NCBI RefSeq assembly: GCF_030758935.1
Contig: NZ_CP132333.1
Span: forward strand, 2,356,992-2,420,991
DNA from: Geothrix sp. PMB-07
GTDB lineage: Bacteria; Acidobacteriota; Holophagae; Holophagales; Holophagaceae
Length of the DNA: 64,000 nucleotides
Direction: 5' to 3'
Positions 1 through 64,000 of the stretch are shown one piece after another. A program made the position numbers and the translations under genes. Under the pieces are notes generated by a model. That model was not told where the DNA came from. It searched no databases and saw only the letters and a program-made list of their open reading frames with translations. Numbering within the stretch: the first letter of the stretch is position 1; each line of letters opens with the position of its first letter.

Positions 1-599
<599 letters not shown>

Positions 600-604
600 C
601 CTCC

Positions 605-712
605 ATCAATCCACCACCAAGACGCGAAGCCACCAAGAAAAGCATGACGGACTTGGCAGCCACAGGCCTTGGTGTCTTGGTGTCTTGGTGGTTAGCTTTT
701 TCTTGGATTGAT
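605..712. repeat. Intergenic imperfect inverted repeat (CCACCAAGA type)
   Basis: Between guaB and pyrC the left arm (605-637, atcaatccaccaccaagacg...) is mirrored by the right arm (668-712, ending ...cttggattgat). The right arm contains tandem cttggtgt units. The arms match at their outer ends and across the accaagac core, with an extra 12-14 bases in the right arm. The element would fold as a long hairpin. It resembles the element at 21480-21668 (shared ATCCACCAC...AAG/GAG theme), so it is probably a dispersed palindromic repeat rather than a terminator. It has no T-run. Confidence 0.6.
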
Positions 713-730
713 CCCTCCTCGGAGCCTCCT

Positions 731-2023
731 ATGTCCTTCCTTGTGAAAAACGTCCGCCTGATCGATCCTGCCCAGGGCTTCGACGGACCAGGAGCCCTGC
801 TGGTGTCTGAAGGCCAAGTCGTGGCCGCCGGGGTCGAGGCAACAAACCACCCCCAGGCGGCGGGAGCCGAAGTGGTGGATGGCGGCGGCGCGGTACTGGC
901 GCCCGGCTTCGTCGATCTGCATGTGCACTTCCGCGAGCCCGGCCAGACCCGCAAGGAGAGCATCGAAAGCGGCAGCCGCGCCGCCATCGCCGGCGGCTTC
1001 ACTGCCGTGTGTGCCATGGCCAACACCAAGCCCGTGAACGACTCAGTGGCCATCACCGAGATGATGCTCACCCGCGCCGCCAAGGCCGAGCTCTGCCGCT
1101 ACTTCCCCATTGGCACCGTGAGCCGCGAGATGAAGGGCGAGGAACTGGCCGATATGGGCACGCTGAAGGCCGCGGGCTGCGTGGCCTTCTCCGACGACGG
1201 CCTGCCCATCTCCAACGCCTCGCTCATGCGCCGCGCCCTGGAATACACGCGCTGGCTGGACGTGCCCGTGGTGGCCCATGAGGAGGACAAGGATCTCGCC
1301 GGCAAGGGCTACATGCATGAAGGCGCTGTGAGCGCGTCGCTCGGTTGCCTGGGCATTCCCGCCGCCGCCGAAGAGGCCATGGTGGCGCGCGACATCATCC
1401 TGGCCGAGCACACCGGTGGTCACTTGCACCTGGCCCACCTCAGCACCAAGGGCTCCATGCGCATGGTGCGCGAAGCCAAGGCCCGCGGCCTGAATGTCAC
1501 CTGCGAAGTGACGCCGCACCACTTCGCCCTGTCGGACAAGGAGCTCATGAAGTTCGACAGCGACTACAAGATGAACCCGCCCCTGCGCACCGAGGCCGAC
1601 ATCCAGGCGGTGCTCGAAGCCATTGCCGACGGCACGGTGGATGCCATCGCCACGGACCACGCGCCCCACGGCTGGGATGACAAGGAAGTGGAGCTGCCCA
1701 TCGCCGCCTTCGGCGTCATCGGCCTGGAGACCGCCCTGCCCCTCACCCTGGAGCTGCTGGTGAACCGCGGCGTCATCAGCCTCTCGAAGGCCATCAGCCT
1801 GCTGGCCTGGGAGCCCGCCAAGGTCTTCCACCTCGATCGCCAAGGCCTCGGCAGCCTGAAGCCCGGCGCCCCCGCCGACTTCGTGCTCTTTGATCCCACG
1901 GCCAAGGTGCAGGTGGACCGCGCCTTCATCCAGTCCAAGTCCTACAACACCCCCTTCAAGGGCTGGAGTCTGCCCGGCAAAGTGCTGAGCACCTGGGTGG
2001 CCGGCAAGCGCGTCTGGGGCTAG
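731..2023 (+). CDS. pyrC: Dihydroorotase
   Basis: Predicted cyclic amidohydrolase of pyrimidine synthesis (carbamoyl aspartate to dihydroorotate), 430 aa, cytoplasmic. The metal-binding HxH is at about residues 64-66 (DLHVHFREPG). Further metal ligands fit AHEED (H183), HLAHLS (H236) and ATDHAPH (D309), and the C-terminal ADFVLFDP strand is typical of class I bacterial PyrC. The start at 731 is chosen because ATG is preceded by GGAG. An upstream in-frame extension to 644 would read through the intergenic repeat and is unlikely. The gene follows guaB after a 131-base repeat-containing gap. Allantoinase is the alternative within the superfamily but fits less well. Confidence 0.95.
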   Translation: MSFLVKNVRLIDPAQGFDGPGALLVSEGQVVAAGVEATNHPQAAGAEVVDGGGAVLAPGFVDLHVHFREPGQTRKESIESGSRAAIAGGFTAVCAMANTKPVNDSVAITEMMLTRAAKAELCRYFPIGTVSREMKGEELADMGTLKAAGCVAFSDDGLPISNASLMRRALEYTRWLDVPVVAHEEDKDLAGKGYMHEGAVSASLGCLGIPAAAEEAMVARDIILAEHTGGHLHLAHLSTKGSMRMVREAKARGLNVTCEVTPHHFALSDKELMKFDSDYKMNPPLRTEADIQAVLEAIADGTVDAIATDHAPHGWDDKEVELPIAAFGVIGLETALPLTLELLVNRGVISLSKAISLLAWEPAKVFHLDRQGLGSLKPGAPADFVLFDPTAKVQVDRAFIQSKSYNTPFKGWSLPGKVLSTWVAGKRVWG

Positions 2024-2064
2024 GCCCGACCCCCAGACACCCGCCCCTCAACGCCCCTCAAGCC

Positions 2065-2850
2065 TCAGGCAGACGGCTTCTCGCCCTGGAGGATGTCGGG
2101 GCGCAGGGAGCCCATGGTGAGCACCATCAGCAGCAGGCGGGAGGCCACCGAGCCCCAGCGCCGGAGGTTGACCAGGCCCAGCTGACGCAGCTCGGCCTCG
2201 TACTCCGCCACGTGGCGGATGTCGTGGATGAGCAGGCGACCCCCGGGCCGCAGCACCCGGGCGATCTCGGCCATGGCCTGGGCCCGCCCGGAGGCCTCGT
2301 AGATGTTATGGATGGCCACGTTGGACACCACCACATCGAAGCTGGCATCCGCAAAGGGCATCTCCCGCATGTCGCCGGTCTCCACCGCCACCCGGTCCGC
2401 CACGCCTTCACGCCGGGCATTCTCCAAGGTGGCTTCGGGGCGGTTGCCCGAAAGGTCCTCCTGACTCCAGAGGTCGAGGCCTGTGGCACGGCCGGTGCTC
2501 AGGCGCCGGGCGGCCCCCACCAGCAGCAGGCCCCGGCCGCAGCCCACATCCAGCACCTGCTCAGCCCCGGTGAGGGCCACACGATCCAGCAGACGCTCCC
2601 GCTCCTTGTACTTGCCGATGCGGCTGTCGTAGAGCATCCAGCCCGCCAGGAATCCACAGGTGCAGGCCACCCCAATGCCGGTCTTCGCCAGATCCACGTG
2701 GGCCAGCACACCCGACCAGAGCCCCGCGGCCGCGGAGGCCCAGGCCGACAGCCCCGCCAGAGCCACCAGCAGGAGGTTGCGAATGACGCCTGGGGCATCC
2801 ACGCCATAGTCAGGCCGGAGGGTTTGAGGGTTCGCGGTCGGGAGGGGCAT
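2065..2850 (-). CDS. Membrane-anchored class I SAM methyltransferase
   Basis: Protein of 261 aa. Two hydrophobic segments lie in the first 75 residues (about 22-48 and 58-74). A SAM-dependent methyltransferase domain follows with glycine-rich motif I DVGCGRG (101-107), an acidic end of strand 2, a motif near [12 protein letters not shown] and the post-motif [16 protein letters not shown], as in the Methyltransf_11/UbiE-like group. The substrate cannot be read from the sequence. The start at 2850 fits the beginning of conserved-looking sequence; longer in-frame starts up to 3057 overlap the divergent thiolase promoter region and look non-coding. Transcription diverges from the thiolase gene. 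Confidence 0.8.
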
Positions 2851-3059
2851 GGGGGCAGCATGCCATCTCCACTCGGCGGAGGCCAGATGCACGGGCGAAC
2901 CTCTTGAACAGAGCCGCTGCGGAACTCGATGCCGCCCCCCCAAGGGCTGACGGGGCAGCCTCACACCAGTTCCGGGCGACAGAGCGTCAGGGCTTGCTAT
3001 CCTCGACCCTGATCCGTCCTCGAAGGCCGGTCTTCCCCGGCCTCTTCCCCGGAGCACCC

Positions 3060-4232
3060 ATGTCCCACGCCGTCATCCTGCAAGCCCTCCGCAGCCCCAT
3101 TGGCAAGTTCCAGGGCGCCCTGGCTCCGCTCGCGGCGCCGGATCTGGCCGCCCAGGTGATCAAGGCCCTTCTGGCCGCGGTGCCCGGGGCCGTTCCGACG
3201 GAGGCCATCCTGGGCAATGTGGTGAGCGCGGGGGTGGGCCAGGCTCCGGCCCGCCAGGCGGCGTTACGAGGCGGACTCGCTTCCTCCATTTCGGCCCTCA
3301 CCATCAACAAGGTCTGCGGCAGCGGCCTCAAGGCCATCCAACTCGGCGCCAATGCCGTGCGCCTGGGCGACCATGACGTGGTGCTGGCGGGCGGCATGGA
3401 ATCCATGTCCAATGCTCCCTACTTGATGCCCAAGCTCCGCGTGGGCGCCCGCATGGGCCACACCGAGGCCAAGGACGCCATGATCCTCGACGGCCTCTGG
3501 TGTGCCATGACGGACCAGCACATGGGGCACACGGGTGAACTCGTCGCCACCAAGTACGGCGTGAGCCGGGAAGCCCAGGATGCCTGGTCCGCCGAGAGCC
3601 ACCGCAAGGCCGTGGCGGCGATTCAAAGTGGCGCCTTCAAGGCCGAAATCGTCCCCATCGCCGTGCCTGGTCGGAAGGGCGATTTGATCGTCAGCGAAGA
3701 TGAAGGCCCGCGCCCGGACTCCACCCCCGAATCCCTGGCCAAGCTGTGTCCGGCCTTCAAGAAGGACGGCACCGTCACCGCGGGAAACGCGCCCAGTGTC
3801 AATGACGGCGCCGCGGCGGTCCTGTTGAGCTCGGAAGCCTACGCCAAAGCCCACGGTCTGCCCATCCAGGCCCGGATTCTGGGAACAGCTACCGCCGGAC
3901 TGGATCCCGAATGGGTGCTCATGGCGCCCGTGGAAGCCATCAAGAAGCTGCTGTCCCAAGTGGGTTGGGCCGTGGGCGACGTGGACCTCTGGGAGATCAA
4001 CGAGGCCTTCGCCGTGCAGATGGTGGCCACCGCCCAGGAGCTGAACTTGCCCGTGGACCGCATCAACATCCATGGCGGCGCCGTGGCCCTGGGCCATCCC
4101 ATCGGGGCCTCCGGCGCCAGAGTGATGGCAACCCTGCTCCATGCGCTGGAGCGCCAGGGCAAGCAGCGCGGCGTGGCCGCCCTCTGCCTCGGCGGCGGCA
4201 ACGCCATTGCCATGGCCGTTGAGCGAATCTGA
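3060..4232 (+). CDS. Acetyl-CoA C-acetyltransferase (thiolase)
   Basis: Thiolase of 390 aa, catalysing acetoacetyl-CoA/2 acetyl-CoA interconversion or beta-ketothiolysis. The acyl-accepting Cys is C86 in [10 protein letters not shown]. The second active-site residues are H346 in [10 protein letters not shown] and C376 in LCLGGGNA, with NEAFAVQ upstream, so all catalytic residues are intact. The ATG at 3060 has GGAG eight bases upstream. It is a single-gene unit ending in a strong bidirectional hairpin (4247-4280), facing a FadL-like gene on the other strand. Together they hint at fatty-acid or alkanoate use, but the neighbourhood does not fix the biosynthetic or degradative role. Confidence 0.95.
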
Positions 4233-4246
4233 TGTCTCGGCCAGAC

Positions 4247-4280
4247 CAGGAAAGGGCCCGGAGATCCGGGCCCTTTCCTG
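4247..4280. terminator. Bidirectional Rho-independent-type terminator
   Basis: A perfect 15-bp stem (caggaaagggcccgg / ccgggccctttcctg) with a 4-base loop (agat) lies between the convergent thiolase and FadL-like genes. It is followed by tgttt on the plus strand; on the minus strand the run after the stem is poor in T. Position and stability argue for termination of both units. Confidence 0.8.
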
Positions 4281-4295
4281 TTTGAAGCCAGCAGC

Positions 4296-5753
4296 TCAGA
4301 AGCTGTAGCGCACCTGGGCGCCAAGGATGTTGATGGCGGCCTTGATGCTGCCGCTGAGGTTGCCACGGAAGACATCAGGGTCCGCAGGCGTGCTGCCGGA
4401 CACCAGGTTGACCTTGCCATCGCTGATGAACAGGCGGCTGTAGCCCACATCCACCGAGACCTTCTTGGAGATGGTGTAGCTCGCTCCGAGCGAGACCCAT
4501 TTACGGTCGTTGTCGGGGATGCGGGGGGTGCGGTGGGCATCATCCACGGCGCTCTTGTCAAAGGCCGCGCCAGCACGAAGGGTCCACTCTGAATTCAGCT
4601 TCCAGGTGCCGCCCAGGGAGATGAAGGTGGTGTCGTTCCAGCTCTCATCCGTCACGGAATCCGTGAGGCCCGTGTCGAATTTGATACGCAGTTCCTTGAA
4701 ACGCGACCAGGTGGTGCGGGCCACTTCACCCTGCAACGAGAAGGTGGGTGAGGCCTTCCAGTCGAAGCCCAGGGAGGTGGTCGCAGGCAGGTTCAACTCA
4801 GCTTCGCCCTTGCCATTCTTGAGGCCCTTGGCGGCCAGACCGTTGGCCAGGAAATAGGGACCCGCGTTCGGAATGGTGGAGGGGATCTCGAAGGTGGCAT
4901 CGCCCTTCAGGGTCATGGTCATCGCCCCCTGGTGCGAGAGGCCGACTTTGAGATCGGCATTGGGCTCCCAGACCAGGCCCGCCTTGAAGCCGTAGCCCCA
5001 GCCATTGCCCTTCAGGCCGCCCTTGCCGTCGTAGGCGCCCGGCGTCGCCCCGATCAAAAGGGCCATGTTCGCCGCGGTGGAGGGCGGGGTCACACCAGCC
5101 TGGATGAACCCGGAGGCCGCAGAGGAGGCCAGCAGCGTGCCGTAGTCCACCGCGTTGGTGAGTTCGGCGTCCGCCTTGCGGGCGATGAAGGCCACGCCTC
5201 CGGACCATTCCGGGCTGAAACGATAGGCGATGCTCGGCGCAATGTCGATGGTCCGCAGATCCGACTTGAGCGCGTGGTAGCGGCCAACCCAATTGCTGTC
5301 GTATTCGGTGGTGAGGCCGAAGGGCACGTTCAGCGACAGGCCCACCTTCAGATCCTTGTTCACGCTGTACATGATATTGAATTCAGGCAGCACCGCAGAG
5401 ATGGCGGCATTGCCGTGGTTCGGCGCGCCCGAGATGGGCAGGAAGGTGGAATTGAACCCCAGGCCGGACAGCATGGGGGTGCGGGAGCCGGAACCATTCT
5501 CGAACTTCGCGCTCAGGCCCACGTAGGTGCCGCCCAGGGAAAACTGGGTGCCGTTGTACTGGGTCATCACCGCGGGATTGAAGAAGAGGGCGCTGATATC
5601 GCCACCGCCGGCGCTGATGCCGGCGAAGGCATTGCCCTGGGAGAGGGGGCTCTGTTCGCGCAGCTGGAAACCGCTGGCCTGGGCCTGAGGCGCGAAGGCT
5701 CCAGCGGCGACAAGGGTCAGGACCGTGAGGGTGAGGCGCGAACGGTGGCTCAT
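4296..5753 (-). CDS. FadL/OmpP1/TodX-family outer-membrane transporter
   Basis: Protein of 485 aa with a signal peptide (basic start, hydrophobic stretch, cleavage after AQA near residue 26). The mature N-terminus SGFQLREQSPLSQGNAFAG is the family signature: an N-terminal hatch of a long-chain fatty acid or hydrocarbon porin, followed by NPA and alternating beta-strand sequence. It ends in an aromatic residue (QVRYSF), as expected for an outer-membrane barrel recognised by Bam. Ligands are probably hydrophobic molecules. It is transcribed in the same direction as the upstream trp operon but separated by about 175 bases, so a separate promoter is likely. Confidence 0.9.
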   Translation of the reverse strand: MSHRSRLTLTVLTLVAAGAFAPQAQASGFQLREQSPLSQGNAFAGISAGGGDISALFFNPAVMTQYNGTQFSLGGTYVGLSAKFENGSGSRTPMLSGLGFNSTFLPISGAPNHGNAAISAVLPEFNIMYSVNKDLKVGLSLNVPFGLTTEYDSNWVGRYHALKSDLRTIDIAPSIAYRFSPEWSGGVAFIARKADAELTNAVDYGTLLASSAASGFIQAGVTPPSTAANMALLIGATPGAYDGKGGLKGNGWGYGFKAGLVWEPNADLKVGLSHQGAMTMTLKGDATFEIPSTIPNAGPYFLANGLAAKGLKNGKGEAELNLPATTSLGFDWKASPTFSLQGEVARTTWSRFKELRIKFDTGLTDSVTDESWNDTTFISLGGTWKLNSEWTLRAGAAFDKSAVDDAHRTPRIPDNDRKWVSLGASYTISKKVSVDVGYSRLFISDGKVNLVSGSTPADPDVFRGNLSGSIKAAINILGAQVRYSF

Positions 5754-5929
5754 AGAGGCAATGCTCCCGACCCGGTTTCCCGGGGTGCTTGGCTGTTTTC
5801 AGCCGATTCGATAGGGATGAAGGATGAAGAATGGATCACAATACCAAAACGTCACCATCCTGCAACCGATCCCAACATCCTACCGTAAGGAAAGATCATT
5901 CACGACTTATGAATCTCCAACCAAGGGAT

Positions 5930-6679
5930 TCACAAGCGTTCCGCCAGGGCCCCGCGCAGGCTTAGACCCCGGGCCAGGTCCTGCACCAGGGCTGATCCGA
6001 TCACGGGGGTGGCTCCCATGGCCCGCACCGCTGCAAGGCTGGCCGCGTCGGACAGGCCGAAACCCACGGCCAGGGGGCGGTCGGTTAGAGCTCGCAGCTC
6101 CGCCACCCGGGCAGCCACGGCCTCCAGGTCCGTGCCCTGCCCCGTACCCGTGACGCCCAGGCGTGCCACCACGTAAGCGAAGCGCTGAGCATAGGAGGCC
6201 GTGGGCCCCGGATCGGGCCGTTCTGCCAGCAGCTGGGCAGCCCGTGCCACCGTGGTGGTGGGCGCCAACAGCGGCACCACGGGCAGGCCCACGGTACGCA
6301 GCTCCGCTTCCAGTTCCGGCTCTTCACCAAAGGGCAGATCCACCACCAGCAGAGCCTTCACGGGCGTGGGCGCGAGCAAGGCCCTGAGCCGCTCCACACC
6401 GAGCTGCAGCAGCGGGTTCAGGTAGGTGAAGAGGATGAGGTCGGGGCTCTCCGTCTGGCCCGCCAGGGCTTCCAGCACCTTCAGGGGTGTCGCGCCCCGG
6501 GCGATGGCGCGGTGCGCCGCGGCCTGCAGCACGGGGCCATCGGCGATGGGATCGGAGTGCGGCAGCCCCACCTCGATGGCCTCCAGGCCCAGGGCCTTCG
6601 CCTGGGAAAGCAAGGCAGGAAGGGCGTCCAGCGAGGGGTCGCCCGCCATGATGAAAGGAAGGAGCGGATTCAAGGTCAT
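5930..6679 (-). CDS. trpA: Tryptophan synthase alpha subunit
   Basis: Protein of 249 aa that cleaves indole-3-glycerol phosphate to indole, which is channelled to TrpB. A TIM-barrel with the catalytic acidic residues in EVGLPHSDPIADGP (E36 and D47, matching E49/D60 of the Salmonella enzyme). The C-terminal phosphate site is GFGLSD. It is the last gene of the trp operon; its ATG lies one base after the trpB stop, so translation is probably coupled. At 249 residues it is slightly shorter than the usual about 265. Confidence 0.95.
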   Translation of the reverse strand: MTLNPLLPFIMAGDPSLDALPALLSQAKALGLEAIEVGLPHSDPIADGPVLQAAAHRAIARGATPLKVLEALAGQTESPDLILFTYLNPLLQLGVERLRALLAPTPVKALLVVDLPFGEEPELEAELRTVGLPVVPLLAPTTTVARAAQLLAERPDPGPTASYAQRFAYVVARLGVTGTGQGTDLEAVAARVAELRALTDRPLAVGFGLSDAASLAAVRAMGATPVIGSALVQDLARGLSLRGALAERL

Positions 6680-6680
6680 G

Positions 6681-7865
6681 TCAGATCCCCAGACGCGACT
6701 GGTAGGTGGACAGGTCTTTGTCGCCGCGGCCGCTGAGCCCCAGCAGCACCGTGGCGGCGCCTTCGGCGGCAAGGCTGGGCAGCAGGGCGAGGGCGTGGCT
6801 GCTCTCCAGGGCGGGCAGGATGCCTTCGCTTTCGCAGAGCAGCCGGGCGCCTGCCAGAGCCTCCTCGTCGGACGCGCGCCGCACCTCGACCTTCCCATCC
6901 AGGGCCAGGGCCGCCAGTTCGGGGCCCAGCGCCGGATAGTCCAGCCCCGCGCTGATGCTGGCAGTCTCGGCGGTGTGGCCATGCTCGTCCTGCAGAAGCA
7001 AAGTCTTGCAGCCGTGCAATACGCCCATGCGGCCCCCATCGAGCCGCGCGGCGTGTTCGCCCAGGGTGGCGCCGTGGCCTCCGGCTTCCACGGCCACACG
7101 GCGCAGCCCATCCCCTAAGAAGGGCACCAGCAGGCCCAAGCCGTTGCTGCCGCCCCCTGCACACGCGATCACCACCTCGGGCAGAGCTCCGGATTGTTCC
7201 AGGGCCTGGGCGCGGGCCTCTTCTCCGATGACGGTCTGAAAGCTGCGCACCAGGGTGGGAAAGGGATGCGGACCCAGCGCCGAACCCAGGATGTAGTGGG
7301 CCTGGTCGCAGCGGCCCGCCCAGGCACGCAGGGCCTCGTTCACGGCTTCCTTCAAGGTGCCCTGCCCCGCTTCCACGGGCACCACCTTGGCGCCGAAGAG
7401 GCGCATGCGGGCCACATTCGGCGCCTGGCGCGCCATGTCGGTGACGCCCATGTACACCGTGCAGTCCAGGCCCAGGCGCGCGCAGGCCGCCGCCGTGGCG
7501 ACCCCGTGCTGACCCGCGCCGGTCTCGGCGATGATCTCGCCCTTGCCCATGCGCCGGGCCAGCAGGGCCTGGGCCAAGGCATTGTTGATCTTGTGGGCGC
7601 CCGTGTGGGTGAGGTCCTCCCGCTTGAGGAAGAGGGCCTTGAGACCCAGCTTTGCCGCCAATCGGGGCGCAGGGGTGAGCGGCGTGGGACGCCCCACGAA
7701 GTGGCGGAGCTCCGACTTCAGCTCCACTTGAAAAGCTGCGTCCTCAACCGCGGTGCAGAAGGCGGCCTCCAGATCGAGCAGCGGTTGCATCAGGGTTTCG
7801 GGGGCATAGCAGCCGCCCAGGGCCTGGGCCCCGAAGCGGGTGGGGAGGCTGAAACCAGCGGTCAT
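6681..7865 (-). CDS. trpB: Tryptophan synthase beta subunit
   Basis: Protein of 394 aa, the PLP enzyme joining indole and serine. PLP-binding K92 lies in HTGAHKINNA, the phosphate-binding glycine loop is CAGGGSNG, and the C-terminal region is LSGRGDKDL, all TrpB1-type. The ATG at 7865 overlaps the trpF stop (ATGA). A much longer in-frame extension into trpF is ignored because it lacks conserved sequence and would overlap trpF entirely. Confidence 0.97.
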   Translation of the reverse strand: MTAGFSLPTRFGAQALGGCYAPETLMQPLLDLEAAFCTAVEDAAFQVELKSELRHFVGRPTPLTPAPRLAAKLGLKALFLKREDLTHTGAHKINNALAQALLARRMGKGEIIAETGAGQHGVATAAACARLGLDCTVYMGVTDMARQAPNVARMRLFGAKVVPVEAGQGTLKEAVNEALRAWAGRCDQAHYILGSALGPHPFPTLVRSFQTVIGEEARAQALEQSGALPEVVIACAGGGSNGLGLLVPFLGDGLRRVAVEAGGHGATLGEHAARLDGGRMGVLHGCKTLLLQDEHGHTAETASISAGLDYPALGPELAALALDGKVEVRRASDEEALAGARLLCESEGILPALESSHALALLPSLAAEGAATVLLGLSGRGDKDLSTYQSRLGI

Positions 7866-8482
7866 GGAAACTCCAGGTGATGGGCCATTCGGATGTAGTC
7901 GCGCACTTGGTCTGGAGCTTTCACACCGGGCGCCGCCTCCAGGCGGCTGGCGGCGTCCACGCCGCGAAGCTGTGCCCGCACGGCAGGCGGAAGCGAGGCC
8001 ACGCGCTCCGTGAGATTGGCGGCGTCGAGGCCCCCCGCCAGCAGGAAGGGGCCGGGCGGGGGAAAGGCCATGGCATGGGCCTGCCCCGACCCTCCGGCCA
8101 CGCCAGTGGCCTGGGGGCTGGGCTCCCAAAGGTAGAGGTCCGCGGTCACCGGGACCTGTCCGGCTTCATCCGCCCAGGGCAGCAGCACGAAAAGCCCGGC
8201 ATCGCGCAGTAGACGCACGCCGCGAACCCGCTGGTCCGCAGGCAGGTGCGGCTGCACCCGGCGAAAGCCATGCTGCTTGGCCAGTGCCAGGATGGCCGCG
8301 GCGGTCTCAGCGACCATCACCAGGACGGCGCGATCCAGAAAAGGTGCTGCGACTGAAAGATCATCGCAGTGCCGCGGACTGGGAGGATGCACGACGAAGC
8401 CCATCAGATCGGCCCCCTGGGCCACGGCGAAGGCGACATCTTCCGCGCGGACCAGGCCGCAGACTTTGGCGAGGAGCGTCAC
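7862..8482 (-). CDS. trpF: Phosphoribosylanthranilate isomerase
   Basis: Protein of 206 aa that performs the Amadori rearrangement of phosphoribosylanthranilate in tryptophan synthesis. A TIM barrel with the N-terminal KVCG motif (general-base Cys, residue 8), HPPSPR after strand 2 and FLLAGGLDAANL near the phosphate site. It overlaps trpC upstream and trpB downstream by four bases each (ATGA), so it is embedded in the coupled operon. It is a stand-alone protein here, not fused to TrpC as in enterobacteria. Confidence 0.94.
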   Translation of the reverse strand: MTLLAKVCGLVRAEDVAFAVAQGADLMGFVVHPPSPRHCDDLSVAAPFLDRAVLVMVAETAAAILALAKQHGFRRVQPHLPADQRVRGVRLLRDAGLFVLLPWADEAGQVPVTADLYLWEPSPQATGVAGGSGQAHAMAFPPPGPFLLAGGLDAANLTERVASLPPAVRAQLRGVDAASRLEAAPGVKAPDQVRDYIRMAHHLEFP

Positions 8483-9312
8483 GACACCTCCGTCCGCAGC
8501 TCGGCCAGGGCCCGCTTCAGGAAGCCCCGGGGGTCCGCGCTGCGCATGAGCGCCTCGCCGATGAGCACCGCGTCGAAACCGGCGCGCAGGGCGGCGCGAG
8601 CATCCTCCGGCGTGGCCAGGCCGGATTCGCGGATGAGCACCGCGTCCGGGAAGGCCCGCCGCAGCGGCGCCGCCGTGGGTTCGCCCAGGGTGAAGGTGGA
8701 GAGGTCACGGGCATTGATGCCCACCAGCCTTGCCTCGGCCTCCTGCGCGAAGCCCACCTCCGTGAGGTCATGCAGCTCCACCAGGGGCTCCAGCCCCCGG
8801 GCGCGGGCGGCCTTGGCGAAGGCCGCCGTGTGGCCCTTCAGCACCCGGGCGATGAGGAGCACGGCCTCGGCGCCGGTGGCTTCCGCTTCGGCCAGCTGCG
8901 CTTCAGCGATCACGAAGCCCTTGTAGAGCCTCGGCAGGCCCAGTTCCGCGGCAGCCTGCAGATCCTTCGTTGACCCCTTGAAGTAGGCGGGCTCCGCCAG
9001 GATGGAGAAGGCCGAGGCCCCACCTTCCTGGTAGGCACGCAACTGGGGGAGCAGCGGCGTGCCCTGGGCGAAGGGCCCCAGCGAGGGCGAAGCCTGCTTG
9101 TATTCGGCGATGACCGCCCCACCTTGCTGGGCCGCATCGCGGCGCAGCGCCGTCTCGAAGGGGCCAGCGCCGGACAGGGCCTGGCGGGCGAGGGGCGTGA
9201 CCGTCAGCTGGGAGAGACGTGCCAACTCAGACACCAGCACCTTCTGCAGGTGGGACGTGGTGCTGAGGCCCGTGCCATGGACAAGATTCGCAGGATCGGG
9301 AAGATGGCTCAT
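8479..9312 (-). CDS. trpC: Indole-3-glycerol phosphate synthase
   Basis: Protein of 277 aa, the TrpC TIM barrel that closes the indole ring. Conserved pieces are VIAEYKQASPSLG (the family usually has I/V-K-K at the catalytic Lys; here EYKQ keeps the Lys), LVGINARDL and LIRESGLATPEDA near the C-terminus, then GEALMRSADP. It starts four bases inside the end of trpD (ATGA). Confidence 0.95.
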   Translation of the reverse strand: MSHLPDPANLVHGTGLSTTSHLQKVLVSELARLSQLTVTPLARQALSGAGPFETALRRDAAQQGGAVIAEYKQASPSLGPFAQGTPLLPQLRAYQEGGASAFSILAEPAYFKGSTKDLQAAAELGLPRLYKGFVIAEAQLAEAEATGAEAVLLIARVLKGHTAAFAKAARARGLEPLVELHDLTEVGFAQEAEARLVGINARDLSTFTLGEPTAAPLRRAFPDAVLIRESGLATPEDARAALRAGFDAVLIGEALMRSADPRGFLKRALAELRTEVS

Positions 9313-10340
9313 GACTGCACCTGACTGGTGAAAGGAAGCGTGAAGCCCTGGTCGAGGCGGCTGCGCACCTCGCGCAGGGTTTCGGCAAGGCCCTCGAGGC
9401 CGAGATCGCGGTGCAGGTGCAGACCCAGAGCCGCCTGCAGGGCCACGGCATCGGCCACGGCGGGACGGAAGTCGGCATGGGCCGAGCCGCCGAACAGGCC
9501 ATGCGCCACGGCCAGCGCCTCGGCGCGATCATGCACGCGCAGGGCGTGCCGGGTGGGCGGAGTGAGCCCCAGTTCCCGGGGCACCAGCACCTGGGGCGCG
9601 GCAACATTGCCATCCATCACTGCCAATACGGTGGTGGGCCCTTCGATGGAGGCCTCGTCGAGGCCCTTCCCTTCCGCATCCTTGCCATGGATTACGAAGG
9701 CCCGGCGCAGGCTGGGTCGCCGCGCCAGGGCCCCGGCCATGGGCGCGGTGAGTTCCTCGCGGGCCACGCCTAGCAGTTGCAGGGGTGGCAGGCCAGGATT
9801 CAGCAGCGGCCCCAGCAGGTTGAAGATGGTGGGGATGCCCAGGCGCTTGCGGATCTCGCGCAGGCGGCCCAGCAGCGGATGGTAAGCCGGGGCAAAGAGG
9901 AAGGCGAAGCGGCGCGTGCTGAGATCCGCAGACAGATCGGCGCTGGCTCGAGCCAGGTCGTAGCCCAGGGCCTCCAGCAGGTCCGCGCTGCCACAGACGC
10001 CCGTGGCGGCGCGGTTGCCATGCTTGACGATGGGCACGCCGAACTGCGGCAGCAGCAGGGCCGCCAGGGTGCTGAGGTTGGCGGTGGAGGAGCCATCGCC
10101 GCCCGTGCCGCAGGTGTCGAGGGCGTCCTCGGGTACCGGCGGGAAGGGCACCGCGACTTCGGACAGCGCATCGGCGAAGGCCGCCAGCTCGTGGGCCTCA
10201 GGCACCCGCTGGGCCAGCAGGGCCAGACAGGCGCCCACCAGCAGGGCGTCCGTGTCCTGATCGATGAAGATGCGCATGAGCTCCGACGCCGTGTCGGCCG
10301 GAAGCGGGCGAATGGGATTGTGGGTGGTGAGGAGGGTCAT
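9309..10340 (-). CDS. trpD: Anthranilate phosphoribosyltransferase
   Basis: Protein of 343 aa that transfers phosphoribose from PRPP to anthranilate. It shows the family signatures DTCGTGGDG (PRPP loop), KHGNRAATG and PTIFNLLGPLLNPG. It is separate from the amidotransferase TrpG, unlike in E. coli. Overlap with trpG and trpC is four bases each. Confidence 0.96.
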   Translation of the reverse strand: MTLLTTHNPIRPLPADTASELMRIFIDQDTDALLVGACLALLAQRVPEAHELAAFADALSEVAVPFPPVPEDALDTCGTGGDGSSTANLSTLAALLLPQFGVPIVKHGNRAATGVCGSADLLEALGYDLARASADLSADLSTRRFAFLFAPAYHPLLGRLREIRKRLGIPTIFNLLGPLLNPGLPPLQLLGVAREELTAPMAGALARRPSLRRAFVIHGKDAEGKGLDEASIEGPTTVLAVMDGNVAAPQVLVPRELGLTPPTRHALRVHDRAEALAVAHGLFGGSAHADFRPAVADAVALQAALGLHLHRDLGLEGLAETLREVRSRLDQGFTLPFTSQVQS

Positions 10341-10930
10341 GACTGGCGTTCCTTGAGGCTGAATTCCTGGGCGAGTCGGAGGAAGTTGGCGAGCATGGCG
10401 GGGCCATCGGGCGTGAGGATGCTTTCGGGATGGAACTGCACGCCCCAGCGCGGCAGATGGCGGTGTTCCATGGCCATGATCTCCCCGCCGGGACTGCGGC
10501 CCGTGACGCGCCAGCAGACGGGCAGGGATGCCGGATCCGCGATGAGGCTGTGGTAGCGGCCCACCGGCAAGCCCGCAGGCAGGCCCTGGAAGAGGCCCGT
10601 GCTCTCGTGTTCCAGGGACGTGGCCTCACCATGCAGCGGCTCGAGGGCGCGGGTGACCTTGCCCCCGGTGGCCGCGGCCAGGGCCTGATGACCAAGACAC
10701 ACACCGAGCAGGGGCACCGCCCAATCCGACGCACCGAGGGCCATGTGGGCGGGGCTCTCGGTGGGATGGCCCGGACCCGGCGAAAGCACCACCGCCTGGG
10801 GGTTCAGGGCCTTCGCTTCGGCCAGCGTGATGGCATCGTGGCGGATGACCTTCACCTCGGCGCCGAGGGTCTCGAAGGCCTGCACCAGGTTGTAGGTGAA
10901 GGAATCCAGGGCATCGATCAGCAGGATCAT
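10337..10930 (-). CDS. trpG: Anthranilate synthase glutaminase component
   Basis: Protein of 197 aa, a class I glutamine amidotransferase giving ammonia to TrpE. The triad is visible: C78 in LLGVCLGHQ, H167 and E169 in VQFHPES. The N-terminus MILLIDALDSFTYNLV is typical of TrpG/PabA. Placed directly after trpE with an ATGA overlap it is almost surely TrpG, though it may also serve PabB as in Bacillus. Confidence 0.95.
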   Translation of the reverse strand: MILLIDALDSFTYNLVQAFETLGAEVKVIRHDAITLAEAKALNPQAVVLSPGPGHPTESPAHMALGASDWAVPLLGVCLGHQALAAATGGKVTRALEPLHGEATSLEHESTGLFQGLPAGLPVGRYHSLIADPASLPVCWRVTGRSPGGEIMAMEHRHLPRWGVQFHPESILTPDGPAMLANFLRLAQEFSLKERQS

Positions 10931-12327
10931 CGGGTGGCTCCGGGCAGCTGCACGCCCAGGGCCTGGGCGATGGCGCCCAGCTTGTGCAGGGTTTCAAAGT
11001 ATTCGGCCTCGGGCCTGGAGGCGCGCACCACGCCCGCACCCGCCTGGATGTGGGCCGCACCATCCGCGTAGACGGCGGTGCGGAGGATGAGGGCCGTGTC
11101 GAGCACACCGTCGGCGCCCAACCGCAGCAGCACGCCGCCATAGGGGCCGCGCACCTCGCCTTCCAGCTCGGCAATGCGCTGACAGGCCCGCAATTTGGGC
11201 GCGCCGCTGACGGTGCCTGCAGGGAAGGCGGCCGCCAGCACGTCGAGTGCATCCACACCTGGCTTCAGCTTGGCCTTCACGGTGGTGGTGAGGTGCAGCA
11301 CGTGGCTGGTGCGCTGGAGCGCCAGGGGCAGTTCCACGCGCACCCCGCCGGGCACGCCCACGCGGCCCAAATCGTTGCGGGCCAGGTCCACCAGCATCTG
11401 GTGCTCAGCCAGTTCCTTGGGATCGCGCTTCAGGGCCTCGAAGCGGCAGGCATCTTCCTCGGCATTGGCGCCGCGGGGCACGGTGCCCGCGATGGGCAGG
11501 GTCTCGGCTTCGCCGTCCTGGACCCGCACGAGCATCTCCGGCGAGGCGCCCACCAGGGCGAAGCCCTCCCACTCCAGCAGGAATCCGTAGGGGCTGGGAT
11601 TGAGGCGGCGCAGGCGACGATAGGCTTCCAGCGGCAGGGGCGGATCCTCGACGCGGAAGCGCTGGCTGGGCACCAGCTGATAGATGTCGCCGTCGAGAAT
11701 CAATTCCTGGGCGGCGGCCACGGCGCCTTCATAGGCCTCGCGGGTCATGAGGGCCTTGGCGACGGGCTTCGCCTGGCCGGGACCAGGATCCTTGGCGCCT
11801 TCCAGCAGCCGCCGCCTCAGCTCCGCCAGTCGGGCGAAACCCGCTTCGGGGCTCGCGTCCAGGGTCTGCAGTTCCGCCACCTGGTGCAGGTGGTCGAAGA
11901 CCAGCGCCGTGTCGAAGCGCCGCACCCAGAGCCCCGGCAAGCCGAGGGTGTTCTTGGCTGGAAGGCTCAAGGTGGGTTCCAGGGCCCCCATGGCCTCGAA
12001 GCCCAGGTAGCCCGCGCAGCCAACACCCACGGGCAGGGTCTCGCGCAACGCTGGAAGAACGGCGGCGGTATCGTGCAGCGTGTCCACGGGTGCAGCGCCC
12101 GCCAAGCTCCGCAGAGCCTCCACCCAGCCGGTGGCAGGCGCGGGCAGGCGGCATTCGCCCTCCCCTTCCAGCAGGACGAAGCTGTGGCGACCCACCCGCT
12201 CGCCCTGGTCGCAGGACTCCAGCAGCAGGCTGGCCCCGGCAGGCCGCAGGGCCAGGTAGGCCGCCAGGGGCGTGAGCAGGTCCGCCGGGAGCGGATGTCG
12301 GATCAGATGTCTGGGTGAGGGCGTCAT
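10927..12327 (-). CDS. trpE: Anthranilate synthase component I
   Basis: Protein of 466 aa that converts chorismate to anthranilate with ammonia from TrpG. The N-terminal regulatory sequence LLES (35-38) followed by ten residues and S49 matches the LLES-X10-S tryptophan-feedback motif of TrpE, so feedback inhibition is expected. The chorismate-binding half carries PIAGTVPRGA, DLARNDLGRVG and AGAGVV. It is the first structural gene of the operon, 67 bases after the trpL stop, with the attenuator terminator in between. Confidence 0.96.
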   Translation of the reverse strand: MTPSPRHLIRHPLPADLLTPLAAYLALRPAGASLLLESCDQGERVGRHSFVLLEGEGECRLPAPATGWVEALRSLAGAAPVDTLHDTAAVLPALRETLPVGVGCAGYLGFEAMGALEPTLSLPAKNTLGLPGLWVRRFDTALVFDHLHQVAELQTLDASPEAGFARLAELRRRLLEGAKDPGPGQAKPVAKALMTREAYEGAVAAAQELILDGDIYQLVPSQRFRVEDPPLPLEAYRRLRRLNPSPYGFLLEWEGFALVGASPEMLVRVQDGEAETLPIAGTVPRGANAEEDACRFEALKRDPKELAEHQMLVDLARNDLGRVGVPGGVRVELPLALQRTSHVLHLTTTVKAKLKPGVDALDVLAAAFPAGTVSGAPKLRACQRIAELEGEVRGPYGGVLLRLGADGVLDTALILRTAVYADGAAHIQAGAGVVRASRPEAEYFETLHKLGAIAQALGVQLPGATR

Positions 12328-12343
12328 CTTTCAGTCCACAACG

Positions 12344-12369
12344 AAAAAGCCCGACCATCAGGTCGGGCT
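12344..12369 (-). terminator. trp attenuator terminator
   Basis: On the minus strand a 9-bp stem AGCCCGACC / GGTCGGGCT with loop TGAT is followed directly by TTTTC, a classic intrinsic terminator. It lies 17 bases upstream of the trpE ATG and downstream of the leader peptide stop. The 5' half of the stem overlaps the antiterminator sequence. Confidence 0.9.
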
Positions 12370-12425
12370 CGGAGGGTCCGGAATGGCTAGGCCGCTAGGC
12401 CTCGCACAGGGAGCCGTCCGAGCCC
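12365..12425 (-). promoter_or_regulatory. trp antiterminator helix (segments 2 and 3)
   Basis: On the minus strand GGGCTCGGA (plus 12417-12425, shortly after the Trp codons of the leader) is the exact reverse complement of TCCGAGCCC (plus 12365-12373). The second arm shares five bases with the terminator stem, so the two helices exclude each other. A ribosome stalled at the Trp codons would leave segment 2 free and allow this helix. A clear 1:2 protector helix could not be identified. Confidence 0.8.
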
Positions 12426-12487
12426 ATACGCCACCACCAAGCCTCAGAGGAGAGGCCCTGGCAGGGGACGGGGAAGGACAGCAGCAT
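12395..12487 (-). CDS. trpL: trp operon leader peptide
   Basis: A 30-residue peptide, MLLSFPVPCQGLSSEAWWWR followed by MGSDGSLCEA, ends in TAG and has three adjacent TGG codons at 17-19. With the terminator at 12344-12369 and the antiterminator at 12365-12425 this is a tryptophan attenuator. There is no purine-rich ribosome-binding site before the ATG. The candidate promoter (12495-12524) would start transcription at or within a base or two of the A of ATG, so a leaderless transcript is likely, as reported for the Sinorhizobium meliloti trpL. It is too short for ordinary gene callers. Confidence 0.9.
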   Translation of the reverse strand: MLLSFPVPCQGLSSEAWWWRMGSDGSLCEA

Positions 12488-12494
12488 GAAAGGG

Positions 12495-12524
12495 ATGAAA
12501 ACCCATCGGGGCCGCCCCTGTCAA
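12495..12524 (-). promoter_or_regulatory. trp operon promoter candidate
   Basis: On the minus strand TTGACA (plus 12519-12524) is followed after 18 bases by TTTCAT (plus 12495-12500), a perfect -35 and a 4/6 -10. The next seven bases lead to the trpL ATG. Two further TTGAC copies lie just upstream in the same GC-rich stretch but lack a matching -10. Confidence 0.55.
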
Positions 12525-12601
12525 GCCCCCCGGGGTCCCCGCCCCGTCAACTCCCCGGGCCCCTGCCCGTCAATTGTGGTTTGATGAGAGATTGCTAGCG
12601 G

Positions 12602-13540
12602 ATGGCCATGGAACCCACCGAACGCCCCACCACCATTCACATTTCCGAGGAGGACCTCGCTCCCCGGGGGCCCTGGTCCTTCCTGCGGTCCTCGCTGCCC
12701 GGGGGCTTCACGCGGTGGGGCTGGGGCCTCATGGGCGGTTGGATGCTCGCGCTGCTGGGCTCCACCCTCGGCTGGGCCGGCCACCTGCGCCGGGCCGCGG
12801 GCTGGAGCGCCCTGCCCAGCCACTGGGGTGAGAGCCTCAGCGCCCGCGATATCTGGGAGCTGGTGGAGAACGGGGGCCTCAAGCACAGCTTCACCAATTC
12901 ACCCACCGTGCACCTCTTCGCCCTCGGCATCATCATCGTGCTCTGGTGCGGGTGGCGGCTGCAGGCGGAGGAAGCGGCCCTCAAGGCCCGGCTCAGCTCC
13001 TGGCTGCTGGGCGCCCTGGACACACTCCTCATCGGCTTCCTGCCCCTGGGCCTGGTGGCCTGGCTGGTGGACCTGTTCTTGGCCAAGCTGGGCGCTTCTG
13101 GCATTGAAGCCCTCGGCTGGACCGCCTTCTTCGGTCGGCCCCTGGTGTGGATGGGCCTCGTGGCGGCCCTGAACCTCCAGTGGTGGTTCTGCCGCCTGGG
13201 CCGGTTGGCGGGGCCTCCGCGAGGCTACCGGGCGCATCTCGCCGACTCTTTCCTGCGCCTCTGGTCGCACCCCATCCAGTGGGGGTTGATCTCCGTCGGC
13301 GGGGCCGCCCTGCGCGCCCTCCTGCCCTTCCTTGTCCTCCTCCTGGCCTGGCGCATGGGAGGCGGCACCACGTTCCGGGTCTGGCTGTTCCTCCTCCTCC
13401 AACTCCTCGTCACCGCCATCAACGGCTGGCTCATGGGCTGGCTGCTGAGGCTGGCCGCCCAGTTCTGGTCCCATGACGTCATCGTGCGGGATGTCCGCGC
13501 GGCCCTGAAGGAATCTGTCCGTGAAGCTTCAGCCCTGTAG
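12602..13540 (+). CDS. Multi-pass membrane protein of unknown function
   Basis: Protein of 312 aa with about six hydrophobic segments (roughly 38-60, 100-118, 135-165, 178-195, 220-250, 258-285) and a polar N-terminal tail. No family motif was recognised. Two ATGs six bases apart (12602, 12608) are possible starts. It is divergent from the trp operon, and its 3' end overlaps the next gene by 20 bases, so the two are probably co-transcribed. The function is unknown. Confidence 0.75.
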   Translation: MAMEPTERPTTIHISEEDLAPRGPWSFLRSSLPGGFTRWGWGLMGGWMLALLGSTLGWAGHLRRAAGWSALPSHWGESLSARDIWELVENGGLKHSFTNSPTVHLFALGIIIVLWCGWRLQAEEAALKARLSSWLLGALDTLLIGFLPLGLVAWLVDLFLAKLGASGIEALGWTAFFGRPLVWMGLVAALNLQWWFCRLGRLAGPPRGYRAHLADSFLRLWSHPIQWGLISVGGAALRALLPFLVLLLAWRMGGGTTFRVWLFLLLQLLVTAINGWLMGWLLRLAAQFWSHDVIVRDVRAALKESVREASAL

Positions 13541-14318
13541 CGTCCTGCTCTATTCCCTGCTTTCGCTCCCCCTCTCGGCGCAAGCGACGAACACCAAAAC
13601 GGAAGTCGTCCCCATCGCTGCCACCATCCCCGAGGACGAGGCCATCCAGAAGGTCATCGCCCCCCTGGCGGCCGAGATCAAGGCCACCTTCGACCTGCCC
13701 CTGGTGCAGGCGCCCCAGGGCCTGTTCCGTGGCCGCCGTGGTGAGGAGAACCTGCTGGGCTACTGGACTGCCGACGTCATGCGCCGGACCGCGCAGAACG
13801 TGGTGGGCGCGGCCGTGCGCTTCGCCATCACCAACGCCGGCGGCCTGCGCTCCAACCTGCGGCCCGGCCAACTGAAGGTGGGCGACATCTTCGAGCTGAT
13901 GCCCTTCGAGAACGAGCTGGTGGTGGTCGAACTCACCGGCGCCGAAGTGATCCAGGTGGTGAAGGAGGGCATCGTGCGCCGGGGCGGCGAACCCTGTTCC
14001 GGCGTGAAGGCCCTGGTCGGCGGCACGCCGGAAGCGGGCACCTACAGCCTCGTCTGGGAGGATGGCAGCCCCATCGATCCCAAGGAAACCGTGAAACTGG
14101 CCACCTCGGACTACCTCTACGGCGGCGGCGATTCCATCCCCACCCTGAAGCTGGGCCGCAAGCCCTTCACCACCGGCGTCACCCTGCGCCAGATGCTGCT
14201 GGATGAATGCGCCGCCCTGGCCAAGGCCAAGAAGGACCTGCTGCCTCCGCCCCCGGGCCGCTACACCATCCCCGCGCCCATTCAGGAAGCCATCCGCGAC
14301 AAGAAGTTCAAGCTGTAG
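13521..14318 (+). CDS. Secreted 5'-nucleotidase C-terminal-domain protein
   Basis: Protein of 265 aa with a signal peptide (about residues 1-21, LPLSAQA). The remainder matches the substrate-specificity domain of UshA-type 5'-nucleotidases: NAGGLRSNL, GDIFELMPFENELVVVELTGAEV and a late ATSDYLYGGGDS. The metallophosphatase half is absent here but encoded by the next gene 8 bases later, so the usual two-domain enzyme is split. The GTG start is supported by AAGGAA just upstream. The pair probably acts on nucleotides or other phosphoesters in the periplasm. Confidence 0.85.
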   Translation: MKLQPCSVLLYSLLSLPLSAQATNTKTEVVPIAATIPEDEAIQKVIAPLAAEIKATFDLPLVQAPQGLFRGRRGEENLLGYWTADVMRRTAQNVVGAAVRFAITNAGGLRSNLRPGQLKVGDIFELMPFENELVVVELTGAEVIQVVKEGIVRRGGEPCSGVKALVGGTPEAGTYSLVWEDGSPIDPKETVKLATSDYLYGGGDSIPTLKLGRKPFTTGVTLRQMLLDECAALAKAKKDLLPPPPGRYTIPAPIQEAIRDKKFKL

Positions 14319-14326
14319 GAGGCGTG

Positions 14327-15277
14327 ATGGACCGCCGACAATTCCTCGCCTCCCTGAGCGCCGCCGCCGTCGCTTCCCAGCTGCCCCTGCGGGCCGGGGC
14401 GGATGCTGCGCCTGCGGGCTCAGGCCGCATCACCCTGCTGCACACCAACGATACGCATTCCCGCATCGAGCCCTTCGGCCCCGGCAACGGCGCCATCAGC
14501 GGTCTGGGCGGCGTGGCCCGCCGGGCCACCCTGGTGAAGCAGTTGCGGCAGCAGCTGGGCGCCGTGCTGCTGCTGGATGCGGGCGACACCTTCCAGGGCA
14601 CCCCCTACTTCAACCGCTACAAGGGCCGCCTCGACTACCAGCTCATGCGCATGGTGGGCTACGATGCCGGCACCCTGGGCAACCACGACTTCGACAATGG
14701 CGTGGGCATGCTGGTGGAGGCCATGGAATCCATGGAGCAGCTCCAGCACGCCAACCCGCCCTTCGCCTTCGTGAACTGCAACTTCGATTTCAAGGGCGCG
14801 CCCAGTCTCGGCAAGCGGGTGCGGCCCTACCTGGTGAAGGAGGTCTCCAACCTTCGCGTCGGCATCACCGGCGTGGGCGTGGCCTTCGCGGGCCTGGTGG
14901 CCCCCAAGAACCACGAAGGCATCACCTGGAAGGATCCCTACGACAGCCTGAAGCCCATCGTGAAGCGGCTGCGCGAGGTGGAGAAGGTGGACCTGGTGGT
15001 GGTGCTCTCCCACCTCGGCTACAACCTGAACGGCAGCGCCCCCGACGATCTGCAGATGCCCGGCCAGGTGGCGGGCATCGACGCCATCATCGGCGGCCAC
15101 AGCCACACCTTCCTGGACAAGCCCACCAAGGTGCCCCAGGCCCAGGGCGAAACCCTGGTCTTCCAGGTGGGCTTCGGCGGGGTGAACCTGGGCCGCATGG
15201 ATTTCGCCGTGGCCAAGGGCGCCGTGCGGGCCGCTTCCGGTTCCGCCATGCCTGTCATGGGCTCCATCGTGACCTAG
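14327..15277 (+). CDS. Secreted metallophosphatase (5'-nucleotidase N-domain) with Tat-like signal
   Basis: Protein of 316 aa. It begins MDRRQFLASLSAAAVA, a twin-arginine-type signal (RRxFL). The binuclear metallophosphoesterase motifs are in order: LLHTNDTHSR, DAGDTFQGTPYF, LGNHDFDNG, VVLSHLGYN and GGHSHTF. It lacks the C-terminal nucleotide-binding domain of UshA, which is the product of the gene just upstream (GGAGG-like site and 8-base spacing). Inferred role: periplasmic nucleotide or phosphoester hydrolysis as a two-subunit enzyme. Confidence 0.88.
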   Translation: MDRRQFLASLSAAAVASQLPLRAGADAAPAGSGRITLLHTNDTHSRIEPFGPGNGAISGLGGVARRATLVKQLRQQLGAVLLLDAGDTFQGTPYFNRYKGRLDYQLMRMVGYDAGTLGNHDFDNGVGMLVEAMESMEQLQHANPPFAFVNCNFDFKGAPSLGKRVRPYLVKEVSNLRVGITGVGVAFAGLVAPKNHEGITWKDPYDSLKPIVKRLREVEKVDLVVVLSHLGYNLNGSAPDDLQMPGQVAGIDAIIGGHSHTFLDKPTKVPQAQGETLVFQVGFGGVNLGRMDFAVAKGAVRAASGSAMPVMGSIVT

Positions 15278-15298
15278 GTCCCATTCCGCCCTTCCTTC

Positions 15299-15327
15299 GG
15301 GAAAGCCGCTTGAAGCGCCGCTTTCCC
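15299..15327 (+). terminator. Possible terminator hairpin
   Basis: Stem gggaaagc / gctttccc with an inner cgc-ttgaa-gcg helix follows the metallophosphatase gene and precedes isocitrate dehydrogenase. There is no T-run, so this is only a weak call. Confidence 0.35.
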
Positions 15328-15386
15328 CGTGGGAGTCTGCCTTTCTATCCGTTCTTCGCACACCGATGAGCTAGCCGGCCCCCTGA

Positions 15387-17645
<2,259 letters not shown>

Positions 17646-17668
17646 ACAACCGGCGGTACAGTCAGTCC

Positions 17669-18277
17669 ATGCGCCGTCTGAAGGAGATCGCCATCCACCG
17701 GTTCCGTGAGAAGGCCTCGGTCTTTCTCACGGAGTTGCATCCGGCGCGGGATGCGGAGGAGCGGTCGGCGGTGCTGGCCCTACTGCGCAAGAGGGATTTC
17801 GACGCCACCCACCACTGCAGCGCCTGGCGCGAGGGGGTGCCGGTCTCGGCCTTCGGCGCCGACGATGACGGCGAACCCTCGGGCACGGCCGGCCGTCCCA
17901 TGCTGGCGGTGCTGGAGGGCGCCGAGGTCACGGATCTCATCGCGATCTGCATCCGCTGGTACGGGGGCACCAAGCTGGGCACCGGGGGCTTGGTGCGGGC
18001 CTACACGGAGGGTGTGCAGGGGGCCCTGGCGGAAGCCGATGCTCTTGGTCTCTGGGAGGAAGTCCGCATCCTCCGCACGGGGGAGATCCGCGTCCCCGCC
18101 GCCCAGGCCCACCTGCCCTTCGCCCTGCTGGGGGCCTTCCCCGCCGCGGCGGTACTGGAGCAGACCTTCGATCAGGAGGCGGCGGTGCTGCGCTTCCAGT
18201 GCCCGCCGGACCTGGTGCCCACCCTGGAGCACACCTGGCGCGAACGCAGCCGGGGCGGCAGCATTCACTGGGAATGA
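17669..18277 (+). CDS. yigZ: YigZ/IMPACT family protein
   Basis: Protein of 202 aa. It has the UPF0029 N-terminal domain with ATHHCSAWR, then DDDGEPSGTAGRPML and the ICIRWYGGTKLGTGGLVRAY signature of YigZ/IMPACT proteins. A C-terminal ferredoxin-like domain (DUF1949 type) follows. The biochemical role in bacteria is not settled; eukaryotic IMPACT modulates GCN2. It starts 23 bases after icd and could be read through from it. Confidence 0.92.
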   Translation: MRRLKEIAIHRFREKASVFLTELHPARDAEERSAVLALLRKRDFDATHHCSAWREGVPVSAFGADDDGEPSGTAGRPMLAVLEGAEVTDLIAICIRWYGGTKLGTGGLVRAYTEGVQGALAEADALGLWEEVRILRTGEIRVPAAQAHLPFALLGAFPAAAVLEQTFDQEAAVLRFQCPPDLVPTLEHTWRERSRGGSIHWE

Positions 18278-18367
18278 CCGCTCGCCGGTTCTGGCCCGTC
18301 ATTCGCCGATCCCTGCCCGACATGGCCACGGGATGCCCGTAGCTTGGTCACTGAGGAGGAAAGACCC

Positions 18368-18481
18368 ATGGTCCATGCGGGATGGTTCATCGACGGCGCC
18401 TGGTGGCTGCTGCTGCTGTGCCTGCCCTCCCTGGCCTATGTGTCGCCCTTCGGATCAGGCAGAAAGGAATACCACTCATGA
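18368..18481 (+). CDS. Small membrane peptide, first gene of LiaF/LytS operon
   Basis: A 37-residue open frame beginning MVHAGWFIDGAWWLLLLCLP, with one hydrophobic segment (about 11-25) and a short polar tail. It has a strong ribosome-binding site (GAGGAGG, 18353-18360), and its TGA overlaps the next ATG (ATGA). Strong initiation signals and exact coupling argue that it is real. No homologue family was recognised. Possible roles are a small regulator of the downstream membrane sensors or just a coupling leader. Confidence 0.65.
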   Translation: MVHAGWFIDGAWWLLLLCLPSLAYVSPFGSGRKEYHS

Positions 18482-18903
18482 ATGTCCAGGAACGACGCCC
18501 CCTCTTCTCCACCAAGCTGGTGTTCGGCCTGACGGTCCTGGCCGTGGGCCTCATCCTCATGGCTGACAGCCTTCACTGGTATGACGCCTGGCATCTGCTC
18601 ACCTGGTGGCCACTGGCCTTGGCGGCCTTCGGGCTCGCGCGCCTGGCCCAGGATGGCATCCTCAGCCTGCGCGGCCATGTGTGGCTGGCCTTCGCAGCGG
18701 CAGGGTTCATTTCTCAGTTCGGCCCCTGGGGCTTGCTGGAACGTTGGTGGCCGGGCTTCATCATCTGGGGTGGCATCATCGTCACCCTGCGGGCCATCTT
18801 CCCCCAGCCGAAGCGCCCTAAGAAGGGCAAGGACATCCCCCCATCGCCAAGGACCGCCGTTTCCGGCGATGCTGAATCAGACACCACCCAGGTGAGGCCA
18901 TGA
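18478..18903 (+). CDS. LiaI/LiaF-type transmembrane protein (DUF5668-like)
   Basis: Protein of 141 aa with three to four transmembrane segments in the first about 105 residues, and a polar Pro/Lys-rich tail. The N-terminal block (FSTKLVFGLTVLAVGLIL, then WWPLALAAFGLARL) is clearly paralogous to that of the next protein (FSPKLVLGIAIIALGLIL, then LWPLVLVVMGFAKI), and resembles the LiaI-LiaF-like transmembrane domain. It overlaps both neighbours by four bases (ATGA). Confidence 0.8.
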   Translation: MNVQERRPLFSTKLVFGLTVLAVGLILMADSLHWYDAWHLLTWWPLALAAFGLARLAQDGILSLRGHVWLAFAAAGFISQFGPWGLLERWWPGFIIWGGIIVTLRAIFPQPKRPKKGKDIPPSPRTAVSGDAESDTTQVRP

Positions 18904-19613
18904 CTCCTGTTGACGACACCAAACCCCCGAGCCCCTTCAGCCCCAAGCTGGTGCTCGGCATCGCCATCATCGCGCTGGGCCTGATTCTCACGCTCGATAA
19001 TTTGAACCTCGTCGAGGCCCACACCATCCTCAAACTCTGGCCCCTGGTGCTCGTGGTCATGGGCTTCGCCAAGATCCGACAGGAAGGCAGCGAGGGCGGC
19101 ATGGGCGGCTGGCTGCTGGTGCTGGGCGGCAGCTTTTTGCTGCTGGTCACCTTCGCCCGCGGGCACCTGGCTGATGCCATCGGGCCCATGCTCGTGGTGG
19201 CGCTGGGCATCCTCATCGTCGTCAAGGCGCTCAAGCAGAACCGGCGCGTGCCGCCGGAGTTGGCCCAATCCGAGGATTTCCTCCGTGGCACGGCCATCTT
19301 CGGGGCCTTCAAGCGGCGCATGTTCAGCCATGCCTTCAAGGGCGGCGAGCTGACGGCCATCTTCGGGGGCTACGAAGTGGATCTCCGCCAGGCGATGCTG
19401 GAATCGGGCCAAGCCCGCATCGATGTCTTCATCCTCTTCGGCGGCGGTGAGATCCGCGTGCCTGAGGGTTGGGAGATCGCAAACCGCGCCACGGCCATGT
19501 TCGGCGGCCTGAGCGACGCCACCCACCACGGACCGCCCAGCCATGCGGGTGAGCGGCCACGGCTGGTGATCACAGGCCTGATCCTCTTCGGCGGCACCGA
19601 GGTCAAATCCTGA
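18900..19613 (+). CDS. LiaF-like cell-envelope stress sensor protein
   Basis: Protein of 237 aa. The N-terminal half has about four transmembrane helices. The C-terminal half (from about residue 125) has the repeated hydrophobic-glycine beta pattern of the LiaF/YvqF C-terminal domain: IFGAFKRR, ELTAIFGGYEVDLRQA, IDVFILFGGGEIRVPEGW and ILFGGTEV. In Firmicutes LiaF restrains the LiaRS system. Here it is followed directly (one-base TGATG overlap) by a LytS-type kinase and LytTR regulator. Confidence 0.88.
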   Translation: MTPVDDTKPPSPFSPKLVLGIAIIALGLILTLDNLNLVEAHTILKLWPLVLVVMGFAKIRQEGSEGGMGGWLLVLGGSFLLLVTFARGHLADAIGPMLVVALGILIVVKALKQNRRVPPELAQSEDFLRGTAIFGAFKRRMFSHAFKGGELTAIFGGYEVDLRQAMLESGQARIDVFILFGGGEIRVPEGWEIANRATAMFGGLSDATHHGPPSHAGERPRLVITGLILFGGTEVKS

Positions 19614-20677
19614 TGCACCCCCTGCTGGCCAGCCGCGCGCGCCTGGGGGCCTACCTGCTGGGGTGGGTCCCCATTGCGCTGCTGCTCATCGCCATCGCCC
19701 GGTCCCAGGGCTGGAGCTGGGAGGGGGCGGTCTCCCTCGCGGTGCCGCTCTGCCTGCTGGCCGCCCTCCTGTTCCTGTCGGCCTGGTTCCTCTGCCGGGC
19801 CCTTCCGCTGGGCCGGACCGTGGAGGGCCTGGGCCGCCACGGCGCTGCCTGGGCCATGGCGGCCATCTTCATGGGCAGCCTCTGGTCAGGTCTCGCCTGG
19901 ATGCTCGCGCGGCTGCTGGCCTGGATTCCGGGCCTGGGCGACCTGCCCCCGCGGGTGGACACCGCGCTGCCGGTGCTCACGGGCCTCGGCATCCTGCTGT
20001 ACCTCGCCTCCGTGGCCCTCAACTACCTGATCCTCGCCCAGGAACGCGCGGTCGAGGCCGAGCGCAAGGGCGCCGAGCTGCAGCTGCTGGCCCAGGAATC
20101 CGAATTGAAGGCGCTGCGGGCACAGCTGAATCCGCACTTCCTCTTCAACAGCCTCAACTCACTGTCGGCCCTGACGGCGGTGGATCCTGCACGAGCGCGC
20201 GAGATGTGCGTGCTGCTGTCGGATTTCCTCCGTCGCAGCCTGGGCCTGGGTGAGCGGCGGCTGGTGGCGTTGCGCGAAGAGCTGGATCTGGCCAAGGCCT
20301 ACCTGGCCATCGAGCAGATCCGCTTCGGCCAGCGCCTGCAACTCGCCTGGACGGTGGATCCCGCCGCCGAGCCCGCCCTCCTGCCCACCCTGCTGCTGCA
20401 GCCCCTGGTGGAGAACGCCATCAAGCACGGCATCGCGGCCCTGCCGGAAGGCGGTGTCCTCGCGGTCAGCGCCGAGGTGCTGGATGGGCACGTCATCTTG
20501 AAGGTGGACAACCCGCTGGATCAGGATGCCCCGGTGCCGCAGGGCCTGGGCATCGGCCTGCGGCAGGTGCGCCAGCGGCTGCTGGGCCGATTCGGCAGCC
20601 GCGCCCGCTTCGAGGCCGGCGTGCGCGAGGGCGTCCACCACGCCACCTTGGTATTCCCCCTGGAGACTGAACCATGA
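19613..20677 (+). CDS. LytS-family sensor histidine kinase
   Basis: Protein of 354 aa. Four transmembrane helices (about 13-30, 40-62, 78-105, 119-142) lie without an obvious extracellular sensor domain. A His_kinase domain follows with the phospho-acceptor H175 in LNPHFLFNSLNSL and the ATPase N-box PLVENAIKHG, then GIGLRQVRQRL. The intramembrane-sensing layout and its coupling to a LiaF-like protein suggest envelope-stress sensing. The cognate regulator is the next gene. Confidence 0.93.
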   Translation: MHPLLASRARLGAYLLGWVPIALLLIAIARSQGWSWEGAVSLAVPLCLLAALLFLSAWFLCRALPLGRTVEGLGRHGAAWAMAAIFMGSLWSGLAWMLARLLAWIPGLGDLPPRVDTALPVLTGLGILLYLASVALNYLILAQERAVEAERKGAELQLLAQESELKALRAQLNPHFLFNSLNSLSALTAVDPARAREMCVLLSDFLRRSLGLGERRLVALREELDLAKAYLAIEQIRFGQRLQLAWTVDPAAEPALLPTLLLQPLVENAIKHGIAALPEGGVLAVSAEVLDGHVILKVDNPLDQDAPVPQGLGIGLRQVRQRLLGRFGSRARFEAGVREGVHHATLVFPLETEP

Positions 20678-20690
20678 AAGGCCTGATCCC

Positions 20691-21455
20691 ATGAAAGCCC
20701 TGATCATTGACGACGAGGAACTGGCCCGCGCCGTGGTACGCGAGCATCTGGCCGCCCACCCGGATGTGGAAGTGGTTGCCGAATGCGCCAACGGATTTGA
20801 AGCCATCAAGGCGGCTGCCCAGTTCCAGCCCGACCTCATCTTCCTGGACATCCAGATGCCCAAGCTGGATGGCTTCGAGGTGCTGGAACTGCTGGAAGCC
20901 GAAGGCAAGCGGCCCGCCGTGGTCTTCGTCACCGCCTACGATCAGCACGCCCTGCGGGCCTTCGAGGCCCATGCCGTGGACTATCTGCTGAAGCCCTTCT
21001 CGAAGGATCGCTTCGACGGCGCCTTGGCCAAGGCGCGAGCCCTCCAGTCGGCCCAGCCCGCGAGCGCTTCCACGCCTGCAATCACCGCCACGGAATTGGC
21101 CACCTCCGCCCGCCAGGGCAAGCCCCTGGAACGCATCGTCGTGAAGGATGGCCCCAAGGTCACCGTGGTGCATCTGGACCGCCTGGACTGGGTGCAGGCC
21201 CAGGACGACTACGTGCTGCTGCGCACCGAGGGCAAGAACCTGCTCAAGCAACAAACCCTCGCCAGCCTTGAGGCTCAGCTCGATCCGAACCGCTTCATCC
21301 GCATCCACCGCAGCTACATCCTGAACCTGGACCGGCTCGTGCGGGTGGAGCAGGACACGAAGGAACACCGCGATGCCATCCTGCGGGATGGCGCCCGGCT
21401 GCCCGTCAGCCGCGCCGGGTACCAGCGTCTGCGGGAACTGTGGGAAGGCGCCTGA
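20691..21455 (+). CDS. LytTR-family response regulator
   Basis: Protein of 254 aa. The receiver domain has D7/D8, phospho-acceptor D53 (FLDIQMPKLDGF) and K in LLKPFSKD. The C-terminal LytTR DNA-binding domain is clear from TLASLEAQLDPNRFIRIHRS, LNLDRLVRV and LPVSRAGYQRL. The true start is taken as ATG 20691. Just upstream a near-duplicate of the start, encoding MKGLIP and a stop, overlaps this ATG (see findings). It is the output of the LiaF/LytS operon; the promoter targets are unknown. Confidence 0.95.
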   Translation: MKALIIDDEELARAVVREHLAAHPDVEVVAECANGFEAIKAAAQFQPDLIFLDIQMPKLDGFEVLELLEAEGKRPAVVFVTAYDQHALRAFEAHAVDYLLKPFSKDRFDGALAKARALQSAQPASASTPAITATELATSARQGKPLERIVVKDGPKVTVVHLDRLDWVQAQDDYVLLRTEGKNLLKQQTLASLEAQLDPNRFIRIHRSYILNLDRLVRVEQDTKEHRDAILRDGARLPVSRAGYQRLRELWEGA

Positions 21456-21479
21456 AACCGTTTCGCTCTAAATAAGAAA

Positions 21480-21668
21480 GGATCCACCACGGAGCCACGG
21501 AGTATGGGCACACAGGAGGCGGAGGAGCCGGATGCCCTCGAAGAAATCCGGCGCCACCGCCTCCTGTGGCTTCCGGCCTTGCCGGAAGCGGCCAACGGCC
21601 TGCCCATGACAGAGGAGCACGGAGGCCTCCGTACCCTCTCAGTGGGCTCGGTGTTTCCGTGGTGGATC
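21480..21668. repeat. Intergenic nested inverted repeat (CCACCACGGAG type)
   Basis: Outer arms gatccaccacggagccacgg (from 21481) and, at 21647-21668, the near reverse complement ending tccgtggtggatc bound the element. Inside are a second inverted pair (cacaggaggcgg / ccgcctcctgtg) and a small hairpin (cttccggccttgccggaag). The element occupies most of the gap after the LytTR regulator and has no convincing coding capacity. The arm sequence resembles that of the repeat at 605-712, so a dispersed mobile palindrome family is likely. Confidence 0.7.
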
Positions 21669-21710
21669 GCTATCGTTGATGGCGATTCGGCAAGATGCCT
21701 CTTGAAGGGT

Positions 21711-21926
21711 TCAGATCGGCGCGTGCAGCTGGCAGGGGTGACAGTCGCAGTGCCCGCACCGCCCGCTGCAGGGCAGGCCGTTGTCCACCACCACGGAAGG
21801 TTCGGGTGCCTTGACGGGGCCCGCGGCCTGCCGCTCGATGGTGGGGATGGCCTTCGCCATGCGAAGGACGCCGACAGCCGAAGCTGGAGAGGACTGCTGG
21901 GGTTTGCGGGAATTGCCTCTGGGCAT
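21711..21926 (-). CDS. Small Cys-rich protein of unknown function
   Basis: Protein of 71 aa. The basic, Ser/Ala-rich N-terminal half is followed by a compact cluster CSGRCGHCDCHPCQLH at the C-terminus (five Cys, two His), suitable for a metal centre. The ATG at 21926 has GGAGG upstream, and that site overlaps the stop of the SCP2-repeat gene just upstream (5-base gap), so the two are likely an operon. No family was recognised. The alternative is a fortuitous frame, but the ribosome-binding site and motif speak against that. Confidence 0.65.
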   Translation of the reverse strand: MPRGNSRKPQQSSPASAVGVLRMAKAIPTIERQAAGPVKAPEPSVVVDNGLPCSGRCGHCDCHPCQLHAPI

Positions 21927-21931
21927 GGTTG

Positions 21932-23146
21932 CTAGACCTCCGGCCGCCGGAAACTCTTGGCCACCTTCTGCATGAGCAGTGGGTCCCCTTCGATCTGGAT
22001 CTTTCCGGTCATGAAGGCCTCCTGGGCGTTCAGCGTTCCGGTGCTCATGGCGACAAAGTCGTCAGCTTTCGCTTTCAAAAGCGTATCACAGGGTTTGAGT
22101 AGGCGAGGGAAGACCATGCAGGTTCCGTTGCGGATTAACACTGTGTAACCCATGTCGTCGATTTGATACCCCACAACAGCTTCGAGATCCCCTGCCTTTT
22201 CCGCATTGAAACGCTCGGGCATGGATTCCAGAAGGCCCTGCGCCGGGTTCACATCCGCATCGAAGTGGGCCGTGTAGGCCGCCACCTGACTCATGTCCCC
22301 CTTCACCGTGATGGCACCACCCAGCAGGGCCGCCACCAGGTTGAGCTTGCCGGCGTTGAGCGCCGCGAAATCGGCATCGGAGATGCCCAGCGCGGCTCCC
22401 CCTTCCACCTCGCCCGGGCGCACGGAAAGGCCCTCGGGGCTGAAATCGAGGCGGTAGGGCACGCCCTCCACCTTCACTTCCAGGGTGCCGGAGGCGCCGC
22501 CCCTGTAGCGGCGGCGCAGGGTCGCCAGGGCCTTGCCGCCGGGGGTGTCCGGGAAGGTGATTTCCGGCTCCGCCGACCAGGTCTTCCAGGCCTTGCGCAG
22601 CAGGCCCATGTCACCTTTGAACTGGAGCTGGCCGCCGAGCAGCGCGGGGCCTGGATCCGCGAGGCCGCATACCAGGCCACGCACCGCCGCCTCGTCGCCG
22701 AGCACCTCGGCGCCGTCGCCCCAACTCTCGCCGCCGACGCTGACCTCGAGGCCCGCTCCGACGAGGCCCAGGCGGGCAGGAACCAGGTCCTTCAGTGGCT
22801 TCACAGGGCCGCCCTGTTTCTGGGGCTTCTTGAAAAACTTCGGGAATTTCTGAAGCAGGCCGAGATCGCCGGTGCCTTTGAGCTTGCCAGTCATGAAGGC
22901 CTGCATGGGATCGAGCTTGCCCTCGTTGAGGGCGATCCAATCCTCGCCACTGATCACCACCACGGAGGTGGCATCCGGCTTGGCCTCGCGCTTCAGCGTG
23001 AAGGCGCCGTTCTCGATGAGGCAGGTGTAATCGCCACCGCCCTCCCCCGTCACCTGATAGTAGACGGAGACCGTCAGGCCCTGGGCCTTTTCGGGAAGAA
23101 AGAGCTCGGGCATCAAGGCGAAGATGCCGTCCACCGTCAAAGCCAT
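21932..23146 (-). CDS. Protein with tandem SCP2-like domains
   Basis: Protein of 404 aa, apparently soluble. The sterol-carrier-protein-2 pattern is repeated: complete units at about 1-105 and 305-404, a third at about 200-295, and a degenerate one at about 120-190. Each ends with a variant of G-K-L-x4-A-x3-G-x5-G-D, e.g. LNEGKLDPMQAFMTGKL, LNAGKLNLVAALLGG and STGTLNAQEAFMTGKI. SCP2 domains bind hydrophobic ligands. The ATG at 23146 is preferred because GAGGTGA sits four bases upstream. It is followed by a small Cys-rich gene. Confidence 0.8.
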   Translation of the reverse strand: MALTVDGIFALMPELFLPEKAQGLTVSVYYQVTGEGGGDYTCLIENGAFTLKREAKPDATSVVVISGEDWIALNEGKLDPMQAFMTGKLKGTGDLGLLQKFPKFFKKPQKQGGPVKPLKDLVPARLGLVGAGLEVSVGGESWGDGAEVLGDEAAVRGLVCGLADPGPALLGGQLQFKGDMGLLRKAWKTWSAEPEITFPDTPGGKALATLRRRYRGGASGTLEVKVEGVPYRLDFSPEGLSVRPGEVEGGAALGISDADFAALNAGKLNLVAALLGGAITVKGDMSQVAAYTAHFDADVNPAQGLLESMPERFNAEKAGDLEAVVGYQIDDMGYTVLIRNGTCMVFPRLLKPCDTLLKAKADDFVAMSTGTLNAQEAFMTGKIQIEGDPLLMQKVAKSFRRPEV

Positions 23147-23251
23147 GAAATCACCTCGGAATGTGGGATCGAGCATGGCCGGGCCTCCGGGGCCCGCGCA
23201 ACGGTTACCAGAGGTCAGGTGTGGGATGACGCAGGATCCGCCACGAGCTGG

Positions 23252-24364
23252 CTATTTCGTTTCCTGGAACAGCAGGTCCTTCACCTCCTGAGCCCCGGGT
23301 TCGCCTGCCTGAATGGCGCGGTCCAGCCACTGCCTCGCGGCGACCTTGTCCGCGGGAATGGACTTGCCATGAAAGAGCAGCACGCCTGTCTCGAGCATGG
23401 CCTCGGAGCTGCCCCTTTCGGCGGCCTTCAGATACCAGATGAACGCCTCGCGTTCGGCCGGTTCCCCGAGCTTCGTCAACCGCTTGGCGATCGCCAGCAG
23501 ATCAGCCACTTCGCCGGAGGTGGTGGCTTCCCGCAGGGCCGCCAGTTCCCGCTGGGTCTCCGGGGCGTTGTATTCCGCCAGGGTCTCCTTCTGGTACGTG
23601 CTCCAGTCCCGGGTTTCCGGCGCAGCGTGAGGCACCGCCGATCGGACAGCCAGGATGCCGCCGGATTCCAGATCCACCGCCAAGGCGTGTCCGCGGCGGG
23701 TCTCCACCCAAAGGGCCTGCTCGCTGAGGCTGATCCAGCTTGGCGCTTCGCCCTCCGTCCAGGTTCGCCAGTTGTGCTGACTGGGAAAGCCCCGCTCCTT
23801 CCAGGCCCAGGCCAGGTGCCCAGGCGCCCAGAGCAGGCGCACGGTCTTCTTGCCGACATCGAGATCTTGCCCTTCCTGGGGCCGCTGGAAGGGTGCCCAA
23901 TTCGCAGGGAACACCAGGCCGGGCACCGGACGCACCAGGCTCTGCCCGATGGCCGCCAAGGCCCATGTGAAGCCATCGGCTTGGCCCCGGGCGAAGGCGT
24001 CACTCTTCGCGCCGCTGGCGGGAACCATCAGCAGCCCCGTTTCGGAATCCACCTCCACCACAGGCGCGGCGACCACCCGCTCCACCCCCTCCGGCAGCGG
24101 ACCCATGGCTTGAGGCGCCGCGCTCGGCTGGTGCAGGACGGGCCGGAAGGGCCGCACGCCTGCCTTCAACGATTGATGGACCATGGCCGCGCCATCACCA
24201 AACCCTGCCTCATACTCAGCGCGCTCATCGGCGCTGAGACCGGCCACGTTCCGCGCCAGGGCCGCCTGCACCTGCTGTGGCCAGACATCGATGCGGGGCT
24301 TGTTGCAGCCGCCCAGCATCAGGAGAGACAAAGGAAGAAAACCCTTGAGCCAAACGTTCACCAT
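23252..24364 (-). CDS. Lipoprotein with Sel1-like repeats
   Basis: Protein of 370 aa with a type II signal peptide ending in LMLGGC (Cys about residue 20), so it is lipid-anchored. The middle part (about 60-280) has no recognised motif. The C-terminal about 80 residues contain two Sel1-type units (AFIWYLKAAERGSSEAML and AARQWLDRAIQAGEPGAQ). The ATG at 24364 has GAGGTTG directly upstream; a TTG one codon earlier is also possible. It stands downstream of the BlaI/M56 pair on the same strand with a 100-base gap. Confidence 0.75.
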   Translation of the reverse strand: MVNVWLKGFLPLSLLMLGGCNKPRIDVWPQQVQAALARNVAGLSADERAEYEAGFGDGAAMVHQSLKAGVRPFRPVLHQPSAAPQAMGPLPEGVERVVAAPVVEVDSETGLLMVPASGAKSDAFARGQADGFTWALAAIGQSLVRPVPGLVFPANWAPFQRPQEGQDLDVGKKTVRLLWAPGHLAWAWKERGFPSQHNWRTWTEGEAPSWISLSEQALWVETRRGHALAVDLESGGILAVRSAVPHAAPETRDWSTYQKETLAEYNAPETQRELAALREATTSGEVADLLAIAKRLTKLGEPAEREAFIWYLKAAERGSSEAMLETGVLLFHGKSIPADKVAARQWLDRAIQAGEPGAQEVKDLLFQETK

Positions 24365-24464
24365 CAACCTCGAACCAGGCGGATTCCAAAACGAAGCGGG
24401 CCCACATCGCGCTGCACTTTCTCCGGATGGCCGTTCCCAGCCACCCGGAGAAAGTGAAACAGCA

Positions 24465-25805
24465 TTAGAGCAACCTGAAAGGCATGGTCAGCTTGAAGCG
24501 GGCGGGCACAGACTTCCCGTTCAGCTTGGCCGGCTCGAAGATCCAGGCCTTGGCGTAGTCCACGGCGCACTCATGCAGTTCTTCGGGGCCAGAAATGGCC
24601 TTGGCCGAGGACACCAGGCCTTCCACATCGATGGTGAGGAGCACCACCACGGTACCCTGGATGCCGGCCTCCTTGGCCTCAGGCGGATAGGACGGCGCCT
24701 CCGGTTGATGCTTGATGACGATCTGTTTGAAGTCCATATCGACCGGTTCCTCGGCCTTGGTCTCGGACTTGGGAGCGGCTGTCGGCTTCAGCTCATCGGC
24801 AGGTCTTGCGGTGAGGCTGGCCGTTCCCAGCATGGCTGCCAGCAGGCAGGCGGGAAGCAGGAAGAGCGCCGGGGAAATCGCGCCTGACATGGGACGGGGA
24901 CGGAGAAGGCGTTGGATGCGGGACATGAGTCGACCTCCACTGGCCGCAACGGCCAGATCGGGAATCAGCTTGGGCTGGGTTCGCAGTTCCTCCAGCCCCA
25001 GGAGGGCAGAGGCGTACAGGATCGGATCGCCGCAGGCCTGCACTGCCGCATCATCGCAGCAGTGCTCACGCTCCTGGCGGATGCGCCCGGAGAGCCACCA
25101 GACGGCGGGGTGGTAGAACAGGAGCGATTCGGCGAGGGTCTGGACGAGGTTCGCCAGGTAGTCCCCGCGGCGGATATGGGCCAGTTCATGAATCAGCAAA
25201 GCTTCCAGGGCTTCGGGTGGCATGGCCAGGAAGGCGCTGGTTGGCACGAGTATCACGGGCCGCAGCCATCCGAGCACCAGCAGCGAATCCACGCTGCGGG
25301 AACTGGCGAAGCGCACCATGCGGCGAATGCCGGATGTTCGGTGAAGGGCATCAAAGCGCCGCTGCCAATCGTTCGGTGGCGGTTCAGCTCCGTCCAGGCA
25401 GGGCCCGTAAAGCCAGACCAATCCCCCTGCGACTTTGAAGAGACGAAGGCCAAGACCCAGTCCCCAGACCAAAGTCAGCCAGGGCACCCAGGAGGCGATG
25501 GAAGCCCATAGCTGGGGCCACCTTCCGCCAAACGAGTTTGAGCCTAGGATCGGGGCCAACAGCGCCCCTTCCGCGGAAAGCGCCGCATTCCCATGCGGGA
25601 GCATCCAGACAAAGGTTCCAGCGAAGGCCAGGATGATGATGGCCAGGCTGGTGGCCGCCAGCCGGTAGCGGATGGCAGGTGCCCAATCCCGGGCTGCGTG
25701 GAGACATCCGGCCGCCAGGAGGCCGACCACCGCCCCCTGCCAGAGGCTGTGCAGCAGGGCCCAGCCCAGAGCCCGCGCCAGGGGTAGCAAATCAAATGCG
25801 TTCAT
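24465..25805 (-). CDS. M56-family (BlaR1/MecR1-like) membrane peptidase with TonB C-terminal domain
   Basis: Protein of 446 aa. It has N-terminal transmembrane helices, the zinc-protease motif HELAH (206-210) and the downstream EREHCCDDAAV segment, as in BlaR1/MecR1 peptidases, and another membrane helix near 315-335. Instead of a penicillin-sensing domain the C-terminus (about 355-446) is a TonB-like domain: SYPPEAKEAGIQGTVVVLLT and AKAWIFEPAKLNGKSV. It overlaps the BlaI-like repressor gene by four bases. The inferred role is a membrane signal that inactivates the repressor; the ligand is unknown. Confidence 0.9.
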   Translation of the reverse strand: MNAFDLLPLARALGWALLHSLWQGAVVGLLAAGCLHAARDWAPAIRYRLAATSLAIIILAFAGTFVWMLPHGNAALSAEGALLAPILGSNSFGGRWPQLWASIASWVPWLTLVWGLGLGLRLFKVAGGLVWLYGPCLDGAEPPPNDWQRRFDALHRTSGIRRMVRFASSRSVDSLLVLGWLRPVILVPTSAFLAMPPEALEALLIHELAHIRRGDYLANLVQTLAESLLFYHPAVWWLSGRIRQEREHCCDDAAVQACGDPILYASALLGLEELRTQPKLIPDLAVAASGGRLMSRIQRLLRPRPMSGAISPALFLLPACLLAAMLGTASLTARPADELKPTAAPKSETKAEEPVDMDFKQIVIKHQPEAPSYPPEAKEAGIQGTVVVLLTIDVEGLVSSAKAISGPEELHECAVDYAKAWIFEPAKLNGKSVPARFKLTMPFRLL

Positions 25806-26188
25806 GAAGCCCTCCCCTTGGCGGCCTTCAACATCTGGCGGATGTCCTCCAATTCCTCGGCCGAGGCGGGCTCGGCTTCAAGGGCCTGGAGGACGAGTTC
25901 CCGGCGGCTGCCTGCGAAGGCCTTGTGCAAGAGCTCCTTCAGCAGGCAGCGCTGGGTTTCAGCTTCACCTTGGAGTGGCCGGTAGGTGTGGGAACGCGCG
26001 CGTTCGTCCCGCGCCACCAGGCCCTTCTCCACCATGATCTGCATGAGCTTCAGCACAGTGGTGTAGCCCATGTCCCGGTCCTTCGACAGCTCGGTGTGCA
26101 CATCCCGAACCGTCGCAGGCCCCCGGGCCCAGAGCACCCGGAGGATGGCGAGCTCGCCATCGGAAGGGCGGATGGGCGCGGTGGACAT
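25802..26188 (-). CDS. BlaI/MecI-family transcriptional repressor
   Basis: Protein of 128 aa, a winged-helix repressor. ELAILRVLWARGPATVRDVH and GYTTVLKLMQIMVEKGLVAR are the DNA-binding domain; the C-terminal helices dimerise and, in the family, carry the cleavage site. The ATG at 26188 with TGGAGG upstream is preferred over longer frames that run through the operator. It is the first gene of the repressor-M56 operon and probably autoregulates through the palindromes at 26217-26255. Confidence 0.93.
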   Translation of the reverse strand: MSTAPIRPSDGELAILRVLWARGPATVRDVHTELSKDRDMGYTTVLKLMQIMVEKGLVARDERARSHTYRPLQGEAETQRCLLKELLHKAFAGSRRELVLQALEAEPASAEELEDIRQMLKAAKGRAS

Positions 26189-26212
26189 GGAGCCTCCAGG
26201 GGGTCTGGAGAC

Positions 26213-26241
26213 AACATACGAACCAGTTCGTAATTTGTCAA
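26213..26241 (-). promoter_or_regulatory. Promoter of the BlaI-like/M56 operon
   Basis: On the minus strand a perfect -35 TTGACA (plus 26236-26241) is followed after exactly 17 bases by -10 TATGTT (plus 26213-26218). The first operator palindrome fills the spacer and touches the -10; the second begins at the upstream edge of the -35. Confidence 0.85.
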
Positions 26242-26255
26242 CGAACTGGTTCGTA
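26217..26255. promoter_or_regulatory. Tandem BlaI-type operators
   Basis: Two palindromes, TACGAACCAGTTCGTA (26217-26232) and ACGAACTGGTTCGT (26241-26254), lie with centres 23 bp apart. Their 15-base arms are exact reverse complements of each other, so the whole block is also a large dyad. They cover the promoter of the repressor gene. BlaI-type repressors bind such dyads as dimers. Confidence 0.85.
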
Positions 26256-26596
26256 CTTTTTTGGGGAACCTTCAAGTGCTGTCCGACCCGTCGACAGGGA
26301 ACACCTATGTGGGCAGCCCTTTGCGAGATTGTTTTTTTCAGACATGTTTTAAAAGGTGATTGGTTTTGATCTAACATGGAGTGAGTTGATATGGCCCGTC
26401 CCGGGTTCGTTGAGTTCCCCACGTGTGTCCATCCAGGAGTCGCAGGGCCATGGGGATTTCAAAACCGGAGGTGGGCCGTTTTCGGTGGTTCAGAACCTAC
26501 CGGTTGTTGAACGGCAGAGCGGGACAGCCCCCCTTCTGGCCCAGCCCCAAGGTTCCCATTCCAATATCCGGTTGCCCCTTGATTGAGGTGAGGTAG
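26256..26596. other. Intergenic region upstream of polysaccharide locus
   Basis: About 340 bases between the BlaI operator and the flippase gene, more AT-rich than its surroundings. No gene was found. The stretch ttttaaaaggtgattggttttgatctaacat (in two parts, near 26346-26382) could contain a plus-strand promoter for the locus, but no hexamer pair is convincing. A ribosome-binding site GAGGTGAGG precedes the flippase ATG. Confidence 0.5.
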
Positions 26597-28108
26597 ATGT
26601 CGCTAGTCCAGACCTGGATCGCTCGATTCAAACAATTGTTCGAAGGCTCATCTTTCGCCAAGCATGTGATGGTGGTGAGCGGCAGCGTCTTCATCGGGCA
26701 GGCGCTCAGTGTGGTGGTCGGTCCGATCAACTCCCGCCTCTACACACCGGGAGACTATGGAACCCTGGCCGTGTTCGGGGCCATCTTCAGCCTGACGGGC
26801 GTGGTGGGAACCCTCCAATACGAAATGGCCCTGGGAACCATCGAGGATGACTCAGAGGCCTTCCATGTGCTGGTCCTGTGCCTTCTCTTCACCGGGGTAT
26901 GGGTTGCGGGATCAGTCGTTGTCACCGTGTTTGCGGGTGCACCCTTCGCCCGCTGGATATCCAAGGGCGACGAACAGTTCGGCCGTTTCCTCTGGTATCT
27001 CCCCCTGGGCATTGGATTCGTCTGCCTGTACAGCGCGCTCTCCCGTTGGGCCATGCGCAAGCGGGCCTTCCCGAAGCTATCCCTGACCTCCGTGCTCTCA
27101 GGGGTCATCGCATCATCATGCACGGTGGGACTGGGATTCCTGCATGCCGGGCTCATGGGGCTGGTCGTCGGGTCATTGGCTGCCAATGTCTATCAGACAG
27201 GAACACTGTCCCATCTGGCTTTCTCGGATTACCGGACCCAGCGCCAAGGCTTCAGCTTCGAAAAGCTGAAGGCTGCCGCCAAGCGCCACTACCGCTATCC
27301 GCTCTACACCACCTGGTCCGTTCTTCTGAACAGCCTCAGCGTCTACATTCCCGTCTTCCTGCTCGCCAAGGGATTCGGAAGCGTCTGCACGGGCCAGTTC
27401 TCTCTCAGCCAGCGTCTGCTCTTTCTTCCTACGATGTTGATCAGCGGGGCGATCACGCCGGTGTTCTATTCCAGGGCCAAGCAGGCTCAACAAGAGGGCA
27501 AACTCACCAGCCTGACCCTGCGCCTGATCAACAGCATCAGTGGAGTGAACGCTTTCTTCCCTGTGTTTCTGGCCCTGTTCGGTGAGTTGATCTTCGTCAT
27601 GGTCTTCGGGGCCAAATGGCGCAGGGCAGGCCAGTACTCGGCAGCGTTGGCGCCGTGGGTTTTCTTCAGCTTCCTGGTCTATCCCCTTGAGGCACTGCCT
27701 CTGATTCTGGAACGCCAACGCACCAGTTTTCTGTTCCAAATCGCCCAGTTCATTCTGCGGGCCGGATCGCTGATGGTGGGAATCGCCTTCCACAATGACC
27801 TTCTCGCCATGTGGCTTTTCGGAGGCACCAGCGCCCTGTACATGCTGGTTTACTTCGTATGGCTCTTCAAACTCGTCGACGGCCCCATTCCCAAGGTGCT
27901 TGGAAAATTGGGGAAGGACCTGGGCCTGTCCCTGGTGTGCTTCGGAGGCTGCCGACTGATACTGTGGTGGTCGCACGGCAACTTGATCCTTACGGCCTGC
28001 TTCCTGGTTCCCATTCTGGTCTTCTTCAGCATCCGCGGCGTCCGTCAGATCCTCCAGGGAAAGCAGGAAGCGATTGCCGCTGAAGCACAACCTGAGCCCC
28101 TGTCCTGA
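26597..28108 (+). CDS. Wzx-type polysaccharide flippase (MATE/MOP superfamily)
   Basis: Protein of 503 aa, strongly hydrophobic with about 12 to 14 predicted helices. The N-terminus is of the kind VMVVSGSVFIGQALSVVVGP then NSRLYTPGDYGTLAVFGAIF, typical of O-antigen and capsule repeat-unit exporters, with RLLFLPTMLISGAITPVFYS in the middle. Its inferred role is flipping undecaprenyl-linked repeat units across the inner membrane. It overlaps the next gene by one base (TGATG). First gene of the plus-strand polysaccharide locus, with AT-rich codon use compared with the trp region. Confidence 0.88.
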   Translation: MSLVQTWIARFKQLFEGSSFAKHVMVVSGSVFIGQALSVVVGPINSRLYTPGDYGTLAVFGAIFSLTGVVGTLQYEMALGTIEDDSEAFHVLVLCLLFTGVWVAGSVVVTVFAGAPFARWISKGDEQFGRFLWYLPLGIGFVCLYSALSRWAMRKRAFPKLSLTSVLSGVIASSCTVGLGFLHAGLMGLVVGSLAANVYQTGTLSHLAFSDYRTQRQGFSFEKLKAAAKRHYRYPLYTTWSVLLNSLSVYIPVFLLAKGFGSVCTGQFSLSQRLLFLPTMLISGAITPVFYSRAKQAQQEGKLTSLTLRLINSISGVNAFFPVFLALFGELIFVMVFGAKWRRAGQYSAALAPWVFFSFLVYPLEALPLILERQRTSFLFQIAQFILRAGSLMVGIAFHNDLLAMWLFGGTSALYMLVYFVWLFKLVDGPIPKVLGKLGKDLGLSLVCFGGCRLILWWSHGNLILTACFLVPILVFFSIRGVRQILQGKQEAIAAEAQPEPLS

Positions 28109-29409
28109 TGTCCCTACTCACAAGGTTTTCCGAGCAACCCGCTGACGGAAAGATCACCCTGTCATATGTTGTGATGGTGATCATCCTCACGATCATGATC
28201 GAAGGCGCCTTGCCTTCCATTATTTACGTCTCTTCTCGGAACACCCTTTGGCTGGTGTGGGCCATCTTTTTCACCTGCATCATCATTCTCGGCTTGCAGT
28301 TGTGGCTGCCCCGCCTGATCCGGCCTGCCCTGCCCCTGGTTGCCTGGCTGACGATCTACATCTGCTGGGGGACCCTCGCAGCGCCCTATCCGATCCTGGC
28401 TTCGGGATTACGGCTCTGGTTTCGTTTTCTCTGCATCATCGGAGCCATGGCGATTGTGACCAGCCATCCGAGGCGATTTCGGTTCTTCGCCAACGCCACA
28501 CAGTGGGGGCTTCTGGGAAACCTGCTGGTGACCATGTGGCTCATTTCGTTCCCGGAGTATCAACAACACCCATTCTTCTTGCGCATCAACGCCACCCTCG
28601 GTTCAGACCGCTTCGCCGGACTTTGGGGGAACGCCAACGAGGCCGGATTGGCGGCCCTTTTCCTACTTGTGCTCTCATTCTGGGCCAGCCGATGGATCGC
28701 TTGGCTGGGCCGGATTTCAGGGGTCTTGATCATCTACCTGACGGCCAGCCGAACCGCGTTCTGGATCGCGATCATGCTCGCCTTGCTCTACCTCATCTTT
28801 GCCGCCAGCAAGAAAAGAAAGGTCCAGGCGGTCCTGGTTGCCACGGTCCTGCTCCTTTTCGGAGTGGGCTTCCTGAGTTCCTCGAAAGGTGGCGGATTCA
28901 GCTTCATCAAAGAGAGCCCCACGCTTTCGCGCGTGCTCGACCTGAGTGAATCCAAGACTCGAGAACGGGGCGAGGAATCCCGGATGGATCTTGCCAAACA
29001 GTGGCTGCCCTTTATCGCCCGGGAACCTTGGTACGGATACGGTTTATACAGCGCGGAAGGGGATGAATCCAAGGAAACCCTGACGAGACGTGGCTTCCCG
29101 GGACAGGGCACCCACAACCTGTACATGGCTTTGTTTGTTGATGCGGGCTGGGTGGGATTGCTGACCTTCCTCGCCACCATCGCTTTCCACATCTCACGTA
29201 CTCGGCAGCAGCCCCTGGAACCATCGGTTCATCGAATGTTGTTTGCCCTGTGCTTCATCCTGCTCGCCTTCTCGTTGGCCAATCACCAGATGCTGACGGA
29301 CTTCACCGGTTGGATCGGGTTCTCCCTCCTCTTTCTCCTTCCCATGAGTCCGGCGCTGAGGGATCTCGATCATTTCGATTCGAGTCTGCCGCCACACGGA
29401 TTCCGCTGA
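28108..29409 (+). CDS. O-antigen ligase/polymerase-like membrane protein
   Basis: Protein of 433 aa with about 11 transmembrane helices and a larger polar loop near residues 265-345. That loop holds the WYGYGLYS and GQGTHNLYMALFVDAGWVG sequences, typical of the Wzy_C (O-antigen ligase/polymerase) family, including the conserved loop His. It is either a Wzy polymerase or a WaaL ligase; sequence alone cannot decide. It is coupled to the flippase upstream and ends convergently with a DUF2334 gene, 8 bases apart. Confidence 0.85.
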   Translation: MSLLTRFSEQPADGKITLSYVVMVIILTIMIEGALPSIIYVSSRNTLWLVWAIFFTCIIILGLQLWLPRLIRPALPLVAWLTIYICWGTLAAPYPILASGLRLWFRFLCIIGAMAIVTSHPRRFRFFANATQWGLLGNLLVTMWLISFPEYQQHPFFLRINATLGSDRFAGLWGNANEAGLAALFLLVLSFWASRWIAWLGRISGVLIIYLTASRTAFWIAIMLALLYLIFAASKKRKVQAVLVATVLLLFGVGFLSSSKGGGFSFIKESPTLSRVLDLSESKTRERGEESRMDLAKQWLPFIAREPWYGYGLYSAEGDESKETLTRRGFPGQGTHNLYMALFVDAGWVGLLTFLATIAFHISRTRQQPLEPSVHRMLFALCFILLAFSLANHQMLTDFTGWIGFSLLFLLPMSPALRDLDHFDSSLPPHGFR

Positions 29410-29424
29410 AGACCCCATCAGCGG
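29403..29424. terminator. Hairpin spanning two convergent stop codons
   Basis: CCGCTGA (29403-29409) pairs with TCAGCGG (29418-29424) over an 8-base loop. Each arm contains the stop codon of one of the two convergent genes. There is no T-run, so termination is only possible, not shown. Confidence 0.35.
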
Positions 29425-30281
29425 GCGGCGGGCCTGGAGCCGGTCCAATTCCGCAGGGTTTTTGAAAGCGCGGGGCGAAGGCGGTGCCCCCACATCAGGC
29501 TGTAGGAGGCTTGGAGGCGGTCCAACCAGGGCCGCCTCAACCCTGAGAACGCCTTCACCACCGAAGGCAAGTCCGTGATGCGGTCCGAATACAGCGCGAG
29601 CATGTCGCCGAACCACTCCACCCTTTCGTCCGTCCAGGAGTTGTGGTGATTGCAAACGGTCCACACGCCTGAAGACTTCGCCTGGAAGGACCACAGCTGT
29701 TGGGGAATCCAAGTCATGCCCGCTGCATCCGTGAAGGGGCGTGAGCCCAATCCGTCACTGATGACCGAGACGCCCAATTTCCCAAGAATCTCCACCGTAC
29801 AGGCGTCAAAGGAATGGGAGGGCGCAACCCAGGCGTCCGCCCGGACGCCTTGCTCGGCGAAAATGGCCAAGCCGCTGCTGAGCTTGCGCTCCTGCTCCTG
29901 ATAGGAGAGCCCTGCGAACTCACTTTGAGCGGTCACTCCAATCATTCCGGGATTCTTGTTCACGTAGACATGCTGGAACCCGTGAAGCGCAATGGTGTAG
30001 CCCCTGGCCTGCCAAGTGCGAACACGGTCCCAGAAGGCTGGATTCGGGGCATCGACCATCAATTTCGGATCCCGGTTGTCAGGAACCACTGCGAGAATCG
30101 GGCGCACGGAGTATCTCAACAGGTGGGCCTCGATGGCCTCCCAGGCCTTCCAGTTCATCGTCGGGCAGATGTCGTCGAATCGGATCAGATAGTGGGCCCC
30201 GTTTGATAAGGGTGTCGCACGGGCGGCATTGGAACCGTCGGTGTTCCACGATGCATTTGGCTGGCTGTTCACGTTACTCAT
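29418..30281 (-). CDS. DUF2334/polysaccharide deacetylase-like protein
   Basis: Protein of 287 aa without a clear signal peptide. YLIRFDDICPTMNW near the N-terminus carries the DD metal-site motif of DUF2334 and NodB-related deacetylases. ALHGFQHVY supplies HxxxH-type ligands and WVAPSHSFD is the late family motif. The probable role is de-N-acetylation of a glycan, and it sits on the opposite strand inside the polysaccharide locus. The ATG at 30281 is chosen because the upstream in-frame extension looks non-coding; an ATG about 22 codons earlier is possible. Confidence 0.8.
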   Translation of the reverse strand: MSNVNSQPNASWNTDGSNAARATPLSNGAHYLIRFDDICPTMNWKAWEAIEAHLLRYSVRPILAVVPDNRDPKLMVDAPNPAFWDRVRTWQARGYTIALHGFQHVYVNKNPGMIGVTAQSEFAGLSYQEQERKLSSGLAIFAEQGVRADAWVAPSHSFDACTVEILGKLGVSVISDGLGSRPFTDAAGMTWIPQQLWSFQAKSSGVWTVCNHHNSWTDERVEWFGDMLALYSDRITDLPSVVKAFSGLRRPWLDRLQASYSLMWGHRLRPALSKTLRNWTGSRPAAR

Positions 30282-30648
30282 AAATGGGAAGGGCCTTTCA
30301 GGACAGGAATGCGCACGAAGGCTCCAGGTTATCAGAGTCGATTTCATCCAGGACCAATCAAGGAAAATGGTGCCCACTGGCCGCATTCCACTAAAGCCAG
30401 GACCACTCAAACGATGACCTGGAGATCGTCATCAGCGCCGGTGCAACACACGGCTGTCACCGGCCGGGTTCCAAAATGAACCAGTGCGGTTCCAGTCAAG
30501 TGACAGGTCCACTCTCATGCGTAAAGCCAGGAATTTCGGGCAGATCGCCTTGACTTTTGGCTTGGAATCGGTTGACATCAAAGGCCGTGCAGCGGGCCGT
30601 AGCGTTGAATTCCAGGGCTGGATGCCGTTCTGTCAGAAAGGCAACAAA
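30282..30648. other. Intergenic region with two hairpins
   Basis: About 367 bases between the divergent DUF2334 gene and a glycosyltransferase. Two small hairpins occur in tandem: GATGAC/GTCATC (30413-30433) and GCCGGTG/CACCGGC (30437-30464). In-frame starts for the glycosyltransferase occur from 30484 on, so part may be coding. Promoters for both genes must lie here but none is distinct. Confidence 0.45.
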
Positions 30649-31764
30649 GTGAAAGTCTGCTTTTTCATTTGGGCCTTGGTCGCTCATGGCGCGGAACGCG
30701 TCTCCTCCATCCTGGCCAATGAGTGGGCGGCGAAGGAAGGCTGGGAGACGACCTTCCTGACCATGGACAAACCCGATTCAAAACCCTTCTACCCTTTGGC
30801 GGAATCCATTGAAGTCCGGCCTTTGAACTTGTTGAAACCGAGTCAGTCCCCATTGTCTGCCCTTGCCAACAACCTCGAGCGCATCCGAACCCTTCGCCGA
30901 GAGATCCAAAGGATTCGGCCAGACGTCCTGATCTCCTTCATCGACAAGGAGAACGCACTGATGGTCATGGCCTCACGAGGCCTTGGCATTCCCGTGATCA
31001 TCTCAGAGCGCACCGATCCATCTCGAAGATCCCTGGGCCGGTTCTGGGAAGGCATCCGCAACCTGACCTATCCCCGCGCGGACGTGATCGTGTTCCAGTC
31101 ACAGGCCGTCCTGGATTGGTTCCCTCCCAAGGTTCGCGCTCGGGGCGTGGTCATCCCGAACCCTGTGCCCCTGCCACCCCTTCCACCGGTGGCACCTCCC
31201 ACGGCAGGCCAGAACCTGCGCATGGTTGCCTTGGGCCGACTGTCTCCCGTCAAGGGTTTCGATGTCCTGGTGGCTGCCTTCGCCGCGGCATCCGCCAGGG
31301 CCCCGCAGTGGGAATTGGAGGTCTGGGGCGAAGGTTCAGAGCGGAAGGCCTTGGAGCAGATGGTCCGAGATCTGGACATGGAGCAGCGCATTCATTTCAA
31401 GGGCCTGACGGATCGCCCTTTCGATGTCTTGTGCGCCGCCGACCTCTTTGTCATGTCCTCGCATGCCGAGGGCTTTCCCAATGCCTTGGTTGAGGCCATG
31501 GCCTGTGGCTGCCCTGTCATCAGCACTCGGTTCGGTGGGGCTGTGAACGAAATCATCCAGGACGGAGTGAACGGGCGGCTGGTCCCCCCCGCCAACCCAG
31601 AGGCACTGGCCGAGGCCATGGTGCAGTTGATGAACGATCCGGAGGATCGGGCCCGCCTCGGCAAACGGGCCCTGGAAGTGGTGGAGAGGTTTTCCACGGA
31701 ACGGGTGGTTGGCATGTGGGAAGATGCCATCAACCGCGCCATCGCCTCCCAACGCCCCCGATAA
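30649..31764 (+). CDS. GT4-family glycosyltransferase
   Basis: Protein of 371 aa from the GTG at 30649, where the typical GT-B N-terminus begins (VKVCFFIWALVAHGAERV, a glycine-type acceptor loop), with AAAGG upstream. An ATG nine codons earlier and starts back to 30484 are alternatives. The C-terminal domain has LGRLSPVKGFDVLVAAFA and the EGFPNALVEAMACGCPVI motif that binds the nucleotide-sugar donor. Family GT4 retaining enzymes act in O-antigen and exopolysaccharide assembly on the cytoplasmic side. Sugar specificity cannot be read. Confidence 0.9.
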   Translation: MKVCFFIWALVAHGAERVSSILANEWAAKEGWETTFLTMDKPDSKPFYPLAESIEVRPLNLLKPSQSPLSALANNLERIRTLRREIQRIRPDVLISFIDKENALMVMASRGLGIPVIISERTDPSRRSLGRFWEGIRNLTYPRADVIVFQSQAVLDWFPPKVRARGVVIPNPVPLPPLPPVAPPTAGQNLRMVALGRLSPVKGFDVLVAAFAAASARAPQWELEVWGEGSERKALEQMVRDLDMEQRIHFKGLTDRPFDVLCAADLFVMSSHAEGFPNALVEAMACGCPVISTRFGGAVNEIIQDGVNGRLVPPANPEALAEAMVQLMNDPEDRARLGKRALEVVERFSTERVVGMWEDAINRAIASQRPR

Positions 31765-31779
31765 GTCCGGAGGGATCCC

Positions 31780-33501
31780 TTGTCCAATCTCATCTATGCC
31801 CTGTGGCGTGCGCCTGAAGATGCCCTGGACGGGGCGATGCTGGGCCTGGTGGCAGATCGGATCGCCCCCTCGAGCTCGTCGCTGCGCCCGCACCATTTGG
31901 TGATCACTCCTGAAGAAGCCCTTTGTCTGACGGGACCCCTCGGTGCATCAGCGGTTGAGGGCATGTCGGCCCACCTGGGGGCGTTCCAAGGGGCTTGGCC
32001 CGATTGGCATGTGCCAGGATCAGCCGTCCCCGAGGGCACCTTCGCACTCATCCGTTCAAACAAGGCTACGACTGAGCTTTGTTCGGATTTCGCCGGTTCG
32101 CGCACGCTCTGGTACGTCCAGACCCAAAAGGGGTTTTTCGCAGCCACGTCCCAGCGGGCTCTCATTTGCCTGTTGGAAGGCTTTGACGTCAACCGGGCTG
32201 CCGCTGCCTGGTTCCTCTCCTCAGGCTCTCTGGGCCCCACCGACGGCTGGGATGAACGCATCCAGCGATTGCCTCAAGGTTCGCGCCTGGTGCTGGACAA
32301 GCGACATTGGAGCCTGCAACTCCAGACATCACCCATCGCGTTCCATCCGAAGCCCAGAAAGGCGAATGAGTGTCGGCGTGACTTAGAGGAAATCCTGCTG
32401 GAAGCCATTCAGGGATTCGATTTCACCTCCGGCCATTGGGCTTTCCCGTTGTCCGGCGGCTACGATTGCAGATTCATCCTCTCGGCCCTCTACGCGAAGG
32501 GGCTGAGGCCCCGGACCATGACCTGGGGACTGGCCGCGTCACTCACCCAGCCTGGCAACGATGCCTTCATCGCGAAACAGCTGGCCAGCCACTTTGGCCT
32601 GCCGCATGAATACCTGCTGACCGAGCTTTCCGAAGAGCCGCCGACACACGTGGTAGATGCGTTCTTGGCGGCGAGCGGGGGAACGACGGACCAACTCTTC
32701 CCGTATTTGGATGGCCTCAGACTCTGGTCCTCATTCGCCGAGCAGGGCATCGGTGGTGTCATCCGAGGCGATGAAGGGTTCGGTTGGATTCCAGTCTCTT
32801 CCGCGCCTCAGGCCAGGTCCTCGGTCGGATTGCTGGTGCTGACGGATTTCATGGACGAGGCCACGGCCGAGCGCCTTTCCGGAGGAAGGCAGCACATCCC
32901 CGAACCGCTGAAACAGCGAGAGGACGAGACCCTCGCCACCTACCGGGATCGCCTCTACCATGCCTTCCGCATTCCCATCGGCTTGGCGGCTTTGAATGAC
33001 GTCAAGGCCCCCTTTGTCGAGATCGCCAGTCCCCTGCTCTCCAGACAGGTGCTGGCCTTTGTCCGCGAGATGCCCGATCCGATGCGGACCGACAAAGGGC
33101 TGTTCAAGGACATCGCCAAATCAGCCAGTCCGCCGATTCCCTACGCCACCATGGGGGCCGACGACGATCGAAACGGCTTTCTGGATTCTCCAGTGTACTC
33201 CCGCTGGCTGGAAGAGGAGCTCGGGTCGGAAACAGCCCAAAGCATCCTTCCCGATGCATTTCGGGAAACCCTTCTGGCCGGGGTGCGCAAAGCACCTTCA
33301 CCCATGGCACCGAACCGCTCCCTGCGAGCAGCTCTCAAGCGCATCATCCCAACCTCATGGGTTCGGATGGTTCGCGCGCAGATGGGCCCGGTCCTGCCGG
33401 GAACCCGACTTCTGGCACTCCGAGCATCACTCATCTGCCGAATGGTCCGGCTGCTCGAAGAGGATTCGATGGCGTTGGGAAAGGCCAGAAAAGGGCTGTA
33501 A
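31780..33501 (+). CDS. Asparagine synthase-like protein lacking the glutaminase nucleophile
   Basis: Protein of 573 aa. The C-terminal half is an asparagine-synthase ATP-pyrophosphatase domain: FPLSGGYDCRFI (SGGYD at 225-229), IRGDEGFGW and FVEIASPLL. The N-terminal half has a residual class II amidotransferase look (TTELCSDFAGSRTLWYV) but no Met-Cys start, so glutamine hydrolysis is unlikely. The start is TTG at 31780 with a good GGAGG 7 bases before. It abuts a true AsnB-like gene stop to stop. Inferred role: amide or amide-like bond formation on a surface glycan. Confidence 0.8.
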   Translation: MSNLIYALWRAPEDALDGAMLGLVADRIAPSSSSLRPHHLVITPEEALCLTGPLGASAVEGMSAHLGAFQGAWPDWHVPGSAVPEGTFALIRSNKATTELCSDFAGSRTLWYVQTQKGFFAATSQRALICLLEGFDVNRAAAAWFLSSGSLGPTDGWDERIQRLPQGSRLVLDKRHWSLQLQTSPIAFHPKPRKANECRRDLEEILLEAIQGFDFTSGHWAFPLSGGYDCRFILSALYAKGLRPRTMTWGLAASLTQPGNDAFIAKQLASHFGLPHEYLLTELSEEPPTHVVDAFLAASGGTTDQLFPYLDGLRLWSSFAEQGIGGVIRGDEGFGWIPVSSAPQARSSVGLLVLTDFMDEATAERLSGGRQHIPEPLKQREDETLATYRDRLYHAFRIPIGLAALNDVKAPFVEIASPLLSRQVLAFVREMPDPMRTDKGLFKDIAKSASPPIPYATMGADDDRNGFLDSPVYSRWLEEELGSETAQSILPDAFRETLLAGVRKAPSPMAPNRSLRAALKRIIPTSWVRMVRAQMGPVLPGTRLLALRASLICRMVRLLEEDSMALGKARKGL

Positions 33502-35433
33502 TCAGTCCTCTGCACACCAGCGGGCGTACCACGCCTTGAACATCAGCAGCTTCCAGAGCAGGACACCGTGGGAGCGCAACGACTGCTGGTGCTCTGTCCA
33601 GACGCGCGTGATGGCCTCGCTCGACAAAAGCTCCTGCAGTTCGGGATGGCGCGCATCGAGCAGGGCTTTCCCCCATGCCTTCAGGGGGCCCCTCAACCAA
33701 TCCGCGATGGGGACGCTGAAGCCATGCTTCGGCCGATCAATGATCTCTTTCGGAACATGGCGTTCGAGCACCTGCCTCAACACCCACTTGCCCCGCCCGT
33801 CCCGGATCTTCATCCGCGCAGGCAACCGCCAGGCCAGGGCCACCACATCCGAATCCAGGAAGGGAACCCGTCCTTCCAGGCTCACCGACATGGTCGCCCG
33901 GTCGACCTTGGTCAAATATTCATCGGGCAGCACCATCATGGAATCGAGATACATGAAGGCATCCACCACATCATGCGGTTCCCTCAAAGCCAGCGGCTCC
34001 GTCAGCAGGTAGGGTGGAATGCGGGAAGAGTTCAAGAGTGATTCTGCCGCCCGGGACTGCCCAGCCACACGTTCGCGGTAGTACGTCACCGCATCCTTGA
34101 ATCGGTAGAGGTGGGAACGGTACTTCAGGGCGTCACTCATGAACGCCGCCGACTTCCCGGGGAGAAGTCCGGCGGCGGAAGACAGGGTTGAGGTTCCCAC
34201 CCCCATGGCCCATCGCACCCCCGCAGAATGGGAAAGGGCCCTGGACAGGCGCCCGCCGCAAGCGGAAAGGTGGTGGCTGTAGCCGCCAAACACCTCATCG
34301 CCACCATCCCCCGAGAGGCTGACGGTCACCTTCCGGCGAGCCAGCTGGGACACCAGACAGGTTGGGATCATGGCAGGGTCTGCGAACGGCTCGTCATAGA
34401 GATCCGGCAGGTCTGGGATGAGCCCCAGGAAATCTTTTGCGCTGACCATCCATTCCGAGTGATCGGTCCCGAGATGCTTGGCCACCGCCTGTGCGTGATG
34501 GGCCTCATTGAATGAATCCTCACGGAATCCAATGCAGAAGGTCTGCACCGGCCGGGAGCTCTGGGCCTGCATGAGGGCGACGATCAGCGAGGAGTCAACC
34601 CCTCCGGAGAGGAAGGCGCCCAGGGGCACATCTGCCACCATCTGCCGCCCCACGCTCTGAAACAGCGAGGCCTCGACCGCCTGGATCGCCTCCTGGTCCG
34701 TCCCTCCGAAGGGATTGGCGAGTCCCTCCTCAGCCACCTCGCGCAGGGTCCAGAAGGGGCGAGGCTGCATCTCCCCGCCAGGGCTCGTGAGGGTGAGGAG
34801 GTGCCCAGGGGCCAGCTTCCGTACACCGGCGTAGATGCTGTAGGGGCTGGGCACAAAGCCATGGCGGAAATACAGGGACAGAGCATCGGGATCGATCCGG
34901 GACGTGAAGGCCGGATGGGCGCGCAAGGCTTTCAGTTCTGAACCCCAAAGGAGGGTTCCGTTCAGCACGCCCACATAGAGGGGTTTGATGCCAAGGGGGT
35001 CCCGAGCCAGATGCAGGGTGCGTTCCTGCGTGTCCCACAGGGCGATCGCGAACATCCCATTCAATTGCCGGACCGCCGCCTCCACACCCCATTGCTCGAT
35101 GGCGGCGAGGATCACTTCCGTATCCGAGTGCCCCCGGAAGGTCGCTCCGAGCCCTTCCAGAGTCTGGCGCAGTTCCTTGAAATTATAGATTTCGCCGTTG
35201 AAGGTGATGATGAACCGCCCGCTGGCGGAAGCCTTTGGCTGGTGCCCCTCCTCCGTCAGATCGAGGATGGAGAGGCGGCGGAACCCAAGGCCCAAACCGA
35301 CCGGCGGATCGGTCCAGATGCCACCGTCGTCCGGACCGCGGAGAAGCAGACGATCCGTCATTCCCTGAACCTGTCCGTGCAGTGCATCGGCCTCCAGCGG
35401 GGCCCCGTGCCAGCATCCGGCGAATCCACACAT
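33502..35433 (-). CDS. asnB: Asparagine synthase (glutamine-hydrolysing) family
   Basis: Protein of 643 aa. The N-terminal Cys2 nucleophile (MCGFAG) and GFRRLSILDL, FNGEIYNF, GHSDTEV motifs define an active class II glutaminase. The synthase domain has LSGGVDSSLIVALM and LSGDGGDEVFGGY. Length and motifs match AsnB-type enzymes that are frequent in exopolysaccharide loci, where some amidate uronic acids. The ATG at 35433 has GGAG. It lies three bases after a FemAB-like gene, so they form one unit. Confidence 0.92.
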   Translation of the reverse strand: MCGFAGCWHGAPLEADALHGQVQGMTDRLLLRGPDDGGIWTDPPVGLGLGFRRLSILDLTEEGHQPKASASGRFIITFNGEIYNFKELRQTLEGLGATFRGHSDTEVILAAIEQWGVEAAVRQLNGMFAIALWDTQERTLHLARDPLGIKPLYVGVLNGTLLWGSELKALRAHPAFTSRIDPDALSLYFRHGFVPSPYSIYAGVRKLAPGHLLTLTSPGGEMQPRPFWTLREVAEEGLANPFGGTDQEAIQAVEASLFQSVGRQMVADVPLGAFLSGGVDSSLIVALMQAQSSRPVQTFCIGFREDSFNEAHHAQAVAKHLGTDHSEWMVSAKDFLGLIPDLPDLYDEPFADPAMIPTCLVSQLARRKVTVSLSGDGGDEVFGGYSHHLSACGGRLSRALSHSAGVRWAMGVGTSTLSSAAGLLPGKSAAFMSDALKYRSHLYRFKDAVTYYRERVAGQSRAAESLLNSSRIPPYLLTEPLALREPHDVVDAFMYLDSMMVLPDEYLTKVDRATMSVSLEGRVPFLDSDVVALAWRLPARMKIRDGRGKWVLRQVLERHVPKEIIDRPKHGFSVPIADWLRGPLKAWGKALLDARHPELQELLSSEAITRVWTEHQQSLRSHGVLLWKLLMFKAWYARWCAED

Positions 35434-35435
35434 GG

Positions 35436-36185
35436 TTATCTCCGGCCAATCAGTCGCGCAACCCAGACAGACACCTTCGCCCTCAGCGTAAGCAGGGCTT
35501 CGCCGTGATAGGTATGGATGGGCTCGCCACCGAACGATTCCTTGAATTGGTTGATGCCCAGCAGATCGGCGTTCTCTTTCCCTTCGTACCAACCGCCCCA
35601 ATCGTACCAGGCCTTCCCTTCGGCCTTGAACCGCAGGATGTCCCGCCAATGCAACCATCGATTGGCCCGGCCAACCAAGGAGCGGAATCCATTGTCACTG
35701 CTGCCTCTGAAATTGGAGGCCGAAAAGAGCAGCCGCACGCGGTCACCGTGCGTGTAATAGGCGTGGTAAACCAGAGGTTCACCCTCGGGGGTCGTGGCCC
35801 TGGAAAGATCCAGCCTCCCCGCCCGGTGCATGAGGCGCAAATGGCCGACATCAAGCCCGGCCAACCCTTTCTGGGCCGCGAAGTCCTGATAGAACGTCAC
35901 GAAAGCATCGAAAAAGGCTGCCTCTCCTTTCCAGATCTCCAGAAGGCAGCCATCCTTCTCCTCGGCGCGGCGAATTTTATAACGGTTATCCTTCTGAAGG
36001 CGCGCCGCCAGTGCATCTTCGTCGAGGGCAAGGTCGGTCACCAGGGAGAAGAAATCGGAAACCCCCTCCCCTTTCGGTGTGAGCGATTGACGGAACCGGA
36101 TGATGTCCGGCTTGGATCCAGCCGGAAGTTGTTCGTCGAACCAGAGCTCGGCAATTTTCAGGCCGTGGGATTTCCAGAGAAGCAT
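35436..36185 (-). CDS. FemAB/GNAT-like acyltransferase
   Basis: Protein of 249 aa. The pattern NRYKIRRAEEKDGC, HAYYTHGDRVRLLFSASNF and the C-terminal WYDWGGWYEGKENADLLGI then FKESFGGEP is that of the FemAB-related acetyltransferase_6 group, where W-x-GG and G-I-x2-FK-x2-FGG are conserved. Members in polysaccharide loci transfer acyl or aminoacyl groups to glycans. The ATG has AAAGGA seven bases upstream. Cotranscribed with asnB (two-base gap). Confidence 0.75.
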   Translation of the reverse strand: MLLWKSHGLKIAELWFDEQLPAGSKPDIIRFRQSLTPKGEGVSDFFSLVTDLALDEDALAARLQKDNRYKIRRAEEKDGCLLEIWKGEAAFFDAFVTFYQDFAAQKGLAGLDVGHLRLMHRAGRLDLSRATTPEGEPLVYHAYYTHGDRVRLLFSASNFRGSSDNGFRSLVGRANRWLHWRDILRFKAEGKAWYDWGGWYEGKENADLLGINQFKESFGGEPIHTYHGEALLTLRAKVSVWVARLIGRR

Positions 36186-36453
36186 TCGATCCTTTCATCA
36201 GAAGCCCACGGGTAGGAATGGGATCAATCCGGCATTGCCATCCATGGCTCTCTGATTCCAATGGACCACATTCAGGGCACAGGCCTCAAGGGGAAAAGCA
36301 TGAAAATTACCAAAGCAATACATCTATCTGAATCGTTTTAATACCCATAACAATCCCGCACCCCAGGGTGTGCCTACCGATCATCTCGAAAGACGGCCTG
36401 CCAGCAAAAGGATATGGATGAACGGGACCCCCACCAAGGCGATGCGCACCAAA

Positions 36454-36493
36454 GCAGGCATTCAGGTCCCCGCAAGGGTCTCTGAATGCCTGC
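36454..36493. terminator. 12-bp hairpin downstream of the beta-helix gene
   Basis: gcaggcattcag (36454-36465) pairs perfectly with ctgaatgcctgc (36482-36493) around a 16-base loop. On the minus strand it is followed by TTTGG. It lies 80 bases past the stop of the beta-helix gene, so it may end that transcript. Confidence 0.5.
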
Positions 36494-36503
36494 TTCCCAT
36501 CAT

Positions 36504-36530
36504 CCCCAGGTCTTCCTTCCTGACCTGGGG
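36504..36530. terminator. 9-bp hairpin downstream of the beta-helix gene
   Basis: ccccaggtc (36504-36512) pairs with gacctgggg (36522-36530). It is closer to the stop of the beta-helix gene than the hairpin at 36454; together they may form a tandem terminator for the minus-strand gene. T-runs are short. Confidence 0.45.
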
Positions 36531-36573
36531 CCCCTCCCTTTGTTTGCCCGGCGGAAGACGATTCCGTTCTGAA

Positions 36574-38541
36574 TCACTGCCCGTTGCTGTTCACGGTGTT
36601 GGGGGCATAGGTCCCCGACGAGGCATCGTGGTAGATGCCCGTTCCCGCGTTACCGGTCACCGTGTTGTCCGTGACCACCGCCCCACTGCACCCCGTCAAC
36701 AGCATCCCATCGCCCTTGTTGTTCATCACCCGGTTCCCGGTGATGGTCAGCTTCGTGGCCTGGCCATAGGTCTTGATCCCATTGTCCAGGTTGTCGTGGA
36801 TGTAGTTGTTCCGGATGATGTTTGAATCGCAGCAGGAGAAGGCGATGCCGCCATCCTTGTAACTGGAGCCTCCGTTGCCGAAGACCTCGTTGTTCTCGAT
36901 GATCGTGTTCGTCGCGAAGGTGTAGCTCATGTCGGCCTCTGAGGCGCCCTGCTGAATGCCGCCGCCCGCGTTGCCCGAGAAGATGCACTCGCTGATGTGG
37001 ATGTTGTTGCAGGTCTGCCCGCCGTTCGGCTCCACGTCGATGCCGCACTCAGGGGCCGTGCCCTGGGTGTTCTTGAAGACCGAATTCTTCACCACCAGCC
37101 CATTGACGCTGGTGACGGACAATCCCTGGCGGCGGTTGTGGTCCGCGGTCACGTTGCAGAGGGTCACATTCGAGCAGAGGTCGGTGATGTAGAAGCCATC
37201 TCCCCAGCACTCTTTCGCGGTCACGCCCTGGATCACCACCTGATCCGAATTGTTGATGGAGAGGCCCATGCCCCATTCGCCACTGGTGCCCGAGTGGGCG
37301 CTGCGATCCCCCAGGAGGGTTCCGCCCACGACGTTGACCTTGCTGGCAAAACTGATGGCCACGATGGCGTAGGTTCCCGCCGAGTTCGGAATGGCTTTGA
37401 GGACAGCGCCTGCGGAAAGGCTCAGGGTCATGTTGCTCCCCAGGCGGATGCCCGAACTGTTCTGCTTCACCGCATTGATCATGTAGGTGCCATCGGGAAT
37501 CAGCACCGTGCCGCCTGTTCCGCTCACCGCATTCACCGCCTTCTGGATGGCGGCCGTGTCATCGGTCGTGCCATCACCCTTGGCGCCATAGGCCGAATCC
37601 CGGACATTCACCACCGTGGAAGCGGTGGGCGCAGGAGCGCAGCCACTTTGGATCAGGATGGCGGACGTTGCCGATTTGCTGGTGTCGCCCACACTCATGG
37701 CCGTCACTGTGTCGCTGCCGCTGGCGGGTGCCGTGTAGAGGCCGCTGCTGTCGATGCTGCCGTGCTGGGCGGACCAGACCACGCTGCTGCTGAAGGCGCC
37801 GGTCCCCGTCACCGTGGCGGTGAACTGCTTCTGGGTTCCGCCGCTCATCGACCAGGAAGCGGGGCTGATGGCCACGGCCGTGACCGTGGGCACCACAGGA
37901 TCGGAACCGATCACCGTGACAGTGGCCGTGGCGGACTTGGTGGGATCCTGCACACTCTTGACCGTCACCACATCGGTGCCGCTGGTGGCAGGAGCGCTGT
38001 AGAGGCCCGTTGCCGTGATCGTTCCCCGCTGGGCCGACCAGGTCACCGCCGAGTCATAGGATCCTGTGCCGGACACCGTGGTGGCGAACTGCTTTTGACT
38101 TCCTGCATTCAAAGACCAGGTGCTGGGGCTCACCACCACTGAAGTGATCGGGGTGGTCGGGGTCACGATGACTTGAGCACTGTCGGATTTGGTCGGATCC
38201 GACACGCTGGTGGCGGCCAACACGAAGTTTCCAACGTTCTTGGGGGCCGTGTAGGTGACCGAGTTCCCGCTGCCAGTGATGGTGCCCACCGTGGCGTTGC
38301 CGTTGGGGATGCTGTTCACCGTCCAGTTGACATCAGTATTGGTTGCTCCCGAAACCTGAGCCTTCAGAGGGACACTGCTGCCTGGGCTGACGCTGCTCGG
38401 AGCTGCCACCAGGGTCACGCTGACGGGACTGGACTGAGCAGATTGAGCATTTGCGGCACCACTCCCCCCGCACCCAAACTGGATCAATAGGCCGGCCAGA
38501 ACAGTTGCCTGGATTGCGACAAGGCACCTTTCCATGTGCAT
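36574..38541 (-). CDS. Lipoprotein with Ig-like repeats and a right-handed beta-helix domain
   Basis: Protein of 655 aa. The N-terminus is a lipoprotein signal (LLIQFGC). Then come about three Ig-like repeats (about 40-130, 130-215, 220-305), each with the S-P-x-S/T-W-x-(M/L)-x-x-G-x-Q-K-Q-F and GLYSAP type units. The C-terminal about 340 residues begin with VNVRDSAYGAKGDGTTDDT, the pectate-lyase-3/glycosyl hydrolase 28-like start of a right-handed parallel beta-helix, with repeated NNxI/GNxV rungs. Possible role: polysaccharide lyase, epimerase or binding protein at the cell surface. Preceded by a consensus sigma-54 promoter. Confidence 0.85.
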   Translation of the reverse strand: MHMERCLVAIQATVLAGLLIQFGCGGSGAANAQSAQSSPVSVTLVAAPSSVSPGSSVPLKAQVSGATNTDVNWTVNSIPNGNATVGTITGSGNSVTYTAPKNVGNFVLAATSVSDPTKSDSAQVIVTPTTPITSVVVSPSTWSLNAGSQKQFATTVSGTGSYDSAVTWSAQRGTITATGLYSAPATSGTDVVTVKSVQDPTKSATATVTVIGSDPVVPTVTAVAISPASWSMSGGTQKQFTATVTGTGAFSSSVVWSAQHGSIDSSGLYTAPASGSDTVTAMSVGDTSKSATSAILIQSGCAPAPTASTVVNVRDSAYGAKGDGTTDDTAAIQKAVNAVSGTGGTVLIPDGTYMINAVKQNSSGIRLGSNMTLSLSAGAVLKAIPNSAGTYAIVAISFASKVNVVGGTLLGDRSAHSGTSGEWGMGLSINNSDQVVIQGVTAKECWGDGFYITDLCSNVTLCNVTADHNRRQGLSVTSVNGLVVKNSVFKNTQGTAPECGIDVEPNGGQTCNNIHISECIFSGNAGGGIQQGASEADMSYTFATNTIIENNEVFGNGGSSYKDGGIAFSCCDSNIIRNNYIHDNLDNGIKTYGQATKLTITGNRVMNNKGDGMLLTGCSGAVVTDNTVTGNAGTGIYHDASSGTYAPNTVNSNGQ

Positions 38542-38565
38542 AAGACCCCCGGTTCAGCCTGTTAA

Positions 38566-38581
38566 AGCAATGGGGGTGCCA
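38566..38581 (-). promoter_or_regulatory. Sigma-54 promoter (-24/-12)
   Basis: On the minus strand TGGCAC-CCCCA-TTGCT is a full match to the TGGCAC-N5-TTGC(A/T) consensus of sigma-54. The -12 element lies 26 bases before the ATG of the beta-helix lipoprotein, leaving a short leader with a G-rich ribosome site. An NtrC-type activator gene ends 116 bases upstream of the -24. Confidence 0.88.
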
Positions 38582-38675
38582 TGGAAAGTAGATTATTTTA
38601 CATCCAGTTACTCCATATATTTCTTCTGTTAATAATCAAGCTTCGGAGGTCGCTCCCCCGGGAGGAGGCCGAAAG

Positions 38676-38701
38676 TCTGAATCCTGGATCCAGATTCTAG
38701 A
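38676..38701. promoter_or_regulatory. Candidate activator-binding dyad
   Basis: Imperfect 26-bp dyad TCTGAATCCTGGA / TCCAGATTCTAGA, centred on ggatcc, about 110 bp upstream of the sigma-54 -24 element and touching the end of the NtrC-type gene. This is the usual distance for an upstream activating sequence. A single site was found, so it remains a candidate; a role as part of a terminator is possible. Confidence 0.45.
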
Positions 38702-40052
38702 ATTTGGACGCGTCGGAACCGTAAGCCTTGAGCTTCTGGTAGAGGGTGCTTCGGGGGATGTCCAGCCGCTGTGCCGCCCGCCCAACATGCCCATCCTCCT
38801 CGCCAAGAACCTTGAGGACGTACTGCCGTTCGAGCTCCCGCAGGGTCAGATGGGTGGACGTCTCTGGCTGCCGACCGCCGGGGCTGACGGCGAAATCCAG
38901 ATCCTCGGCCTCGATCACTGAGGACTTCACGCCCATCAGGGCCCGCTCCAGGACGTTCCGCAGTTCGCGGATGTTCCCCGGCCAGACATGCCTTTGCAGC
39001 TTCGCCAGCGCGCCTTCGGAGAGGCGCATGGCCGCCCGCCCGCAGTCGCTGGTCAGGCGGTTGAGGAGGATCTGTGCGAAAACGGGGATGTCCTCCGCCC
39101 GTTCGCGCAGGGGCGGCACCGCAATCTGGATGGCGCTGATGCGATAGAAGAGGTCGGACCGGAACTGCTGCTCCTGCACCAGCTGATCCAGCTTCTGGTG
39201 GGTGGCGGCGATCAGGCGGAAATCCACCTTCCGATCCTGGACTTCACCCAGGCGCCTGAAGCGTTTCTCCTCCAGGGCCTTGAGGATTTTCGGCTGGATC
39301 TGCAAATCCATGTCGCCAATCTCATCCAGGAACACCGTGCCGCGGTGGGCGGCCTCCAGCAGACCCACCTTGACCGCCGTCGCCCCGGTAAAGGCGCCCT
39401 TCTCGTGACCGAACAGTTCGGTATCCAGCAACTCCTTGCTGAAGCCGCCACAGTTGAGCTCCAGGAGGGGCTCAGCAGAGCGGGAGCTGTTCCGGTGGAT
39501 CCAGCGCGCCAACTCGCTCTTCCCGGTTCCCGTCTCTCCCTGAATGAGGATGGGGCTTTCGGTGGCAGCGGCGAGTTGCGATTGTTCCTGCAGCCGCCTG
39601 ATGGCGGGGCTCTGGCCGATGAAGGGGTCCACCGCCCGCTGCGGCTGGTCCACCGACTTGCGGGCCAACTGCTTTCGCCGGTTCTGCTGGTTCTCGAGCA
39701 CCCGGTCCAGCACCACCAGGAGGGCTGGCAGATCCAGTGGCTTTACCAGAAACTGCTCAGCCCCAAGCTGAATGGCCTGCACGGCCAAGTCGATGCGCGC
39801 GTGGGCCGTGAGCAGGATGATGGGCACGCCATCGTCAATGGCCTTCAGCTTGGGAAGCAGTTCCAAGGCGTTCCCGTCTGGAAGCGAATAGTCCAGGGTG
39901 ACGGCGTCGTAGACATCCGCGCGGTAGCGGATCTCCGCCTCGGCGCAGGTCTCGGCCTCATCCACGCTATAGCCATGGAGCTCGAGGTAATCCTTCAGGG
40001 CGAAGAGAATGATCTCGTCGTCATCCACCACCAGAATCTTCGCTTTCGCCAT
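38697..40052 (-). CDS. NtrC-family sigma-54-dependent response regulator
   Basis: Protein of 451 aa in three domains. The receiver has phospho-acceptor D54 (TLDYSLPDG). The AAA+ domain has Walker A GETGTGKSE (172-180), the sigma-54-contacting GAFTGA loop (219-224) and Walker B VFLDEIGD (240-247). The C-terminal Fis-type helix-turn-helix is VGRAAQRLDIPRSTLYQKLK. It starts eight bases after the kinase gene ends, hence a two-component pair. The downstream beta-helix gene carries a perfect sigma-54 promoter and is its likely target. Confidence 0.96.
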   Translation of the reverse strand: MAKAKILVVDDDEIILFALKDYLELHGYSVDEAETCAEAEIRYRADVYDAVTLDYSLPDGNALELLPKLKAIDDGVPIILLTAHARIDLAVQAIQLGAEQFLVKPLDLPALLVVLDRVLENQQNRRKQLARKSVDQPQRAVDPFIGQSPAIRRLQEQSQLAAATESPILIQGETGTGKSELARWIHRNSSRSAEPLLELNCGGFSKELLDTELFGHEKGAFTGATAVKVGLLEAAHRGTVFLDEIGDMDLQIQPKILKALEEKRFRRLGEVQDRKVDFRLIAATHQKLDQLVQEQQFRSDLFYRISAIQIAVPPLRERAEDIPVFAQILLNRLTSDCGRAAMRLSEGALAKLQRHVWPGNIRELRNVLERALMGVKSSVIEAEDLDFAVSPGGRQPETSTHLTLRELERQYVLKVLGEEDGHVGRAAQRLDIPRSTLYQKLKAYGSDASKF

Positions 40053-40059
40053 GGGTGCC

Positions 40060-41223
40060 TCAGGCCTGGGCGGTTGGTTGTGCGGGAGGGACTTGGGCTG
40101 AGGGCAGCATGAAGCTGATCCTCATGGTGCCGCCCTGGGGCCCGGGCCCGGCGGTGAGCGTGCCGCCGTGGGATTCAAACACCCTGCGGGCGCCCGGAAG
40201 GGTGAGGCGGCCCAGTCCCGAGGTGCGGAAGTAGAAGGGCTCGAAGAGGCGGGCCGGATCGACATTCTTGAACTTCAGGCTGGAGCAATCCACATGGCCG
40301 CACACCACTGTCCGTTCCCCGAACAGCCCTTTCCCCACGTGCAAGACCACGTGCCCACCCACCTCCTCCTGGTGCAGCACCAGATCCACCAACCGCGTGA
40401 ACGAGGACTGCAAGCAGTGCTCGTCCATGTTGATGGCCGGAAGGGGCCCATCCACCTTGAGCTGGAGTTGCACCCGGGCTTTCTCCGCCTCGGCCTTGTG
40501 GCAGTCGATGGCCTCGCGCAGGATGGGCCCCAGTTCGCGGACCGACCAGGAGAACCGTCCAGGGTCGCCATAGTCACGCAGCTCCTCGTTGAAGGCGTTC
40601 ATGCGGTCGAGGCTTCGCCGGATGTTGGCTCCGTATTTCCGGACATCCTCCAAATCCGCGAAGCGTGCCTCAAAGGCATCCAGGTTCGCCGAAATCCCGA
40701 AAATGAAACTGCCCAACTCGTGGACCAAGCCAGGCACAAAGGAGGTGGCCGAGGGGGCGCGGGGCGTGGCCCTGGTTTCCATCCGGTGATGGTCCGTGGT
40801 CAGGAAAGCTTCGATCTGGTCAGCGGCCACCCTCAGGCCTTCCTTCTGCGGATCGCTCAACACCACAGGGGTGTGTGATAGGGCGCAGAGTGTTCCGATG
40901 TTCCGCTGGTAGAGGTCCATCATGGGCAGAGCCTCGAGGATCAGCAGCTCCTGCTCCTTCAGCAGGCGGTCCCGCGAGGCCTCCGTAGAACCCTGGGCCA
41001 AGGCCCATTCCAGCGCAGCCATCTGCTCTTCGGTCAGGCCACTGCCATCCCGATACCAGACGCCCGAATCGTCCTGGAGAATCAGCGCCATGGCAGTCCC
41101 TGTGAAGGCGGCGCACAGCAGGATCCAATCCCGGAGGCGGATCTCAGGGTGCGACTCGGTGAATCCGTGCCGAGGCGAGATCTCGGATTTGGATGCATCT
41201 GGCAGTGGACCGTTGGAATTCAT
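40060..41223 (-). CDS. Sensor histidine kinase, divergent ATPase domain
   Basis: Protein of 387 aa. A single hydrophobic segment (about 34-50) and a GAF-like region (about 60-140, with LCALSHTPVVLSDPQKEG) lie before the dimerisation segment with H168 in PGLVHELGSFIFG. The ATP-binding domain is recognisable at the end (GLGRLTLPGARRVFESHGGTLTA, then GGTMRISFMLP), but the usual N-box Asn is not evident in the CLQSSFTRLVDLVLHQ stretch. ATG 41223 is preferred; a TTG nine codons earlier is possible. Paired with the NtrC-type regulator downstream. Confidence 0.85.
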   Translation of the reverse strand: MNSNGPLPDASKSEISPRHGFTESHPEIRLRDWILLCAAFTGTAMALILQDDSGVWYRDGSGLTEEQMAALEWALAQGSTEASRDRLLKEQELLILEALPMMDLYQRNIGTLCALSHTPVVLSDPQKEGLRVAADQIEAFLTTDHHRMETRATPRAPSATSFVPGLVHELGSFIFGISANLDAFEARFADLEDVRKYGANIRRSLDRMNAFNEELRDYGDPGRFSWSVRELGPILREAIDCHKAEAEKARVQLQLKVDGPLPAINMDEHCLQSSFTRLVDLVLHQEEVGGHVVLHVGKGLFGERTVVCGHVDCSSLKFKNVDPARLFEPFYFRTSGLGRLTLPGARRVFESHGGTLTAGPGPQGGTMRISFMLPSAQVPPAQPTAQA

Positions 41224-41319
41224 GGAGACGCCCCGTCGAGACTGCTTCAATCGTCAGATTGGCAGCCCTTGATGAGGTTGGGAATAATCTGCATAGATTC
41301 ACCCCAAGAAAAGTTTCAG

Positions 41320-42735
41320 TCAGGGGCGCTTCCCATTCCCCGAAACCGTATTGGCCTTGTTCACGGCCTCGGCGGCCGCCACCGCATGCCGGATGCCTGG
41401 GCCGCCATTCCCCACCACGGTGTTGCCGCTGATATCCACGCTGGGATCCTTGTCCACCAGCCAGATGCCGACCGCGTCATTCGACTCCACCCTGTTGCCG
41501 GTGACCGTCGAGCGGGGGCACTGAGACACATAAATACCGCCCCCCGTCCAGGTGGCATGTCCTTCGACCATCTTCGTATGGGTGACCGCATTGCCCGTCA
41601 CCACTGTTCCGGCCGAAAACGCCATCAGCATGATGCCCTGGCCCAGGTTCCGCGAGATCACGTTGTTCGTGATGCTGGTGTTGCCAATGCTGTGGCTCAC
41701 CTTGACCGCAGCACGGTATCCCCCGCCGATAGGTTTCAAGCCGTTGCCTGAAACCACATTCCGGTCGAACACGGTATCCAGGATGCGAGGCGCGGTGAAT
41801 TGCACACCAGACCCACACTGGAAGCCACCGCCGGCATTGTTCGTCAAGGTGCAGCCGGTGATCAGCACGCGTCTGACGGTCTGCCCATCGTTGGGCTCGA
41901 TATCGATTCCACATTCCGGTTCGGTTCCAGTGGTGTTCTTGAAGGTGGAGTTCTTCACCACCAGACCATCCACACTGGTGACGGACAGGCCCTGGCGGCG
42001 GTTGTGATCGGCTGTCACGTTGCAGAGGGTCACGTTCGAACTGAGATCCGTGATGTAGAAGCCGTCCCCCCAGCACTCTTTGGCCGTGACCCCCTGAACC
42101 ACGACCTGATCGGAATGGTCGATGGATATGCCCATGCCCCATTCACCACTGGTTCCGATATGCGAGCCCCGTTCACCCACCAGCGTGCCCCCCACAACAT
42201 TCACATGATTCACATGACTGATGGCCAGGATGGCGTAGTTTTCAGAGGCGTTGGGCATCGCCTTCAGAACCGCACCATTGGCCAATCGGAGTGTCATGGA
42301 GCTCTTGAGCCGGATGCCCGCGCTTCCCTGCGCCACCGCGTTCACCAGGTAGGTGCCCTCGGGAATCAGCACGGTTCCTCCCGTTCCGCCCACCGCGTCC
42401 ACGGCCCGCTGGATGGCGTGGGTGTCATCGATGACGCCATTCCCTTTGGCACCATAGGGCACATCCCGAACGTTCACCACCAGCTTCGATCTGGGATTCG
42501 GCGCACATTCTAGGGGTGCAGGGGTCGGGATTTCCTGCGGCTGGTCAGCTTCTGGATTGCGGTCGCCGAGAGGGTTACCAGCGGGCCCGGAGGCCAGCGC
42601 CAGCCTCCGGGAAGCGAGGAAGCCATGGGCGGTCCCGGTCGAGAAGACGCAACCTCGATCAAGAGCCAAAGCCAGACAGGCGGTGCCCAGGGCCAAGCCT
42701 CCAAGCAGCCAACTCCGTATGCCCCCCACGCGCAT
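41320..42735 (-). CDS. Right-handed beta-helix protein, paralogue of the one at 36574
   Basis: Protein of 471 aa with an N-terminal hydrophobic anchor or signal (about 8-24). After a short linker the beta-helix starts with VNVRDVPYGAKGNGVIDDT. The central 200 residues are strongly similar to the other beta-helix protein (GTSGEWGMG, then TAKECWGDGFYITDL, then TADHNRRQGLSVTSV), with no Ig-like repeats. Its surface or periplasmic role is probably related. ATG 42735 has a G-rich upstream site; longer frames to 42873 look non-coding. It lies directly upstream of the kinase gene. Confidence 0.85.
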   Translation of the reverse strand: MRVGGIRSWLLGGLALGTACLALALDRGCVFSTGTAHGFLASRRLALASGPAGNPLGDRNPEADQPQEIPTPAPLECAPNPRSKLVVNVRDVPYGAKGNGVIDDTHAIQRAVDAVGGTGGTVLIPEGTYLVNAVAQGSAGIRLKSSMTLRLANGAVLKAMPNASENYAILAISHVNHVNVVGGTLVGERGSHIGTSGEWGMGISIDHSDQVVVQGVTAKECWGDGFYITDLSSNVTLCNVTADHNRRQGLSVTSVDGLVVKNSTFKNTTGTEPECGIDIEPNDGQTVRRVLITGCTLTNNAGGGFQCGSGVQFTAPRILDTVFDRNVVSGNGLKPIGGGYRAAVKVSHSIGNTSITNNVISRNLGQGIMLMAFSAGTVVTGNAVTHTKMVEGHATWTGGGIYVSQCPRSTVTGNRVESNDAVGIWLVDKDPSVDISGNTVVGNGGPGIRHAVAAAEAVNKANTVSGNGKRP

Positions 42736-43078
42736 GCGCCACCCCCCAGTGTGATTCGAGGGAATCCTCCCATGAAGATCCCGAATCGCGGATCGACGCG
42801 ACCAGCACACCCGCATGCGCCAGAAGAATCCCGGCCTTGGAACCGGCGCCCTGGACACGATTTCGTGCGGCATCAGCTTTCACATGAAGCCATTGGAATT
42901 CCACCTGAAATGATCACACGAACCAAGCGTCACCATTGTAAAAATAATTTCTCTGGCAGCAGGTAACTGAAAATTTATAAGATGATCCATTGATCCCCGT
43001 GAACCCCTCGTGCGGGAATTCATCTCAAGCCGATTTCAATCGAACGGCCTTAGTTTCAGTTACCAGTGGAGGAATGTC
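42736..43078. other. Divergent intergenic region, AT-rich
   Basis: About 343 bases between the divergent beta-helix and tviB genes. The part near 42934-42990 is AT-rich (taaaaataatttc, gaaaatttataag) and should hold promoters for one or both genes. A GG-N10-GC match (plus 42887-42903) was considered as a weak sigma-54 site. No gene was found. Confidence 0.45.
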
Positions 43079-44353
43079 ATGCGGATTGCAGTCGTCGGCC
43101 TGGGATATGTCGGGTTGCCACTTGCCCTGGAGCTCGCGAAGAAGTTTCCCGGGACCGTGGGATTCGACATCCATGAAGCCAAGATCGCGGAACTGAAAAA
43201 GGGCGTCGACCGCACCCGGGAAGTTTCGCCCGACGCCCTGCGCACCACCACCCTGACCATGACCAGCGATCCTGAGGGCATGCGTGGAGCGGACTTCTTC
43301 ATCGTCGCAGTGCCGACGCCCATCGACGGCTGGAAGCGCCCGGACCTGACACCCGTGGTCAAGGCCAGCGAAACCGTGGGCAAGGTCATCGGCAAGGGCA
43401 GCATCATCGTCTACGAAAGCACGGTCTTCCCCGGCGTCACCGAGGACATCTGCGGGCCCATCCTGGAAAAGCAGTCCGGCCTGAAATGTGGCGTGGACTT
43501 CAAGCTCGGCTACTCGCCTGAGCGCATCAACCCCGGCGACAAGGTCCACACCGTGGATCGCATCGTGAAGGTGGTCTCGGGGCAGGACGAGGAAAGCCTC
43601 CGCACCATCGCTGGCGTCTACAGCGCCGTCATTTCGGCGGGCGTGCATGAGGCCTCCTCCATCAAGGTGGCCGAGACCGCCAAGGTGATCGAGAACACCC
43701 AGCGCGACATCAACATCGCCCTCATGAACGAGCTCGCCATCATCTGCGAGAAGGTGGGCATCCGCACCTCCGAGGTGCTGGCTGCGGCCCGCACCAAGTG
43801 GAACTTCCTGCCCTTCAGCCCGGGTCTGGTGGGTGGCCACTGCATCGGCGTCGATCCCTACTACCTCACCACCAAGGCCGAGGAGTTGGGCTACCACCCC
43901 CGCGTGATCCTGGCGGGCCGCCAGATCAATGACGACATGGGTGCCTACGTGGCCCGGAAGCTGGTGAAGCTGATGATCCAGCAGCAGATTCCTGTGAAGA
44001 AGGCCCGGGTGGGCATCCTGGGCCTCACCTTCAAGGAGAACGTCCACGACATCCGCAACAGCAAGGTGCCTGACATCGTCGCCGAGCTTCAGCAGTTTGA
44101 CATCAGGCCCATGGTCTGCGATCCCATGGCGGATCCGGCGGAGACCCTGCATGAATACGGCCTGCAGCTCTGCAAGCTGGAGGAGATCCGCGATCTCGAC
44201 GCCCTGGTGCTGGCCGTTAACCACAAGGTCCTCCTGGACATGGGCCTGGACGGCATCCGGGCCTGCATGAAGGAGTCGGCGGTGTTCATCGATGTGAAAT
44301 CGGTCTTCGCCCCGGGAGACTTCCCGCAGGGCATCGCCTACTGGAGCCTGTGA
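43079..44353 (+). CDS. tviB: UDP-N-acetyl-hexosamine 6-dehydrogenase (TviB/VipA family)
   Basis: Protein of 424 aa. The N-terminal Rossmann motif is VVGLGYVGLP, the catalytic Cys lies in GGHCIGVDPYY, and the C-terminal UDP-binding domain starts near LGLTFKENVHDIRNSK. The length and the KWNFLPFSPGLVGGHC context are those of TviB/WbpO-type enzymes, which oxidise UDP-GlcNAc or UDP-GalNAc to the uronic acid. The ATG at 43079 has GGAGG. It is followed after 3 bases by a TviC-type epimerase, the pair known from Vi antigen and B-band O-antigen synthesis. Confidence 0.93.
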   Translation: MRIAVVGLGYVGLPLALELAKKFPGTVGFDIHEAKIAELKKGVDRTREVSPDALRTTTLTMTSDPEGMRGADFFIVAVPTPIDGWKRPDLTPVVKASETVGKVIGKGSIIVYESTVFPGVTEDICGPILEKQSGLKCGVDFKLGYSPERINPGDKVHTVDRIVKVVSGQDEESLRTIAGVYSAVISAGVHEASSIKVAETAKVIENTQRDINIALMNELAIICEKVGIRTSEVLAAARTKWNFLPFSPGLVGGHCIGVDPYYLTTKAEELGYHPRVILAGRQINDDMGAYVARKLVKLMIQQQIPVKKARVGILGLTFKENVHDIRNSKVPDIVAELQQFDIRPMVCDPMADPAETLHEYGLQLCKLEEIRDLDALVLAVNHKVLLDMGLDGIRACMKESAVFIDVKSVFAPGDFPQGIAYWSL

Positions 44354-44356
44354 TTC

Positions 44357-45382
44357 ATGCGATTCGACGAAGTCCTCGCTGAACTGAAGGCCGCTCCCAA
44401 AACCTGGCTGGTGACCGGCGTGGCCGGCTTCATCGGCTCGAACCTGCTGGAAGCCCTGCTGAAGGCAGGCCAGACGGTGGTGGGCCTCGACAACTTCGCC
44501 ACGGGCTCGCAGGCCAACCTTGATGACGTGAAGGGTGTCGTCGGGCCGGAGGCCTGGGCCCGGTTCAGCTTCATCCACGGCGACATCCGCAACCTGGCGG
44601 ATTGCCAGCGCGCCTGCGAGAACGTCGACTATGTCCTCCACGAGGCGGCTCTGGGTTCGGTGCCCCGCTCCATTGAGGATCCCATCGCCACGAACCAGGC
44701 CAACATCGATGGGTTCCTGAACATGCTGGTGGCGAGCCGGGATCAGAAGGTGAAGCGCTTCGTCTACGCCGCCTCCAGCTCCACCTACGGCGACCACCCC
44801 GACCTGCCCAAGCGCGAGGACAAGATCGGACAGCCGCTGTCGCCCTATGCCGTGACCAAGCTGGTGAACGAGCTGTACGCCAAGGTCTTCGGCAACACCT
44901 ATGGCCTGCAGACCATCGGCCTGCGGTACTTCAATGTCTTCGGTCGGCGCCAAAGTCCCAACGGACCCTATGCCGCCGTCATCCCCCTCTGGATCGCGGG
45001 TCTGATGCGCAAGAAGGCCGTGGCCATCAATGGCGACGGGGAGACCAGCCGAGATTTCTGCTACGTCGAGAATGTGGTTCAGGCAAACCTGCTGGCGGCC
45101 ACGGCCACCAATCCTGACGCCAGCAGCCAGGTCTACAACGTCGCCTTCGGGGGCCGCACCACCCTGAACCAGCTGCACGAGAAGTTGCGTACACGTCTCG
45201 CCCGCCACGATGCGGCCATCGCCGCTCTGGAACCCGACTACCGCCCCTTCCGCGGCGGCGACGTCCGCCACTCCCAGGCCGACATCTCCAAGGCGGCTGG
45301 CCTGCTGGGCTACGCGCCGCAATTCGATGTGGATCGCGGTCTGGACGAGGCCCTTGCCTGGTACCGGGCGAACCTCGGATGA
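44357..45382 (+). CDS. tviC: UDP-N-acetyl-hexosaminuronate/hexosamine C4-epimerase (TviC/WbpP family)
   Basis: Protein of 341 aa, an extended short-chain dehydrogenase. It has the NAD+ motif [10 protein letters not shown], catalytic SSSTYG and PYAVTK (Tyr-x3-Lys) and the family stretch [20 protein letters not shown]. It is longer at the N-terminus than GalE, as in WbpP/TviC. With TviB it is expected to yield UDP-GalNAcA. It overlaps the next gene by four bases (ATGA). Confidence 0.93.
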
Positions 45383-46491
45383 GGGTGGCGGTCTTCGGGA
45401 GCTATGCCCCGTCCCTGTGGCTGTTCCGCGCTCCCATGATGCGGGCCATGGTGGCTGCGGGCCACGAGGTCATCGGCCTTGCCCCCGATGGCGACCAGGT
45501 GCTGATCGATCACCTGGCCTCCATCGGCGTGGCCTATCGGCACGTCCCCCTGGGGCGCACCGGGCTCAATCCCCTGGAGGACCTCCGCTCCATCCTGGCC
45601 ATTCGCGCCGCGCTCAAGGAGCTGAAGCCCGATGTCCTGCTGAGCTACACCATCAAGCCCGTGATCTACGGCTCCTACGCCGCGTCCCTGGTTGGCGTTC
45701 CCCATTGCCACGCCATGGTGACAGGGCTGGGCTCCAGCCTCATGGGAGAGGGTTTCAAGCGGAAGTGCATGGCCTTCCTTTCCAAATGGCTCTACCGCAA
45801 AGGACTGGCCCGAGTCGAAGGGGTCTTCTTCCAGAACCCTGACAACCAGGCCTTCTTTGAAGCGAACCGCCTGCTCCCGGCCACCTGCCGGATTACCCAG
45901 ATCAATGGCTCCGGCGTGGATCTGGCGCAGTTTCCCCTGACGCCCCAACCCGCGGTACCGCTCACCTTTCTGCTGGTCGGCCGCATGACCCGCGAAAAGG
46001 GCATCGTGGAATTCGTCGAGGCGGCGCGGCGCATCAAGGCCAAGCACCCGGCGACCCGGTTCCACCTGCTGGGTGGCTACGACACCAATCCCAGCGCCAT
46101 TTCAGAGGCTCAGATCCAGGCCTGGGTGAACGAAGGGGTGGTCCAGTATTTGGGCACGGTGAAGGATGTGCGCCCCATGCTAGCCGAAGCGCAAGTCATG
46201 GTGCTGCCCAGCTATGGCGAAGGGACGCCACGTTCCGTGCTTGAGGCCATGGCCATGGGCCGGGCGGCGGTGACCACCCTGGCCCCCGGCTGCAAGGAGA
46301 CCGTCATCGATGGCCAAACGGGATTTCTGGTGCCCCCGAAAAACATCGAAGCCTTGACGGAGGCCATGGAGCGCTTCATCGCTGATCCTGGGCTCGCCAC
46401 CCGCATGGGGATTGCCGCCCGGGCCTACGCCGAAGACAAGTACGACGTGGACAAGGTCAACGCCGTGATCATGAAGGCCATGGGCCTTTGA
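45379..46491 (+). CDS. GT4-family glycosyltransferase (PglA-like)
   Basis: Protein of 370 aa. The GT-B fold starts with [20 protein letters not shown], and the [20 protein letters not shown] and VTGLGSS stretch is typical of the WbpX/PglA-type group that adds GalNAc or related residues to a lipid-linked first sugar. The donor-binding [14 protein letters not shown] is present. It is translationally coupled to tviC, so it may use its product. The acceptor is unknown. Confidence 0.88.
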
Positions 46492-46618
46492 TGGGCGGCC
46501 TGGGAAGCGCGGGCCCCCTCGCCCTCCGCCTTCCAAGGCTTTCCCGGCCCGGCCGGCATCGTTCCGAATGCGATGGATGCCGGTTCCTGGGTATCTTGAA
46601 TCCCTGCCTGGAGTGCTC

Positions 46619-48493
46619 ATGCGCATCGGCTTCATAGGACTCGGCACCATGGGCCAGCCCATGGCCCGCAACCTCCTGGGCCTTGGGCATGCATTGACTG
46701 TCTACAACCGCACACCAGGCCGTGCCAAGGCCCTGCTCACATTGGGGGCCAAGGAGGCAACCAGCATTTCGGATGCGGTCAAGGAAGCCGAGGTGGCCAT
46801 TACCATGGTGTCTGACGATCAGGCTGTGTCGGAACTGGTGTATGGCCCCGGCGGCCTGCTCCAGTGCCTCGCCCCCAAGGCCATCCACCTTTGCATGAGC
46901 ACCATCAGTGTCGAAACCTCTGCGGCACTTGCCTCAGCCCACGCCAAGGCGAACCAGGGCTATGTGGCCGCACCGGTATTCGGCCGGGCCGACAGCGTCG
47001 AATCCCGCCGCATCTGGATCGTGGCCGGCGGGCCCGAGCCCCAAGTCAACCGCTGCCTCCCCATCTTCGTGGCCCTGGGCCGCGACCATACCCGTGTGGG
47101 TTCCAAGGCCTCCCTGGCCCACGCCCTCAAGCAGGGCGGCATGACCCTCAGCCGGGCCATGGAAGAGGCCGTGGCCCAGATCCTCGGCTTCGCGGAGAAG
47201 GCCGGCATGGATCACTCGAACTACCTGCGCCTGCTGAACACGGCGATCTTCAAATCCCATCTGGTGGACGCCAATGGCGCCGTCAGCATCCGCCCCTCCT
47301 TCGACCCGAGGGACCAGTCCCTGGATCTGGCCGCCAACGAGATGCTGTTCCACGCGGCACGACGGGTGGGCGTGCCGGTTCCCGCCTCGGATTTGCTCAA
47401 CGTGCGCCTCCAGGCCGCCGGCGCCCGGGGCTGGGGCGAGCAGGACCTCGCTGCCCTGTCAGAAGATCCGGATCCCACCGAGGCCCCGGCATCGACCGCG
47501 CCGGAATCGCCCACTTCGGCCCCTCCGGTTCCGGAACCTTCGCATGCGGAAGAAGCCGACGTCGAAACACCTCCACCGTCCCCTGACCCCCCTCCACCAC
47601 CGCCAGTGGAAACCCCCATCGCCGTTGAAAAGCCAGCCACACCGGAACCGCCAGCCCCTGTTGTAGTCCCGGTTGTGCCCCCGGTGAAGGCCCAGCCAGT
47701 CCCCGCGGTGAAAGCTCCTTCTTCATCAGCAACTGCCAAGAAAACCCCGAACGTGCCTGCACCCACCCGCGGCGTGCCTCCCGTGCGAATCCCCACGCCG
47801 GTCTTCAAGCCGATTCCCCCGCCCGGGCCGCCATCGGTGCCTGTGCAGATTCTCAGCAACCTTTCACCCTCCGCCCAATCGGCGCCCACCTTGGTGCTGA
47901 AGGTGATTCCCGCACCCCTTCCTCCCCTCGCAGGCGCCGCACCTTCCCGGTCAACCAGCGCCAAACCCCCACGCCGGAACCCGGAACGGCGGAAGGGCAA
48001 CGATCCGAAGCGCTCCCAATCCCGGCGCCAGGAAGAGCGCAGGGCCATTCCCCCTTCGGCGGAAACGCCAAGCCAGGCTCCCGCCCCGGAACCAGCCCAG
48101 ACTCCCAAACCAGCTCCATCACCCACTCCGGCAACGCCTGTCAGCGCACCCAGACGGCTCTCCTCCGACACGTTCACCGCCGTGGAAGGTGGCTCCGAAG
48201 TGCTGATGGACCTGGAACAGACCAGTCATTTTGAAGTGATCATGGGCCAGGTCTGGGCCTGGTCCCAGGGCAAGCGCTACCACACACCCTGGCGAACCTT
48301 GGCCGAAGTGGAAGGGGCCTTCAAGCACGTCCTCTTCCTGCCCATCAAGCGCCACCTTCTCCTGCGCCCTGAGGCCGTCCAGAACCTGAAGCCGACCTTC
48401 GGCGGTGGGGCCAAGGCGGACATGGGTGGCAACCAGGAGATCGATGTGGGCCGTGCCGCCGCCCAGCGGCTCAAAGAGCTGCTCGGGCTCTGA
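46619..48493 (+). CDS. Beta-hydroxyacid dehydrogenase fused to a LytTR-like domain
   Basis: Protein of 624 aa in one intact frame. Residues 1-160 are a Rossmann domain (RIGFIGLGTMGQPMARNL, VYNRTPGRA) and 165-285 the helical domain of the 3-hydroxyisobutyrate dehydrogenase family, with the family Lys at K171 (HALKQGG) and the APVFGR variant of the substrate loop. About 286-520 is a Pro/Ala/Val/Ser-rich low-complexity linker with a basic patch near 450-475. The last about 95 residues resemble LytTR: RTLAEVEGAF, FLPIKRHLLL, then IDVGRAAAQRLKELL. ATG 46619 has GGAG. The fusion is unusual (see findings). Confidence 0.8.
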   Translation: MRIGFIGLGTMGQPMARNLLGLGHALTVYNRTPGRAKALLTLGAKEATSISDAVKEAEVAITMVSDDQAVSELVYGPGGLLQCLAPKAIHLCMSTISVETSAALASAHAKANQGYVAAPVFGRADSVESRRIWIVAGGPEPQVNRCLPIFVALGRDHTRVGSKASLAHALKQGGMTLSRAMEEAVAQILGFAEKAGMDHSNYLRLLNTAIFKSHLVDANGAVSIRPSFDPRDQSLDLAANEMLFHAARRVGVPVPASDLLNVRLQAAGARGWGEQDLAALSEDPDPTEAPASTAPESPTSAPPVPEPSHAEEADVETPPPSPDPPPPPPVETPIAVEKPATPEPPAPVVVPVVPPVKAQPVPAVKAPSSSATAKKTPNVPAPTRGVPPVRIPTPVFKPIPPPGPPSVPVQILSNLSPSAQSAPTLVLKVIPAPLPPLAGAAPSRSTSAKPPRRNPERRKGNDPKRSQSRRQEERRAIPPSAETPSQAPAPEPAQTPKPAPSPTPATPVSAPRRLSSDTFTAVEGGSEVLMDLEQTSHFEVIMGQVWAWSQGKRYHTPWRTLAEVEGAFKHVLFLPIKRHLLLRPEAVQNLKPTFGGGAKADMGGNQEIDVGRAAAQRLKELLGL

Positions 48494-48670
48494 GGATCTC
48501 CGGCTGGACTTGGAACTGAACCTTGTGAACTTGCACGAGCCCCCTGCCAGGGGCTGGCTTGGAAAATCAATTGCCTCTAAGATCGACATGCAGATGTTTC
48601 ATGGTGGGGCGGATGCAGAGCGCCCGGTTCCTCACCCCCCCCTCTGAACCCTTTCCCCGGTAGCGCTTCC

Positions 48671-49873
48671 ATGGCCCTGACTCCCGTCCCCACGCTCAAC
48701 CGCTGCGCGCCCTTCTCGCCTTGGCCCCACTACGCTGCCGACGAGGTGGAAGCCGTGGCCCGCGTCATGGCAAGCGGCAAGGTGAACTACTGGACCGGAA
48801 CCGAGGCCCGGGAGTTCGAGACCGAATACGCCGCCGCCTCTGCCTGCGACAAGGCCATTGCCCTCTGCAACGGCACCGCGGCCCTGGAGCTGGCCATCCA
48901 GGCCCTGGACATCCCGCCCGGTTCGGAAATCATCACCACGCCCCGCACCTTCATTGCCAGCGCCAGCTGCGCGGTGATGCGCGGCTGCACCCCCGTGCTG
49001 GCCGACGTGGATCCGGTCAGCCAGAACATCACGGCGGAAACCATCCAGAAGGTGATCACCAGCAAGACGAAGGCCATCATTCCCGTCCATCTCGGTGGTT
49101 GGCCCTGCGACATGGACCCCATCATGGACCTGGCCTCGCAGCACGGCCTGAAGGTCATCGAGGACTGCGCCCAGGCGAATGGCGCCACCTACAAGGGGCG
49201 CCCCGTGGGCAGCCTGGGCCACGTGGCCGCCTTCTCCTTCTGCCAGGACAAGATCATCACCACCGGCGGTGAAGGTGGTCTGGTCACCACCAACGATCCC
49301 GAGGTCTGGCGCCGCGCCTGGAGCTTCAAGGATCACGGCAAGAGCTGGGCGGCGGTCTACGAAACCCAGCACGCGCCCGGCTTCCGGTGGCTGCATGAAT
49401 CCTTCGGCACCAACTGGCGCATGACCGAGATCCAGGCCGTCATCGGGCGCCTGCAATTGAAGAAACTGCCGGAGTGGACGCGGATCCGCCAGGCGAACAT
49501 GGCCCGGCTCAACGCCGCCTTCCAGGCCTTCAGCTGCATCCGCACCACGCCGACGCCCGCCCACATCGGTCACGCCGCCTACAAGGCCTACGTGTTCGTG
49601 CGTCCGGAGCACCTGCGCGATGGCTGGAACCGCGACCGCATCATGGAGGAGATCAACGCCCGTGGCATCCCCTGCTTCAGCGGCAGCTGCAGCGAGATCT
49701 ACCTGGAGAAGGCCTTCACCCAGAGCGGCCTCGGCCCCAAGGAACGCTTCCCCGTGGCCCGGGAACTGGGAGAGACCAGCCTGATGTTCCTCGTTCATCC
49801 AACTCTCACGCGGCAGAACCTGGACGACACCATCGCCGTCGCCTCCGATGTCTTCAGCCAAGCCTCCCGCTGA
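48671..49873 (+). CDS. DegT/DnrJ/EryC1/StrS-family aminotransferase
   Basis: Protein of 400 aa, a PLP enzyme acting on nucleotide-linked keto-sugars. PLP-binding K194 lies in FSFCQDKIITTGGEGG, the aspartate of the ring N is D165 (VIEDCAQANG), and NGTAALELA is the phosphate site. Such enzymes make 4-amino-4,6-dideoxy or 3-amino sugars such as the bacillosamine precursor. It ends five bases before the sugar transferase gene, so they are likely coupled. Confidence 0.92.
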   Translation: MALTPVPTLNRCAPFSPWPHYAADEVEAVARVMASGKVNYWTGTEAREFETEYAAASACDKAIALCNGTAALELAIQALDIPPGSEIITTPRTFIASASCAVMRGCTPVLADVDPVSQNITAETIQKVITSKTKAIIPVHLGGWPCDMDPIMDLASQHGLKVIEDCAQANGATYKGRPVGSLGHVAAFSFCQDKIITTGGEGGLVTTNDPEVWRRAWSFKDHGKSWAAVYETQHAPGFRWLHESFGTNWRMTEIQAVIGRLQLKKLPEWTRIRQANMARLNAAFQAFSCIRTTPTPAHIGHAAYKAYVFVRPEHLRDGWNRDRIMEEINARGIPCFSGSCSEIYLEKAFTQSGLGPKERFPVARELGETSLMFLVHPTLTRQNLDDTIAVASDVFSQASR

Positions 49874-49877
49874 GCCC

Positions 49878-50558
49878 ATGACGGCCCGCCGCCCCCTTTA
49901 CCAGTTCACGAAACGAGCCCTGGATCTGCTCTACGCCCTCCTGCTGCTCCCGCTGCTCGGGCCCGTGATGCTGATCGTCTGGGTGCTCGTCCGCTGGAAA
50001 ATGGGCAGTCCGGCGGTTTTCAAACAGGTGCGTCCCGGCCTGGATGCCCGCCCCTTCGTCATCCACAAGTTCCGCAGCATGATCGACGCCTATGACGCTG
50101 AAGGGAACCCCCTGCCCGACAAGGAACGCCTCACCACCTTCGGGCGCCTGCTGCGCCGCTCCAGCCTGGATGAGCTTCCCCAATTGCTGAACGTGTTGAA
50201 AGGCGACATGAGCTTTGTGGGCCCCCGCCCGCTGCTCATGGAATATGTGCCCCGCTACTCGCCCGAGCAGCGCCGTCGCCTCGATGTCCGGCCAGGCATC
50301 ACCGGCCTGGCCCAGATCGCCGGGCGGAACACCGTGGCCTGGGATGAGCGGTTGGCCCTCGACGTGAAATACGTGGACGAGGCTTCCGTCTGGCTCGACC
50401 ATCTGATCCTCCTCCGCACAGTCAAAAAGGTGCTCCGCTCCGAAGGGGTTCCCACCTCAGGGCTGGATCCGAACGAAAAATTCCAGGGCACTGCCAAGCC
50501 TGACAGCGGTTCCATGGAACCTTCAGCGCAGCCGAACAAGGATTCCGCAAACCTCTGA
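49878..50558 (+). CDS. Undecaprenyl-phosphate sugar-1-phosphate transferase (PglC-like)
   Basis: Protein of 226 aa with one N-terminal hydrophobic re-entrant segment (about 13-38) and the compact catalytic domain of monotopic phosphoglycosyl transferases: FKQVRPG, VIHKFRSM, then SSLDELPQLLNVLKGDMSFV and GPRPLL. The DE dyad of the SLDELPQ motif is intact. Its size is that of PglC rather than the long WbaP/WcaJ proteins. It should start the repeat unit on undecaprenyl phosphate. ATG 49878 is preferred; an ATG at 49848 inside the previous gene is the alternative. Confidence 0.92.
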   Translation: MTARRPLYQFTKRALDLLYALLLLPLLGPVMLIVWVLVRWKMGSPAVFKQVRPGLDARPFVIHKFRSMIDAYDAEGNPLPDKERLTTFGRLLRRSSLDELPQLLNVLKGDMSFVGPRPLLMEYVPRYSPEQRRRLDVRPGITGLAQIAGRNTVAWDERLALDVKYVDEASVWLDHLILLRTVKKVLRSEGVPTSGLDPNEKFQGTAKPDSGSMEPSAQPNKDSANL

Positions 50559-50590
50559 AGCTCGACCGAGCTCCCTCTGAATCATTCCTG

Positions 50591-50609
50591 CAGGGCCAGC
50601 ATGGCCCTG
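50591..50609 (+). terminator. Possible terminator hairpin after the polysaccharide operon
   Basis: Stem cagggcca / tggccctg with a three-base loop, followed by ggttgaaaaa. It sits 33 bases after the sugar transferase stop. No proper T-run, so it is weak. Confidence 0.35.
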
Positions 50610-50662
50610 GGTTGAAAAATCAAAGGCGAGATGGCTATTTTTAAGAAATCCAACAGTAGACT

Positions 50663-51487
50663 ATGGCTTCGATGCGCCCTCCCGAAAAAGGCCCCCTCCC
50701 CCCACTCAAGACAGCCATGCCACAGGCCTCGGGCCTGCCGATGCGCAGGCCTGTCCTGAACTCGGCGCAGGCTCAGTCAGGTGTGGGCGAATCCCAGGTC
50801 GAAGCCACCGAATGGTGTGCATTGGTGGTGGAAGACGAGCCCCTGACCCGAACCACCATCCGCGCCACGCTGTTGAAGGAGGGCTTCAAGGTTCTCGAAG
50901 CGGAAAGCGGCGAGGAGGCCCTGGGCCTCTTCGACTCGGCCACGCCCCATGTGGTGATCCTGGATATCGGCCTGCCTGGACTCAATGGTTTCGAGGTATG
51001 CCAGAAGATCCGCGCGAAGCGGGAAGATACGGGCATCCTCATGCTCACGGCGCGGACTGATCCCGAAGACAAGATCACAGGCCTCACCCTCGGCGCCGAT
51101 GACTACCTGGTCAAACCCTTCAACCCCGGTGAGCTGATCGCCCGCATCCGAGCTGTGCTCCGGCGCTCTGCCCTGATGAATCATGCGGAAGAGCCCCTGG
51201 TCTTCGGCAACCTCTGTCTGGATTTCCAGGCCCAGCAGGCCCTGAAGAACGGCGTCGACGTGAACCTGTCTCCGCGGGAATTCATGCTCCTGGCCATCCT
51301 CCCGCGCCACCCAGGCCAGGTCATGACCCGGGATCAGCTTGGCAAGGAAGTCTGGGGCGCGAACCACCGCGGCAACGCACGCGCCCTGGATGTCTTCGTG
51401 TGCAAGCTCCGCGAAAAGATCGAAGACGATCCCACCACCCCGCAGATCATCCGCACCGTCCGCGGCGCGGGCTACATCTGCGGCTGA
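50663..51487 (+). CDS. OmpR/PhoB-family response regulator (orphan)
   Basis: Protein of 274 aa. An N-terminal Pro/Ala-rich extension of about 50 residues is unusual. The receiver follows with ED near 57, phospho-acceptor D in VILDIGLPGLNG and K in LVKPFNPG. The winged-helix domain has LSPREFMLLAIL and the IRTVRGAGYICG end. No histidine kinase is adjacent. A TTGAAA...TATTTT promoter-like pair (50612-50641) precedes it. A start further in, at an internal Met (50720), would shorten the extension. Confidence 0.9.
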   Translation: MASMRPPEKGPLPPLKTAMPQASGLPMRRPVLNSAQAQSGVGESQVEATEWCALVVEDEPLTRTTIRATLLKEGFKVLEAESGEEALGLFDSATPHVVILDIGLPGLNGFEVCQKIRAKREDTGILMLTARTDPEDKITGLTLGADDYLVKPFNPGELIARIRAVLRRSALMNHAEEPLVFGNLCLDFQAQQALKNGVDVNLSPREFMLLAILPRHPGQVMTRDQLGKEVWGANHRGNARALDVFVCKLREKIEDDPTTPQIIRTVRGAGYICG

Positions 51488-51564
51488 TGAATAGCCCTGC
51501 ACCGGCCTTGGCCGTGGTTCTGCATCTCGGCCCGGAGTAGCTTCCGCCGCCGGATTGCGGTTCC

Positions 51565-52482
51565 ATGAAAGGCATGCCCCGCAAACTTGCTCGTCATCTC
51601 ACCTGGCTCGAGGCCTTCGTGGCCGCCGTGGAAACGGGCTCGCTGGAGGCCGCTGCCCAGCATCTGGGGGTGGCGCGCTCCGTGGTGAGTGAGCACCTGC
51701 GCGCTCTGGAGGAAACCCTGGCCGAAGGGGAAGCGCTGGTGGAGCGTGGCCCTGGACGCCGCCTGCGCCTCACGCCCCGGGGGGAACGCTTGTTCGCCGG
51801 AGCCCAGGCCTCCTTCCACCAGCTGGATCTCAAGCGCCTGCGTGATCTGGCCGCGCCGGAGCCCGGCCTGCGTCTGGGGCTGAGCCCGACCCTCTCCGAC
51901 GCCTTGATGGAACCCTTGGCCAAAGCTGCCGCCACTGAGGACCTCAAGCTGGAGGCGGCCTTCGGCGGGGCCCATGAACTGGTGCGCCAGATCCAGACCC
52001 GTGAGCTGGACCTGGCCCTCGGCTTCACGCCTCTGCCGCCTCATCGCGGTGTGGAATACCGGGTGCTGGCCCGGCTTCCCTTTGTGGTGCTGGCGGCACC
52101 GGCCTGTGGGCTGCCGAAGGCCGCGCCCTTCCTGCGGGTGAAGGATCTCGCAGATCGGCCCTTCGTGGACTGGCTCCGGGATGATCCCTACGGCGGCGCC
52201 AACTCCGCCCGGTTCCTGGCGGCGGGCATTCAGGTGCGGGAATCCGCGCGGGTGGAGAGCTTCCTCCAGCTCTATCCGGCCCTGCGGGCCTTCGGCGCCT
52301 GCGCCATCGCCCCGGATCTGCGGGCCCTGGCTCCCTTCCCTGCGGATGTGGTGACATGGCCCTTGAAGGAGCGAAAAGCTCAGGTCGTAGAAGTGGTCGC
52401 CCTCTGGCCCTCGGGTGGCGCCTCCCCCGCAGCGGAGACCTGCCTGAAGGCCCTGGCGGCCCATTTGCGCAAACGACGATAA
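51565..52482 (+). CDS. LysR-family transcriptional regulator
   Basis: Protein of 305 aa. The N-terminal helix-turn-helix is HLTWLEAFVAAVETGSLEAA then AQHLGVARSVVSEHLRALEE, followed by a periplasmic-binding-protein-like ligand domain (about 90-300). The effector is unknown. Its position 78 bases upstream of and parallel to the aromatic amino acid hydroxylase makes that gene a possible target, though LysR regulators are more often divergent from their targets. Confidence 0.9.
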   Translation: MKGMPRKLARHLTWLEAFVAAVETGSLEAAAQHLGVARSVVSEHLRALEETLAEGEALVERGPGRRLRLTPRGERLFAGAQASFHQLDLKRLRDLAAPEPGLRLGLSPTLSDALMEPLAKAAATEDLKLEAAFGGAHELVRQIQTRELDLALGFTPLPPHRGVEYRVLARLPFVVLAAPACGLPKAAPFLRVKDLADRPFVDWLRDDPYGGANSARFLAAGIQVRESARVESFLQLYPALRAFGACAIAPDLRALAPFPADVVTWPLKERKAQVVEVVALWPSGGASPAAETCLKALAAHLRKRR

Positions 52483-52560
52483 TTCGACGATTCATTCATA
52501 ATTTTTTGGATTTCCGCCTATCTGTTCGGACACTAGGCTGGGGACATCCCGGAGTTCCCT

Positions 52561-54153
52561 TTGTCCCTCACAGCTGTCGCCACCCCTACCCCGACCCAGC
52601 GCGCCATCCAGCGCCTGCCCGCGCACCTGCGCCGCTTTGTGGTGGATCAGATCCACGAGGCCTACACCCCGCGCGATCACGCCGTGTGGCGCCACATCCT
52701 CCGGCAGCTCACCGAGCGGTTGAAGGACACGGCCCATGCGAGCTACTTGTCCGGCCTTGCGGCGACAGGCATCGGCCTCGACCGCATTCCCAGTCTGGAT
52801 GAGATGAACGAGAAGCTCGAAACCCTTGGCTGGTGCGCGGTGGGCGTGCGGGGTTTCATCCCCCCGGCGGTGTTCACCGAGCTGCAGTCGCTGGGCGTGC
52901 TGGCGGTGGCCGCCGACATCCGCAGCCACGAGCACCTCGAATACACCCCAGCGCCGGACATCGTCCACGAAAGCGCGGGCCATGCCCCCATCCTGGCCGA
53001 CCACCGCTATGCGGAATACCTGAAGCGCTGCGGCGAGGTCGGGTTCCGCGCCATCGCCTCCGTGGAAGATCAGGCCGTCTACGAGGCCATCCGCAACCTC
53101 AGCGTGGTGAAGGAGGATCCCGCAGCCACCGAAGAGGAGCTGCGACTCGCCCAGGAGCGACTGTCAGCCGCCAGCGCCAGCCGCCGCTACGTCAGTGAAA
53201 GCACCAAGGCCAGCCGCCTCTACTGGTGGACTGCGGAGTACGGCCTGGTGGGCGCGCTGTCCGACCCGAAGCTCTACGGCGCAGGCCTGCTGAGTAGCCT
53301 CGGTGAAGCCGCGCACTGCCTCACAGATGCGGTGCGGAAGGTGCCCTTGAGCCTCGTCTGCGCGGATACGGAATACGACATCACCCGCATGCAACCGCAG
53401 CTCTTCGTGGCCCGCGATTTCGACCACCTTTTCGAGGTGCTGGAAGCCTTCGAGGCCACGCTGGGCTGGCGCCGCGGCGGCGACCATGGCCTGGAAGAAG
53501 CCCTTCGGGCCCGCACCGTGAACCACCTGGTGCTGGATGGCGGCCTTGAGCTCACGGGCAAGGTCGTGGCGCGCATCCCTTCCCGCAGCGAACTGGCGCC
53601 CGGCCTGCGCACAGCCCTGGCGCGGGTGGAAGGCCCCATCCAGATCTCCCGTCAAGGCCAGGCCCTTGATCGCCCCTGGCCCGGCGAGGCCCTGGTGGCC
53701 TTCGGCAGCGGCGCTCTCCCTCATCGCGGCGCCTTCAGCCTGGATCTGCCCTCGGGCCTCTTCCTCACGGGCTTCCGCGTGGGCGAGCACGAAGTGATCA
53801 ACCTGCGAGGCCACCAGGACGGGCGGCCCCTGGACCTGCCCAGTTGGGCGCTGCTGTTCCTCAGCGGCGCCCTGCCTTCCGTGGCCGGCGGACCGGCCGA
53901 TCCGGGTTCCTGGGATCAGTGGTTCGGCGATCATTCAGCCCTGGCCGAAGGGGAAGCCGAGGCCCAGGCGCGGGACCGCAAGGCTGCGGCCCTGCCAATG
54001 GAGCTGGCCGACCTCTATGTCGAGACAGATCGCCTTCGCCGGGGCGGATCGATGGACCTGGAACGTTTGAACGCCTTGCGGGAGCGGGCCATGAAGTACC
54101 CTGGCGAGTGGCTGCTTCAGGCGGAGCTTGCGGCATTGGAGGCCCTGTCATGA
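52561..54153 (+). CDS. phhA: Long-form aromatic amino acid hydroxylase (phenylalanine 4-monooxygenase family)
   Basis: Protein of 530 aa; the usual bacterial PhhA is under 300. The pterin-dependent non-haem-iron centre is intact: H136 and H141 in PDIVHESAGH and E226 in YWWTAEYGL. The C-terminal about 200 residues beyond the catalytic domain have no recognised motif. It hydroxylates phenylalanine (or Trp) with tetrahydropterin and O2. The TTG start at 52561 is supported by GGAG. The next gene, overlapping by four bases, regenerates the pterin, which supports the role. Confidence 0.92.
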   Translation: MSLTAVATPTPTQRAIQRLPAHLRRFVVDQIHEAYTPRDHAVWRHILRQLTERLKDTAHASYLSGLAATGIGLDRIPSLDEMNEKLETLGWCAVGVRGFIPPAVFTELQSLGVLAVAADIRSHEHLEYTPAPDIVHESAGHAPILADHRYAEYLKRCGEVGFRAIASVEDQAVYEAIRNLSVVKEDPAATEEELRLAQERLSAASASRRYVSESTKASRLYWWTAEYGLVGALSDPKLYGAGLLSSLGEAAHCLTDAVRKVPLSLVCADTEYDITRMQPQLFVARDFDHLFEVLEAFEATLGWRRGGDHGLEEALRARTVNHLVLDGGLELTGKVVARIPSRSELAPGLRTALARVEGPIQISRQGQALDRPWPGEALVAFGSGALPHRGAFSLDLPSGLFLTGFRVGEHEVINLRGHQDGRPLDLPSWALLFLSGALPSVAGGPADPGSWDQWFGDHSALAEGEAEAQARDRKAAALPMELADLYVETDRLRRGGSMDLERLNALRERAMKYPGEWLLQAELAALEALS

Positions 54154-54395
54154 GCTGGATCGAGATCGACGGCACCCTGGTCCGCACCTTCAAGACACCG
54201 GACTTCCTGACCGCCTACAACCTTGTCAGCGCTCTGGTGGGACCGGCCGAAGACCTGAACCACCATCCAGACATCGCCTTCGGCTGGGGCTATGTGCGAA
54301 TCACCTTGACCACCCACGACGCGGGCGGCATCACAGAGCTGGACCACCGCTTGGCCCAGGCCATTGATCTCACCGTTAAGCCTTTTAAATTATAG
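54150..54395 (+). CDS. phhB: 4a-hydroxytetrahydrobiopterin dehydratase
   Basis: Protein of 81 aa, a compact PCD/DCoH. LNHHPDIAFGWGYVRITLTT carries the HHP catalytic motif and TTHDAGGITELDHRLA completes the family pattern. It dehydrates the carbinolamine produced by the hydroxylase. The ATG overlaps the phhA stop (ATGA), so the two are translated together. A longer frame into phhA is ignored. The protein is shorter than average (about 95-110). Confidence 0.93.
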   Translation: MSWIEIDGTLVRTFKTPDFLTAYNLVSALVGPAEDLNHHPDIAFGWGYVRITLTTHDAGGITELDHRLAQAIDLTVKPFKL

Positions 54396-54467
54396 AGCTT
54401 AAGCGATATCGACCTGTCCAGACACGGGAAGGTCAGCTATGCTGGAGTGTTCAATCCGAGGAGCCCC

Positions 54468-55136
54468 TTGTCGAAGCCGTCGACCATCCCCCGTCGTTTC
54501 CGTCACGCCCTGCTCGGGACTCCCCTTGTCCTCGGCCTTGGGCTGCTCAGCCTGGCCATTGGATGCAGGTCTGATCAGGTGGCCCACTACCGTGTGCCCA
54601 AAGAGGCAGAGTCCTCCCACCCTGATCATCCGGGCCATGCGGAGGAGGCCATGCCCATGCCCGGCAGCATGCCTGCCAGGCAGGAGCCCGCGGCCAACGT
54701 GCCACCGCCCCCAACGCCCAGGGGTTCGCTGAAGTGGTCGCTGCCCAAGGGCTGGAGCGAGCTGCCCGGCGGCGGCATGCGCTTCGCCACCTTCAAGGCT
54801 CCCGTTCAAGGGAAGGTGGAAGCCACGGTGGTGGTGCTGCCTGGCCCCGCGGGAGGGGAACTGGCCAACGTGAACCGCTGGCGCGGCCAGATCGGCCTGC
54901 CTGCCATGGACGAAGCCTCCCTGGCCAAGGCGCGCACCACGGTCAAGTCGAAGGCCGGCGTTGTGAGCGTCTATGACTTCACCAGCGAGGGTCAGACCAG
55001 GAGCCGCATGGTGACGGGCACCATCGCCACACCGGATGGCAACACTTGGTTCCTGAAGCTGAATGGCGATGCCGATCCCGTGGCCAAGGCCAAGCCCGAT
55101 TTCATGACCATCCTGGGGAGCCTCCACCTTGATTAA
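54468..55136 (+). CDS. Lipoprotein upstream of the cytochrome c maturation genes
   Basis: Protein of 222 aa from the TTG at 54468, which has GAGGAG upstream; a GTG at 54447 is the alternative. A lipoprotein signal (basic RRFRH, hydrophobic, LAIGC) is followed by a His/Met/Pro-rich stretch (HPDHPGHAEEAMPMPGSMP), which might bind copper or haem. A globular domain of about 130 residues without a recognised family completes it. It overlaps the ResB gene by eight bases, so it may belong to the cytochrome c assembly system, but no function can be assigned. Confidence 0.75.
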   Translation: MSKPSTIPRRFRHALLGTPLVLGLGLLSLAIGCRSDQVAHYRVPKEAESSHPDHPGHAEEAMPMPGSMPARQEPAANVPPPPTPRGSLKWSLPKGWSELPGGGMRFATFKAPVQGKVEATVVVLPGPAGGELANVNRWRGQIGLPAMDEASLAKARTTVKSKAGVVSVYDFTSEGQTRSRMVTGTIATPDGNTWFLKLNGDADPVAKAKPDFMTILGSLHLD

Positions 55137-56280
55137 GACACTCCTCTCCCGCTTCTGGTCCTTCCTCAAGTCCTTTCAGCTGACCATCGTACTGCTGGGC
55201 CTGCTCATGTGCCTGGTGGTCTTGTGCACCCTGGCCCAGGTGGAGATGGGCACCCAGGGCGCCGTGAACGCCTACATGCGCACCTTCATCGTCTGGAACC
55301 AGCCCCTCCTGCTTCGCCTGCCCTTCCCCGGCGGCGCTCTGGTGGGCCTTCTGCTCACCTTCAATCTCATCGCCAAGACGCTGGACATCAAGCTCACCTG
55401 GCAGAAGTCAGGCATGTGGCTGGTCCACGCGGGGCTGGTGGTGCTCTTCGCGGGCGAATTCGTGGCCGGCATGATGCAGGTGGACACCAACATGTCCATC
55501 GAGGTGGGCCAGACCGTCAACTACGTGCAGAGCTACAAAGAGATGGAACTGGCCGTCATCGATGTCACCGACCCCCTTTGGGATGAAGTGTACTCCGTGC
55601 CGGACTCCCTCCTGTCCAAGGGCGGTGATATCGCCGTTCCTGGCACACCCATCACCCTCAAGGTGAAGCGATTCTTCCGCAATGCCCAGCTCAGCAACCT
55701 TGCACCTGGCGCACCTCCCTCCATGGCCACCATGGGTGTGGGGCCCGGCGTGTCCGTGGTGGAAGCGCCCGTGGTGTCCGTCGACAACGAGATGAACCAG
55801 ACCTCGGCCTTTGTCGAACCCGTGGCCGGTGGCCGCAGCTACGGCATCTGGCTGGCCTCCGTGGCCATTGGTGCCCCCCAGTCCTTCACCCATGAAGGAC
55901 ACACCTACACGCTCACCATGCGCCTGCGCCGCCAGTACCTGCCCTACGCATTCACGCTCAAGCAGTTCCGCCACGACGTCTATCCCGGCACCGACATCCC
56001 CAAGAATTTCTCCAGCCTGGTTCAGGTGGTGAACCCTTCGCAGAAGGAATCCCGCGAGGTGCTCATCTACATGAACCAGCCGCTGCGGTACGAGGGCAAG
56101 ACTTTCTACCAGGCGAGTTTTGGCAAGAACGATACGCTGTCCGTCCTTTCCGTGGTTGAAAATCCCGGCTGGCTTCTCCCCTATGTGTCGTGCGTGCTGG
56201 TCTCTCTGGGCCTGCTCGTGCACTTCGCCATCGTCCTGCGCCGCTCCTTGAAGCGCCGCCAGGACAAGAAGGAGGGCTGA
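55129..56280 (+). CDS. ResB-like cytochrome c biogenesis protein
   Basis: Protein of 383 aa. It begins with a membrane helix cluster (about 15-40, 65-85, 92-110) preceded by LLSRFWSFLKSFQLTIVLLG, the ResB/Ccs1 start, followed by a long periplasmic domain and a final helix near 350-372. The His in WLVHAGLVVLF is in a family position. In system II it works with CcsA to deliver haem to apocytochromes. The start is TTG at 55129, inside the previous gene. Confidence 0.88.
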   Translation: MIKTLLSRFWSFLKSFQLTIVLLGLLMCLVVLCTLAQVEMGTQGAVNAYMRTFIVWNQPLLLRLPFPGGALVGLLLTFNLIAKTLDIKLTWQKSGMWLVHAGLVVLFAGEFVAGMMQVDTNMSIEVGQTVNYVQSYKEMELAVIDVTDPLWDEVYSVPDSLLSKGGDIAVPGTPITLKVKRFFRNAQLSNLAPGAPPSMATMGVGPGVSVVEAPVVSVDNEMNQTSAFVEPVAGGRSYGIWLASVAIGAPQSFTHEGHTYTLTMRLRRQYLPYAFTLKQFRHDVYPGTDIPKNFSSLVQVVNPSQKESREVLIYMNQPLRYEGKTFYQASFGKNDTLSVLSVVENPGWLLPYVSCVLVSLGLLVHFAIVLRRSLKRRQDKKEG

Positions 56281-56282
56281 TC

Positions 56283-58055
56283 ATGACCTTCGTGCAGAAA
56301 TACCTCGCCTGGGGCGCGGGTGCGCTGGCGCTCGTCATCGCCCTCATCTTCGCCCTGCCTGCGGGCAAGGCCCGCGGCTTCGATGTCAGCGGCTTCGGCA
56401 CCCTGCCCATCCTGGAAGGCGGCCGCGTCAAGCCGCTCGATTCACTGGCCCGCAATTCCCTGCTGGTGATCCACAGCCGCCAGGGCTTCCGGCATGACAA
56501 CCGCATGGTGGGCCCCGATGAGTGGATTCTCGACGTGCTGTTCCGGCCCCAGGTGGCCGATCAGCAGGCCATCTTCGTCATCGACGATCCCGATGTCATC
56601 GGCCTCATCGGCGCCAAGCAGACCAAGAACCGCAACTACTTCAGCTTCGCGGATCTCTCCTCCCACCTGGAGGAAATCCAGAAGCAGGCCTCCAACGCCC
56701 AGCCCATCGCGGCCCAGAAGCGCACCCGTTTCCAAAGCGCCATCGTCAACCTGTTCGACCGCGTCTACCTCTACTACAAGCTGCGGAACACGCTGCAGCT
56801 GGCGGGCTCCCCTGGCCTTGGATGGGAACTGCAGTCGCTGGGCTCGCCCGATGCCACCCTGCGCCATCAGGACCTCATGCAGCTGGCCCAGTTCCGCATG
56901 CTGCCACCCCCTGCTGGCGCTGGTCCCGAAGGCTGGCAGAACGTGGGCCAGGCCCTCAGCGCCAGCCAGGCGGGCGCTCCGTTGCACCCTGGCCTGATCC
57001 CCCTGGCCAAACTCAATGCCGCCTATGTGGCCAATGACACGGCCACCTTCAACCAGACCCTCAACGACATGAACGCCGTGGTATCCCAGCTGACACCCGG
57101 CGCTCTGGCCCATGCCTCCAACGAAGTCGTCTTCAACCGTGCCCAGCCCTTCTTCGTGGGCCTGTCCATCTACTTCGTGGCCTTCCTCACGCTCTGCATT
57201 TCCTGGATCTACAAGCCCGAGCTTCTGCGGCCCACGGCTTACGCCCTGCTCTTCTCCGGCGCCATCGTCCACACCCTGGGTCTGGCCGCCCGCATCATCC
57301 TCCAGGGGCGCCCACCAGTCACCAACCTCTACTCCTCCGCCATCTTCGTGGGCTGGGGTGCGGTGATCCTGGGCCTCATCATCGAGCGGATGTACCGCAA
57401 AGGCTTCGGCACCGCCGTGGCCTCCGCCGCGGGTTTCGCCTCCCTCATCGTGGCCCAGAACCTGGGCACCGAAGGCGACACCATGGAGATGATGCGCGCC
57501 GTGCTGGATTCCAATTTCTGGCTGGCCACCCACGTGGTGACCATCACCATTGGCTATGCCGGCACCTTCCTCGCTGGCACCCTCGCCATCGCCTACGCCC
57601 TGCGCAAGCACATCGCTGCCAAGCCCGACGTCGAGGCGGACAAGGCCCTGGTCGACATGGCCTACGGCATCATCTGCTTCTCCCTCTTCTTCAGCTTCGT
57701 GGGCACCGTGCTGGGCGGCATCTGGGCCGATCAGTCCTGGGGCCGCTTCTGGGGCTGGGATCCCAAGGAGAACGGCGCCCTGCTCATCGTGCTGTGGAAC
57801 GCCATCATCCTCCACGCCCGCCTGGGCGGCTATGTGCGCGATCGTGGCCTCATGGTGATGGCCATCTTCGGCAACATCATCACCGCCCTATCCTGGTTCG
57901 GGGTGAACATGCTGGGCGTCGGCTTGCACTCCTACGGCTTCATGGACAAGGCCTTCATGGCCCTTACCGTGTTCTGCGTCAGCCAGCTGCTCCTCATGGT
58001 CATCTGCTATGCCCCTCCGCGCTTCTGGACGCAACCGCCGCCTTCCAAGGCGTAG
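56283..58055 (+). CDS. ccsA: CcsA/ResC-like haem-handling protein with N-terminal extension
   Basis: Protein of 590 aa. A signal-like helix (about 12-30) and an extracytoplasmic region of about 260 residues precede about eight membrane helices. The conserved tryptophan-rich (WWD) haem motif is SWGRFWGWDPKENGALLIVL, and haem-ligating His lie in IVHTLGL, THVVTI and LHSYGF. It belongs to the haem exporter/attachment half of system II cytochrome c maturation, coupled with ResB (TGATCATG junction). The N-terminal extension matches the large CcsA proteins of some phyla. Followed by a terminator. Confidence 0.93.
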   Translation: MTFVQKYLAWGAGALALVIALIFALPAGKARGFDVSGFGTLPILEGGRVKPLDSLARNSLLVIHSRQGFRHDNRMVGPDEWILDVLFRPQVADQQAIFVIDDPDVIGLIGAKQTKNRNYFSFADLSSHLEEIQKQASNAQPIAAQKRTRFQSAIVNLFDRVYLYYKLRNTLQLAGSPGLGWELQSLGSPDATLRHQDLMQLAQFRMLPPPAGAGPEGWQNVGQALSASQAGAPLHPGLIPLAKLNAAYVANDTATFNQTLNDMNAVVSQLTPGALAHASNEVVFNRAQPFFVGLSIYFVAFLTLCISWIYKPELLRPTAYALLFSGAIVHTLGLAARIILQGRPPVTNLYSSAIFVGWGAVILGLIIERMYRKGFGTAVASAAGFASLIVAQNLGTEGDTMEMMRAVLDSNFWLATHVVTITIGYAGTFLAGTLAIAYALRKHIAAKPDVEADKALVDMAYGIICFSLFFSFVGTVLGGIWADQSWGRFWGWDPKENGALLIVLWNAIILHARLGGYVRDRGLMVMAIFGNIITALSWFGVNMLGVGLHSYGFMDKAFMALTVFCVSQLLLMVICYAPPRFWTQPPPSKA

Positions 58056-58073
58056 CCTTTCTTTGCGCAAAGA

Positions 58074-58100
58074 ACGGCCCCCGGATCCGGGGACCGTTTT
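58074..58100 (+). terminator. Rho-independent terminator after ccsA
   Basis: A ten-position stem (acggcccccg / cggggaccgt) with loop gatc and one mismatch is followed directly by TTTT. It ends the lipoprotein-ResB-CcsA unit and faces the convergent secreted-protein gene. Confidence 0.85.
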
Positions 58101-58119
58101 CATGTCATGAAGGAACGCG

Positions 58120-58632
58120 TCACTTCACCTTGCGCGTGTCCGCTTCCAGATAGATCTTGAAGGCCTCCGGCGTCTGGGGCGGCGCGATTTCGAAGCGCAC
58201 CGTCACCACGGATGCCGACTTCGAAACGTAGCTCAGGCGAAACCTCGGACCGGGAGCCGCTTCACTGGTGAACGTCACACCCGTGGGCCCCGAAGTTACC
58301 AGGTAGTGGATGACATGATCCTCGTTGTCCACGTACAGGGCCTTCAGCTGGCCGCCTTCGGAGAATACCGTCATGAGATCTTCATGATGCGAGGCGGGGC
58401 GGCCGTTCGTGGCCGCGGTGTCAGCGTAGCTTCGGCGGGTGCAGACACGGCCCTCCAGGTCGAACCGGAAGATGGCGGCGCCCGAAGATGGGCCAGTGAG
58501 GCCGGCGCTCTCCCCCTTCCACTCGCCTTCCAGAAAGCGCAAACCAGCGAAGGTGTCGGTAGTGGGACGTGGCGCTGGAACCTGGGCGCCCAGCATCCCA
58601 AGAACGGTCAGAGTCAGGACGACCCGCCGCAT
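58120..58632 (-). CDS. Secreted protein of unknown function (lipocalin-like/DUF1579-like)
   Basis: Protein of 170 aa with a short signal peptide (about 1-18, LGMLGA). The mature part starts near LRFLEGEWKGES, a motif found in small secreted beta-barrel proteins of the DUF1579/lipocalin-like kind, and continues with alternating beta strands. It lies just downstream of murD on the same strand (nine-base gap), so it may be transcribed with it. The function is unknown. Confidence 0.75.
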   Translation of the reverse strand: MRRVVLTLTVLGMLGAQVPAPRPTTDTFAGLRFLEGEWKGESAGLTGPSSGAAIFRFDLEGRVCTRRSYADTAATNGRPASHHEDLMTVFSEGGQLKALYVDNEDHVIHYLVTSGPTGVTFTSEAAPGPRFRLSYVSKSASVVTVRFEIAPPQTPEAFKIYLEADTRKVK

Positions 58633-58641
58633 GGCGACTCC

Positions 58642-59982
58642 TCAGGCCAGCGTCGAGGGCTGGCACCACGTTTTGGCCAGCATCTCAAACCGGTCTCCGC
58701 GCTGTTCAAAATTATCGAACTGATCAAAGCTGGCACAGGCTGGACTGAGCAGCACCTGGTCACCGGGCTGCGCCGAGCTGAAGGCGGCGCGAACCGCGTC
58801 ATCAAAGCCGGGCACCACCTCATGAGGCAGATCCGCCAGGTCCCTTTTGAGTTGAGGAATGGCCTCTCCCAGGAAAATCAGGCGACGCAGTTTGCCGACA
58901 AGGGCCTCGCGCAGGGGTTGGTAACTGGCTCCCTTGTCGGTGCCACCCAGCAGCAGCACCAGGGGCCCTGGAAGGGCACGGATGGCCGTCAGCGTGGCAT
59001 CCACGTTGGTGCCTTTGGAATCGTTGTAGGCCTTCACGCCGTCCTTCTCGCCGCAAAAGGCGATGCGATGGGCGAGGCCCGGATAGCTCTTCAATCCCTC
59101 ACGCAGACTTGCGTGCGATGCGCCCATGTGGCTCGCCAACAGGCATGCGACCAGGGCGTTTTCCACGTTGTGATCGCCGGGAATGAGCAGCTCCGTCCTG
59201 GAAATCAGCGGCTCGCCATGCAGGTGGAGGAGGCCCGAAGCATCGCACCACGCCTCGCATTCCGACCAGCCGAAACGAGCTGTCCTCGCGGATCCCGGGG
59301 CATCTTCCCACCATTCCGGATGCGCCGCTGGAACCACCCGGAGGTCCGCGGCGTCCTGCCCTTCGAAGATGCGCAACTTGGTTTGGCGATACACCTCCAT
59401 GGTGCCGTGGCGGGCGAGGTGATCCGGCGTGAGGTTGAGAAAGGCTGCGCCTTCCGCGTGAAAGGCTCGCGTGGATTCCAGCTGGTAGCTGCTCAGCTCC
59501 ACCACGAACACCGTGGCTGGCGCGGCCGCTTCCACCGCCTCGATCATCGGCGTGCCCAGGTTGCCGCACGCGACAGACGGGATGCCCGAGGCATTGAGCA
59601 GGTGTGCCACCAGATCCGTGGTGGTGCTCTTCCCATTGGTACCCGTCACGGCGAGCACGCGGCTGCCGTCAGCACGTTCCCGCAGCACCCGATGGGCCAG
59701 TTCCACTTCGCCAATCACGGGAATGCCTTGCTCGATGGCTGCAGCCACGAAAGGCACCCGGCGGGAAATGCCAGGGCTGAGGATCATCTCCTCGCAGTCT
59801 TCCAATAGTACGAAGGGATGATCTCCCCATACACCTGGGATGCCTGCGAGGGTCAGTTCAGCCTCCAGGACAGGCCCGGGATCCGGGCGCTTATCCGTGA
59901 TCAGCACCGCCTGTCCACGCTTCGCCAGATGGCGCGCCGCCGCCAATCCAGACCGTCCCGCTCCCATGACCACGGTGCGCAT
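58642..59982 (-). CDS. murD: UDP-N-acetylmuramoyl-L-alanine--D-glutamate ligase
   Basis: Protein of 446 aa, cytoplasmic. N-terminal UDP-binding motif GAGRSGLAAARHLAKRG, ATP loop TGTNGKSTTTDLV, ELSSYQLE and HRIAFCGEKDGVKAYNDSKG then TNVDATLTAI are MurD-specific. It adds D-Glu to UDP-MurNAc-L-Ala. The ATG at 59982 has AGGAGG. It lies on the strand of mraY and murF but is separated from them by the opposite-strand EAL gene. Confidence 0.96.
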   Translation of the reverse strand: MRTVVMGAGRSGLAAARHLAKRGQAVLITDKRPDPGPVLEAELTLAGIPGVWGDHPFVLLEDCEEMILSPGISRRVPFVAAAIEQGIPVIGEVELAHRVLRERADGSRVLAVTGTNGKSTTTDLVAHLLNASGIPSVACGNLGTPMIEAVEAAAPATVFVVELSSYQLESTRAFHAEGAAFLNLTPDHLARHGTMEVYRQTKLRIFEGQDAADLRVVPAAHPEWWEDAPGSARTARFGWSECEAWCDASGLLHLHGEPLISRTELLIPGDHNVENALVACLLASHMGASHASLREGLKSYPGLAHRIAFCGEKDGVKAYNDSKGTNVDATLTAIRALPGPLVLLLGGTDKGASYQPLREALVGKLRRLIFLGEAIPQLKRDLADLPHEVVPGFDDAVRAAFSSAQPGDQVLLSPACASFDQFDNFEQRGDRFEMLAKTWCQPSTLA

Positions 59983-60116
59983 GCCGCCTCCTCCTTTCAG
60001 ACTAGAAGCCTGTAGATGGATGTGAAAGCCCCACCTGCGTGCAGATGCGACAGGCATTTCCCTCAGCGCCCACGCTACAATGACAGCGTGCCCCATGGAT
60101 TGAGTGCGGAGTGAAC

Positions 60117-60884
60117 ATGCCCAAGGGCATTCTGGAAAGCATGTTGAGTGGCGAAGGCATCATCGTGCCGCACGTGCAGCCCATGTACCGGCTCAGCGAC
60201 AACCGACTCATGGCCCGCGAGTACCTCGCCCGGCACATCGATGCCGATGGCCGTGCTCATGCGGTAGGCCCGCTGCTGCAGGATCCGGCGCTCAGTCCCA
60301 CGGACCGGCTCCTTCTGGATTTGAAATTCCTAGAATCCACCTTTCAAACCCTGACGCGCACCGGCGACGCCAGCTACCTGCACTTCGTGAATCTAGAACC
60401 GGTGAGCCTCGAAGCACCGGGCTTCTGGGAGAGCCTGCCCCGTTGGCTGGAAGCCCTGCCCTTCGCAGCTGAGCGAGTGGTCATGGAATTCACGGAATCG
60501 CAAGGCGTCCACGATCTTGAGGCGCTGCAGGGCTACGCGAACCGTCTGCGAGATCTGGGCCTTCAGGTGGCGGTGGATGATCTAGGCGCGGGCGTGGCCA
60601 GCCTCACGCACATGGCGCGGCTCGCTCCGGATTTCATCAAGGCCGACCGCAGCCTGGTGGAACAGGTGCACCGCCGCCCCTATCAGGCCGCACTTCTGAA
60701 CGCCCTCTCGCACTTCGCCGAGCGAATGTGCATCGGCTTCATCGCCGAAGGCATCGAAACCCTGGAAGAACTCCAAGCCATTCTCGACGCGGACGTGCCC
60801 TGGGGTCAGGGCTACGTCCTGGGTCAGCCCTGGCCCACGCAGCCCCGGCCTCTCGTGGGTTCTATCGCAGCTTCAGAGAGCTGA
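60117..60884 (+). CDS. Degenerate EAL-domain protein
   Basis: Protein of 255 aa consisting of one EAL-type domain. The signature EAL is EYL (35-37) in REYLARH; N92, E124 and D154-D155 (VAVDDLGAGVASL) and K175 of the metal/c-di-GMP site can be aligned, and EGIETLEEL is kept. Loss of the EAL triplet and DDFG changed to DDLG make activity uncertain; it may be a c-di-GMP binding or protein-interaction domain. The ATG at 60117 has GGAG. Its 3' end overlaps the convergent mraY by 23 bases. Confidence 0.85.
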   Translation: MPKGILESMLSGEGIIVPHVQPMYRLSDNRLMAREYLARHIDADGRAHAVGPLLQDPALSPTDRLLLDLKFLESTFQTLTRTGDASYLHFVNLEPVSLEAPGFWESLPRWLEALPFAAERVVMEFTESQGVHDLEALQGYANRLRDLGLQVAVDDLGAGVASLTHMARLAPDFIKADRSLVEQVHRRPYQAALLNALSHFAERMCIGFIAEGIETLEELQAILDADVPWGQGYVLGQPWPTQPRPLVGSIAASES

Positions 60885-61950
60885 GCGCCAGGATGGAGCA
60901 CACGATGGCCGTGATCCACATGCGGATGACGACCTTGGTTTCCTGCAGGCCGCCCAGCTCCAGGTGATGGTGGAAGGGGGCCATGCGGAAGATGCGCTTG
61001 CCGCCGCGCAGCTTGAAGCTGCCCACCTGCAAAATGACGCTCACGGCCTCCAGCACGAAGAGCCCCCCCGCGATGACCAGCAGCAGCTCCTGCTTGATCA
61101 CCACCGCCACCGTACCCAGCGCGCCACCCAGGGCCAGTGAACCCGTGTCGCCCATGAACACTTCCGCCGGATGGGCGTTGTACCACAGGAAGCCCAGGCA
61201 GGCCCCGGCCATGGCCCCCATGAACACGGACAGTTCGGCACCGCCAGGCACATGCGGCACCACCAGGTATGCCGCAATTTTCGCGTGGCCCACGATGTAG
61301 GCCAGGATGGCGAAGGTGAGCGACACGATGAGCGTGCCGCCAATGGCAAGGCCATCCAGGCCATCCGTGAGATTCACGGCATTGCTGGTGCCCACCATCA
61401 CCAGCCAGATCCAGGGGATGAGGAAGATGCCCACGTTGGGCCGGAAGTTCTTGAAAAAGGGCACCGAGAGCTGGCTCGTGGCCGAACCCCGGAGACCGAA
61501 ATGCAGGATGAGCCAGGCCACCAGCAGCGAGATGCCCGTGAGCAGCGCCATCTTCTGCCAGCTGGTGAGGCCCAGGTTCTGCTTCTTGAGCAGCTTCTGC
61601 GCATCGTCAAAGGCGCCGACCGTGCCGAATCCCACCAGCGCCAAGAGCGCCACCCAAATGGCGCCACTCTTCAGATCACACCACAGCAGCGTCGAAACCG
61701 TGATCACCAGCAGCACCAGGATGCCGCCCATGGTGGGCGTGCCCGCCTTCTTCTGGTGGTTCTCCGGGCCCACGTCCCGGATGTGCTGGCCCATTTTCAG
61801 GGCCGTCAGGGTGCGGATCACCCAGGGTCCCAGCAGCAGGCTGAGCACCATGGCCGTGGCCGCGGCCATGGCCGTGCGGAAGGTCACGTAGCGGAAGACG
61901 GAAAAGCCCGGGACGAGGTCGCGGTAGGGAAAGAGAAGCCAAGGCAGCAT
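60862..61950 (-). CDS. mraY: Phospho-N-acetylmuramoyl-pentapeptide transferase
   Basis: Protein of 362 aa with ten transmembrane helices; transfers phospho-MurNAc-pentapeptide to undecaprenyl phosphate (lipid I). Catalytic motifs DDAQKLLKKQ, NAVNLTDGLDGLAIG and the C-terminal APFHHHLELGG are intact. It follows murF after 28 bases, and its 3' end overlaps the EAL gene. Confidence 0.96.
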   Translation of the reverse strand: MLPWLLFPYRDLVPGFSVFRYVTFRTAMAAATAMVLSLLLGPWVIRTLTALKMGQHIRDVGPENHQKKAGTPTMGGILVLLVITVSTLLWCDLKSGAIWVALLALVGFGTVGAFDDAQKLLKKQNLGLTSWQKMALLTGISLLVAWLILHFGLRGSATSQLSVPFFKNFRPNVGIFLIPWIWLVMVGTSNAVNLTDGLDGLAIGGTLIVSLTFAILAYIVGHAKIAAYLVVPHVPGGAELSVFMGAMAGACLGFLWYNAHPAEVFMGDTGSLALGGALGTVAVVIKQELLLVIAGGLFVLEAVSVILQVGSFKLRGGKRIFRMAPFHHHLELGGLQETKVVIRMWITAIVCSILALSSLKLR

Positions 61951-61978
61951 GAGTCGTCCAGGTGCGGTGTGCGGTGAG

Positions 61979-63328
61979 TCAGCGGGCGAGAAGCCATTCC
62001 ACGGCGCGTTCGGCGCGCCAGAATCGGCTTCCCTTCACCAGGATACGGGCTCCGGGCGGAATTGCGGAGAGCCCAGCTGCATCGTCGCGCAGGGACTCGA
62101 AATCCGGAAAGGCCTGGGCCCGCTGGCCGAAGCCCTCCGCCAGCTCTTCAGCGAATTCTCCATAGACCCAGAGCCTCGATAAGCCGAGGACCTTGAGGGC
62201 CGCACCTGTCTCCCGGTGGAGGCGCGCGGCTTCGCTCCCCAGTTCCCGCATGGAGCCCAGCACGGCCACCGCCTCGCCGCCGGGCAGCTGCAGCAGGGCC
62301 CGGGCGCAGGCCAGAATCGAATCCACGCTGGCGTTGTAGGTTTCATCCAGGAGGCAGCCGCCCTTGGAAAGGTTGTGGAGGCGGCCTCGGCCCGGCTCTG
62401 GCGTCACGGTGCCCAGGCCCCGTGCCACCCGCTCTGCGTCAAAGCCCAACGCGATGGCCAGGGCAGCAGCCAGGGCCGCGTTGCGAATCTGATGTTCCCC
62501 GGGGAGCTGGAGGCGGATGGGCAGCGGGCCCGAAGGGGTTCGCAGGTGGAAGGCCCCGCCTGCCGCTCCCAGGGATTCGACCGCCTCCCAGCCAAAGGCC
62601 TGGCCCTCTCCCACGGGAAGGGCTCGCGCATGCTGGGCCCAGGGCTGTTCGGCGATCCAGCGGCACCAGGCATCCGTGGCCAGGTGGGCCCAGAGGCCAC
62701 CCCGATTCAGGCCCGCCACCAGCTCACCCTTGGCCGCGGCGACACCCTCCTGCCCGTTGGCGAAGTTCTCGATGTGCGCCGTGCCCACCAAGGTGATCAA
62801 GCCCGCATCCAGCGGCGCGATTTCCGTGAGCCGTCGAATCTCCCCTGGCGTGCTCATGCCCATTTCCAGCACCGCGGCGCCAAGGCCCTCGGGCAGGGTG
62901 GCCAGGGCCTCGGGCAGGCCCAGCGTGTTGTTGCGGTTGCCCGGTGTTTGCCAGCCGCCCACGGCCGCGGCCAGCAACTCCTTGGTGCTGGTCTTCCCGA
63001 CACTCCCCGTGACGCCGAACACCACCTTGGGCCGCACCGCCTCCAGGCGCGCCTGGCCCCAATGCTGCAGCGCGACCAGCGTGTCCGGCACCACCAGCTG
63101 CGGACATTCCAACGGCAGGGGATGGTCCACCAGCAGCGCGGCGGCGCCCTTCTCCACGGCCTGGGCGGCGAACTCATGGCCATCCCGCTCGGCCCGGAGG
63201 GCCACGAAACAGGCACCGGGAACGAGGGTCCGCGTGTCCAGCGAGAGCGCGCTGGGCATCACGGAACCCTCACCCAGGATCTCCCCCCCCAGATGGGAGG
63301 CGATCTGGAACAGAGACCACTGGCTCAT
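61979..63328 (-). CDS. murF: UDP-N-acetylmuramoyl-tripeptide--D-alanyl-D-alanine ligase
   Basis: Protein of 449 aa. It has the N-terminal MurF uridine-binding domain (SLDTRTLVPGACFVALRAER then DGHEF), ATP loop VTGSVGKTSTKELL, NRNNTLGLPEAL, and DETYNASVDSILA near the C-terminal domain. It adds D-Ala-D-Ala in peptidoglycan precursor synthesis. The ATG at 63328 overlaps the tsaC stop (ATGA), so the two genes are translationally coupled. Confidence 0.95.
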   Translation of the reverse strand: MSQWSLFQIASHLGGEILGEGSVMPSALSLDTRTLVPGACFVALRAERDGHEFAAQAVEKGAAALLVDHPLPLECPQLVVPDTLVALQHWGQARLEAVRPKVVFGVTGSVGKTSTKELLAAAVGGWQTPGNRNNTLGLPEALATLPEGLGAAVLEMGMSTPGEIRRLTEIAPLDAGLITLVGTAHIENFANGQEGVAAAKGELVAGLNRGGLWAHLATDAWCRWIAEQPWAQHARALPVGEGQAFGWEAVESLGAAGGAFHLRTPSGPLPIRLQLPGEHQIRNAALAAALAIALGFDAERVARGLGTVTPEPGRGRLHNLSKGGCLLDETYNASVDSILACARALLQLPGGEAVAVLGSMRELGSEAARLHRETGAALKVLGLSRLWVYGEFAEELAEGFGQRAQAFPDFESLRDDAAGLSAIPPGARILVKGSRFWRAERAVEWLLAR

Positions 63329-64000
63329 GCCGACCCCTTTGCAGATGCCCGCCGCAACCGATCCCGGACCGCCATCCAGGCTTCGCCATCCGGGGGCTGC
63401 TCCACCAAGATACGGTCGAAGCCTTCGTCGTCCAGGTCGTGCAGCAACGCATACAGGCGTGTCCCCACCGCTTCGGCATCTAGGGGCAGGCTGATCCCCC
63501 GCACCCCTTCAGGCAGCAGGGGCAGCGCGCCGAAAGCCACGTAGGCTCTGCGACCTTCGGATACGAGGCAGCCCGTTCCTGGTTCCACCAGCTCCAGCCG
63601 CGCGCGGGGTGCGTAGTGGCGTTCCGCCATGCCCGGCGCCGCCTGCGCTTCCCCGGCCCTCACGGCGCCTTCCCAGATCTCCACCGGGCCGATGATGGCC
63701 TCGATGTCCGCTGGGGCGATGGGCCCCGGCCGCAGGATACGCGGGCGTTCTCTGCTCAGATCGAGGATGGTCGATTCCAGCCCCGCTTCGGTGGGGCCGC
63801 CGTCGAGGATCAGATCCACCACCTCGCCCAGGCTTGAAGCGACGTGTTCGGGGCGGGTGGGCGACAGGTGCTGGCTGCGGTTGGCGCTGGGCGCGGCCAG
63901 GGGACGGCCCACGGCGCGGATGAGGGCCAGGGCCAGGCGGTGGGATGGGCAGCGCAGCGCCACGCTGGGGCCCTGCGCCCGCACGATGGCCGGCACTAGC
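63325..64000 (-). CDS. tsaC: L-threonylcarbamoyladenylate synthase (Sua5/YrdC/YwlC), 3' part
   Basis: Partial: the gene continues beyond the window end. About 223 C-terminal residues are visible. The end of the YrdC domain (PSVALRCPSH, APSANRS, LDGGPTEAGLESTILDL) is followed by a Sua5-type C-terminal domain starting near HYAPRA. It makes threonylcarbamoyl-AMP for tRNA t6A37. The long form with a Sua5 domain is present. It is coupled to murF by an ATGA overlap. Confidence 0.9.
   Translation of the reverse strand, partial: LVPAIVRAQGPSVALRCPSHRLALALIRAVGRPLAAPSANRSQHLSPTRPEHVASSLGEVVDLILDGGPTEAGLESTILDLSRERPRILRPGPIAPADIEAIIGPVEIWEGAVRAGEAQAAPGMAERHYAPRARLELVEPGTGCLVSEGRRAYVAFGALPLLPEGVRGISLPLDAEAVGTRLYALLHDLDDEGFDRILVEQPPDGEAWMAVRDRLRRASAKGSA

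Follow-up and report, generated by a model that had tools for sequence, protein, structure and literature searches.

The window analysed here is a stretch of 64,000 nucleotides from Geothrix sp. PMB-07. Translation of positions 46619-48493 of this stretch yields a single uninterrupted frame of 624 codons plus stop, with a GGAG at 46610-46613 ahead of the start. The start position agrees across all seven aligned fusions, whereby L064 and L065 use GTG, and the unbroken frame described in the original prediction was borne out. The gene product consists of a beta-hydroxyacid dehydrogenase fold (residues 1-283), a Pro-rich linker (residues 284-512), and a LytTR domain (residues 513-624). The linker, which had been estimated at about 230 residues rich in Pro, Ala, Val, and Ser, comprises 229 residues, 62% of which are P, A, S, or V, and measures 82-210 residues in six relatives. 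In the full-length model, its pLDDT is mostly below 50, and it is therefore probably disordered. Short basic runs are found in the linkers of some other fusions as well, two of another genus among them. No Response_reg match was obtained with Pfam for the fusion protein, which thus lacks the receiver domain of a two-component response regulator. A sensor-type domain and a DNA-binding-type domain are instead present in one chain, which is the architecture of an enzyme-derived one-component regulator. The features of the gene and its surroundings are given in Table 1.

Table 1. Features of the dehydrogenase-LytTR fusion gene and of its neighbourhood in the window
Feature	Position	Strand	Basis or remark
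NtrC-type regulator	38697-40052	-	Pfam; NtrC/kinase-like homologues near the fusion in G047, G050, G009, G046
Kinase-like gene	40060-41250	-	HisKA and HATPase under cut-off
UDP-sugar dehydrogenase, epimerase, and glycosyltransferase genes, upstream of the fusion	43076-46491	+	Pfam
Fusion gene	46619-48493	+	624 aa plus stop; identical domain order, one frame, in 10 other genomes
Rossmann NAD(P)-binding half, residues 1-160, GxGxxG retained	46619-47098	+	PF03446, 9.7e-35
Helical catalytic half, residues 161-283, degenerate	47099-47467	+	PF14833, 20.1 bits (cut-off 30)
K171, conserved family Lys	47129-47131	+	In 14/15 fused or presumed fused and 14/14 standalone rows
M175, replacing family Asn	47141-47143	+	Asn in 6/15 fused or presumed fused and 14/14 standalone rows
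N240-E241, replacing Lys-Asp	47336-47341	+	Lys-Asp in 5/15 fused or presumed fused and 14/14 standalone rows
Pro/Ala/Ser/Val-rich linker, residues 284-512, probably disordered	47468-48154	+	pLDDT mostly <50
Basic patch RRNPERRKGNDPKRSQSRRQEERR within the linker, residues 452-475	47972-48043	+	Read from sequence
LytTR domain, residues 513-624	48155-48490	+	PF04397; model pLDDT 89.4; Foldseek and VIA matches
FLPIKRH, counterpart of the LytTR motif FhRhHRS	48335-48355	+	Alignment
DegT-type aminotransferase and bacterial sugar transferase, between the fusion and the OmpR-type regulator	48671-50558	+	Pfam
OmpR-type response regulator	50663-51487	+	Pfam in the window and G046, homology in others

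The assignment of the C-terminus to LytTR, which had been made by eye, was checked by Pfam and by a predicted structure. In the whole window protein, the LytTR profile (PF04397) covers residues 537-622 at 6.2e-5 with 23.6 bits, which is over the cut-off of 22.6, and the tail alone gives 1.9e-6 and 28.4 bits. Among the seven aligned fusions, four match the profile at E-values up to 0.01 and three are without a match; the G046 copy stays under the cut-off with 20.8 bits, and those of G079, G086, and G082 are over it. An AlphaFold2 model based on seven tails has a pLDDT of 89.4 and displays the LytTR beta-fold. The 13 best Foldseek matches to this model are all LytTR proteins, with 3d6w on top at 1.9e-6. 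Structural alignment by VIA-align yielded Z-scores of 13.7 for 3d6w, 11.6 for AgrA, and 10.5 for ComE, whereas the next row, an unrelated protein, has 4.6. A profile built from the tails alone did not match any solved structure up to E 1; when widened with response regulators, it matches 3d6w at 2.4e-10. Profile score, fold, and the Z-score of 13.7 thus agree on the LytTR identity of the tail.

The tail had also been aligned with the regulator at 20691 of the window. A LytTR kinship between the two exists, but it is distant at about 21% identity, and closer relatives are encoded elsewhere in the genome. These are six other matches to the tail, the best of which (G000:C1:4195036) is 49% identical, and all six have receiver-type N-termini as judged by reading of their translations. 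The regulator at 20691 was therefore rejected as the donor of the LytTR domain. In the tail tree, the fusion tails stand beside the 4195036-type regulators with a support of 89/89, a position which is not firm, and the root row forms a very long branch. By identity, the fusion tail is nearest to the REC-LytTR response regulators of its own genus. LytTR output and fold are shared with this type of regulator, including AgrA, ComE, and those of the same genome, but the fusion has no receiver, carries a dehydrogenase fold as its input part, and shows FLPIKRH in place of FhRhHRS. The net charge of seven tails ranges from -1 to +2, compared to +1 to +2 for the nearest regulators.

The original prediction had proposed a search for the same domain order in other Holophagae genomes. 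For the genus of the window, 47 genomes were surveyed with the dehydrogenase half as query at 1e-40. A match was found in 23 of them, one in each, nine with an identity of at least 54% and 14 with at most 50%. Eight of the nine closer dehydrogenases carry the LytTR tail in frame, and the contig of the ninth (G014) stops shortly behind the dehydrogenase. None of the 14 standalone dehydrogenase frames has a tail. With the tail as query at 1e-28, nine of the 47 genomes were retrieved, namely the eight fusions and a response regulator in G001. The scan was extended to 93 members of the class, including the 47, where a dehydrogenase match at 1e-30 was obtained for 29; six of these are new and belong to two further genera of the same family. 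Here, the one-frame fusion is also present in G079, G086, and G082, whereas contig ends truncate the copies of G083 and G084. Outside the family, the class is represented by 16 members, which gave no dehydrogenase match at 1e-30; six have weaker ones, without a tail match. It should be noted that more distant fusions would escape these searches. Overall, the one-frame fusion occurs in 11 genomes from three genera of one family, in addition to three contig-cut copies and one frame-split copy. In the frame-split copy (G081, L093:6441-8108), dehydrogenase and LytTR lie in different frames with the break in the Pro-rich linker region, which is either natural or a sequencing error. The G079 copy (L089:359-2473) has two tandem LytTR domains after the dehydrogenase, each of them preceded by a Pro-rich stretch. 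An assembly artefact or a frameshift which joined two separate genes could appeal to the split copy of G081, but for the window this explanation is refuted by the relatives, since 11 genomes show one frame and their linkers differ in length, and we regard it as practically negligible.

In a tree of 31 dehydrogenases, the fused rows of the same genus are united in one clade with a support of 100/100, and the standalone clade is placed next to it. When the other genera are included, the 15 fused or presumed fused rows join into a single group, whose support of 92/67 is not firm. The eight same-genus tails form one clade as well (100/100). For the window and its closest relative G047 (L062), NG86 dN/dS amounts to 0.04 in the dehydrogenase, 0.13 in LytTR, and 0.35 in the linker; for the window and the other five relatives, it is 0.16-0.39 in the dehydrogenase and 0.24-0.35 in LytTR, and synonymous sites approach saturation in these comparisons. 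The two folded domains evolve under purifying selection, which is much weaker on the linker. It might be that the protein is an ordinary enzyme of sugar or hydroxyacid metabolism whose LytTR tail is an inconsequential passenger, and the sugar-polymer genes around the fusion in the window, G047, and G050 would suit such an enzyme. However, the tail is under purifying selection, has been kept in three genera, and is doubled in one, and catalytic residues are lost in the genus of the window, which makes a mere passenger very unlikely.

The two halves of the dehydrogenase have fared differently. The NAD_binding_2 profile (PF03446) covers residues 2-158 of the window protein, and the three glycines of GxGxxG are present in all nine fused or presumed fused rows of the genus. 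The Rossmann score is steady, with 110-130 bits in seven fused copies compared to 115-116 in two standalone homologues. For the catalytic half (NAD_binding_11, PF14833), the standalone homologues score 78 and 82 bits, three fused copies with an intact site 47-55, and the window, G052, G046, and G079 20-37; the cut-off, under which the window protein remains, is exceeded in G052, G079, G086, G082, and G083. Mean pairwise identity among the standalone rows is 0.80 for the Rossmann and 0.86 for the helical half, whereas in the same-genus fused rows it is 0.70 and 0.57, respectively, a gap of which the wider spread of the fused clade could explain a part. Thus, the catalytic half is being eroded, whereas the part which binds NAD(P) has been preserved.

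The same picture is obtained from single residues. We compared the family Lys with the Asn and Lys-Asp positions, which we take to be active-site residues of the beta-hydroxyacid dehydrogenase family. All three are present in each of the 14 standalone rows. The 15 fused or presumed fused rows, which include three cut by contig ends and one frameshifted, retain Lys in 14, Asn in six, Lys-Asp in five, and all three in three cases. The latter are G086, G082, and the contig-cut G083, which belong to one genus other than that of the window. In the window's genus, Lys-Asp is kept in none of nine rows and Asn in three of nine. The window protein itself has K171, as had been noted before, but Met in place of Asn and Asn-Glu in place of Lys-Asp, so that the set of active-site residues is incomplete. 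The Lys is described as the catalytic residue of the dehydrogenase superfamily (PMC13144531). On the basis of these residues, we file the window dehydrogenase as a homologous domain rather than as an active enzyme, and in the clade of the window this half is probably catalytically dead or weak. Some activity may remain, as suggested by the retention of three residues in one genus and of Lys in 14 of 15 rows. The NCBIfam search gave no model near its cut-off for the window protein or for one standalone enzyme, and therefore no substrate can be named. The full-length model has a mean pLDDT of 58.8 and a pTM of 0.35, with the helical dehydrogenase half mostly below 60, and for this reason no catalytic geometry was drawn from it.

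It could also be that the protein is a trigger enzyme, that is, a working dehydrogenase which turns over its substrate, also binds DNA, and controls its own operon. The conserved Lys and the complete residue sets of G086, G082, and G083 fit this explanation, but the loss of Lys-Asp throughout the window's genus and of Asn in most of its rows, together with the catalytic-half profile of the window under the cut-off, speaks against it, and we consider it unlikely. The earlier idea of a sensor coupled to an output stands in general, whereas its wording as an enzyme that reports substrate is less well supported. Since Lys-Asp is gone in nine of nine and Asn in six of nine rows of the window's clade, a sensor of NAD(P)H or of another ligand is a better fit than a working enzyme.

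The gene neighbourhood was compared among the fusion loci. A homologue of the OmpR-type regulator lies directly downstream of the fusion in four of the eight complete same-genus cases (G052, G016, G004, and G046); in the window and in G047, the regulator follows two genes after the fusion, and none was found in the examined stretches around the fusion of G050 and G009. The gene at 40060-41250 of the window may encode a divergent kinase. In the window, G047, and G050, the fusion is placed between sugar-nucleotide, glycosyltransferase, aminotransferase, and sugar-transferase genes or their homologues. G016, G004, and G014 have a metallophosphoesterase gene just upstream and Wza/Wzc-type export genes beyond it, and G009 has a Polysacc_synt_2 gene upstream. 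In the 19.5 kb analysed for G046, there is no match at 1e-20 to the sugar genes of the window, Wza, or Wzc. The polysaccharide-locus setting of the original prediction therefore applies to the window, G047, and G050 but is not constant elsewhere, and this varying gene setting weakens the idea of a close tie to sugar genes. A connection with the control of surface polymers is plausible, though not constant. A metallophosphoesterase gene is found just upstream of a fused or contig-cut gene in four genomes from two genera (L038:9061-10260, L040:6798-7958, L037:6131-7216, and L092:809-1921). Furthermore, a gene for a biopterin-dependent hydroxylase lies downstream of the fusion in seven of the eight complete same-genus loci; in the window (52561-54392), it is followed by one for a pterin carbinolamine dehydratase.

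With respect to DNA binding, FhRhHRS is described as the most conserved, though not invariant, LytTR motif; in AgrA, R198, N201, and S202 contact the DNA, and the exchange R233A abolishes binding (PMC4227749). FLPIKRH of the window keeps the F and an Arg at the N201 position, whereas the counterparts of R198, H200, and S202 are changed. The replacement of HRS by KRH, which had been pointed out before, is thus real; the six regulators of the genome which are related to the tail carry QRH, HRH, HRG, or QRS at this place. The R198 counterpart is Arg in one of eight same-genus tails, whereas all 13 response regulators have Arg or Lys there, and a basic residue in the first strand is present in none of the eight tails compared to 12 of 13 regulators. 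The N201 counterpart is Arg in seven of the eight tails, and V-(G/S)-R near the C-terminus occurs in all eight; judged from its place there, R612 would be the equivalent of AgrA R233. For the three complete copies of the other genera, reading of the sequences (three of the four domains were aligned) gives an Arg at the R198 counterpart in all four LytTR domains and an Arg in three of four both at the N201 position and at the C-terminus. The exceptions are in G079, where Trp replaces the C-terminal Arg in the first LytTR domain and Ser occupies the N201 position in the second. The frameshifted tail of G081 reads FVRLEDG. Judged from these residues, the fusion family in general seems capable of DNA binding, the clade of the window less clearly so.

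A search for LytTR operators was carried out on 17 stretches, in which 9-mer direct repeats at offsets of 19-24 with at least eight matches were considered. No convincing direct repeat was obtained among them: 15 stretches gave none, and two gave four hits at two places, compared to a summed mean of about 2.6 in single-base shuffles. At 50551-50583 of the window, upstream of the OmpR-type regulator at 50663, two 9-mers with 8/9 identical bases are found at an offset of 22. This pair is missing at the same place in L062, the nearest relative, and likewise in four further loci, of which G046 shows another pair. The divergent promoter of the sugar operon contains a conserved block of some 50 bases (42936-42986), which ends in GAAAATTTATAAGATGAT and is shared by the window, L062, and L063. 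When up to three mismatches are allowed, a single copy of its 18-base core is present in the genome, and the block is not convincing as a LytTR site.

The R198 counterpart is lost in most same-genus tails and the first-strand basic residue in all of them, while the domain is nevertheless under selection, and this might mean that LytTR has been put to a new use as a scaffold or in protein-protein contacts. The tail would then no longer bind DNA but dock the dehydrogenase on a partner such as the neighbouring response regulator, kinase, or sugar enzymes, which would go along with the response regulator gene directly downstream in half of the complete same-genus cases. The Arg at the N201 position and the C-terminal V-(G/S)-R in nearly all or all of these tails, as well as the R198 counterpart in every LytTR domain of the complete other-genus copies, speak against such a role, and we regard it as rather unlikely.

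Each part of the architecture can be compared to known proteins. CoxC is described as an MHYT-LytTR regulator without a receiver and with a predicted disordered stretch (PMC11347149). In CoxC and RcoM, the LytTR output is part of the regulator which itself senses a small molecule, as we propose for the fusion, but the sensor of CoxC is a membrane gas-sensing domain and that of the fusion a soluble dehydrogenase fold. In BzdR, a shikimate kinase fold without detectable activity serves as the effector domain and is connected by a linker to the DNA-binding domain (PMC3602430). The combination of enzyme fold, linker, and DNA-binding-type domain is shared with the fusion, with a kinase and an HTH in place of dehydrogenase and LytTR. 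NPAC/GLYR1 is described as an NAD(P)H-binding, catalytically inert multidomain protein with a linker, which acts in gene control (PMC13144531). It belongs to the same dehydrogenase superfamily, and the solved N-PAC structure matches the window protein at 9e-25. However, NPAC/GLYR1 is a eukaryotic chromatin protein with PWWP and AT-hook in which the catalytic Lys is replaced by Met, whereas the fusion keeps K171 and gave no PWWP match in Pfam, and it is thus not a member of this group. CtBP is a corepressor which resembles dehydrogenases, is linked to NAD(H), and has a disordered tail (PMC10788531, PMC13144531); it is of the alpha-hydroxyacid type and has no LytTR, whereas the fusion is of the beta-hydroxyacid type and has one. 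In the open-licence PMC literature, with subscription papers outside this scope, no report of a dehydrogenase-LytTR pairing was among the listed matches, and the papers which contain both search concepts use the terms in unrelated places. Within this literature, there are thus precedents for each part of the idea (CoxC, BzdR, NPAC, and CtBP), and the pairing itself may be new.

Taken together, we favour a one-component regulator built from an enzyme, in which the (pseudo)dehydrogenase serves as the sensor for NAD(P)H or a ligand, the linker acts as a tether, and LytTR is the output, and we assign a probability of about one half to it. Regulator genes recur among the neighbours of the fusion, and this was counted in its favour together with the precedents CoxC, BzdR, and NPAC. 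The mostly lost R198 counterpart and first-strand basic residue in the same-genus tails and the result of the operator search count against it. The N-terminal fold would bind NAD(P)(H) or a related ligand, as is suggested by the kept Rossmann half, and would probably oligomerise, as such dehydrogenases do. The flexible Pro-rich tethers could then bring at least two LytTR domains together on a direct-repeat operator, and the tandem LytTR domains of G079 would suit a repeated operator. The ligand or the redox state would change the assembly and hence the output, with the genes of the fusion's own locus as possible targets.

The missing catalytic residues in many of the fusions suggest that an enzyme was turned into a sensor for gene control. 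Within one family, a graded series is found, from standalone dehydrogenases with intact active-site residues via fusions with an intact set to fusions with an eroded one, and the evolution of an enzyme into a transcription regulator can therefore be tested by biochemistry on natural intermediates. Tentatively, we suggest a new class of bacterial sensors, which arose in the Holophagaceae when LytTR captured a beta-hydroxyacid dehydrogenase, whose active site remained intact in one genus and was repeatedly eroded to an NAD(P)H- or ligand-sensing pseudoenzyme in others, and which might be the bacterial counterpart of NPAC and CtBP. If this is true, LytTR outputs would gain a cytoplasmic metabolic input.
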